Program-made: the position numbers and the translations under genes
Source: a virus
Length of the DNA stretch: 32,986 nucleotides
Direction: 5' to 3' (one strand)
IMG/VR virus record: IMGVR_UViG_3300035701_000165
Coordinates: 1 to 32,986 of that record
The notes under the pieces: generated by a model
Databases searched by the model: none
What the model was told of the DNA's origin: nothing
The model's input: the letters and a program-made list of their open reading frames with translations, nothing else
Shown here: piece by piece, positions 1 through 32,986 of the stretch
Numbering within the stretch: position 1 is the stretch's first letter
Layout: each line of letters starts with the position of its first letter

Positions 1-2
1 AC

Positions 3-974
3 GTGACCACAGATACGCCTGCTGCTGGGGCCGTGGCAGTCGGGAACACGGCAGATGAGGGGGCCTCGACGAGCCTGTCGAGGGCCGACCATAAGCACTC
101 TGTAGCAAAAGGCACCCCGGTCGATGTTGGTACCGCCAATGCGGCTGGAGCGGGCACTGACTTTGCCGCTGGGAACCACGTCCACGCCGGTCTTACGCGG
201 GGTGCGGCGGACTTCAACAGCTTCTCGGCCAAGGGAACCCCGGCAGCTTCCGACCTCCTACTGATCGAGGACAGCGCGGCGGCGAACGCCAAGAAGAAGA
301 TCACGGTCAGCAGCCTCGGCATCGCCCCCCTTTCGAGCACGGCCCCGGTCGATGTGACGAAGGCCGCTGCAAACGCCGGTGCCGCCACGGAGTCCGCCAA
401 GCAGGACCACAAGCACGATGTATCCACGGCAGCGGCGGTGGAACTCACGGACGCCACGAACGCAGAGGGGGCGGCAACGTCCCTGGCCCGGTCCAATCAC
501 ACACACGCGCACGGGAACCGGGGAGGCGGGACTCTTCATCCCGCAGCTACGGGAGCCGTCAACGGCTTCATGTCAGCGGCGGACAAGACGAAGTTGGATA
601 CGGTCCTGGCCGGAGCCCGTCCGGTGATCATGGCTTCGATGGGAGACAGTAATGGTCCAGGGGTGAGCGTAGGAAGTCAGACCCCGACGATAGTTCGCTA
701 CGCCATCTACAGAGGGACAGGATCCTGGACTCCCAACTCGTTCAAAGTAGTCGCTCAGTGCTCGAACGCCAACACCGGGTACTGCGACATTTATGACGTG
801 ACCAACGGCAACGTCCTCGCGACGCTTTCGTTCTCGGGAAACACCGTCCAGTTGATCTCGGGTACGACGTTCGCGAACCTCCCTGCGGGGGAGGCGATCA
901 TCGCGTTCCGGTCCTACAGGGGTGCCAGCTCGACAACCGTTAGCATTTTCTTCGCGATCATGGCGAGCAACTAA
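3..974 (+). CDS. Tail fibre C-terminal part with HxH repeats (5' end probably cut by the window)
   Basis: Likely receptor-binding tail or baseplate fibre. The frame is open to the window edge, so the GTG at position 3 need not be the true start. Residues about 7-34, 38-61, 114-139 and 144-168 are four degenerate repeats of a small-residue stretch ending in DHKH, NHVH, DHKH and NHTH. HxH motifs of this type bind metal along the axis of trimeric phage fibres (known for T4 gp12; inferred here). Between them, residues 82-106 follow the common fibre motif with a DLLLIED core, and residues 177-203 carry the GFMSAADKTKLD motif seen just before fibre tip domains. The last ~115 residues are a beta-rich tip with no recognised fold. 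The C-terminal portion is intact and ends in TAATAG. The fibre role is confident; the ligand is unknown. Confidence 0.75.
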   Translation: MTTDTPAAGAVAVGNTADEGASTSLSRADHKHSVAKGTPVDVGTANAAGAGTDFAAGNHVHAGLTRGAADFNSFSAKGTPAASDLLLIEDSAAANAKKKITVSSLGIAPLSSTAPVDVTKAAANAGAATESAKQDHKHDVSTAAAVELTDATNAEGAATSLARSNHTHAHGNRGGGTLHPAATGAVNGFMSAADKTKLDTVLAGARPVIMASMGDSNGPGVSVGSQTPTIVRYAIYRGTGSWTPNSFKVVAQCSNANTGYCDIYDVTNGNVLATLSFSGNTVQLISGTTFANLPAGEAIIAFRSYRGASSTTVSIFFAIMASN

Positions 975-989
975 TAGAGGGGTAGACCG

Positions 990-1799
990 ATGGCCATTCT
1001 CCACAAGTACTACCTTTACTGTGACACCTGCGACTCGGCGAGGTACACGGACTTCAAGCCCGAGGACGAGGGCCTGCCGACGGTCTGCCCCTACAACGCG
1101 GCCCACACAAACATCCGGGATGTCACCATCTTTGCGACGGAGACGACGGACCCCATGCCGGTCCGTATCCAGGACGTGGAAGACCTCGATCCGACTCTCG
1201 CCCGGTCCAAGGTGAAAGGGATCAACTTCGACGCCCCGGCAGGATGGACGAAGCACGGGGTCTCCTTCCCGTATCTGACGAACATCCTCTGCGGCAAGGG
1301 GTACGGCGGGTTCTGCGAGGATGGGGACATCGTCGAGTTCTCCATCGACCCCCAGCAAGTCGGGGCGATGACTGCGCCCGCAGCGCAGGGCGACAAGACC
1401 ATCAACGTCTACCTCCCCGACGAGGCGTGGGCGGCACTCCTGAACGGCATGTGGCTCCAGTTCGACCGGAACCCCGGCGCGGAGCCCACGCCCGACTCCA
1501 CGCATCCCGGCGACGACGAGTACGAGATCGCGGACTTCGACTCCGTGGCCGGGACGATCACCCTGCGGACGGGGCTGGCGACGGCCCTCTCCGGCGGAGA
1601 CGCGGTGTTCATGGTGGTCAAGTACGGGGAGCAGATCGAGATCCAGAACAAGGAGCTGGTGGATGTCGGTGCGGACACCGCAGGCTCCGCGTCCCTCCCC
1701 GCGAACATGATTTTCAACGTGTGGTTCTACAACGCCGGGACGGTGCAGAAGAGGGTGCGGTTCCGCCTCTCCTTCAAGTACGGCCCGGTGGCGCAGTGA
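990..1799 (+). CDS. Hypothetical phage protein with N-terminal zinc-knuckle and beta module
   Basis: Not recognised as a named family. The 269-residue product begins with a possible zinc knuckle: C11 and C14 in YCDTCD, then a CPYNAAH segment near residues 33-39 supplying a third Cys and a His. The rest is beta-rich. Residues about 131-215 (GDKTINV ... GTITLRTGL ... GGDAVF) resemble a module also visible in the connector at 12774 and twice in the sheath at 16382. Codons end almost always in G or C, more so than in many neighbours, which may reflect high expression. It follows the fibre gene by 15 bases with an AGAGGGG-type ribosome site before ATG 990. A minor virion or fibre-associated protein is an inference from position and beta content only. 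Confidence 0.65.
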   Translation: MAILHKYYLYCDTCDSARYTDFKPEDEGLPTVCPYNAAHTNIRDVTIFATETTDPMPVRIQDVEDLDPTLARSKVKGINFDAPAGWTKHGVSFPYLTNILCGKGYGGFCEDGDIVEFSIDPQQVGAMTAPAAQGDKTINVYLPDEAWAALLNGMWLQFDRNPGAEPTPDSTHPGDDEYEIADFDSVAGTITLRTGLATALSGGDAVFMVVKYGEQIEIQNKELVDVGADTAGSASLPANMIFNVWFYNAGTVQKRVRFRLSFKYGPVAQ

Positions 1800-1801
1800 C
1801 G

Positions 1802-1818
1802 GGGCGTAGGTTACGCCC
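1802..1818. repeat. Perfect 7-bp inverted repeat between two genes
   Basis: GGGCGTA, a GGT loop, then TACGCCC form a perfect 7-bp hairpin starting three bases after the stop of the 990 gene. No T-run follows, so it is not a standard intrinsic terminator. It could be a pause, an mRNA-stabilising hairpin or a protein-binding site. No function can be assigned. Confidence 0.4.
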
Positions 1819-1843
1819 GACAACGTCCGAGTGAGAGGACGGC

Positions 1844-2833
1844 ATGAGCAACGTCATGCTGCACGTCCACAACGTCTCCATCGTGGGCGGGGTGACCGGA
1901 TTCATTTGCGACCTGGCGGACGCCTTCCCACAGTTCTTCCACGCCTCTCTGTTCGTGAGGGACCAGGAGACCCGCGACTCCCTCCAGATGCTGAACGACA
2001 AGGGCGTCCGATCCTTCCATGGCCCCCTTCGTCGGGAGGTGGTCCGGGACATCGACCCTGCGGTGGTCATCCTCCACAATATCGGCGGGGAGGACGTTCA
2101 GAAGCCGTGGGGGTGGATCAGGGATTGGCCCACGGTTAGCTGGCACCATAGCGCCGTCAGGCCGACGGTCCAGACCGACCTGCATATCTTCGTTTCCCGG
2201 TATCTGCGTGGCTTATACCAGGGTCTGATAGACAGCGGGTATATCAAGAACTGGCGCGTGATCCCGCCGTGCATCAACGAGGCGAGGTTTGCCGGGGTCG
2301 TCCCGAGCGCGGATCGAGTGATCGGAAAGATTTCCACCCCAGACAAGCGGCAGAAGTACCCGAGGCTCCTGCTCCAGGTCGCCAAGGAACTGGGGTGCAA
2401 GCTGATGATCCCCGGAGGAAGCCGGTTCTACGGGTCGGATCCTGACCTGATCTCCGTGGCCCCCGCGTGGTTCGGGGTGCCCGGATTCCTGTCGCGCATG
2501 AGGGTCTTCCTCTACATGAACGAGCCCGGATTCGGACCGGAGACGTGGTGCCGGTCGGTGACGGAGGCCCTGGCGGCTGGCCTGCCGGTGGTAGCGGAGA
2601 ACCGGGGGGGCATTGCGGAGCAGATCCAGGACGGCGTCAACGGCTTCCTGGTGGACCCGTCGGACTACTACCTGATGAAGGCTCGGGCGGAGCAGTTGCT
2701 CCTGGACGGGCAGTTGGCGGCCCGCTTCGGCAGTGCCGGTCGGGCATGGGTGAAGGCCAACGCCGGGCTCCATGTGCTCCGGGAGAGGCTGTCGGACCAC
2801 CTTTTGGGTGCCTTGGTGGGAGCCCCCGCATGA
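1844..2833 (+). CDS. Glycosyltransferase, GT4-like (GT-B fold)
   Basis: Probable sugar transferase using a nucleotide-activated donor. The 329-residue product has a glycine-containing N-terminal segment (HNVSIVGGVTGF, residues ~8-19) and the C-terminal donor-site signature of GT-B group 1 enzymes: EPGFGPETWCRSVTEALAAG then LPVVAENRGGIAEQIQDG and NGFLVDP (residues ~226-272). The FGP-E-x7-EALA-G-PVVA-GG-E pattern is the E-x7-E region that binds the sugar nucleotide. It is shorter than typical 370-400 residue enzymes, mainly in the N-terminal acceptor domain. It starts at ATG 1844 behind GAGAGGAC. It overlaps the methyltransferase by four bases, so the two are translationally coupled. The target could be virion protein, host surface polysaccharide or a fibre; the sequence does not say which. 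Confidence 0.82.
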   Translation: MSNVMLHVHNVSIVGGVTGFICDLADAFPQFFHASLFVRDQETRDSLQMLNDKGVRSFHGPLRREVVRDIDPAVVILHNIGGEDVQKPWGWIRDWPTVSWHHSAVRPTVQTDLHIFVSRYLRGLYQGLIDSGYIKNWRVIPPCINEARFAGVVPSADRVIGKISTPDKRQKYPRLLLQVAKELGCKLMIPGGSRFYGSDPDLISVAPAWFGVPGFLSRMRVFLYMNEPGFGPETWCRSVTEALAAGLPVVAENRGGIAEQIQDGVNGFLVDPSDYYLMKARAEQLLLDGQLAARFGSAGRAWVKANAGLHVLRERLSDHLLGALVGAPA

Positions 2834-3417
2834 TGCCGAGCCCGGTCAAGATGCTGATGGGGGACGCGCACAGGAGGAGGATCGCGGAGAGCGTCCCTCC
2901 CGGAGGGAGGTACCTGGAGTGGGGATGCGGGGGGACGACGATCTGGCTCGATGGGAACCTCCCCCTCGACGCCACCATGATCTCGATCGAGCACCACGTC
3001 GGCTGGGCCAACGCGGTCATCCCACATCTGTCTGGAAGGTGCAGTCTGGTGGTGAAGCCCGGCGAGGCGGGTAGGAACGCCACGATCCTCGAGGAGGACC
3101 CCCGCCTTCTGGGGGAGTACATTCATGCGGCGGACGGGCTGGGAAAATTCGACGTGATCCTGATCGACGGGGTGGCCCGGACGCAGTGCGGGATCCAGGC
3201 GGAGGGTCTCCTGAAGGACACGGGAACGATATTCCTGCACGACGCGCAGCGGTGGTGGTACGACGGCATGAAGGCCCTGTACCGTGGCGTGGATGTTCTG
3301 CCATCTTGCCTGGACTACCCAGGTCCGACGCTTTGGTGTGGAGTTCTGAAGTCCAATCACGCGGTCGGTCCTCTGGGGTGCCCCGTAGGTGAGGTCGGGA
3401 CGGTGGGACCGAGGTAG
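2830..3417 (+). CDS. Small class I SAM-dependent methyltransferase-like protein
   Basis: The 195-residue product has a compact Rossmann methyltransferase pattern. Motif I is YLEWGCGGTT (residues ~29-38), ISIEHH (~55-60) fits the acidic end of beta-2, and FDVILIDG (~108-115) fits motif IV, followed by a GTIFLHDAQRWW segment at ~137-148. It has no obvious substrate domain. The start is ATG 2830, with a second ATG at 2833, overlapping the stop of the glycosyltransferase. This four-base overlap and the DUF115/GT42-like gene just downstream suggest a glycan-modifying cassette. The acceptor is unknown. Some proteins with this fold in glycan clusters are not methyltransferases, so the activity is inferred. 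Confidence 0.7.
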   Translation: MMPSPVKMLMGDAHRRRIAESVPPGGRYLEWGCGGTTIWLDGNLPLDATMISIEHHVGWANAVIPHLSGRCSLVVKPGEAGRNATILEEDPRLLGEYIHAADGLGKFDVILIDGVARTQCGIQAEGLLKDTGTIFLHDAQRWWYDGMKALYRGVDVLPSCLDYPGPTLWCGVLKSNHAVGPLGCPVGEVGTVGPR

Positions 3418-3425
3418 GGGGAGTC

Positions 3426-4190
3426 ATGTTCTATCGGTTCGGGAAGAACGACGTTCGGCTGGCGATTGACATGGACGACCTGTTCCTGGGCGAGGAGTGC
3501 GTGATCGCCGGGGGAGCTCCTTCGCTTCGAGAGTTCGCAGATCACGCAAACGGTTTGCGGATACCCGTTCTTGCGATCAACAACTCGGCTACGGTCATCC
3601 ATTCAACTATGTGGGTTGGTGGGGACAAGCCCGTGTGCTACGATCCCAGCATCCTGGTCGACCCCACGGTCATGAAGTTCGGTATCATCAGCAGGCGGAG
3701 GTTCGATGTTCTCGGACGCCCCTGGCAGGAGTGTCCCAACACGTTCTTCTTCGGGACCAAGGAAGGGTTCAACGCGACCAACCTCCTGAATAGGGACCGG
3801 GACTTGGTGTGGTGGAAGAACACCTTCTTTATCGCTCTCCAGCTTGCGTACCGCCTGGGGTTCAGGACGGTGTACTTGGCCGGGTGCGGGTTCAAGATTT
3901 CCAAGGAGGCGCAGTACGCCTGGGAGACGAATCTGGACGACGGCGAGGTGGGTCAGAATAGGCGGCTGTACGATGACTCCGTCCGGCAGTTGAGGGGCCT
4001 CCTGCCCCACTTCGAGGAGAGGGGTTTCAAGGTGATCAGCGCAACACCAGACTCCCCCGCGAACGAGTTCCTCCCGTACGAGGCCGCCGACGTCGTACTG
4101 AAGATGTTTGAGACGCGGTGTCCGAAGGTCGATACCAGGGTTCTCCCCCATAGCTCCAAGGTGACGGATGCGAAGGCAGGGCCGGGATAA
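3426..4190 (+). CDS. DUF115 / GT42-like Rossmann protein, possible glycosyltransferase
   Basis: The 254-residue product starts with a nucleotide-binding-type turn VIAGGAPSL (residues ~24-32), then a VLAINNS strand, and later GFRTVYLAGCGFKISKEAQYAW (residues ~142-163). The last part (GFKVISATPDSPANEFLPY) matches the closing pattern of the same group. This order of motifs is shared by DUF115/MptE-like proteins and CstII-type GT42 sialyltransferases; I cannot separate the two by eye. It starts at ATG 3426, preceded by a GGGGGAG ribosome site. It lies eight bases after the methyltransferase and completes a three-gene glycan-type cassette. A CGCAAACGGTTTGCG palindrome lies inside it at 3545-3559. 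An alternative is a non-catalytic sugar-nucleotide-binding protein. Confidence 0.65.
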   Translation: MFYRFGKNDVRLAIDMDDLFLGEECVIAGGAPSLREFADHANGLRIPVLAINNSATVIHSTMWVGGDKPVCYDPSILVDPTVMKFGIISRRRFDVLGRPWQECPNTFFFGTKEGFNATNLLNRDRDLVWWKNTFFIALQLAYRLGFRTVYLAGCGFKISKEAQYAWETNLDDGEVGQNRRLYDDSVRQLRGLLPHFEERGFKVISATPDSPANEFLPYEAADVVLKMFETRCPKVDTRVLPHSSKVTDAKAGPG

Positions 4191-4191
4191 C

Positions 4192-4219
4192 TTGTTACCT
4201 TTTTGATCCTTGGTAGAAT
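4192..4219 (+). promoter_or_regulatory. Candidate sigma70-type promoter with extended -10
   Basis: TTGTTA (4192-4197) is followed after 16 bases by TAGAAT (4214-4219), with TG one base before the -10 giving an extended -10 (TGGTAGAAT). The stretch is locally AT-rich in an otherwise GC-rich window and sits just after the stop of the 3426 gene. Transcription would begin about 4226, leaving a very short leader before GGAGG (4232-4236). A weak TAAC-TT-GTTA hairpin followed by CCTTTTT overlaps the region and might be a poor terminator for the upstream cassette. Sequence match only. Confidence 0.45.
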
Positions 4220-4241
4220 GATAAAAGATTCGGAGGGCGAG

Positions 4242-4562
4242 ATGGCAGCGAGAGAGATGCGGTTGACGAGGGAGGAAATTCTGGGGGAGCTCCAACGCAT
4301 CCACCGCCTCTTCGACGCATGGGTGGAGATGGAAAGCAATGGGTCAGGAAGACATTCTGAAGCAGATTTTGGAGGCTTTGAGGCGTCTGGAGCGGGGGCT
4401 CCCCCAGGACGATCCTCAACCCCGATCTGTTTCTTCACGACCGGCGGACCCCCGGGCAACGGAGCAGTTCCCGAAAATCGAGCTGGCGATCAAGGCGGAG
4501 ATCGAAAGGCATACCGAGAAGTGCGCCCTCGCCATGAAGGAAAAAATGGGGGCGCAGATTGA
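4242..4562 (+). CDS. Small ORF with strong ribosome site, overlapped by the next gene
   Basis: ATG 4242 stands five bases after a perfect GGAGG, directly downstream of a candidate promoter. The first ~32 residues (MAAREMRLTREEILGELQR then IHRLFDAWVEME) look like a genuine charged helix. After about base 4340 the frame becomes Gly/Pro-rich with poor codon usage, because it runs out of frame through the clearly coding gene at 4339. Either a short protein with an overprinted tail is made, or the N-terminus belongs to the 4339 gene through a frameshift or assembly error, or the ORF is spurious past its start. Function unknown. Confidence 0.4.
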   Translation: MAAREMRLTREEILGELQRIHRLFDAWVEMESNGSGRHSEADFGGFEASGAGAPPGRSSTPICFFTTGGPPGNGAVPENRAGDQGGDRKAYREVRPRHEGKNGGAD

Positions 4563-4911
4563 CCCCCTGTCTACGCGGGTCAAGACGCTCGAAGAGAAGT
4601 TGAGCGAGGCGAAGAAGGACTTGGGCGGGCGGATCAACGGGGCGCGGGAAGATGCCGCCAAGACGGCCACTGGGACGGTGGTGTCTGTGGATGACAAGAT
4701 CCGGGGCATCATGGAGATCTTGAAGGGGCTTCCGAACGTGCCGGGCCTGGAGGAGATGGTCCGGGATCTGGGGCAGTGGGTGGAGGAGGAGGAGCAACGC
4801 AGGGCCAATGCGGCGGAGCGGTCAAGATTCAGTATCACCACGGTTCTGGCGGCCATCGGGATATTTGCGGCCATAGCCCTCGGGGTGTTGAATCTCGTTA
4901 TCGGAAAGTAG
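4339..4911 (+). CDS. Coiled-coil protein with C-terminal membrane anchor
   Basis: The 190-residue product is not assignable to a characterised protein. Residues ~1-20 are an amphipathic helix, ~20-40 are Pro-rich, and ~45-160 form long charged helices typical of coiled coils (TRVKTLEEKLSEAKKDL). Residues ~166-188 are one hydrophobic span (TTVLAAIGIFAAIALGVLNL) ending in IGK. The layout of helix plus tail anchor recalls XhlA-like phage membrane proteins, but it is over twice their usual length, so that link is weak. ATG 4339 has GGAG ten bases upstream. The next gene starts eight bases after its stop, so it is co-transcribed with the DUF2589 pair and may anchor that group at the membrane (inference). 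Confidence 0.68.
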   Translation: MGQEDILKQILEALRRLERGLPQDDPQPRSVSSRPADPRATEQFPKIELAIKAEIERHTEKCALAMKEKMGAQIDPLSTRVKTLEEKLSEAKKDLGGRINGAREDAAKTATGTVVSVDDKIRGIMEILKGLPNVPGLEEMVRDLGQWVEEEEQRRANAAERSRFSITTVLAAIGIFAAIALGVLNLVIGK

Positions 4912-4918
4912 GTGAAAC

Positions 4919-5545
4919 GTGGCTGGAGTAGACCCCGCTTTTGTCGGCAGCGTTTTCAACGCCCTTCCGTTGGATCGCATGATCACCATCCCCCTGATGG
5001 CGATGGTCCAGGCCCAGGTCCAGGCGAGCAAAGCCTACGTGGACTTCCTCCTGGCCGTCTGCATCAAGGACGGGAAGGCCGTCGCGGTCCAGTTCGACTA
5101 CGACGAGACCCTGACCGACTCCGAGGGGAAGATCACGGGGGCGATGAAGCGGACGATCCGGGTGCCCCTCATGGCTGCGGTGGTTCACCCCTGCATCTGC
5201 ATCGAGGAGGGGACCATCGACTTTGAGCTGACGGTCTCCCAGGCGGAGGAGGAGAAGTCCGCGACGGCTGGAGAGGCGACCCTCGAAGCCACGGTGGGGT
5301 GGGGGCCGTTTAAGGTCAGTGTCCACGGGTCGCTCTCCCACAAGAGCGAGCAGACCCGGAAGACCGACACACGGGCGAAGTACACCATCCACATCACGGC
5401 CAAGCGCCAGCCCGCGCCCGAGGGTCTTCAGCGGATCATCGACCACCTGGTGGATGCAGCGACGAAGCCGGGGACCATGCCCGCGAACGTCGAGCCCCAG
5501 AAACCCGAGACCCTCGTGAACGAGGTTCCTCCTCCGAAGCCGTAG
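4919..5545 (+). CDS. DUF2589-like protein A
   Basis: The 208-residue product begins with the pattern typical of DUF2589 as I know it: LPLDRMITIPLMAMVQAQVQAS then a helix leading to YVDFLL (residues ~16-45). The middle is beta-rich with TIRVPLMAAVVHPCICIEE (~80-98), and a segment ending in APEGLQRIIDHLVDA (~165-179) precedes a Pro-rich tail. No catalytic motif or signal peptide is seen. The family has no established function that I can cite. The start is GTG 4919, supported by AGGTGA just upstream. It is followed after ten bases by a paralogue (5556) sharing the RVPLM/KVPLI strand and the APEG-RLIEQ helix, so the pair arose by duplication and may form a hetero-oligomer. Its place in a phage structural region is unexplained. 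Confidence 0.7.
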   Translation: MAGVDPAFVGSVFNALPLDRMITIPLMAMVQAQVQASKAYVDFLLAVCIKDGKAVAVQFDYDETLTDSEGKITGAMKRTIRVPLMAAVVHPCICIEEGTIDFELTVSQAEEEKSATAGEATLEATVGWGPFKVSVHGSLSHKSEQTRKTDTRAKYTIHITAKRQPAPEGLQRIIDHLVDAATKPGTMPANVEPQKPETLVNEVPPPKP

Positions 5546-5555
5546 AAGGTGATCC

Positions 5556-6080
5556 TTGGGCTGGTTGAAGGAATGGTGGGAGGGGAAGCCGGTCAGCAAG
5601 CACAACCTGACCGACATTACCCGAGGGATGCAACATGCCGCCTCGACCACGACGGCGATGTTGGGCCAGCAATTCATCCTCCTCATCAACCAGTATTTCG
5701 ACAAGGATAAGGACGGAACCCTCCGGGCCAAGATGGTTCAGGTCGAATTGAGCCCGAGCCACTTCGTGAAGGTGCCGCTGATTTCACTCGTCCAGCCCAG
5801 CGCCATCGTTCTCAAGAAACTGCGGATTCGGATGTCGGTTAGGATCGAGGAGGCTGAGATCAAGGACGCCCAGCGGGACATCATGGGCAACTCCGAGGCG
5901 ACCCGCCTCTCGTTCAAGGTGAGCATGTCCCCCAGGACGAGCATCCTTGGTCGTCGTTCGGATGTCACGGACGTTGAGATGGTCTTCGAGGGGACGGACG
6001 CACCCGAAGGAATCATGCGGCTGATCGAGCAGCACACGAATCTGATCGAGCCGTTGAAGAAGGATGGAGGGAGTCAGTGA
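5556..6080 (+). CDS. DUF2589-like protein B, paralogue of the preceding gene
   Basis: The 174-residue product aligns by eye with its neighbour. An N-terminal helix (TRGMQHAASTTTAMLGQQFI, residues ~22-41) leads to FVKVPLISLVQPSAIVLKK (~70-88). Then come beta strands with RIRMSVRIEEAEIKD and a final DAPEGIMRLIEQHTN (~149-163). The matching parts of the upstream paralogue are TIRVPLMAAVVHPCICIEE and APEGLQRIIDHLVD. It lacks the long Pro-rich C-terminus. The TTG start at 5556 follows AAGGTGATCC; TTG starts are used elsewhere in the window (25696). It overlaps the next gene by four bases (GTGA), so it is coupled to the C92-like protein. Function unknown. Confidence 0.68.
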   Translation: MGWLKEWWEGKPVSKHNLTDITRGMQHAASTTTAMLGQQFILLINQYFDKDKDGTLRAKMVQVELSPSHFVKVPLISLVQPSAIVLKKLRIRMSVRIEEAEIKDAQRDIMGNSEATRLSFKVSMSPRTSILGRRSDVTDVEMVFEGTDAPEGIMRLIEQHTNLIEPLKKDGGSQ

Positions 6081-6694
6081 AAATTCGACTCGTGTTCGCC
6101 AGGACGAATTCTATCATCTCCAGGGCGATTTGCTGGTTCAGCCAGCGGAAGAGTGAGCCCGAACGGAGATGCTCCCACGTCATGGTGAAGTTCCAGCCGG
6201 GCGGGGTCTACGAAGGGGATTGGGCCTGCTTCGAGGCCATGGAACGCGGGGTGTGGGCGAGCCCCTACGACGTGGCCCTGGGGAAGCAGACCGTTGTGGC
6301 GGAGTTCGAGGCCATCGTTTCCGACGAGGCGGCCTACAAGACCATGAGGGTTGCCCTCAACCGCTACCTCTCCTGGTACTACGACTTCTACGGGATCGGC
6401 CTGTGGGCCATCTGGATCTTGGCGAAGCGGTGGTTCTGGACGCCCCTCCATTGGCTGGGAGTCACCTTCCGGCCCGGCAAGGCCCACAAGGCGCTGTTCT
6501 GCTCGGGGTTGGCTCTCCAGGTGGTCAAACTCATGGAGCAGATGGATCCCTTCGCGGACCTCGGGATGAAAGACCTGACGGCCCGAACGTCCACTCCGCA
6601 GAATGAGATCGACATCTGCTTTGATCGCCCGCAGGGGTGGAAGAAGATCGAGGCGGAGGCGCGGCCCCATGACGCCCTTTCGGCCAAACCTTGA
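6077..6694 (+). CDS. Permuted NlpC/P60 (YiiX/C92-like) papain-fold protein
   Basis: The 205-residue product shows the order of active-site residues expected of circularly permuted NlpC/P60 proteins: an N-terminal His (H34 in CSHVMVKF), an acidic residue in the following strand (E53 in CFEAMERGV), and a later nucleophile Cys at a helix start (C142 in KALFCSGLALQ). A hydrophobic aromatic stretch at ~98-128 could contact a membrane or lie buried. It could cleave peptide or isopeptide bonds in peptidoglycan, or act on lipid acyl groups as some relatives do; sequence alone does not decide. GTG 6077 is preceded by GGAGGGAG and overlaps the DUF2589-B stop, so it belongs to that group. No signal peptide is obvious. 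Confidence 0.6.
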   Translation: MKIRLVFARTNSIISRAICWFSQRKSEPERRCSHVMVKFQPGGVYEGDWACFEAMERGVWASPYDVALGKQTVVAEFEAIVSDEAAYKTMRVALNRYLSWYYDFYGIGLWAIWILAKRWFWTPLHWLGVTFRPGKAHKALFCSGLALQVVKLMEQMDPFADLGMKDLTARTSTPQNEIDICFDRPQGWKKIEAEARPHDALSAKP

Positions 6695-6719
6695 CGTAAA
6701 CGCTGCAGGGGGATACGTT
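6691..6719 (+). promoter_or_regulatory. Weak candidate promoter ahead of the 6745 gene
   Basis: TTGACG (6691-6696) overlaps the end of the C92-like gene. At 17 bases spacing lies TACGTT (6714-6719), a poor -10. The better-looking TAGGAT (6719-6724) would be 22 bases away, too far for sigma70. The -35 and TAGGAT elements resemble those of the 12337 promoter, where the spacing is 17. Low confidence. Confidence 0.25.
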
Positions 6720-6744
6720 AGGATTGTCTTTTGGGGAGTCAACG

Positions 6745-7098
6745 ATGGGAGCTTCCGAAGGCACCTACCAGCCGGAACGCGGCTTCATGAGCGGGGCGGG
6801 GGATTTCAGCCTTGTGGCGGGGGCGCGGTATCACCCCTTCCGACTCGCCACGATCCTGTGGGAGCGCAAGAATGTCACCCCGGTAGACATCTTCGTCGAG
6901 GTGCTCGACGGCGACAAGGTCTACGGGGTCGACCAGGTGCTCGGCTGCACCTGCAAGCTCTACGCATGGCCGAATTCTGCGAGTCCATTCCACATCTACC
7001 TCGTTCCGGGCATGCAGGTCAGGTTCCGAGTGACCGGAGCCGTGGCCGGAGAGGTGCAATCCGCTGTCATTGTGTGGGCAGAGTTGGGGGCGGTGTAG
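6745..7098 (+). CDS. Small beta-rich hypothetical protein upstream of portal
   Basis: The 117-residue product is unrecognised. It is rich in alternating hydrophobic strands (SLVAGARYHPFRLATILW, HIYLVPGMQVRFRVTGAV, SAVIVWAELGAV), suggesting a beta-sandwich. Three Cys-poor strands flank a CTCKLYAWP segment around residue 71. I chose ATG 6745 because GGGGAG lies six bases upstream; the frame also has a TTG at 6724. It ends one base before the portal start. Its place just before the portal would fit a small capsid decoration or accessory protein, but nothing in the sequence proves that. Confidence 0.6.
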   Translation: MGASEGTYQPERGFMSGAGDFSLVAGARYHPFRLATILWERKNVTPVDIFVEVLDGDKVYGVDQVLGCTCKLYAWPNSASPFHIYLVPGMQVRFRVTGAVAGEVQSAVIVWAELGAV

Positions 7099-7099
7099 T

Positions 7100-9025
7100 A
7101 TGGCGGAAGAATTCATGGAAGTGGCGGGTGAAGCCCTTCTCAAGAAGAGCATTGGGAAGGAAGACATGGACACCCTTCTCAAGGTCATCTTCGTCGGAAG
7201 AGACAGTATCGAGGCCCAGGGAAAAAAGAAGAAGGAGGAGGACGAAGGGCCCAGCCAATTGAAGTCGGGGCAACTTGACGACTTCGAGAGATTGGCTGCA
7301 GGGGAATTCGTTCCTCCCACATTCAATCCGGTCATCTGGGCTCAGGCATGGCGGCAGAGCACTCGTCTTTCCCGGTGCATCCGAACCTACGCCAGGAACA
7401 CGGTCGGTTTAGGATGGCACATTGAGCCCATTCATCCAGTGACTCCCGAGACTCCGGATGAGGAAAAGAAAACCATCCAGGAGCAGACCGAGGTCCTTCG
7501 TGAGTTTTTCTCCTATCCCAACGAACGTCTCCCCATGACCGAGCTCATGTACCTGGAGAAGGTGGATGAGGAGGCGATGGGCACGGGGTACATCGAGATC
7601 GTGAGGAACAACTCGCAGAACATTGCAAGGATGTACCACGCTCCGGCGACGACGATTCGTCGCAGGATCATGACCGAGGGGAACGAAAAGACGGTCTACG
7701 GGTACATCCAGATTCGCGGGGCGAGGAAGCGGTACTTCAAGGAATTCGGGGACAATCGCGTGATGGATGCGAAGACGGGAAAGTGGTTCAGGGGCAAGGA
7801 AGTCCTCCCCGCATCCGACCGCGCCACAGAGATCCTTCAGTTCGCCATCTACGACCCCATCAGCTCCTTCTACGGAGCGCCCCGGTACGTCTCCGCCGCG
7901 ACGGCCATCGCGGGAAACCGGCAGGCGGCCATCCGGAATGTCGCCTTCTTCGAGAACGACGCGGTTCCGAGAATGGCTCTCCTGATTTCTGGAGGGAAGA
8001 TCACGCCGGACTCGATGCAGCAGATTGAGGATTTCGTGCGGGGGAAGGGAAGGGGGACAGACCAGGCTCACCGCGTGATGATCGTCCAGGTGGAACCAGC
8101 GAAGATCGGGTTCCAGCAGCAGAACAGAACGATGGTTGAACTGAAGCCCCTGACCGTGGGGGTGACCGAGGACCAGAGCTTCGGAGCCTACCGGAAGGAC
8201 AACGACGAGGAAATCCGGGAAGCCTTTGGGTTGGCGCAAATCTTCTTTCAGGCGGAGGGAGCCAACCGAGCCAACGCCCAGGTTGCTCGTGAGATCACCA
8301 ATGAGCAGGAGCTGGAACCCGACCGTCTGATGAAGGAGTACATCATCAATCAGACGATCGTGACCGACCTTCTCATCTCCAAAATGAAGCCGGATTGGAG
8401 AGACGACGAAGAGGACGATTTATCGCAGATTGAGGAGATGCGGAAGCTCATCCGCGTTCGGTTCCGGTTTGCTCGATTGACCTTGACGGATCCGCTCGAC
8501 TCGGCTCGGATGGATCAGATTTACGCGTCCCTCGGTGCTATGACTCCGAACGAGTTGAGAGAGAGCCTGGGCAAGCCCCCGTATCCGAAGGATTATTTCT
8601 TCGCGGACAAGCCCATTTCCATTGCTCTTGCGGAGCTCACGGCGGGGCTCGCTCTGGCGATCGCCCAGAAGGACGAGGAAAAGTATCCGACTCCTCCGGC
8701 ACCTCCTGGGGGTCCAGGTGGGATGCCTCTTCCCGATGGGATCGAGCCTGCCCCAGAAATTCCCGTTCCGGAGGAGCCGGAAGAGGAGCCCGAGGCGGAG
8801 GCGGAGGGTAAAGGGAAGGGGGGAGAAAATTCTCCCAAAAGAAAGTTAGGTATTGACGCGCAATCTCCTCGGCGGGTATCATCGCAGAAAAGGTCGGATG
8901 GTAAGGAAAAGGCGTTGAGTATCGTTCAGGAGTTGCTGCTTGACGCTCGACGCCTTGCCTACAACGGGATGATGTTCGCGGGGGGGAGCGGAGGAAGAAA
9001 TGGAGAGCACGATGCCTCTCGGTAA
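7100..9025 (+). CDS. Phage portal protein (PBSX/SPP1-like type)
   Basis: Forms the ring at the capsid vertex through which DNA enters and leaves and to which the connector binds. The product is 641 residues from ATG 7100, which follows the previous stop by one base. Motifs characteristic of the family are RLSRCIRTYARNTVGLGW (residues ~84-101), the KVDEEAMGTGYIEIVRN helix-strand (~154-170), YDPISSFYGAPRYVSA (~253-268) and AFGLAQIFFQ (~374-383). Residues ~525-590 are Pro/Glu-rich and not conserved in the family, followed by a basic tail, making the protein longer than the usual 450-550 residues. The last 26 bases overlap the protease/scaffold gene. Terminase would normally lie upstream but is replaced here by the DUF2589 block. 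Confidence 0.88.
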   Translation: MAEEFMEVAGEALLKKSIGKEDMDTLLKVIFVGRDSIEAQGKKKKEEDEGPSQLKSGQLDDFERLAAGEFVPPTFNPVIWAQAWRQSTRLSRCIRTYARNTVGLGWHIEPIHPVTPETPDEEKKTIQEQTEVLREFFSYPNERLPMTELMYLEKVDEEAMGTGYIEIVRNNSQNIARMYHAPATTIRRRIMTEGNEKTVYGYIQIRGARKRYFKEFGDNRVMDAKTGKWFRGKEVLPASDRATEILQFAIYDPISSFYGAPRYVSAATAIAGNRQAAIRNVAFFENDAVPRMALLISGGKITPDSMQQIEDFVRGKGRGTDQAHRVMIVQVEPAKIGFQQQNRTMVELKPLTVGVTEDQSFGAYRKDNDEEIREAFGLAQIFFQAEGANRANAQVAREITNEQELEPDRLMKEYIINQTIVTDLLISKMKPDWRDDEEDDLSQIEEMRKLIRVRFRFARLTLTDPLDSARMDQIYASLGAMTPNELRESLGKPPYPKDYFFADKPISIALAELTAGLALAIAQKDEEKYPTPPAPPGGPGGMPLPDGIEPAPEIPVPEEPEEEPEAEAEGKGKGGENSPKRKLGIDAQSPRRVSSQKRSDGKEKALSIVQELLLDARRLAYNGMMFAGGSGGRNGEHDASR

Positions 9026-10790
9026 CGACATCCGCTTCGAGTTCGACGCCGTATGCGAAAAGGCGTGGCAGGACGAGAAGGGCAAGATGTTCGTTCGCGC
9101 CGTTGCCTCCGACGACAAGCTCGACCTTCAGCGCGACCGCATGGGCATCAAGGCCCTCCAGAAGATGGTGGACGCCGCGAAGGCGGGAGTTCCTCTCCTT
9201 GAGACCCATCGCTCCGTGTTCGAGTTCGGGAAGACCGTGGGCGGGGAGCTGAAGGAGATGGAGGAGGGCGGAAGGAAGTTCCATCAGTTCGCGGTGGAAC
9301 TTGAACTCGACGGCGATTTCCCGCAGGGTCGCAAGCTCTTCAAGGAGATCGCTTCTGGGACCTGCAAGAAGCAGCTCTCCATCGGTGGAAAGCTCAACCT
9401 CAAGAACCGCGATGCGGTGTCCGTCGAGATGACCGCGTCCGGTCTCGCACGCACGATCAACGATCTGGAGCTTGACCACATCGCCTCCACAAGAGAGAAT
9501 CAGGCAGCGAACCCGAGAACATCTTTCACCGAGGCGGTTGCGAAAGCGCTGGATGATGCCGAGGCTCTTGCAAAAGGATCTTCGGCGGTGGAGAATGTAC
9601 CGCAGATGACCCTCAGCGAAGACCTGAAGAAGGGCCTCCAGGTTCTCGCGGAGATCGGATCGAAAGGAATAGGAGGGATGCTCATGAAGAGCCCGGAGAC
9701 TTGCCCCGCGACTCCGACGGAAACGGCTCCTGCGTCGGAAACGGGAACCGTCGTTCCGCCCGCCGCCGAGAAGGCGATCACCCCGCGCAACACCGAAACC
9801 CCGAAGACCCCGGCGACGCAGCCCGAGCAGGGTGCCCTCAAGCCCGAGGCCCCCAAGTTCGGCCAGGCGAAGAAGTCGGTCCCGACCACCGCCGACCTCG
9901 CCAGCGACATCGCCTCGATCCTCTCCAAGAAGAACGGCAAGCCCTTCCCGGGCGCGGCCACTCCCTTCGGGTCGAAGACGCCCGAAGAGACGTCCGAGGA
10001 GACCCCCGAAGAGACCCCGATGACCGAGGAGGAGAAGGCGATCTACGACTCGCTGTGGACCCTCCGGCACGTCGTGGCGAAGCAGGTCTCCGGCGCGGCG
10101 CTCGGACCCCAGGAGAAGACGGCCCTCTCCGCGATCGTCGCCACCGGTCCTTTCGCCCCGCGTTCCGGGGCCAAGGGCATCGGGGGCGGGGCCTACATCC
10201 CGGACAAGGCACCCAAGGCGGATTCGACCGACGTGGGCACGAGCGGGGTCTCCGACTCCCGCCGGAACATTCAGGTCGGCGGAGAGATCAAGTCGACCGC
10301 CCCGACCGCCAAGGACGCCTTCGACCTCACCATGCGAACCCTGAAGGAAACCGGCCAGCTCCCGCAGAGCACGGACGTCGTCTCCTTCGGGAAAGCCCTC
10401 GGCGAGGGGATGGCCGTCCTGGAGAGCGGCCTGGTGGGCAAGTTCGACGCCGCGATGGGCTCGGTCTTGGAGAAGTCGACGGACATCGCCAAGGAGATGC
10501 TCACCGCCGCCTTCGAGAAGATCTCGGAGGACAGCGGAGCGTCCTTCGCCGACATCAAGAAGTCGATCGACACCGTGGGCGAGATGGTGAACGAGGAGAA
10601 CCGGCGGATGGCCACCATGGAGGGCCGCCTCAACCGCATCGAGAAGGCCGGGGGCGTGAGCCACAGCGGCCCCTCCGGGACCTCCGATCCCACGGTGCGG
10701 CCCGCCTCCAAGATGCAGCGGGGCATGTGGGGAGGTCTCTTCGACGGAGCCTCCCGCCAGGCCCTCGGACGGTACGGGAACAAGGAGTAG
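9000..10790 (+). CDS. Prohead protease fused to scaffold domain
   Basis: Expected to assemble the procapsid and then cleave scaffold and capsid proteins. The 596-residue product has an XkdF/U35-like protease domain at residues ~10-170, with candidate catalytic H70 in LLETHR and S127 in KKQLSIGGKL, plus LELDHIASTRENQAANP (~156-172). After residue ~175 it becomes low-complexity and acidic (EETSEETPEETPMTEEE at ~329-345), then helical to the end, as expected for an internal scaffold. From about base 9700 onward codons end nearly always in G or C, unlike the protease half, so codon choice shifts inside the gene. ATG 9000 has GGAGGA in front; a second in-frame ATG lies at 9012. Capsid follows after 60 bases. 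Confidence 0.82.
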   Translation: MESTMPLGNDIRFEFDAVCEKAWQDEKGKMFVRAVASDDKLDLQRDRMGIKALQKMVDAAKAGVPLLETHRSVFEFGKTVGGELKEMEEGGRKFHQFAVELELDGDFPQGRKLFKEIASGTCKKQLSIGGKLNLKNRDAVSVEMTASGLARTINDLELDHIASTRENQAANPRTSFTEAVAKALDDAEALAKGSSAVENVPQMTLSEDLKKGLQVLAEIGSKGIGGMLMKSPETCPATPTETAPASETGTVVPPAAEKAITPRNTETPKTPATQPEQGALKPEAPKFGQAKKSVPTTADLASDIASILSKKNGKPFPGAATPFGSKTPEETSEETPEETPMTEEEKAIYDSLWTLRHVVAKQVSGAALGPQEKTALSAIVATGPFAPRSGAKGIGGGAYIPDKAPKADSTDVGTSGVSDSRRNIQVGGEIKSTAPTAKDAFDLTMRTLKETGQLPQSTDVVSFGKALGEGMAVLESGLVGKFDAAMGSVLEKSTDIAKEMLTAAFEKISEDSGASFADIKKSIDTVGEMVNEENRRMATMEGRLNRIEKAGGVSHSGPSGTSDPTVRPASKMQRGMWGGLFDGASRQALGRYGNKE

Positions 10791-10850
10791 AGAAGTCAAC
10801 CGGTCGCCCCCTCGGGGGAATACTGGGAATTTTGTGATGGAGGTTTTCCC

Positions 10851-12248
10851 ATGTCGGAGACGGCCACTCGCGGGGTCGGCGGGTTGAACGAGGAGATGAT
10901 CGAGAAGACCATCGCCACGAGCGACCTGCTGTCCGGGGGAATGCTGAACCCGCTTCAGCAGACCCAGTTCATCACTCTCGTGAAGAAGTTCTCGGTCCTT
11001 CTTCCCCTCAGCAGGTTCATCAGGATGCCGCGTCCCCTCATGGACGTCGACAAACTGTGGATCGGCGAGCCGGTGACCGAGTCGGTGGACGAGGCCACGG
11101 ACACGGGCAACCTGTCCAGGGCCAAGTTCCAGCGCATCGTCCTTCGCGCCCAGAAGGTGCGGAGCGCCTGGAACATCACCACCGAGGTCCTCCAGGGCAA
11201 CATCGAGCAGAACGAGTTCGAGTCCACGATCATGAACACGATGGTCGAGCGGATCGCCACGGACATGGAGGACCTGGGGATCAACGGCGACACCACGACC
11301 GTCGGCACCACGCCCCGCGACCGCCTGCTCCGCCGCCTCAACGGCTGGAACGTGGCGACCGAGGGAGCTCACATCGTGGACGTCAAGGGCTCCAGCATCC
11401 AGAAGGGGATCTTCTCCGAGGCCAAGCGCCGGATGCCGAAGCAGTACAAGAACGACCCGGGCCTGCGCTGGCTGGTTGGCGACGCCGTCGCCACCGACTG
11501 GGCGGACGTCGTGAGCGACCGGGGAACGATCCTCGGCGACGCGGCCCTCCAGGGCGCGGAGATGTCCCCGCTGGGCACCCCGATGATCCGCGTCCCGCTG
11601 ATCCCGGACGACGCCCCGATCACCATCCTCCAGGCGACCCGCGCCGAGTGGCTCGGTGCGGAGTTCGGGCCGTTTGTCATCACCAGCTCCAACGACACGC
11701 TCCTCCTCCAGGTGGACGGCCTCCCCGGCCCCGGCGTCACGATCGTCCTGACGCACGGCACCCTGAACACGGTCGAGGTGGCCCGGCAGATCAACGCCGC
11801 CCTCAAGGCCGCCATCCCGACCCTGGTCCAGGACGTGGCCCGCGACGACCGCGAGGGTCGCCTCCTGATCGAAAGCCCGACGATGGGCGGGGCGAGCACG
11901 ATCACGGTCCTGTCCGTGGCGACCGGCATCCAGGCGTACACCACGCTGGGGCTCCTCGGGGCTCCGCCGTTCCCCGGCCCGCCGCCGTTCTGGCCGGTGG
12001 CCCCGGTGACGCACACGGGCGCGGTCGCGGGCACGGCCAACACGGTGTACGAGGGGTCGTTCATCTGGCTGGTGAACCCGAAGAACTTCATCTGGGGCAT
12101 CCTGGACGGGACCAGGATTTTCACGGAGTTCAACAAGAACACCGACCAGATCGAGACGATCGTGTACAACCAGGTCGACGCCCAGACCGAGAACGTCGAC
12201 GCGGTGGTCAAGGTCAAGAACATCCGCCGCCGGACGCTGGTCATCTGA
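10851..12248 (+). CDS. Major capsid protein, HK97-like, with inserted domain
   Basis: Main shell protein. The order portal, protease/scaffold, then this gene fits, as does its strong GC-ending codon bias. Residues 1-270 show an N-terminal arm, the FSVLLPLSRFIRMPRPLMD strand (~47-65) and a long helix with TEVLQGNIEQNEFE (~111-124). Residues ~275-400 look like an insertion: LLLQVDGLPGPGVTIVLTHG then TVEVARQINAALKAA and GRLLIESPTMGGASTITVLS, a pattern found in surface domains of other phage and flagellar proteins, followed by a Pro-rich linker. The shell fold then resumes at IWLVNPKNFIWGILDG (~402-417) and ends with IRRRTLVI. ATG 10851 follows GGAGG by eight bases. A strong terminator lies just downstream. 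Confidence 0.85.
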   Translation: MSETATRGVGGLNEEMIEKTIATSDLLSGGMLNPLQQTQFITLVKKFSVLLPLSRFIRMPRPLMDVDKLWIGEPVTESVDEATDTGNLSRAKFQRIVLRAQKVRSAWNITTEVLQGNIEQNEFESTIMNTMVERIATDMEDLGINGDTTTVGTTPRDRLLRRLNGWNVATEGAHIVDVKGSSIQKGIFSEAKRRMPKQYKNDPGLRWLVGDAVATDWADVVSDRGTILGDAALQGAEMSPLGTPMIRVPLIPDDAPITILQATRAEWLGAEFGPFVITSSNDTLLLQVDGLPGPGVTIVLTHGTLNTVEVARQINAALKAAIPTLVQDVARDDREGRLLIESPTMGGASTITVLSVATGIQAYTTLGLLGAPPFPGPPPFWPVAPVTHTGAVAGTANTVYEGSFIWLVNPKNFIWGILDGTRIFTEFNKNTDQIETIVYNQVDAQTENVDAVVKVKNIRRRTLVI

Positions 12249-12279
12249 CACGGCGCGGGTGGTGTCTCTGAACCTCCAG

Positions 12280-12318
12280 ACGGCAGGCTGGCCCGAAAGG
12301 GTTGGCCTGCCGTTTTTT
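12280..12318 (+). terminator. Strong rho-independent terminator after capsid gene
   Basis: A 15-base left arm (12280-12294) and a 15-base right arm (12299-12313) pair throughout, with three G-U wobbles, around a GAAA tetraloop. The outer nine pairs, ACGGCAGGC with GCCTGCCGT, are perfect. Six Ts follow at 12313-12318. It should end or strongly reduce transcription after the capsid gene. Confidence 0.85.
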
Positions 12319-12336
12319 GTCTCCTCCCGGCATTCC

Positions 12337-12365
12337 TTGACCCCCGGACGCGGCGGGGGTAGGAT
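12337..12365 (+). promoter_or_regulatory. Candidate sigma70-type promoter for the connector and tail genes
   Basis: TTGACC (12337-12342), 17 bases, then TAGGAT (12360-12365). The -35 matches consensus at five of six bases, the spacing is ideal, and the -10 matches four of six. It lies right after the capsid terminator and before AAGGAGG (12372-12378) and ATG 12383, so it would restart transcription for the tail region. Confidence 0.55.
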
Positions 12366-12382
12366 GAGGAAAAGGAGGACGC

Positions 12383-12766
12383 ATGGTCACGCGATACTTC
12401 ACAGCCCGATTCAGCGCAACGCAGAACCTCCTCGGGCCGAGCAGCGGCCTCGCCTACCTTTTCTATCCTGGGTGCATCACTCCAGTGAACGACCCGAGGG
12501 ATGCCGAGAGCTTCCTTCGCATGGGAACCCCCGAATCGGGCAACTACCTGCTCCGCGAGGTGAACGCCAGCGGGACCCCCATTGGTCCCTTTCCTCCGAT
12601 CAACATGAACAATCGGCAGTCGATGCTCAACCCCAGGAGATTTCCGTCGGATCAGATGGGGATTTCGGTGCGAGAGTGGAGAGAAGCGACGGAGGACTTC
12701 GCCGATCCGACGCTCTATTTTCACTACGTCCGCGTGAAGCTGAATTTCGGTCGCGGCGGGATGTGA
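12383..12766 (+). CDS. Hypothetical protein, first gene after the capsid terminator
   Basis: The 127-residue product is not recognised. It starts at ATG 12383 behind a near-perfect AAGGAGG. It contains aromatic and Pro-rich segments (GLAYLFYPGCITPVND, residues ~22-37) and a central stretch with NMNNRQSMLNPRRFPSDQ (~74-91), followed by a strand-like FHYVRVKLNFGRGGM end. No membrane span, signal peptide or catalytic motif is seen. It lies between the capsid and connector genes and is eight bases upstream of the connector, so a head-assembly or decoration role is plausible but unproved. Confidence 0.6.
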   Translation: MVTRYFTARFSATQNLLGPSSGLAYLFYPGCITPVNDPRDAESFLRMGTPESGNYLLREVNASGTPIGPFPPINMNNRQSMLNPRRFPSDQMGISVREWREATEDFADPTLYFHYVRVKLNFGRGGM

Positions 12767-12773
12767 GGTTGGC

Positions 12774-13736
12774 ATGCCCGCAGGATTCGGTAACACAGGA
12801 CTCCAGACCGCCTTCGCCTACGTCACCTTGGAACAGGTGCGAGCGAACGGCATTCCAGACACCCTCATTGGAGATGACCGGCTGAGAGGTCTGATCCGAA
12901 TGGTGAGCCACTGGATCAACCGTCTCACCAGTCAATGGTTCCTCCCCATCAGGCTCCGCGCCAAGGTGGATGGATCGCGGGGGAGCGTGGCGCACCTCCC
13001 GAACTTGATCCCCATCCTCGACCTTTTCTCCCTTCGGTTTTTCAAGGACGGGTTGATCGACCTGGAGATTCCGAATGTCGCGTATCAGGTGAAGCCACGG
13101 TACGTGATGATGATGACTCACACCATGAGGCTTCCGAGTTCCCCCCACTTCGTCGTCCTGGATGGGGTGTTCGGGTGGCTCGTGGACGACTTCGTCAAGA
13201 CCCAGGTATGGATGGTTGCCCCGCTGGTTGTGTCGATGTCCGATGTCACGGGGATCCCGGACCCGAAAGAGGTTCTCGTCAACAGCGTGGATGGGATCGC
13301 CGTGGGGGACGCCATTTTGATCGGGAGCGAGCCCGAGCCCCTTTCCTACCCGGCCATCGTGACGGGGATCGTCACGACGGCTCCTCTCAAGATCATCTTC
13401 GAGCCCGTCGTCCCCTTCTCCATGCCCACGGGAACGAAGATCACGCGGTACGGCAGGGTTCCCGATCGGATCCAGTTAGCGACGATGATATTGATCCGGG
13501 ACCAGATCCAGGCGGGGTACGGGCAGATCGGGAACTACGACACGTCGGAGTCCCCCGGGGGCATCGGGACGCGGCTGAACAGCGAGTCGGTCGAGGGGTA
13601 CTCCTACAGCCTCTCGCCGCTGAAGGCGATCAACAGCCCCGGCGGAGGGGCGATCACCACCGGCAATGCAACGGTGGATGACATCCTGACGGAGTTCACT
13701 CCCGACGCGGGTGGAATGTTCATCGGGTACGCGTGA
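12774..13736 (+). CDS. Head-tail connector/adaptor protein with inserted beta module
   Basis: Likely binds the portal and extends the connector. The N-terminus (YVTLEQVRANGIP, then RLRGLIRMVSHWINRLTSQW, residues ~16-55) is helical, as in gp6/gp15-like adaptors. The C-terminal part returns to helix (RIQLATMILIRDQIQAGYGQ, ~230-249) followed by a flexible Gly/Ser-rich tail. At 320 residues it is about twice the usual size, because of strands at ~60-150 and a module at ~155-227 (VLVNSVDGIAVGDAILIG ... PTGTKITRYGRV) resembling segments of the sheath and of the 990 protein. ATG 12774 follows GAGGTTGGC. The stop overlaps the next gene's ATG by one base. Confidence 0.65.
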   Translation: MPAGFGNTGLQTAFAYVTLEQVRANGIPDTLIGDDRLRGLIRMVSHWINRLTSQWFLPIRLRAKVDGSRGSVAHLPNLIPILDLFSLRFFKDGLIDLEIPNVAYQVKPRYVMMMTHTMRLPSSPHFVVLDGVFGWLVDDFVKTQVWMVAPLVVSMSDVTGIPDPKEVLVNSVDGIAVGDAILIGSEPEPLSYPAIVTGIVTTAPLKIIFEPVVPFSMPTGTKITRYGRVPDRIQLATMILIRDQIQAGYGQIGNYDTSESPGGIGTRLNSESVEGYSYSLSPLKAINSPGGGAITTGNATVDDILTEFTPDAGGMFIGYA

Positions 13737-14179
13737 TGCTGCCATTCACCAGCGGACATCCCGTGCGGATCAACCGGATCAAGGTCGGGATCCGCGTGTT
13801 CTCCAAGACCAAGACCGTGCAGGACCCTGACTTCAGGGAGGCCAAGGAGAACCGCGTCTGGTCCGACCCCGTCGAGGTCATTGGGCAGTGGGTGGGGGGC
13901 GAGTCCTCATTCCGTCTGGAGCGGACCATGACGGGAGACGGCCTTCCTACCACGGGGCACTTCGTGTTTCGATTCACGGACCTCGACAAGGTGCAGGTCG
14001 GGTTCCTTCCCAAGAAGGGGGACAGGATCGTCTCGACCAATGGCATCCCCTGCGACTGGACGGTCATCAAGGCGAGCAAGGGGAGCCCCCTTTACGGGAA
14101 CCGGACGAAGTCGTTTGCCAGGCCCATCCTCCTGCACGTGGATGTAGAGCAGACCCGCAAGCGGCTCGGGAGCATCTGA
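13736..14179 (+). CDS. Probable head-closure/neck protein
   Basis: The 147-residue product is beta-rich with a Pro/aromatic core (FTDLDKVQVGFLPKKGDRIV, residues ~78-97; DWTVIKASKGSPLYG, ~104-118). A small beta-barrel at this position, after the adaptor and before the tail-completion protein, fits a head-closure protein such as SPP1 gp16-like or XkdH-like proteins. The call rests mainly on position and the 'GD+IV ... WTVI' strand pattern. ATG 13736 overlaps the connector stop (TGATG); a GTG at 13733 is also in frame but has no advantage. The stop again overlaps the next ATG by one base. Confidence 0.55.
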   Translation: MLPFTSGHPVRINRIKVGIRVFSKTKTVQDPDFREAKENRVWSDPVEVIGQWVGGESSFRLERTMTGDGLPTTGHFVFRFTDLDKVQVGFLPKKGDRIVSTNGIPCDWTVIKASKGSPLYGNRTKSFARPILLHVDVEQTRKRLGSI

Positions 14180-14727
14180 TGCCCATAGGAATCAGGATTG
14201 CGCCCTACGGAAAGTTCCGAAAGTTGATCCGGGACTTGTCGAGGATCGAGAAGATCCTTGAGGGGAGGCGTACACAAGAGGCCCTCAAGCAGCTGGCAGA
14301 GGCAGGGAAGGACTTTATCGTCAGGGGGATCGAGGGGGGCCGTGATTCTTGGGAAGACCTGAACGAAGTTACGAAGCTTCTCAAGGGCAAGGAAAAGATC
14401 CTCGTCGACACGGGATCTTTCGTCAACTCCATCTCGGTGTGGCAGGAAGGCAAGAGGTGGTATGCTGGGATTCCTGAAGGAGCGAAGGGCAGCCGTGGAC
14501 AAGACTTGACGATGGTCGGAATGGTTCATGAGAAGGGTGCCACGATTCCCGTGACCGACGGTGTGAGGGGCTTCTTCGCGGCGAAGGGTTTTCCATTGAA
14601 GCCTGACACCAAGTTTCTCATGGTTCCTCCGAGACCGTGGTTTGCTCCTGCGATTGAGGAGCTGAACGCTTTTGCGAACGAGGTGCTCGACCCTCTCATA
14701 ACCGACCTGTTGAAGGAGATTGGGTAG
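14179..14727 (+). CDS. Tail-completion / virion morphogenesis protein (Mu gpG or HK97 gp10-like)
   Basis: The 182-residue product has an N-terminal helical region (DLSRIEKILEGRRTQEALKQ, residues ~15-34) and a central GGRDSWEDLNEVTKLLKGK (~53-71). It continues with ILVDTGSFVNSISVW (~74-88), VGMVHEKGATIPV (~112-124) and FLMVPPRPWFAPAIEEL (~147-163). The order 'L-DTG-L--S', 'H-kG' and 'ipPRPWf' is typical of phage virion-morphogenesis and neck proteins that cap the tail. Start ATG 14179 overlaps the previous stop (TGATG), and its stop overlaps the next GTG (TAGTG), so four consecutive genes are translationally coupled. Confidence 0.72.
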   Translation: MPIGIRIAPYGKFRKLIRDLSRIEKILEGRRTQEALKQLAEAGKDFIVRGIEGGRDSWEDLNEVTKLLKGKEKILVDTGSFVNSISVWQEGKRWYAGIPEGAKGSRGQDLTMVGMVHEKGATIPVTDGVRGFFAAKGFPLKPDTKFLMVPPRPWFAPAIEELNAFANEVLDPLITDLLKEIG

Positions 14728-16073
14728 TGCCCATTAGGGTTGAATCTCTGGCCGATCCAACCGGCGTTGTGATCGAGACGCCTACTCCTCCTGGGGTGGC
14801 GGACAGGGCGGTGGTGATTCCCGAGGAGGGGGTGACGCTTGTCAGGCTCGACGTGGACCGTGACCGATACGCTGCCGACGGGAAGTATTACGAGGGGGTC
14901 ATCCAGGTTCCGAACTGGATTGCGAATGGCCTCACGGGATACTTCGGATTCGAGACCTTCGGGTACGTTGATCCCGTGATACCGGGTCTCCCCGCCGCGC
15001 AGGCGGCAAATCTTGCGTTTCAGCTCTCGAATGACGACGGGGCTACATGGAGGATTTGGGTGGACGGTCCGGATGCGTGGGTTCCGGCGGTGGGGCCATT
15101 GGAGGGGGTGTTCAACGACGAGGCGATGGTGGACCGGAGAATTCCGATCTTCCCATTCATCAGCCCGAAGCAGCTGAAGATCAGGGTCAAGCTGATTCCT
15201 GGCGCAAACGGTTTGCAGAAGCCCGTTCTTCAGAACATCTACATCTACAACAATCACACCATGGACATCTACGAAGACGTCACCCGCTCTATGAAGCGGT
15301 ACCTCGACGCCAACGTGGCTGTTTCCATGCACTACATGGCTGAGCTGGCGTCTCCGTCTTTGACCGTCACCATCGAGAAGGACGTGGGGCTGGACGTGCG
15401 GGTGATGGAGCCGATCACCGTCTACAACCTTGGGGTAGACCCCGGTAGGAACATCAACCTCTTCGCTTCCCTTGGCGGTCCGGATGGCAGGACGGTTGCC
15501 ATGGTTGGGCCGCAGATCGGGCAGGTGGAGATCAATTTCACGGGGGCTCCTGACGTTTTTGTAAGCGCCGAGGATTTTCTCAACATCAGCAAGATCCCCT
15601 CGATAGTGATCTACGTGACGCGGCTGGAACAGTATCTCGACATCAAGTCGTGGGCTCCGGAGAGGGAGCGTTCGTTGTCGAGGATGGAGGGCAAAAGCCA
15701 AACGGCACGGGTTTACTACAAGATCACGGCGGTTGTTCGCGTTCAATCTTCCTTGAAACGCGAGGCGTTGAGGATGACCGACGTTCTCAGCCGCATCCTT
15801 GACCAGGGAGGTGTCTTCAACTCGGTGGCCAGCGGGGAGGGGTATGGCATCCTTGAGCAGTTGAACGAGGTTTCAGAGGACCGCATCGCGCAGGGGCTCT
15901 ACGTCGGAGCCATCACGATCCTGATCATGGGGAAGATTTGGCTGCATGGCGAGGAGGCCGAGCACCTTGTTAGCGAGGTGGGCCTCTCGATCGGGAGCGA
16001 GCATACTTGCAACTTGCTTTTGCCAGCGCACCTTCGTAGAGTATATCGTGAGAAAGTGGAAATAAAGGAGTAG
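14727..16073 (+). CDS. Large neck/tail-terminator-like structural protein
   Basis: The 448-residue product is not confidently assigned. Residues ~1-190 are beta-rich, with Trp-rich strands (GATWRIWVDGPDAWVP) and a FPFISPKQLKIRVKLIPG segment resembling exposed beta domains. Residues ~255-430 contain a VYYKITAVVRVQSS strand pair (~328-341), a helix ALRMTDVLSRILDQG (~346-360) and YVGAITILIMGKIW (~392-405). That part recalls tail-terminator proteins, which cap the tube between tail-completion and sheath genes. The position fits, but the length is two to three times a normal terminator, so it may be a fusion with a neck-decoration domain. GTG 14727 overlaps the previous stop. A CGCAAACGGTTTGCA motif lies inside at 15203-15217. 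Confidence 0.5.
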   Translation: MPIRVESLADPTGVVIETPTPPGVADRAVVIPEEGVTLVRLDVDRDRYAADGKYYEGVIQVPNWIANGLTGYFGFETFGYVDPVIPGLPAAQAANLAFQLSNDDGATWRIWVDGPDAWVPAVGPLEGVFNDEAMVDRRIPIFPFISPKQLKIRVKLIPGANGLQKPVLQNIYIYNNHTMDIYEDVTRSMKRYLDANVAVSMHYMAELASPSLTVTIEKDVGLDVRVMEPITVYNLGVDPGRNINLFASLGGPDGRTVAMVGPQIGQVEINFTGAPDVFVSAEDFLNISKIPSIVIYVTRLEQYLDIKSWAPERERSLSRMEGKSQTARVYYKITAVVRVQSSLKREALRMTDVLSRILDQGGVFNSVASGEGYGILEQLNEVSEDRIAQGLYVGAITILIMGKIWLHGEEAEHLVSEVGLSIGSEHTCNLLLPAHLRRVYREKVEIKE

Positions 16074-16077
16074 CGTC

Positions 16078-16290
16078 ATGCCGGATGCTGAACCGAAGCG
16101 GAGGATCATGAGCATCAGCCCAAGGATGATCTCCATGAACCTCGACACAACCTCCGGGGGCGTGAGGGAAAGCCTCCACATCGTCCCGAAGCAGATCCTG
16201 GAGGTCTCGGAAAGCCAATTCGGCAGCGCCGAAGTTCAGAAGCTTCTGGCGGCGAAGTTCATCGTTGATGCCACCGCCAAGAGAAGGTAG
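16078..16290 (+). CDS. Small basic hypothetical protein upstream of sheath
   Basis: The 70-residue product starts at ATG 16078, with AAAGGAG overlapping the end of the preceding gene. It has a basic N-terminus (PKRRIMSISPRMISMNL) and a helix near the C-terminus (EVQKLLAAKFIVDATAKRR). No known domain is visible. Codon use and the ribosome site support a real gene. Small proteins at this place in contractile-tail clusters are usually uncharacterised; no function is assigned. Confidence 0.6.
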   Translation: MPDAEPKRRIMSISPRMISMNLDTTSGGVRESLHIVPKQILEVSESQFGSAEVQKLLAAKFIVDATAKRR

Positions 16291-16304
16291 CCATCATCGA
16301 GGTC

Positions 16305-16317
16305 CGGGGAGTGACTC
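16305..16317. repeat. Inverted repeat in the 91-base gap before the sheath gene
   Basis: GGGAGT and ACTCCC face each other across a single G, within the only long gap (16291-16381) in the tail region. As RNA it would form a short stem with a five-base loop. No T-run follows. It might be a regulator site for the highly expressed sheath, but that is speculative. Nothing else is recognisable in the gap except the purine-rich ribosome site AAAGGATGA before ATG 16382. Confidence 0.3.
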
Positions 16318-16381
16318 CCGAACTGAGAAGGAGAGGCAAGCCCAAGCGAAGGGCAAGGACTTCCGATGAAAGGATGACACC

Positions 16382-18388
16382 ATGGCGCTGGCAGGCATCG
16401 AAACCCTCCATCCCGACGTGTTCGTCATCGAACAGGCGGGCATTCCTCGCATCGTCGGGGTGTCGGTCAACACGGGCGGGTTCGTGGGTGTGACGGAGAA
16501 GGGTCCGATCGACCGGGCAGACATCGTCACCACGTTCTCGCAGTACGAGCAGAAGTACGGCAAGGACTACGGGGGGTCGTTCATGCACCCCTCGGTGGGC
16601 GCCTTCTTCAACCAGGGCGGAACGCGGTGCTTCATCGCCCGGGTTCTGGGGGCAGGAGCCATCGCGGCCAACGTCGTGCTGGCAGACCACGAGGGAAACG
16701 GCTCGATCAACCTGGATGCGATCTCGGCTGGGGCGTGGGGGGATGATGTCGCGGTCCAGACCGAGAGGTGGAGGACGACTCTTTCCCATCCTCCGACGGG
16801 GGTTCTTCCGGTCGCCATCGGTTCCACCCAGATTCCGGTGTCCTCCCTGCGGAACACGAAGGTCGGCGATCTCATCCGGATCTACGACTCGGTGAGCCTG
16901 AATGTCGCCTACGCCTTCGTGTACTCGATCAACGTCTCCCAGCGGATCCTGAACGTGGAACCCCTTCAGGGTGTCCCGGCTGCTTTCAACTTCCCGGACG
17001 GGAGCCTTGTTCAGTGCGCGACGAGCCACAGGCTTTCGACCTTCTTGGCCGATCCCCTTCCGAACGGGGCGACCAGCGTTCTTCTCAGAAACACGTCGAA
17101 CCTTTCCGTCGGGGCGAGGATGTACTTCGACGACGGTCTGAACTACGCCAGCGTGGTGGTGACCCGCATCGACGGGAAGTTCATTCGGTTCGCCCCCGTG
17201 GTCACCACGGGAGGGGTGACCCTTCCGGCAGGGACCACCATCGCGGTCTCCCAGGAGTTCGATCTCAAGGTCTACGAGAAGGGGAAGTTCGCGGAGTCCT
17301 TCGAGGGGCTCTCGATGGAGTCCGCGAACACCCGCGACTACTTCGGGACGCGGCTTGCCGGGCAGTCCAATGAGTCGAAAATCGTCTCGGCAACCGACCT
17401 CTTCCCGATCGTGGTCAATCCGAACATGGCCCTTCCTCTTCCGGTTCCTTCTGTGGGCATGGCAGGAGGATCGGACGGAGCCACGGTTACGGATGGCGAC
17501 TACATCGGGTCGGATCTGTCTCCCAAGAGCGGGATGTTCCTGCTGGGCGATGCGCCGGACCTGAACTTCTTCTCCATCCCCGGGGTGACCACGGTGGCGG
17601 TGGAGAGGGCGGCGGCGGACTGGGCCGACCTGCAGGGGAACCTGATCGCGGTGCTGGATGCCCCGCTGGCCGACGACGAGGCGATGGAGATCCTGAACTT
17701 CCGGAACATCGAGGCGAACTTCGACACCTCCTACGCGGCCCTGTACTACCCGTGGGTGATCGTCCGCGACCCGAACCAGAACAATGCCCGCGTCGCCCTC
17801 CCGCCTTCGGGCTTCATCCAGGGCGTGTTCGCGGAAGTGGGTGCGACGAGGGGGGTCCAATATGCTCCCGCAAACATCATTCTGCGCGGGGTGCTGGATC
17901 TGACTCATCTCTGCACGGACGGGGAGCAGGACCTCCTGAACCCGGCGGGGATCAACGTCATCCGGTCCTTCCCCGGCGAGGGGATCCGGGTCTGGGGGGC
18001 CAGGACGCTCACGAACTACAAGGACGGCAGGCACTACGTCAACGTCCGCAGGGTGTTAAACTTCGTCAAGGAGAGCCTCAAGTCCGGCCTTCGCTTCTCC
18101 ATCTTCGAGCTGAACGAGCAGAGGCTCTGGGAGACGATCGAGACCACGTGCAACGAGTTCCTCGGAAACATGTTCTTGCGCGGGATGCTCTTCTCTCCGG
18201 ACGGGACTCCGGATCGGGCCTACTTCGCCAAGTGCGATGCCGAGACGAACCCCGACTCCGAGAGGCGCGAGGGGCGTATGAACGTGGAAGTCGGGATCAA
18301 CCCCCCGCTGCCCGCCGAGTTCATCGTGTGCCGGGTTGGCCTGTGGGACGGCGGCAGCACGGTCGAGGAAGAGCTGGCCAGGAGATAG
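16382..18388 (+). CDS. Tail sheath protein
   Basis: Contractile outer tail protein. The 668-residue product has the family N-terminus with TGGFVGVTEKGPIDRADIV (residues ~31-50), YGGSFMHPSVGAFFNQGGTR (~62-81) and CFIARV. The conserved polymerisation domain is at ~520-668: INVIRSFPGEGIRVWGARTL, the LNFVKESLKSGLRFSIFELN helix, and INPPLPAEFIVCRVGLWDGG at the end. Residues ~140-290 form a variable insert on the expected outer surface. It contains two tandem, similar beta modules (STQIPVSSLRNTKVGDLIRI ... and ATSVLLRNTSNLSVGARMYF ...). The full length is close to T4 gp18 (659). ATG 16382. This gene proves a contractile tail. The two tube genes follow directly. Confidence 0.93.
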   Translation: MALAGIETLHPDVFVIEQAGIPRIVGVSVNTGGFVGVTEKGPIDRADIVTTFSQYEQKYGKDYGGSFMHPSVGAFFNQGGTRCFIARVLGAGAIAANVVLADHEGNGSINLDAISAGAWGDDVAVQTERWRTTLSHPPTGVLPVAIGSTQIPVSSLRNTKVGDLIRIYDSVSLNVAYAFVYSINVSQRILNVEPLQGVPAAFNFPDGSLVQCATSHRLSTFLADPLPNGATSVLLRNTSNLSVGARMYFDDGLNYASVVVTRIDGKFIRFAPVVTTGGVTLPAGTTIAVSQEFDLKVYEKGKFAESFEGLSMESANTRDYFGTRLAGQSNESKIVSATDLFPIVVNPNMALPLPVPSVGMAGGSDGATVTDGDYIGSDLSPKSGMFLLGDAPDLNFFSIPGVTTVAVERAAADWADLQGNLIAVLDAPLADDEAMEILNFRNIEANFDTSYAALYYPWVIVRDPNQNNARVALPPSGFIQGVFAEVGATRGVQYAPANIILRGVLDLTHLCTDGEQDLLNPAGINVIRSFPGEGIRVWGARTLTNYKDGRHYVNVRRVLNFVKESLKSGLRFSIFELNEQRLWETIETTCNEFLGNMFLRGMLFSPDGTPDRAYFAKCDAETNPDSERREGRMNVEVGINPPLPAEFIVCRVGLWDGGSTVEEELARR

Positions 18389-18393
18389 GTGTG

Positions 18394-18864
18394 ATGGTGG
18401 AAGCTGTTGCCTCAGTTCTGGCCGTCGGCTACAGGTACGAGGTCTACACCAGCAGACCTGGCGGGCCGATTGGGTTGAGGGGAGGATTCTCCAAGGTCAG
18501 CGGGATCAAGGAGGAGATCGAGGTAGACGAGAAGCGGGATGGAATGGATCCATTCCAGACCGTGAAAAACATCGGGCAGTTCAAGGGGGGGACGCTGCAA
18601 CTTTCCAAGGGGGTAGTTGACGACATCAACAGCTTCTATAATTGGTTCGACACGGTGAAGGCGGTAGACAACGCTCCATTCAGGGAAACGGTGACCTTGG
18701 AGGTTCACAATCCCGTGGGGGAGGTCGCGCTGAAGATGAGATTCCTTCGTGCGTGGCCGATCGCCTACGAGCTTGGGGAACTGGACGCGATGAGTTCTAG
18801 GGTAGCGATGGAATCGCTATCCATCGCTTTCGAGAAAGCGGAGATGGATTCGTCGCGGGCTTGA
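18394..18864 (+). CDS. Tail tube protein 1 (T4 gp19-like)
   Basis: Subunit of the inner tail tube. The 156-residue product shows the family pattern: an N-terminal YRYEVYTS strand, GGFSKVSGIKEEIEVDEKRDG (residues ~29-49), GGTLQLSKGVVDD (~66-78), and the closing MRFLRAWPIAYELGELDAMS (~112-131) with VAMESLSIAFEKAEM. I chose ATG 18394 because GGAG lies nine bases before it; an in-frame GTG at 18391 is an alternative. It follows the sheath by five bases. The next gene is a clear paralogue. In typical phages a single gene of this type makes the tube; which of the two is the main tube here is not decidable by eye. Confidence 0.85.
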   Translation: MVEAVASVLAVGYRYEVYTSRPGGPIGLRGGFSKVSGIKEEIEVDEKRDGMDPFQTVKNIGQFKGGTLQLSKGVVDDINSFYNWFDTVKAVDNAPFRETVTLEVHNPVGEVALKMRFLRAWPIAYELGELDAMSSRVAMESLSIAFEKAEMDSSRA

Positions 18865-18886
18865 CCGACGTTTCATGAGGTGAATC

Positions 18887-19354
18887 ATGGCGGACGCAAG
18901 GGTATCCGATCCGGCAGTCACTTTCAGATTCAACGTGACCAGCGCCATTTTCCTCCTGATGGGCGGGGCTGGTTTCTCCAAGGTGTCGGGCCTCCGCGAC
19001 GAGAGCGAGGTCATGGAATACCGCGAGGGAAGCGACAAGAACCTCGCCAAGAGGAAGTTCGCCGGGCTGCGGGAGTACCCGGCCATGGTCTTCACGAAGG
19101 GGGCGACGAAGGAAGGTTTCGCCCTCCTGATGTGGAGGAAGCTCGTTCTGAGCGGCAAGGGCTACCGCTCGGGTGTCGTCATCCAGGTCAACGACGTGGC
19201 GGGAACTCCGGTGCGAAGGTACACGGTCGAGAACGCGTGGCCGAGCTCTCTGGAGATGGACGATCTCGACGCCATGTCCAGCGAGGTCGCAATCGAGTCG
19301 ATGGAGATGCAGCACGAAGGTAACATCACCAAACAGGGCATGTTGTTCTCGTAA
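18887..19354 (+). CDS. Tail tube protein 2 (T4 gp19-like paralogue)
   Basis: The 155-residue product is homologous to its neighbour: FRFNVTS strand, GAGFSKVSGLRDESEVMEYR (residues ~27-46), YPAMVFTKGATKEGF (~64-78), and VENAWPSSLEMDDLDAMSSE (~113-132) then VAIESMEMQHEG. It is shifted in charge and has MWRKL and VRRYTVE segments absent in the first. ATG 18887 follows GAGGTGAATC. Two such genes after the sheath recall extracellular contractile injection systems, where separate tube proteins form the shaft and the tube initiator; that role here is an inference. No frameshift or damage is visible. Confidence 0.85.
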   Translation: MADARVSDPAVTFRFNVTSAIFLLMGGAGFSKVSGLRDESEVMEYREGSDKNLAKRKFAGLREYPAMVFTKGATKEGFALLMWRKLVLSGKGYRSGVVIQVNDVAGTPVRRYTVENAWPSSLEMDDLDAMSSEVAIESMEMQHEGNITKQGMLFS

Positions 19355-19403
19355 CCCCTCGTGATGGGGGTGGTGTTTATGGGCGGTGCCCAAGGAGAGA
19401 ACC

Positions 19404-20231
19404 ATGACGGAGGAGAAATCTGCCCAGAGTGAACCGGGGGTGAGCGTAACCCTTCCTTGTGGGATTCTGAAGGACAAGCAGATTCATAGGGACGCGGAGA
19501 TCGTCCCGATGACGGGGTTGACGCGCAAATCCATCGCACGGGAAGAGGTGCGGAACAACCCCATCAAGACTACGGACATCATCCTCTCTCACTGCCTCAA
19601 GCGCGTCGGGCCGGTCACGGCCATCTCTCCCCGGTTCCTTTCGGATATGCTCATTGGGGACCGGGACTTCCTCCTGTTGGAAATTCGCCGCATTTCGATG
19701 GGGGACTCCATCAAGTCCAGGGTGACGTGCGGCGAGTGCAAGAACAGCATCGACATCACCTTCAAGCTGGACGAGCTGGAAACCATTCACCTTAAAGAAG
19801 GATTCGAGATCGTCGAGAAGATTCAACTGGCGGAGGGGATGCTGGAGATGCCCGACGGCATCCGGGTGTTTCGGGTAGATGTTCCCGCAAGTGCCGCACA
19901 CAAGGGAGTGGCGGCGAAGTTCCGGTATCCGAACGGAGGGGATCAGGCCATCGTCATCGAGCACATCAGGAAGAACCCCATTGCGGCGAACTACAAGCTC
20001 TACTCGGCATGCCTGGTGGAATGGAACGGGGAGGTTGGGCCGTTCAGAGAAACCTTCTTCGACTCGGAGCCGGTAACGCTTCTCGACGCGTTTGAAAACA
20101 AGTTCAACGACGCGTTGCCTGGCCCCATTTTGGATCAGAAGGTTCCCTGCCCCGTGTGTCAGACCCCGATCGAAATGTCCTTTCAGGGGTCCGATTTTTT
20201 GTTCCATCTCCCGAGGCGTGGCAACAAGTAA
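19404..20231 (+). CDS. Tail assembly chaperone, zinc-ribbon type (T4 gp26/baseplate-like family), unshifted product
   Basis: The 275-residue product has an MTGLTRKSIAREEVRNNPIK then TDIILSHCLKRVG N-terminal region (residues ~36-70), followed by DMLIGDRDFLLLEIRRISMGD (~80-100). Two Cys pairs, VTCGECKNSIDI (~104-115) and CPVCQTPIEM (~249-258), make a likely zinc ribbon. The GDRDFLLLEIRRIS-GD pattern belongs to the T4-type baseplate/chaperone family. Its position directly before the tape measure, with a -1 extension ORF, is that of lambda G/GT-like or P2 E/E'-like chaperones. ATG 19404 has GGAG six bases upstream. The frame ends at TAA 20229-20231, just after the slippery heptamer. Confidence 0.75.
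   Translation: MTEEKSAQSEPGVSVTLPCGILKDKQIHRDAEIVPMTGLTRKSIAREEVRNNPIKTTDIILSHCLKRVGPVTAISPRFLSDMLIGDRDFLLLEIRRISMGDSIKSRVTCGECKNSIDITFKLDELETIHLKEGFEIVEKIQLAEGMLEMPDGIRVFRVDVPASAAHKGVAAKFRYPNGGDQAIVIEHIRKNPIAANYKLYSACLVEWNGEVGPFRETFFDSEPVTLLDAFENKFNDALPGPILDQKVPCPVCQTPIEMSFQGSDFLFHLPRRGNK
20195..20201 (+). promoter_or_regulatory. Programmed -1 frameshift site T TTT TTG
   Basis: In the chaperone frame the codons read GAT TTT TTG, giving the heptamer T TTT TTG in the correct X XXY YYZ phase. Slipping back by one base places ribosomes in a 64-codon open frame ending at 20395, immediately before the tape-measure GTG. I see no strong hairpin at the usual spacing downstream; some phage sites lack one. 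Confidence 0.72.
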
Positions 20232-20395
20232 AAGAGCAGGCATTTTTCATCGTCATGACCACCGAGGGTGGTATCACGCTCCGGGATGTAATGGAGATGA
20301 GCGACAAAGAGCGGGCATGGTGGCACGAACGGTGCCTCCAGCATAACGAGTGGCTGGAATCGCAGATGCCGAGAAATTCTCGCGGGGGACGGTAG
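20201..20395 (+). CDS. Frameshift extension of the tail assembly chaperone
   Basis: After -1 slippage, translation would continue as VPSPEAWQQVKEQAFFIVM then TTEGGITLRDVMEMSDKERA and WWHERCLQHNEWLESQMP, giving a ~330-residue fusion with the 19404 product. The acidic/aromatic helical content, with a WWHER motif, is typical of the T or E' part that recruits the tape measure. Independent start codons are poor: GTG 20156 has no ribosome site, and ATG 20255 lacks one too. The frame is open back to about 20156. The end is one base before the tape-measure GTG at 20396, fitting coupled translation. Confidence 0.68.
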   Translation, partial: VPSPEAWQQVKEQAFFIVMTTEGGITLRDVMEMSDKERAWWHERCLQHNEWLESQMPRNSRGGR

Positions 20396-23161
20396 GTGCT
20401 CGAAGCAGGCAGGAAATTTCTGATCGAGCTTCTGGGCGACTCCACCTCCGCCGTCAAGGAGATCGAGGCGGCGAGCGATGCCCTGAAGATGGCTCGTCAG
20501 CAGGCCAGCGAAGCAAAGACGGACTTCGATCTGTTTTCGGGTGGGGTGTGGGGCACGGCGGCGGCGATCCAGGGTTTCACGACGGGGATGGTGTGGGCGG
20601 CGGCGAACGTCGAAATGGAGATGGCGAAGGCCGGAACCGCTCTGGAATACGCGGGGACTTCGGCGGATGAAATGGGGAGGAGGTTTCTTGCTGCCGGAAA
20701 GGACGCGGCGACCCTTCTTCCCGTGGCGGAGATGGCCGGGAAAATGGGGATCAAGGGGGCGGAGGGGATCGAGGAATTCACGAGTCTGGCGTCTACCTAT
20801 GGGAAGGCGATGGGAATTACTGCCGAGGCGGCAGGAAGCTCGCTGGCTCGCATAGGATTGGCAACGGGCAAGTCGACCGAAAACTTGGGTCTCCTCGCCT
20901 CGGGCATGGTGGCTCTCCAAAACAAGACTATGGTTTCCTCACAATCCCTCCAAATGTTGATCCTCCGGACTGCGGACGTAGCGAAAGAGGCCAAGGTGGG
21001 GGAGGCCCCCATCATGGCGTTGGCGGCGGCGTTCGAGCAGAAGGGAGTTCAGGCTCGAATGGCCCTTCAGCCGATTTCCAAGATGGTGGAGCTGCTCGGG
21101 GAGGGGCGCATTCCGGGGATACGGCTTGCGACTGCCATTGGGCTTTCGGGCGAGAAGATTAGGGAGTGGGAGAAGTTGTCGCCCGAAGAAAAGATGAAGA
21201 TGTTCGCCACCGAACTCGGAAAAATGGATGCCGACGTGGCGGCGTCGAAGCTGAAATCCCTTGGAATCGCGAGTGGAAGATACGCCAAGCAGATCTCCGG
21301 AGCGTTGAGGGATTCGGAAAAGTTCAATGAAATGCTGGGGATAGCAAGCGAGGGGATGAAGGACAAAACGGCGCTTGAGCAGGAGGCGGAAGATCGTGAA
21401 AAGACACTTACCGTCCAGCTGAAGTCGCTGTGGACGTCATTGAAGGCGGTTGGCGTTGAAATCGGACTGGCGCTTATCCCCTATGTGAAAGTATTCGTGG
21501 GTGTCCTCAAATTCTTCGTCGATATCCTGAAATTGATCCCGACGCCCGTCTTGTCGGCATTGGTTGTGCTGGGATGGTTTGGGGCGTCCATCATTCTTGT
21601 TTCCAAGTTCTTGATGGCATCCTTCGTGGTTTCGACTATCAAGAGCATAGCTTCTCTTTTGATCTACATCGCGGCAACTGGAGGATCGACGGCTGCGACG
21701 AAACTCCAGTCGACGGCGACCTACCAGAATGCTCAGGCCAAGATGGCGGAGACGAAAGCCACGTGGGCGCAGTTCGGGGCTTCCCTGAAACTCATCCCGG
21801 TCATGTTCGGGGTGACCCAGGGCGTCAGGGCCGAGACGATAGCGCGGATGCCTTTGAAGCTTCAGATCCAGCAAGAGAACTATGAAAGGAACGTGCTGGG
21901 AAAAACCACCATGTGGGAGACCATACGGCTGAAGGCCAACGCATTGTGGACGGGTATTTGTGCTCTTGCGAAGAAAGCCTACGCAGTCGCGGCGGTGATT
22001 GCTGCGGCAGCGCAAGGCGCGTTCACCACGGCTCTGTGGGCGACAGGCGCGGCCCTGAAAAGAGTTGGGGTATGGCTTGTTGCTACCGCAGTCAAGTCGT
22101 GGGCGTTGGTCGCCCCGGTGGTCATACTTACGATAAAGATTCTTCTGGTCATTGGGGCGGTCTTGGCGCTGACCTACGTCATCTACGGCCTCCTCTTTGG
22201 ATTTGACGAGGCCAATGCGAAGGTGAGATCCCTCACGAAGGTTTTCGCTGGCAGCGGGCTGGAGGAGGCGATAAGAATAACGGTCGACGTTATGTCGAAG
22301 TTTGGAGCAGCCATTTACGGCTACGTAATTAAGCCCATCGGACAGGCAGTCGGATATGTTGCAAAGCTGACGGGTTTGTTCGCTGGTAGTGGGCTTGAGG
22401 AGGCCATTGCGATTACCTCAAGCAGGGTTCCCGAATTGAGGGGGGAGCTTTTGTCCTTGAAGAAAACAACCGTGGGGGTGAAGTCCCTCACGAAAGCATT
22501 TGCCGGGAGCGGATTGGAAGAGGCCATTGGGATAACGAGTGCAAGAATTGTCCCATTAAGAACGGAGTTCAACAAGTTCGCTGGGTCCGAAAGGTCGCTG
22601 AATCGTTTGTCCACGTCGACGGGCGTCTTCTCCAGGCAAGTGGGGACGCTTGACAAGGAATTCCGCAACCTTTCGCTTGTGTCCAAGGTCTTTGAACTGC
22701 TCGGGAAAACGGCAGACGCGGTGAAGGCCAAGCTTTTCGGTTCTTCTTTCCTGCACATTGTGGAGGGCATTGCGGCAGTCATGCCTTTCCTTACGCGCCT
22801 CACGAAGGCGTTCGTAAAGCTGGCCGACGCCTCTCAAATGGCGAAGATGGCCGTTCCCGAGGTCATAAGCCCGCCAACATTGGCTGGAACAGCGGGGGCA
22901 GGAAAGGTGGCTGGTGTTGCGGCAGCCGTGGCGACGGCCAGGGGATCGGCGGGAAGAGGGGGAGCTCGTGCGGAAGAGACGGTGGGCGGGGGAGGGGGCG
23001 CGGGCGGGGGAGGAGGCGAAGTGAGGGTGGTGGTTCCTGTCACGGTGGAGCTGGACGGCATGACCCTGGCGAGGGCCATCTCGGAACAGATGATCGAGAT
23101 CAACTTCGAGCGGAACATGAAAGAATCGCGGCACCCGTTGCGGGGGGTTGAGCCCGCGTGA
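20396..23161 (+). CDS. Tail tape measure protein
   Basis: Sets tail length and passes through the tube during ejection. The 921-residue product has the TP901-type N-terminal half: EMEMAKAGTALEYAGTSADE (residues ~75-94), a long Ala/Gly-rich helical part with ASTYGKAMGITAEAAGSSLA, and VSSQSLQMLILRTADVAKEA. Two hydrophobic regions (~355-425 and ~525-605) contain membrane-spanning type stretches (VLSALVVLGWFGASIILVSK; VVILTIKILLVIGAVLALTY), as expected for a protein that may enter the host membrane. Residues ~615-735 carry three FAGSGLEEAI repeats and a degenerate fourth. Residues ~850-890 are Gly/Ala-rich, ending in a VVPVTVELDGMTLARAISEQ C-terminus. GTG 20396 directly follows the chaperone-extension stop. 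Confidence 0.9.
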   Translation: MLEAGRKFLIELLGDSTSAVKEIEAASDALKMARQQASEAKTDFDLFSGGVWGTAAAIQGFTTGMVWAAANVEMEMAKAGTALEYAGTSADEMGRRFLAAGKDAATLLPVAEMAGKMGIKGAEGIEEFTSLASTYGKAMGITAEAAGSSLARIGLATGKSTENLGLLASGMVALQNKTMVSSQSLQMLILRTADVAKEAKVGEAPIMALAAAFEQKGVQARMALQPISKMVELLGEGRIPGIRLATAIGLSGEKIREWEKLSPEEKMKMFATELGKMDADVAASKLKSLGIASGRYAKQISGALRDSEKFNEMLGIASEGMKDKTALEQEAEDREKTLTVQLKSLWTSLKAVGVEIGLALIPYVKVFVGVLKFFVDILKLIPTPVLSALVVLGWFGASIILVSKFLMASFVVSTIKSIASLLIYIAATGGSTAATKLQSTATYQNAQAKMAETKATWAQFGASLKLIPVMFGVTQGVRAETIARMPLKLQIQQENYERNVLGKTTMWETIRLKANALWTGICALAKKAYAVAAVIAAAAQGAFTTALWATGAALKRVGVWLVATAVKSWALVAPVVILTIKILLVIGAVLALTYVIYGLLFGFDEANAKVRSLTKVFAGSGLEEAIRITVDVMSKFGAAIYGYVIKPIGQAVGYVAKLTGLFAGSGLEEAIAITSSRVPELRGELLSLKKTTVGVKSLTKAFAGSGLEEAIGITSARIVPLRTEFNKFAGSERSLNRLSTSTGVFSRQVGTLDKEFRNLSLVSKVFELLGKTADAVKAKLFGSSFLHIVEGIAAVMPFLTRLTKAFVKLADASQMAKMAVPEVISPPTLAGTAGAGKVAGVAAAVATARGSAGRGGARAEETVGGGGGAGGGGGEVRVVVPVTVELDGMTLARAISEQMIEINFERNMKESRHPLRGVEPA
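22244..22600 (+). repeat. FAGSGLEEAI repeats inside the tape measure gene
   Basis: Three in-frame copies of FAGSGLEEAI-x-IT begin at 22244, 22379 and 22499, spaced 45 and 40 codons, each preceded by a Leu-Thr or Leu-Thr-Lys segment. A degenerate fourth (KFAGSERSL) follows at 22577. Codons differ between copies, so the repeat is old. The copies lie after the second hydrophobic region. Confidence 0.75.
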
Positions 23162-23169
23162 GGTCGTGA

Positions 23170-23829
23170 ATGCCGAAGTATTGGAGCATTGGCCCCATCC
23201 GGGGTGAGTTCCAGCCCGAGAGCTTCACCGAGACGCAGGAGATGAACGTCGAGGACAAGCCCGCAATCGGGAACGTGACCTTTTTGACCTTCAAGTCCTG
23301 GAAGCCTCGTGAGATATCTCTTTCCTTCGTGGTGCATGGGGACATCTATTCGGGGAGGGGGCCGGGGGAAAGGTCCGACGGCGAGAGCAACCATTTCATG
23401 GCATGGTTCTCCCCCGAAAAGGTGTGGGGCATCCTCTGCTGCATGGTGAGGCCGACGAAGGAATTTCGTTCTTTATTGAAAGACGCCAACGAAGAGGCTG
23501 GCTTCATGGCAGGGAAGGAGATCACGAACGACGCTCCGGGGACGGCCAAGAATGCTCTGCCAATCCCCGTGAAGGTGATCCTTCCTGGTTGGGGGGCGGG
23601 GGAGTACACGCCGAAGACGGCCATTGCGGTCAGCGCATCGATCAACCGGACGCATATCAACGAGAAGGGCGAAGCGATGAGGGCGACCATTTCGGTCACC
23701 TTGAAGGAGCTGGCGCAGGGAGAGCAGTATGACGACAAGAACAAGTCGTCCGATTACTCGACTGAAGAGCTGAGGACGATGGACTTCCAGTACAGCGGTG
23801 CAGCGGAAGATATGGAGTTTCCTCCATGA
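23170..23829 (+). CDS. Baseplate/hub-associated protein upstream of LysM protein (XkdP N-terminal-like)
   Basis: The 219-residue product lies between the tape measure and the small LysM-type gene, where PBSX-like phages have XkdP and injection systems an Afp7-like protein. It starts MPKYWSIGPIRGEFQPESF, continues with KPREISLSFVVHGDIYSGRG, and contains ALPIPVKVILPGWGAGEYTP (residues ~133-152) and KTAIAVSASINRTHINEKGE then AMRATISVTLKEL (~153-187). That pattern, ending in strand-rich residues and 'THIN-kGe--RA-I-vtLkE', is usual for the N-terminal part of LysM baseplate proteins. Here the LysM part is a separate gene (23826), overlapping by four bases. ATG 23170 is preceded by GGTCGTGA. The family call is moderately sure. 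Confidence 0.65.
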   Translation: MPKYWSIGPIRGEFQPESFTETQEMNVEDKPAIGNVTFLTFKSWKPREISLSFVVHGDIYSGRGPGERSDGESNHFMAWFSPEKVWGILCCMVRPTKEFRSLLKDANEEAGFMAGKEITNDAPGTAKNALPIPVKVILPGWGAGEYTPKTAIAVSASINRTHINEKGEAMRATISVTLKELAQGEQYDDKNKSSDYSTEELRTMDFQYSGAAEDMEFPP

Positions 23830-24137
23830 GCGTTTTCAAGGGCTCACGGTATGAGGGCGTAAAATTCACCGGCATCCTTGGGAAGGATGGCAAGGTGAGA
23901 CGCTACCTCCATGCCCGTGAACCCTTCAACGTGAATCAGATGAGAAAGCCTCTGGTGTTCCATGACTTTCAGCAGGACGAGCAGCTTGATCAGCTCGCAT
24001 GGGAGTATTCGGGAAAGCCCCGGCTGTGGTGGCTTCTTGCGGACATCAGCAAGATCATGTTCCCTCTTGAAATTGAGCCTGGGACTGAAATCATCATCCC
24101 GACCAGGGAGCTTCAGGCGAGGGAGGAGATTGGATAG
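23826..24137 (+). CDS. LysM-like baseplate protein (gpX/gp53-like)
   Basis: The 103-residue product has DEQLDQLAWEYSGKPRLWWL then LADISKIMFPLEIEPGTEII (residues ~55-94) and IPTRELQ, which is the core of tail protein X / LysM-type baseplate domains: 'd-LA--y-G-p-LWW-iA--N-i--P--i--Gt-l-IP'. In phages this domain joins the tape measure end, tube initiator and hub. The N-terminus (GSRYEGVKFTGI) lacks a signal peptide. ATGA overlap with the preceding gene and TAGTG overlap with the hub gene show a tightly coupled operon. Confidence 0.78.
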   Translation: MSVFKGSRYEGVKFTGILGKDGKVRRYLHAREPFNVNQMRKPLVFHDFQQDEQLDQLAWEYSGKPRLWWLLADISKIMFPLEIEPGTEIIIPTRELQAREEIG

Positions 24138-25408
24138 TGGGACGCGGAGCTTCATGTTTTCCGATCGGGGGATCGGGATTGGGAAAGCCCATCACCCCCG
24201 TTATCCCGAACGTGGGGTTCAAGGGGGCAATCCCTGTAGCGGGTAGCCGTTCGCTTGCCAGGCCGTCTGCGGTGTCGAATCGTGTGCCCTACAAGTTCTC
24301 CCCGAAGTTCAGTGTGTTGGGATTCACCCCCGAAAACGGAGTGGTGAGGGACATCTATCTCGAAGAAACCCTTGGCTTCGAGGTGCCCTACGCCAAGATA
24401 ACCCTCTCCAATGGCGACGAGCGGATGAGCTCGACCATCCTTGCGAAGGAGCAGTCGACTTTTAACGTGTCGTTGGGCTTCGATAATCCCGGAGTGGTGG
24501 ACCACGGGAAATTCATCGTTCAGCGGCCCACCTTCAAGTTCACGGGGAAGGAGTCGGTGGTTGAGGTGATCGGCTACGGAGAAGCCATCAAACTCGGAAA
24601 TACGGAGCGCCGAGAAGTCTACCAGAAGATGACCGACTCCGACATCGCGGGGGTCATCGCGGGGCGCAACGGGTTCGGGGTTGATTCAGACGTCACCACT
24701 CCCGTGCTCGACCAGGTGCTTCAGGCGAACGAGAGTGACTGGAGATTTCTTGCAAGGCGGGCGAAGCTCTACGGATACATGCTCTACGTCGAAAATTCCG
24801 TCCTTCATTTTCACCGCCCGCGCCCGGAGGAAAGTGGAATCACCCTCACGCAAATGGATCCGTCAGCTCACCTTGGGAACATGAGGGATTTTACGGTTCG
24901 GTCCCGCACCTTCATGCGCTCCCTGAAGATCACCATGACCCAGATTGACCCCGTCACAAAAGAGGAGATCCAGGTCGACTCTACCGAGGTTCCCGACGAG
25001 GTTCAAACCGTTCTCGATTACAAAAACTGGAAGGACCTTGCGACCATCCAGGACATCGGGCAGTCGGTCAGATTCATAACGGGGGAGGGGCATCAGCAGA
25101 AGAGAAGCCTGCTTCAAAATCAGGTGAGCAGGATGGCGCAGGCGTCAAGGTACGTGGTTGCCGGGCATGGATCATCGATCGGGCTGGAAAGCTTGCGCCC
25201 GAACCAGTTCATTACAATCGAGGGAGTTGGCCGGTCCAGCGGAAAATACTACGTGACTGGTGTGATTCACCAGATGAACGCCGATGGGAAGGGACTGGGT
25301 GCCGGGTACAATGTCCGCTTCGATGTGGTGCGGGCCGGGGCGGGGGCCAACACGGGATTGAGGACTCCGGTAGAGCCGCAGAGTGCGGGCACTGTTTCTG
25401 TGTCGTAG
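24137..25408 (+). CDS. Baseplate hub protein (late control gene D-like / gp27-like)
   Basis: Forms the central hub that carries the spike. The 423-residue product begins with a Gly/Pro-rich leader, then a beta region with PYAKITLSNGDERMSSTILA (residues ~92-111), GKFIVQRPTFKFTGKESVVE, and the diagnostic VLQANESDWRFLARRAKLYG then YMLYVENSVLHFHRPRP (~194-230) of the gpD/XkdQ family. Residues ~280-400 form the second barrel domain with GLESLRPNQFITIEGVGRSS then GKYYVTGVIHQMN. GTG 24137 overlaps the preceding stop. The N-terminal ~45 residues are not typical and may be disordered. The spike is not fused here; it is encoded two genes downstream. Confidence 0.82.
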   Translation: MGRGASCFPIGGSGLGKPITPVIPNVGFKGAIPVAGSRSLARPSAVSNRVPYKFSPKFSVLGFTPENGVVRDIYLEETLGFEVPYAKITLSNGDERMSSTILAKEQSTFNVSLGFDNPGVVDHGKFIVQRPTFKFTGKESVVEVIGYGEAIKLGNTERREVYQKMTDSDIAGVIAGRNGFGVDSDVTTPVLDQVLQANESDWRFLARRAKLYGYMLYVENSVLHFHRPRPEESGITLTQMDPSAHLGNMRDFTVRSRTFMRSLKITMTQIDPVTKEEIQVDSTEVPDEVQTVLDYKNWKDLATIQDIGQSVRFITGEGHQQKRSLLQNQVSRMAQASRYVVAGHGSSIGLESLRPNQFITIEGVGRSSGKYYVTGVIHQMNADGKGLGAGYNVRFDVVRAGAGANTGLRTPVEPQSAGTVSVS

Positions 25409-25416
25409 GGGGTGTT

Positions 25417-25695
25417 ATGGGGTGCTGCGGAAAGAAATCCCGGGGGCTGACGGCGGATTCGATCTCCAAGGGGCAGGCGGTCAGGGAAATCGTCATGCGT
25501 CCAAAGCAGATTCCGATGGCTTTGCCTCAGCCTTCCACGACCGCCGTCAAACGATCCAACGTGACCATCCAACCGACGCAGAACGTATTTTGCAAGAAGT
25601 GCGGGGCGCGACTGGTGCTCAAGAGGATTTGGAGCAGCCGTTTGCGTCAGAACTATAGTGTTTCGTGGTGTCCTGGGTGCCAGAAGGAGGAGTAG
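25417..25695 (+). CDS. Small zinc-ribbon protein
   Basis: The 92-residue product begins MGCCGKK and ends with CKKCGARL at ~66-73 and CPGCQKEE at ~85-92, which together give a four-cysteine zinc ribbon. The middle is Pro-rich and basic. No enzyme motif is visible. ATG 25417 follows the hub stop by eight bases and is preceded by AGGGGG. The ribosome site AAGGAGGAG at its 3' end serves the next gene. Its place between hub and spike is unusual. A structural or redox/metal role is possible but unknown. Confidence 0.6.
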   Translation: MGCCGKKSRGLTADSISKGQAVREIVMRPKQIPMALPQPSTTAVKRSNVTIQPTQNVFCKKCGARLVLKRIWSSRLRQNYSVSWCPGCQKEE

Positions 25696-26091
25696 TTGCT
25701 CCTGAAGTTCATCATCGCCGTCGCCCTTGTCGAGGCATTGGTGGAAATCCTCTCCACGGCGGAGGTGTTCGAGGGCGTCCGGGCGTGGTTGGATGGCAGG
25801 GGGGAGAAGCCGAGGAAGATTGGGGTCTTCGCCCGGTGCGGGTACTGCCAGAGCGTCTGGGCCGGTGTCGGGGCGGCCTACCTCCTCCAGGTCATGGGGG
25901 TCTTCGAGTGGATGGGGTGGTTCGAGCCGGTCCTGTGGGGATTCTTGATTCACCGGGCGTCGAACATTTGGCATGAGGTGGTGTCCAGGCACCAGAACCG
26001 CCTCCCCTTCACGTTGTTTTTCAGGGGGTCGGTGGGGAGGGATGAACCGGTGGAACCGAGCAATAAAAAGCCGAGCGAGGAGAAGAAGTGA
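25696..26091 (+). CDS. DUF1360-like small membrane protein
   Basis: The 131-residue product has two hydrophobic segments: residues 2-20 (LLKFIIAVALVEALVEIL) and ~55-88. The central FARCGYCQSVWAGVGAAYLL (~49-68) matches the C-x2-C-x-S-x-W/G-x-G signature that I associate with DUF1360. Basic residues precede the second segment, and the C-terminus is charged and lysine-rich. It starts with TTG 25696, right after the previous stop and behind AAGGAGGAG, so the rare start is well supported. The stop overlaps the GTG of the spike gene. Why a membrane protein sits between hub and spike genes is unclear; lysis or superinfection roles are speculative. Confidence 0.6.
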   Translation: MLLKFIIAVALVEALVEILSTAEVFEGVRAWLDGRGEKPRKIGVFARCGYCQSVWAGVGAAYLLQVMGVFEWMGWFEPVLWGFLIHRASNIWHEVVSRHQNRLPFTLFFRGSVGRDEPVEPSNKKPSEEKK

Positions 26092-27182
26092 GTATTCCCT
26101 CCACGGGTGAAGTTGTTCCCGTTGACGAACGAAGGTACTTCGGTCGCTATCGGGGAACGGTGGCAAATGTTCAAGACCCCCTCCGCTTGGGGAGAGTCAA
26201 GTGCAGGGTGCCCGAGATCCTCGGGCTTGCATTGATGACGGACTGGGCGACCGTTTCCGGTGGGCCTTATGGAGGCAGCGGCAACTGCGGATTCTTCTCT
26301 CCTCCTGACATGAATGCTTCGGTTTTCGTGGAGTTTGAGAGCGGAGACGTGAATCGCCCCCTGGTGGTGGGGACATGGTTGGGACAACCTACTGGGCAGC
26401 CGCCAGAGACGCCGGGATTGGCGCGGTCGGATGGTCAGCAGTGTTGGAAGACCGATCCAAGCACCGTTTCTCCAAAGGGGGACGACAAGTTCAAGAGTGC
26501 GGCCTGTACGGACGAGTGCCAACCCGGATCTTTTCTGCGGGCGGCGGGGGGGCCACTCTACCCGAACAACAAGGTGTTCCGAACCAAGAACAACGGCATC
26601 GTGATCGAGGTGGACGATTCGCCCGGGAAGGGGCGCATCCACATCTGGCATGGGCCTTCCAAGTCCTGGGTGGAGATCGACTCGACGGGGGAACTCTCGA
26701 TCCGGGTGGCGGGGAAGTCCTACCGGCTCGTGGAGATGGATGATCGGCACCACGTAAAGGGGAACCAGCACACGATGGTTGAACTCGATCACACGGTCAA
26801 GGTCGGGAAGGACCGCTGGTTGGAGGTCGCGATCAATGAAACCCGACAGCTCAAGGGGAAGCGAGACACTTTCGTGACGGGGCAGGAGCAGCGGGTGAAC
26901 CAGGGAGGGCTGAAGCAGTGGGCGGTGGGGGACCGGACGGACGTGATCTTCGGAAACTACACCCTCTGGGTGATGGGGAGCATGACCACGAACGTCTTCG
27001 GGAGCTACTCGCGGCAGGCGTTGGGGAGCATCGAGGACAAGGCGTTGACGATTTCTCACAAGATGGGGGCCCCGACCGGGACGCCTCCGACGCAGCCGAC
27101 GCCGCCCCCGTGCCCTCCTGATCCGCCGATCTGTCCTCCTATCCCGCCCGATACGACTTGTCCGGATCCACCAAGCCCGTAG
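26088..27182 (+). CDS. Baseplate spike protein, gp5/VgrG-like with OB-fold domain
   Basis: Central puncturing spike. The 364-residue product has an N-terminal gp5/gpV-type OB domain: YRGTVANVQDPLRLGRVKCR (residues ~19-38), then VFVEFESGDVNRPLVVGTW (~84-102), the standard ending of that domain. Residues ~165-325 are short-strand repeats (NNGIVIEVDDSPGKGRIHIW; VEIDSTGELSIRV; VAINETRQLKGKRDTFVTG; GNYTLWVMGSMTTNVFG) typical of the trimeric beta-helix or gp5 C-terminal needle. The last ~35 residues are Pro-rich with three Cys. GTG 26088 overlaps the upstream stop. A separate PAAR-like tip is encoded at 27639. Confidence 0.83.
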   Translation: MSIPSTGEVVPVDERRYFGRYRGTVANVQDPLRLGRVKCRVPEILGLALMTDWATVSGGPYGGSGNCGFFSPPDMNASVFVEFESGDVNRPLVVGTWLGQPTGQPPETPGLARSDGQQCWKTDPSTVSPKGDDKFKSAACTDECQPGSFLRAAGGPLYPNNKVFRTKNNGIVIEVDDSPGKGRIHIWHGPSKSWVEIDSTGELSIRVAGKSYRLVEMDDRHHVKGNQHTMVELDHTVKVGKDRWLEVAINETRQLKGKRDTFVTGQEQRVNQGGLKQWAVGDRTDVIFGNYTLWVMGSMTTNVFGSYSRQALGSIEDKALTISHKMGAPTGTPPTQPTPPPCPPDPPICPPIPPDTTCPDPPSP

Positions 27183-27190
27183 GGGGAAGC

Positions 27191-27730
27191 ATGGCCTCTC
27201 ACAAGATGACGGACGAAAACTCGTGGCGGAAAGCCTTCGAGGCGGATCCCGAGCTGGGGGCCTGTATCCGAAAGGTTTCCTCGGTTGTTCTGGAAGAGGT
27301 GACCGGGGAGAGACTGCGCCGAGCGAAGGCCATCTCCGACCAGGTGGTACTATATTTCCAAGATCGGAAGGAGCGCTTGGAGGAGGTGGTTCACGAGCTT
27401 GGGTGCCTGGAGGAAGTTCTCAGGCGGATTGCAACCTTCTCGGGGGAGGGGCAACTCCTGAAGGAAAACCTGGAGTCCCGGCGGAACGCCCTCCTGGAAG
27501 AGAGGATGGAGATTGAGATCCGGTTGAGACCTGAAGACCTTCCGGCCAGGGCGGAGGGGTGCATCAAGACCTACGAGGAAATGAAGATTCAGAGGGAGAA
27601 CGCGGAGTTCTTCCTCTTCCTTCTCGATGGAGGGACCGATGCCTCAGCCGGTGGCGTACCTGGGGTCGCTGACGAGCCACGGAGCGGTGGTGATAACGGG
27701 GCCACTCCCGACCCCCTATGTGACCTGTGA
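27191..27730 (+). CDS. Coiled-coil hypothetical protein whose 3' end overlaps the PAAR gene
   Basis: The 179-residue product is unrecognised. Residues ~1-145 are mostly long charged helices (ERLEEVVHELGCLEEVLRRI; LLKENLESRRNALLEERMEI), suggesting a coiled coil. The last ~30 residues (after FLFLLDGG) are Gly/Ser/Pro-rich and are read in a region that also encodes the PAAR-like protein in another frame, so they are probably unstructured or a by-product. ATG 27191 is preceded by AGGGGGAAGC, nine bases after the spike stop. A chaperone or adaptor between spike and tip is possible, as these helical proteins recur at 27940 and 30632. Confidence 0.6.
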   Translation: MASHKMTDENSWRKAFEADPELGACIRKVSSVVLEEVTGERLRRAKAISDQVVLYFQDRKERLEEVVHELGCLEEVLRRIATFSGEGQLLKENLESRRNALLEERMEIEIRLRPEDLPARAEGCIKTYEEMKIQRENAEFFLFLLDGGTDASAGGVPGVADEPRSGGDNGATPDPLCDL

Positions 27731-27878
27731 CTGCGGAATCATGGCGAAGGTGACGGACATGGTCGGGCCGCACATGCACGGCATGATCCCGCAACCGGCG
27801 AGCCCATTTCCAATGGGCTCCTTGGTGACCACCATCGAGGGGCTGGGGGTGCTGAGGGTGGGTGACACGGCGACGTGA
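27639..27878 (+). CDS. PAAR-like spike-tip protein
   Basis: Sharpens the tip of the spike. The 79-residue product has the PAAR pattern: GSLTSHGAVVITGPLPTPYV (residues ~8-27), a Cys pair (CDC ~29-31), AKVTDMV followed by GPHMHGMI (~34-47), and the closing GSLVTTIEGLGVLRVGDT (~60-77), where the usual PAAR motif is degenerate. Candidate metal ligands are H13, the Cys residues, H43 and H45. I chose ATG 27639 because AGGGACC lies directly before; ATG 27627 in the same frame adds four residues and is less well placed. It overlaps the preceding gene by 92 bases. Confidence 0.68.
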   Translation: MPQPVAYLGSLTSHGAVVITGPLPTPYVTCDCGIMAKVTDMVGPHMHGMIPQPASPFPMGSLVTTIEGLGVLRVGDTAT

Positions 27879-27939
27879 GGGGCGGTAATCCTTCCGGGGC
27901 CGTGCGTCCCGAACACGACGAGCGATTAGGGAGGCTTCC

Positions 27940-28416
27940 ATGTCCGGTATTTCCGACTTCCTGTCCAGGCTTTCGGAACCCCAATGGGACTCCGTCCTGC
28001 TGGTCATCCAGGAACTGCAGGACAGCGCGGCCCCCGCGAGGATGGAGAGCCTTCGGAAGTTCCTCTCCTCCCTGGACCAGGAGATCGACGACGTCAACCG
28101 GAAGCGAGATGTCTTGGGGAAGAAGGCCGACAACATCAAGATGGTCGTGACTCTGGTCGAGGGCTACCTTCGGGGGAATCCCGACCTTGAGGTGGAGCTT
28201 CTGAAGAACGTCCTTGTCATGTGGGAGTCCTCCCTGCGGCTGGAGATCGCGGAACTTCGACCGAACGACAAGCTGGAAAAAAAGTATGATACGGAGAGGA
28301 AGAGGAAATTCCTGATCCAGATCCAGACCCTCGTGTCGAACCTGAACGTAGAGGTGACCCAGGCGAAGGTGGTCAGAAATCCTCCGCAAACGCTTTGCGG
28401 AAAGCCGAGGCAGTAA
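27940..28416 (+). CDS. Helical hypothetical protein between PAAR and gp25-like genes
   Basis: The 158-residue product begins MSGISDFLSRLSEPQWDSVL, then has helices with heptad character (LSSLDQEIDDVNRKRDVLGK then KADNIKMVVTLVEGYL; LVSNLNVEVTQAKVV). No family is recognised. ATG 27940 follows AGGGAGG by six bases. The preceding 61-base gap (27879-27939) shows no promoter or terminator. Its 3' end contains the CCGCAAA-CGC-TTTGCGG hairpin and overlaps the next ATG by one base. Its coiled-coil nature resembles the 27191 protein, so the two may be related baseplate chaperones; no sequence identity is claimed. Confidence 0.58.
   Translation: MSGISDFLSRLSEPQWDSVLLVIQELQDSAAPARMESLRKFLSSLDQEIDDVNRKRDVLGKKADNIKMVVTLVEGYLRGNPDLEVELLKNVLVMWESSLRLEIAELRPNDKLEKKYDTERKRKFLIQIQTLVSNLNVEVTQAKVVRNPPQTLCGKPRQ
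28384..28400. repeat. Hairpin CCGCAAA-CGC-TTTGCGG, third CGCAAACG-type palindrome
   Basis: A perfect 7-bp inverted repeat with a CGC loop lies over the end of the 27940 gene, just before the gp25-like start. Related 15-base sequences occur at 3545-3559 and 15203-15217. It lacks a T-run, so it is unlikely to be a terminator. It may affect translation of the downstream gene. Confidence 0.45.
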
Positions 28417-28862
28417 TGGCTACAAGGGTAGACACCATCGGAAGGGGATGGGCGTTTCCGTTCCGGTTTTCGGTCATTGGCCGGACGGGGAAGATCGTGG
28501 GCATTACCCCGGCGGATTCAGCCGAGAAGATCCGGATGGCGATTCGGCAGATCCTCGGAACCAAGATCGGCAGCCGGATGATCGACCGCGACTTCGGGAC
28601 AGACCTCCGAAACATCCTTTTCTACCCCATTGATGAGTTTTCGGCGGCGAGGGTTAGACTTGCGGTGTCCGAAGCCATCAGCCGGTGGGAGCGACGAGCC
28701 GAGGTTCAGGAGGTGAAGGTCTCCATCGAAAGGGCGAAGGAGGGGATGATCGAGGTGAGCATCTCTCTGAAGATAGTTTCTACGCAGGACGTTTTCAATC
28801 TCGTCTACCCCTTCTACCTGACGCCTGAGATGATGGTGCAGAACCAGGTGAACGTGAGGTGA
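28416..28862 (+). CDS. Baseplate wedge protein, gp25/gpW-like
   Basis: Part of the baseplate wedge that triggers sheath contraction. The 148-residue product has GWAFPFRFSVIGRTGKIVGI (residues ~9-28), then IRMAIRQILGTKIGSRMIDR then DFGTDLRNILFYP (~39-71), and a beta end. The 'I-q-I---L-T--G-r-m---fG---------f-p' pattern is the family hallmark. The start is ATG 28416, overlapping the upstream stop; an in-frame TTG at 28395 is less likely. The next gene is baseplate J, the usual neighbour in contractile tails. Confidence 0.85.
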   Translation: MATRVDTIGRGWAFPFRFSVIGRTGKIVGITPADSAEKIRMAIRQILGTKIGSRMIDRDFGTDLRNILFYPIDEFSAARVRLAVSEAISRWERRAEVQEVKVSIERAKEGMIEVSISLKIVSTQDVFNLVYPFYLTPEMMVQNQVNVR

Positions 28863-28865
28863 TGC

Positions 28866-30635
28866 ATGCCCGCTCTGACTCGGGTATCCCAGAGAATACC
28901 GCCTATCGACTACACCTCCCGCGACTTCGAGGCTATCGCCCAGGACATGGTGAGGGCGATCCCCTTCTTCGCGCCCGAGTGGACGGATCACAACCTCTCC
29001 GATTTCGGGATCGTCCTTCAGCGGCTCGTCGCCATGGTTGCCGACTGTCTCCACTTCTACGTCGATCGGGGGGCAAACGAGGCTTTTCTTCCGACGGCCA
29101 TCACCCGTCGATCGGTCATTGCTCTTCTTCGGCTGATCAACTTCACCCTGAACAGCGCGGCTCCTGCATCCACGGACGTGAGATTCTCCTTGCAAGGCGC
29201 TCTATCGGGAGACTTGTTGATCCCAGCCGGAACGGAGATGCAGACTACATCCGACGCGACCACGAAGCCGATTTACTTCGAGACGTCGCAGGATGCCGTG
29301 ATTCCGGGTGGGCAGCTGGAAGTGACCGTGCCTGCGGTGGAGGGGCAGACCAAGAGCGAAAGCGTGGGGGTGAGCAGGGGGGTGGCGAGGCAGCGTTTCG
29401 TTCTGGAATCCACCCCGATCATCGACGGTTCCCTTCGGCTCTGGATTGACGAGGGCATCGGGGAGCAGCTCTGGACGGAGATCGATTCCTTCGCCTATGC
29501 GGGGGCGAACGACATGGTGTTCACGACTCGTCGGAGCGAGAACGACATCATCGTCGTTTTCTTCGGTGACAACGCGCAGGGAAAAATTCCGGATCAGGGA
29601 GCGACCATCCGAGCAACTTGCCGGGTGGGGGGCGGAGCGAATGGGAACGTCCCCGAGGACACAATCACCGTGGTCAACAATGTCTTCACTTACAACGGAT
29701 CAACCGTGGATGTGGCGGTGACGAACCCCAACGCGGCGAGCGGGGGCGAGGACGCCATGACCATCGACGAGGCCAAGGTGGCGGGGCCGAGAAGCCTCCT
29801 TGCGCTGAACCGTGCGGTGACGGCGGACGATTTCATTGCATTGACCGAGGCATTCCCCGGAATAGCGCAGGCTTACGTGGTCGTCGGGGCGACTCCGATG
29901 GATCCTTCCTCCGGGTGCTGCTGCCTGGTGCGTCTCACCATCGCGCCCACGGGGGGAGGGATGCCGTCAAGCCAGCTGAAGGCTGATCTTCTGGCGTACC
30001 TGGAAAATCGGAAGATGATCGGAACTTGCGTGGAGATCGTGGACCCCGAGTACCAGCCCATCGACGGAGCGGGGACGATCTACATGGCATCCAACTTCTC
30101 CACGGAGCAGGGGGCGTTGGCGGTGGACGAGGCCATCAACTCCTTCTTCGACTTCGGCAGCGACTACACGGGCTTCGGAAGGGGGCTCTACCTTTCGGAC
30201 TTCTATGCCCTTTTGGACAAGCTCCCGGGCGTGGATCACGTGGACCTGAGCGAGCTGACCCGTAGGCCCATTCCGAATTGTGGCCCGTGGTGCGGAGACG
30301 CGGCCATCGGCACGGTCACCGTGGGAACCAAGGCCGTCAACGAGACCTGGACGATCATCTTCGTGTCTCCGACGAGTTTCAGCGTGAGGGGTTCGGTGAG
30401 TGGGTTGCAGGCGAACACCGGGACGCTGGGGGTGGCCTACACATCGGATGATGGAAAGGTTTCGTTCACGGTTGTGCCGGGAACCGTCGCCCCCTGCGTG
30501 GGGGACAAGTGTTCGTTTGTCACGAGTCCTAAGGTGGCAAACATCCCCATCGGGCCAACGCAGACCATGGTGAAGGGCAACTTCACGTTCAACTTCATCG
30601 GCGGCTCCTTGCCGCAGAGGGTGTGCCCGGTATGA
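28866..30635 (+). CDS. Baseplate J-like protein (gp6/gpJ-type) with extra C-terminal domain
   Basis: Wedge component joining neighbouring baseplate subunits. The 589-residue product starts RIPPIDYTSRDFEAIAQDMV, with DHNLSDFGIVLQRLVAMVAD then CLHFYVDRGANEAFL (residues ~39-73), typical of J proteins. The central beta region is followed by VAGPRSLLALNRAVTADDFI then ALTEAFPGIAQAYVVV (~306-341), the hallmark second half, and FGRGLYLSDFYALLDKLPGV (~438-457). Residues ~480-589 (VTVGTKAVNETWTIIFVSP ... SVRGSVSGLQANTGTLGVAY ... VGDKCSFVT) form a beta extension seen in some phage baseplate proteins. ATG 28866 follows GAGGTGATGC. Cys-rich spots (SGCCCLV) lie near 350. Confidence 0.87.
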   Translation: MPALTRVSQRIPPIDYTSRDFEAIAQDMVRAIPFFAPEWTDHNLSDFGIVLQRLVAMVADCLHFYVDRGANEAFLPTAITRRSVIALLRLINFTLNSAAPASTDVRFSLQGALSGDLLIPAGTEMQTTSDATTKPIYFETSQDAVIPGGQLEVTVPAVEGQTKSESVGVSRGVARQRFVLESTPIIDGSLRLWIDEGIGEQLWTEIDSFAYAGANDMVFTTRRSENDIIVVFFGDNAQGKIPDQGATIRATCRVGGGANGNVPEDTITVVNNVFTYNGSTVDVAVTNPNAASGGEDAMTIDEAKVAGPRSLLALNRAVTADDFIALTEAFPGIAQAYVVVGATPMDPSSGCCCLVRLTIAPTGGGMPSSQLKADLLAYLENRKMIGTCVEIVDPEYQPIDGAGTIYMASNFSTEQGALAVDEAINSFFDFGSDYTGFGRGLYLSDFYALLDKLPGVDHVDLSELTRRPIPNCGPWCGDAAIGTVTVGTKAVNETWTIIFVSPTSFSVRGSVSGLQANTGTLGVAYTSDDGKVSFTVVPGTVAPCVGDKCSFVTSPKVANIPIGPTQTMVKGNFTFNFIGGSLPQRVCPV

Positions 30636-30850
30636 GCAACAGCGAACCGACCAATGTCGTAAAGAACAGGTGCGTCTCTGAGCAGATGGGCTGGAGGTTG
30701 AACCTCATCGAGGCCAACGTCCGGGCCATCGTGAGCCACTTCGAGACCTTCGGGATCGAAGGAGAAGAGGCGAAGAAGCACCGGGGGAACCTGGAAGATC
30801 TTCTGAAACTGATTCGTGAACGATTCATGGAAGCTACGGGGGGCAAGTGA
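30632..30850 (+). CDS. Small helical hypothetical protein
   Basis: The 72-residue product (CVSEQMGWRLNLIEANVRAI then VSHFETFGIEGEEAKKHRG and LEDLLKLIRERFM) is almost fully helical and charged. No family is recognised. ATG 30632 overlaps the J stop (ATGA); a GTG at 30623 in the same frame is possible. Its stop overlaps the GTG of the next gene. A baseplate assembly factor or short spacer protein is possible from position. Confidence 0.5.
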   Translation: MSNSEPTNVVKNRCVSEQMGWRLNLIEANVRAIVSHFETFGIEGEEAKKHRGNLEDLLKLIRERFMEATGGK

Positions 30851-32022
30851 GCGATCCGATGTCCCTCATCACCGATCCGAGGCTCGTGCAGAATGTGTCC
30901 ATTCGGCGCGGCCTGGAGGGGCCGCAGCTCGTCGTGGAGTGGGAGGCTCCTTTGCAGCCCCCGCTCGGGGGGCTCGTCCGGGTCCTTCGGAAGAAGTACG
31001 AGTACACGGCTTCGGCTGCCGATCCCGACACCGAATTGGTGTACGAAGGCCCAATCGATGGGGGCTACATTGCCGACACCGACCTTGAGGCGTGCTCCTG
31101 CTACTACTACACCATCTTCACCTTCGATCCCTTGATCGGGCAGTGGATTTACTCCGTTGGAACTCAAGCCAGCCTCCTTGCCATCGAGACGGGTTTTTTT
31201 GCCAACAAGCTTTTCAATCTCCTGCCGAATCTCTATATCCTTGGGGACAAGCTGCTGGACGACCCAACTCCCTACAACAGCGTTTTCGCTTTGAACCGTA
31301 TCCTCGACGTGGATGGGCACGAGTGGTTCAACATCCACGAGACGGACGATCCCGAGCCGAAGATGCGAGGGCCGCTGAATCGCTTCCTCAAGACGCTTGC
31401 GGTCGACCTCGACATCGTGAAGGGCTTGATCGACTGTATGCCGAACCTTTGGGACGTGGATGAAGCATGCTGCGATGTTCTTCCGGCCATGGGGGAGCTG
31501 ATCGGGGTGGATGTCAACCGGGAGTTCCCTTGCACGAAGCAGCGCGAGGAAATCATCCAGCATGTCGCCATCCTCAAGATCAAGGGGACGCCCCAGGCCA
31601 TCTTGGCGCGGGCGAGGCTCATTTCCGGCCTGCGGGTGGAGATCCAGGAGTGGTGCCACAACATCCTGATCTCCAACCGAATCGACCGCACAAGTGTGCG
31701 GATTCCCAATCCCGATATCACGATGCACTACCGCCGGTGCGGGGACGACACGGATTTCACTCCAGGGCAAGAGATCACATTCCAGTCCTTTACCCTCTGC
31801 TTCTACTTGAAGTGTGACGATTGCCTTTCCCAGCAGGTCGTGGAGAAACTGGCCCGAGTGCTTCCGACGGAGTATCCTGTCTGCCGGAGCGGGTACTTCC
31901 ACTTCGAGGACTGCCGGTTCCAGGAGATCAACCGGCCCCAGCAGGAATCCTGGTGGGACGTCGTCGAGACGGGGGGCGACAGGATCAACCAGGCGCGGAT
32001 CAACCTGGGCCGCGTCTCGTAA
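30847..32022 (+). CDS. Tail protein I-like with N-terminal beta domain
   Basis: Connects the baseplate to the fibres. The 391-residue product begins with a beta domain at ~1-105 (VSIRRGLEGPQLVVEWEAPL; a CSCYYYTIFTF strand at ~83-93), which looks fibronectin-like. The family core is at ~120-260: LFNLLPNLYILGDKLLDD, then LNRFLKTLAVDLDIVKGLID then CMPNLWDVDEACCDVLPAMG (~178-217), and IIQHVAILKIKGTPQAILAR (~238-257). The 'R-fL---a-dld-v-g-id' and 'KgTp--I' motifs are typical of P2 gpI-like proteins. Residues ~290-390 are a C-terminal beta region with several Cys. GTG 30847 overlaps the preceding stop. Confidence 0.8.
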   Translation: MSDPMSLITDPRLVQNVSIRRGLEGPQLVVEWEAPLQPPLGGLVRVLRKKYEYTASAADPDTELVYEGPIDGGYIADTDLEACSCYYYTIFTFDPLIGQWIYSVGTQASLLAIETGFFANKLFNLLPNLYILGDKLLDDPTPYNSVFALNRILDVDGHEWFNIHETDDPEPKMRGPLNRFLKTLAVDLDIVKGLIDCMPNLWDVDEACCDVLPAMGELIGVDVNREFPCTKQREEIIQHVAILKIKGTPQAILARARLISGLRVEIQEWCHNILISNRIDRTSVRIPNPDITMHYRRCGDDTDFTPGQEITFQSFTLCFYLKCDDCLSQQVVEKLARVLPTEYPVCRSGYFHFEDCRFQEINRPQQESWWDVVETGGDRINQARINLGRVS

Positions 32023-32033
32023 CGGAGGGGACC

Positions 32034-32986
32034 ATGGCCTACAATCCGAACTGGGACGAATGGGACAACCTCCATCTGCTTCTCGACGAGCGCGTCTCCG
32101 GGTTCCTTCGCCGCGAGAAGAACTTCGTGATGGACGGGTACCAGCTGACCGATCCGGCCATCGGTCTGTTTGTGGCCGTTGGGCAGTTCGGGCTGAATCT
32201 GGCCTACTGCAACGGGTACGAGTTGAAGCAGACGAACGCCGCGCTCGCCGCCCTGGTGGACGCTACCACGAACTACATCTACCTCCACTTCACGAAAACG
32301 GTGGACCCGGGCGGCGGGTACCTGGCGATCACCCTGGACCTCACGGTGAACCAGACGGGGGTGGATCCCGGGGACGCGATCAAGCTGGGCGAGGTGGACA
32401 CCTGGGCGGGGGTCATCACGGCCATCCGGGAGGTCGACAACCGCTACCACATCCACTCGGCCCAGATGGACGACGTCCTGGAGGGCAACCTCCAGCACAT
32501 CAGCCGCCTGACCCTCCAGCGAGGAGCCGCCTTCCCGGTGACCCCGGCTCCCGTCCAGTCGGAGCTGTTCTGGAGGACGGACCTCCTCCAGCTCTACGTC
32601 TACGACGGCGGGGTCTGGCAGCCCCTCACCCCCGGGGCACCCCCGGGCGCGGTCATCTTCACGGCGAACCCCATCGGCCCGCCGATCCTGCCGGGCGAGA
32701 TGGTGTACGTGGGGGCACCCCCAGGCCCGCCGCTGCCCCTGACGGTGACCCAGGCCATTGCGCTTGCCATGGCGACGGCGGAGGTGGTTGGGGCGTCCAT
32801 GGGTCTCGTCATTCCTGGCTTCCCCGGCCCGTTCTCGACCTGGCACGGGAACCCGGCGACGGTCTTCTACGAGACGGCGGTGCCGCCCGCCATCCCCCCG
32901 GTGCCGGGGCGGAAGGTGTGGCTCTCCAAGCTCACACCGGGGGCGGTGACGACGCTGGCCCCCGCGAACCCGTGCGCCAGGAAGGT
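32034..32986 (+). CDS. Receptor-binding / tail fibre protein, 3' end outside the window
   Basis: The ORF starts at ATG 32034 behind GGAGGGG and stays open to the last base (317 full codons). The N-terminus is WDEWDNLHLLLDERVSGFLR then REKNFVMDGYQLTDPAIGLF. Residues ~170-205 carry a VQSELFWRTDLLQLYVYDGG strand pair common in phage fibre repeats, then Pro/Gly-rich stretches (PGAPPGAVIF; FPGPF) suggest flexible fibre segments. The codon bias is extremely GC-ending, like the capsid gene. It is adjacent to tail protein I, the normal place for a fibre gene. Reading onto position 1 of this window puts it in a different frame from the fibre at 3-974, so these are not one gene across a simple circle. 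Confidence 0.65.
   Translation, partial: MAYNPNWDEWDNLHLLLDERVSGFLRREKNFVMDGYQLTDPAIGLFVAVGQFGLNLAYCNGYELKQTNAALAALVDATTNYIYLHFTKTVDPGGGYLAITLDLTVNQTGVDPGDAIKLGEVDTWAGVITAIREVDNRYHIHSAQMDDVLEGNLQHISRLTLQRGAAFPVTPAPVQSELFWRTDLLQLYVYDGGVWQPLTPGAPPGAVIFTANPIGPPILPGEMVYVGAPPGPPLPLTVTQAIALAMATAEVVGASMGLVIPGFPGPFSTWHGNPATVFYETAVPPAIPPVPGRKVWLSKLTPGAVTTLAPANPCARK

Follow-up and report, generated by a model that had tools for sequence, protein, structure and literature searches.

The conserved core of the phage block analyzed here is a pair of adjacent DUF2589 genes, D1 and D2. These are the real two-gene unit, and the candidate hydrolase and coiled-coil genes on either side of them are optional attachments of a single phage group. 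The pair is also found in bacterial genomes, and in Pseudomonadota the sequence comparisons make a strong, but not universal, link between it and genes for peptidoglycan hydrolases. Judging from these neighbours, a function of the pair at the cell envelope appears likely.

The window, meaning the whole stretch of DNA that was analyzed, is a 32,986-base IMG/VR virus record, and the feature under study lies at 4,242–6,694. The window has the appearance of a late region from a contractile-tailed phage. Genes for portal, capsid (PHROG 1623), sheath, tube and baseplate proteins are found 3′ of the block, in agreement with the virion cluster described in a preliminary description of this DNA, and a portion of the capsid protein shares ∼37% identity with capsids of Streptomyces, Vibrio and Pseudomonas phages. 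All features of the block are on the plus strand. A promoter-like site (4191–4219) and a short open reading frame (4242–4562) are followed by genes for a 190 aa coiled-coil protein (4339–4911), D1 (4919–5545; 208 aa, GTG start), D2 (5556–6080; 174 aa, TTG start) and a candidate C92/YiiX-like permuted NlpC/P60 cysteine hydrolase of 205 aa (6077–6694). D1 and D2 match PF11655 (DUF2589) with E values of 2.5e-25 (90.1 bits) and 1.3e-15 (58.5 bits), respectively. Both scores exceed the curated 23-bit cut-off and place the two proteins in the family. No transmembrane segment was found in either protein.

Comparison with other phages separates the pair from its neighbours. In the nearest phages (L003, L004 and L008) the order is coiled-coil gene, D1, D2, C92-like gene, g6724 and portal. 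In the sister phages L015 and L016 the C92-like gene is missing between D2 and the next gene, with the pair, the coiled-coil gene and the rest present, and phages of other groups (L017, L018, L019, L082, L083 and L084) carry the pair only. Because the C92-like gene is absent from the sister phages and only the pair remains in the other groups, the pair is the unit. The preliminary description had treated all four genes as one functional unit expected to stay together in related phages. D1 and D2 do remain adjacent, but the C92-like and coiled-coil genes come and go, and a conserved four-gene unit is ruled out by the sister phages, which keep the pair and the coiled-coil gene without the enzyme. 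Among the loci compared, the coiled-coil gene is confined to this phage group, and no hydrolase touches the pair in the pair-bearing phages of other groups. Searches of phage and plasmid collections returned one unannotated fragment and four bacterial replicons with D1, and no match with the C92-like protein.

D1 is the slower-evolving, strongly conserved member of the pair, and its identity to D1s of other phage groups ranges from 58% down to 29%. On the tree, D1s and D2s form two separate groups divided by one change, with phage and bacterial sequences interleaved, which is the pattern of a single ancient event. A recent duplication is ruled out by this topology, so that the pair described earlier as duplicated consists of firm PF11655 members that are duplicates in a deep sense only. 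The phage pair forms its own group within DUF2589 (98% SH-aLRT for D1). Distances among D1s and among D2s are correlated (0.79 over 34 dereplicated loci; 0 of 2000 permutations), and the correlation, as a property of the sequences, shows joint inheritance of the two genes, not contact between their products.

In bacteria, a genome scan with D1 recovered 47 loci at 55–67% identity, mostly in Burkholderia, Ralstonia, Pseudomonas and enterobacteria. In an evenly sampled set of genomes, DUF2589 was present in 9 of 398 Pseudomonadota and in 11 of 289 members of the Lentisphaeria/Verrucomicrobiota-type phylum. As an adjacent pair, the phage genes follow the usual occurrence of PF11655 among the loci compared. 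With few exceptions, complete loci, whether from phages or Pseudomonadota, have D1 followed by D2, adjacent and on one strand. The layout differs in L102, in which the order is reversed, and in L103, L105 and L147, which have inserted small genes. The phage D2 differs from many bacterial D2s in lacking their long proline-rich N-terminal extension. Regulators of LuxR, Mor or LytTR type adjoin many bacterial pairs.

Of 28 dereplicated bacterial loci, 17 have a peptidoglycan hydrolase gene no more than 1 kb from the pair. In the even sample, such a neighbour occurs in 7 of the 9 Pseudomonadota genomes that carry DUF2589. The gene directly after D2 in Ochrobactrum and in the majority of Burkholderiales and Enterobacterales encodes a GH24 phage-type lysozyme (PF00959, 5e-46; PHROG endolysin, 5e-61) that starts from about −20 to +23 bp relative to the D2 stop, the same place as the C92-like gene in the phage. 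Other loci have GH19 (L021, L024, L102 and L103; E values of 1.9e-10 and 9.1e-9), a pesticin-type lysozyme (L031, L032 and L108; 6.7e-46) or Amidase_3 (L105; 4.3e-10). The link is not universal, since L034 has a class 3 lipase in place of a hydrolase and four Verrucomicrobiota loci combine DUF2589 with a LytTR-type regulator and no hydrolase. The twelve genomes tested carry 0 to 4 GH24 copies each, and the only copy in genome G008 adjoins the pair; given this rarity, a chance neighbourhood is most unlikely. The earlier suggestion that the block acts at a membrane or cell wall was thus a good guess, since bacterial relatives of the pair adjoin peptidoglycan hydrolases.

None of the hydrolases inspected has an N-terminal leader, so that a route out of the cytoplasm, or lysis, is needed. 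We tentatively propose, at somewhat below an even chance, that the pair assists the action of leaderless envelope hydrolases and is used by the phage late in infection. The proposal starts from the conservation of the pair, its recurrent hydrolase neighbours and the missing leaders in the enzymes inspected; from these we infer physical assembly, membrane binding, help with export, timing and the substrate of the enzyme. D1 and D2 would be a heteropair, an ancient module common to bacteria and several unrelated phages, whose members would form a joint assembly in the cytoplasm and attach to the inner membrane. There the pair would let a leaderless envelope-degrading enzyme from the adjoining gene reach or act on the envelope. 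The partner in bacteria would usually be a phage-type peptidoglycan hydrolase, and in the phage the permuted NlpC/P60 (C92/YiiX-like) cysteine enzyme, with membrane lipids or lipid amides as its substrate by family precedent. The phage would deploy the set late in infection, aiding breakdown of the host cell. If the pair does carry or unleash leaderless hydrolases, bacteria and phages would share a non-holin route through the envelope. In its widest form, in which the heteropair is an unrecognized holin-independent device that brings many unrelated cytoplasmic envelope hydrolases to their target and was adopted by phages for lysis or entry together with a lipid-directed cysteine enzyme, the idea is unlikely. 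That GH24, GH19, pesticin-type and amidase enzymes recur beside the pair is the first concrete testable lead found for DUF2589.

The strongest evidence against the proposal is that the sister phages lack the enzyme and that other phages and Verrucomicrobiota lack a hydrolase beside the pair; neighbourhood is not function. The same loci bear on a second explanation, somewhat unlikely in our estimate, in which the pair forms a cargo module independent of the genes around it and has a role of its own inside the host cell, in stress, envelope upkeep or phage exclusion; the enzyme and coiled-coil genes would then be neighbours with no relation to it beyond a common promoter. Such a module would account for the variable C92-like and coiled-coil genes around a constant pair and for the Verrucomicrobiota loci without a hydrolase. 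It would also suit the Ralstonia operon, which is outside any prophage, between prkA/yeaH/spoVR-type genes and an RNase H gene, with a divergent LuxR-type regulator. It does not explain why different peptidoglycan hydrolases have joined the pair repeatedly and independently at one spot, and the models of defence systems that were searched match neither the pair nor the enzyme.

The interchangeability of GH24, GH19, amidase, pesticin-type and lipase-type partners could instead mean that the bacterial operons are antagonism cassettes, with the hydrolase as antibacterial effector, an exported third protein as periplasmic immunity factor and the pair as the means of delivery, the part that the phage would have taken. 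The small protein c3, encoded after GH24, has an N-terminal leader and is exported, and a Tle1-type phospholipase gene follows the amidase gene in L105, both of which fit this reading. We consider it very unlikely, as no secretion-system genes were noticed beside the pairs and in Verrucomicrobiota no effector accompanies the pair.

The position of the block raises a further alternative. In this phage group it lies directly before the portal, capsid and tail genes, and in L017 and L018 long proteins resembling tail fibres come after the pair, as might be expected if the pair, with or without the enzyme, consisted of minor virion or ejected proteins that aid passage of the genome across the envelope at entry. 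Bacterial chromosomes, however, carry the same pair without adjoining virion genes, and no structural PHROG or Pfam family matched; this role is quite unlikely. The location of the block beside the portal, not in a recognized lysis cassette, also counts against our preferred reading of a pair that assists envelope hydrolases, as do the absence of a transmembrane segment in D1 and D2, the structure model, in which no pore or membrane-binding fold is recognizable, and the weak similarity of the enzyme to C92 proteins.

The start of the candidate enzyme gene overlaps the D2 stop by four bases (GTGA, 6077–6080), as originally described. Five homologues, one of them only 51% identical, all retain H34, E53 and C142, which have the permuted order, His before Cys; the His/Cys pair thus holds up at this distance. 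The protein resembles PF05708 C92/YiiX-like enzymes in the succession of His (SH34), FEA53, YDF and then Cys (FCS142), in its SxxS-AI start and in its comparable length. It differs from them by a tryptophan-rich insert of ∼35 residues between YDF and the Cys motif, and by having no Pfam match. No Pfam or PHROG family fits, and PF05708 was not matched up to an E value of 1 with the window protein or 10 with the homologue L078 and in the records. An hhalign comparison with the C92 proteins gathered here gave an E value of 4.4e-4 and a probability of 34% over 106 columns, pairing SH, FEA and YDF in the expected order with the Cys motif outside the alignment and its region unaligned. Of the C92-like protease described earlier, the permuted NlpC/P60 layout is therefore retained, and the family assignment, which falls below family thresholds, becomes plausible, with the profile comparison suggestive. 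Tox-Act1, a permuted NlpC/P60 enzyme, is a phospholipase (PMC12994826), and C92 enzymes have been described as lipid amidases (PMC10318531). Since permuted NlpC/P60 enzymes act on lipids, the window protein, if it is an enzyme, would by analogy be more likely to attack membrane lipids than wall peptides.

Hydrolase cassettes outside prophages have a precedent in type 10 secretion systems (T10SS; PMC10847048). The bacterial loci share with these, and with holin/endolysin/spanin cassettes, a leaderless peptidoglycan hydrolase that is encoded outside prophages together with accessory genes and controlled by a local regulator; unlike them, they have DUF2589 proteins, which lack a transmembrane segment. 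No recognized endolysin was found in the window block with Pfam or PHROG, in contrast to the bacterial relatives, which have endolysins. XepA and YomS, from lytic cassettes of Bacillus subtilis prophages, are likewise soluble proteins without a transmembrane segment, and action on membranes has been proposed for them (PMC6834076). XepA is one protein of two domains, whereas the DUF2589 proteins are a heteropair and the D2 model has no match in the PDB. We cite T10SS and XepA-type systems as precedents, without assigning the pair to either.

An AlphaFold2 model of D2 from 67 sequences (mean pLDDT 75.9, pTM 0.56) has a long helix, a sheet with a long hairpin and a C-terminal helix, and no recognizable pore or membrane-binding fold. 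No PDB chain reached a Z score of at least 2, and the best Foldseek E value was 0.1, in searches that can miss weak matches; the model did match one viral protein, apparently a family member. This is weak evidence for a new fold, as modelling may perform poorly on one chain taken out of an assembly. The D1 model, from 36 sequences, was useless (pLDDT 48.6), and sequence searches of the PDB gave empty or chance matches. In the literature searched, DUF2589 is named in one paper, without a function, and no system or function is described for the pair, consistent with the initial failure to match the block to a known system.

In the coiled-coil protein, a hydrophobic segment occurs once at the C-terminus (Kyte-Doolittle 19-residue mean of 2.58 from residue 170) and not at the N-terminus, which upholds its description as tail-anchored. 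Its gene begins at 4339, not with the reading frame at 4242, which is in a different frame and is ruled out as the start of the coiled-coil gene. Its matches are weak and limited to coiled-coil stretches. Pfam and PHROG gave no holin family, and XhlA was not among the Pfam matches up to an E value of 1. A match to the Zorya ZorA model (E value 0.0012) was limited to the coiled-coil tail of the model and did not include a MotA/ExbB/TolQ-type membrane domain. Where the 4242–4562 frame overlaps the coiled-coil gene, changes among the relatives compared fall at third positions of the coiled-coil gene, so that only the coiled-coil frame is constrained there. The 4242–4562 frame may represent a small leader gene or else belong to a frameshift arrangement. 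Six phages conserve its first ∼33 codons, whose product is similar to the beginning of the coiled-coil protein, with two similar amphipathic helices, as if derived from an in-place repeat or a frameshift.

Upstream of the block, a sigma-70-like site (TTGTTA-16-TAGAAT, 4192–4219; CTTGTTA-16-TAGAAT from 4191) had been proposed as a promoter. A scan of the region found 3 such sites against 1.1 expected, a count that is no proof by itself. One match to the pattern CTTGTT-N14-19-TAGWAT, which was derived from the site itself, is present in the window against 0.01 expected. The pattern recurs at the equivalent position in L005–L008 and L015, with diverged spacers of other lengths; the hexamers are kept in L008 and L015, and the site is weaker in L004 and L016. 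This recurrence in relatives with a drifting spacer is better evidence for a promoter-like site than the scan count.

Several minor observations concern the relatives. A 122-kb relative (L151–L157) encodes a caspase-domain protein (PF00656), a class II ribonucleotide reductase, PolA, RecA, DnaB and a DUF2201 VWA protein. No known lysis enzyme is among the 25 Pfam families that match it best, a point in favour of the envelope-hydrolase proposal, although gene selection or an incomplete contig may explain it. In L004 (8988–12071, compared with 7070–9025 of the window), ∼1 kb of extra sequence splits the portal gene, in frame or as an insert, and portal residues from 406 onward resume beyond it, possibly reflecting an intein or insertion. 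Enterobacterial clusters have two additional small membrane proteins, which also favour that proposal; in L028 (10432–11857) and L079 (4145–5031) these and a putative papain-like protein, C39-type by eye, follow the lysozyme. The Verrucomicrobiota loci L147 (5359–8526) and L148 encode a LytTR-type regulator, DUF2589, a diverged D2-like protein, DUF2589 and a zinc-ribbon protein, and operons of this type recur in several genomes of one group. Finally, c48, a conserved protein of ∼90 residues with no family match, lies near the pair in L021, L022, L023 and L102–L105, where it accompanies a second branch of the DUF2589 family.
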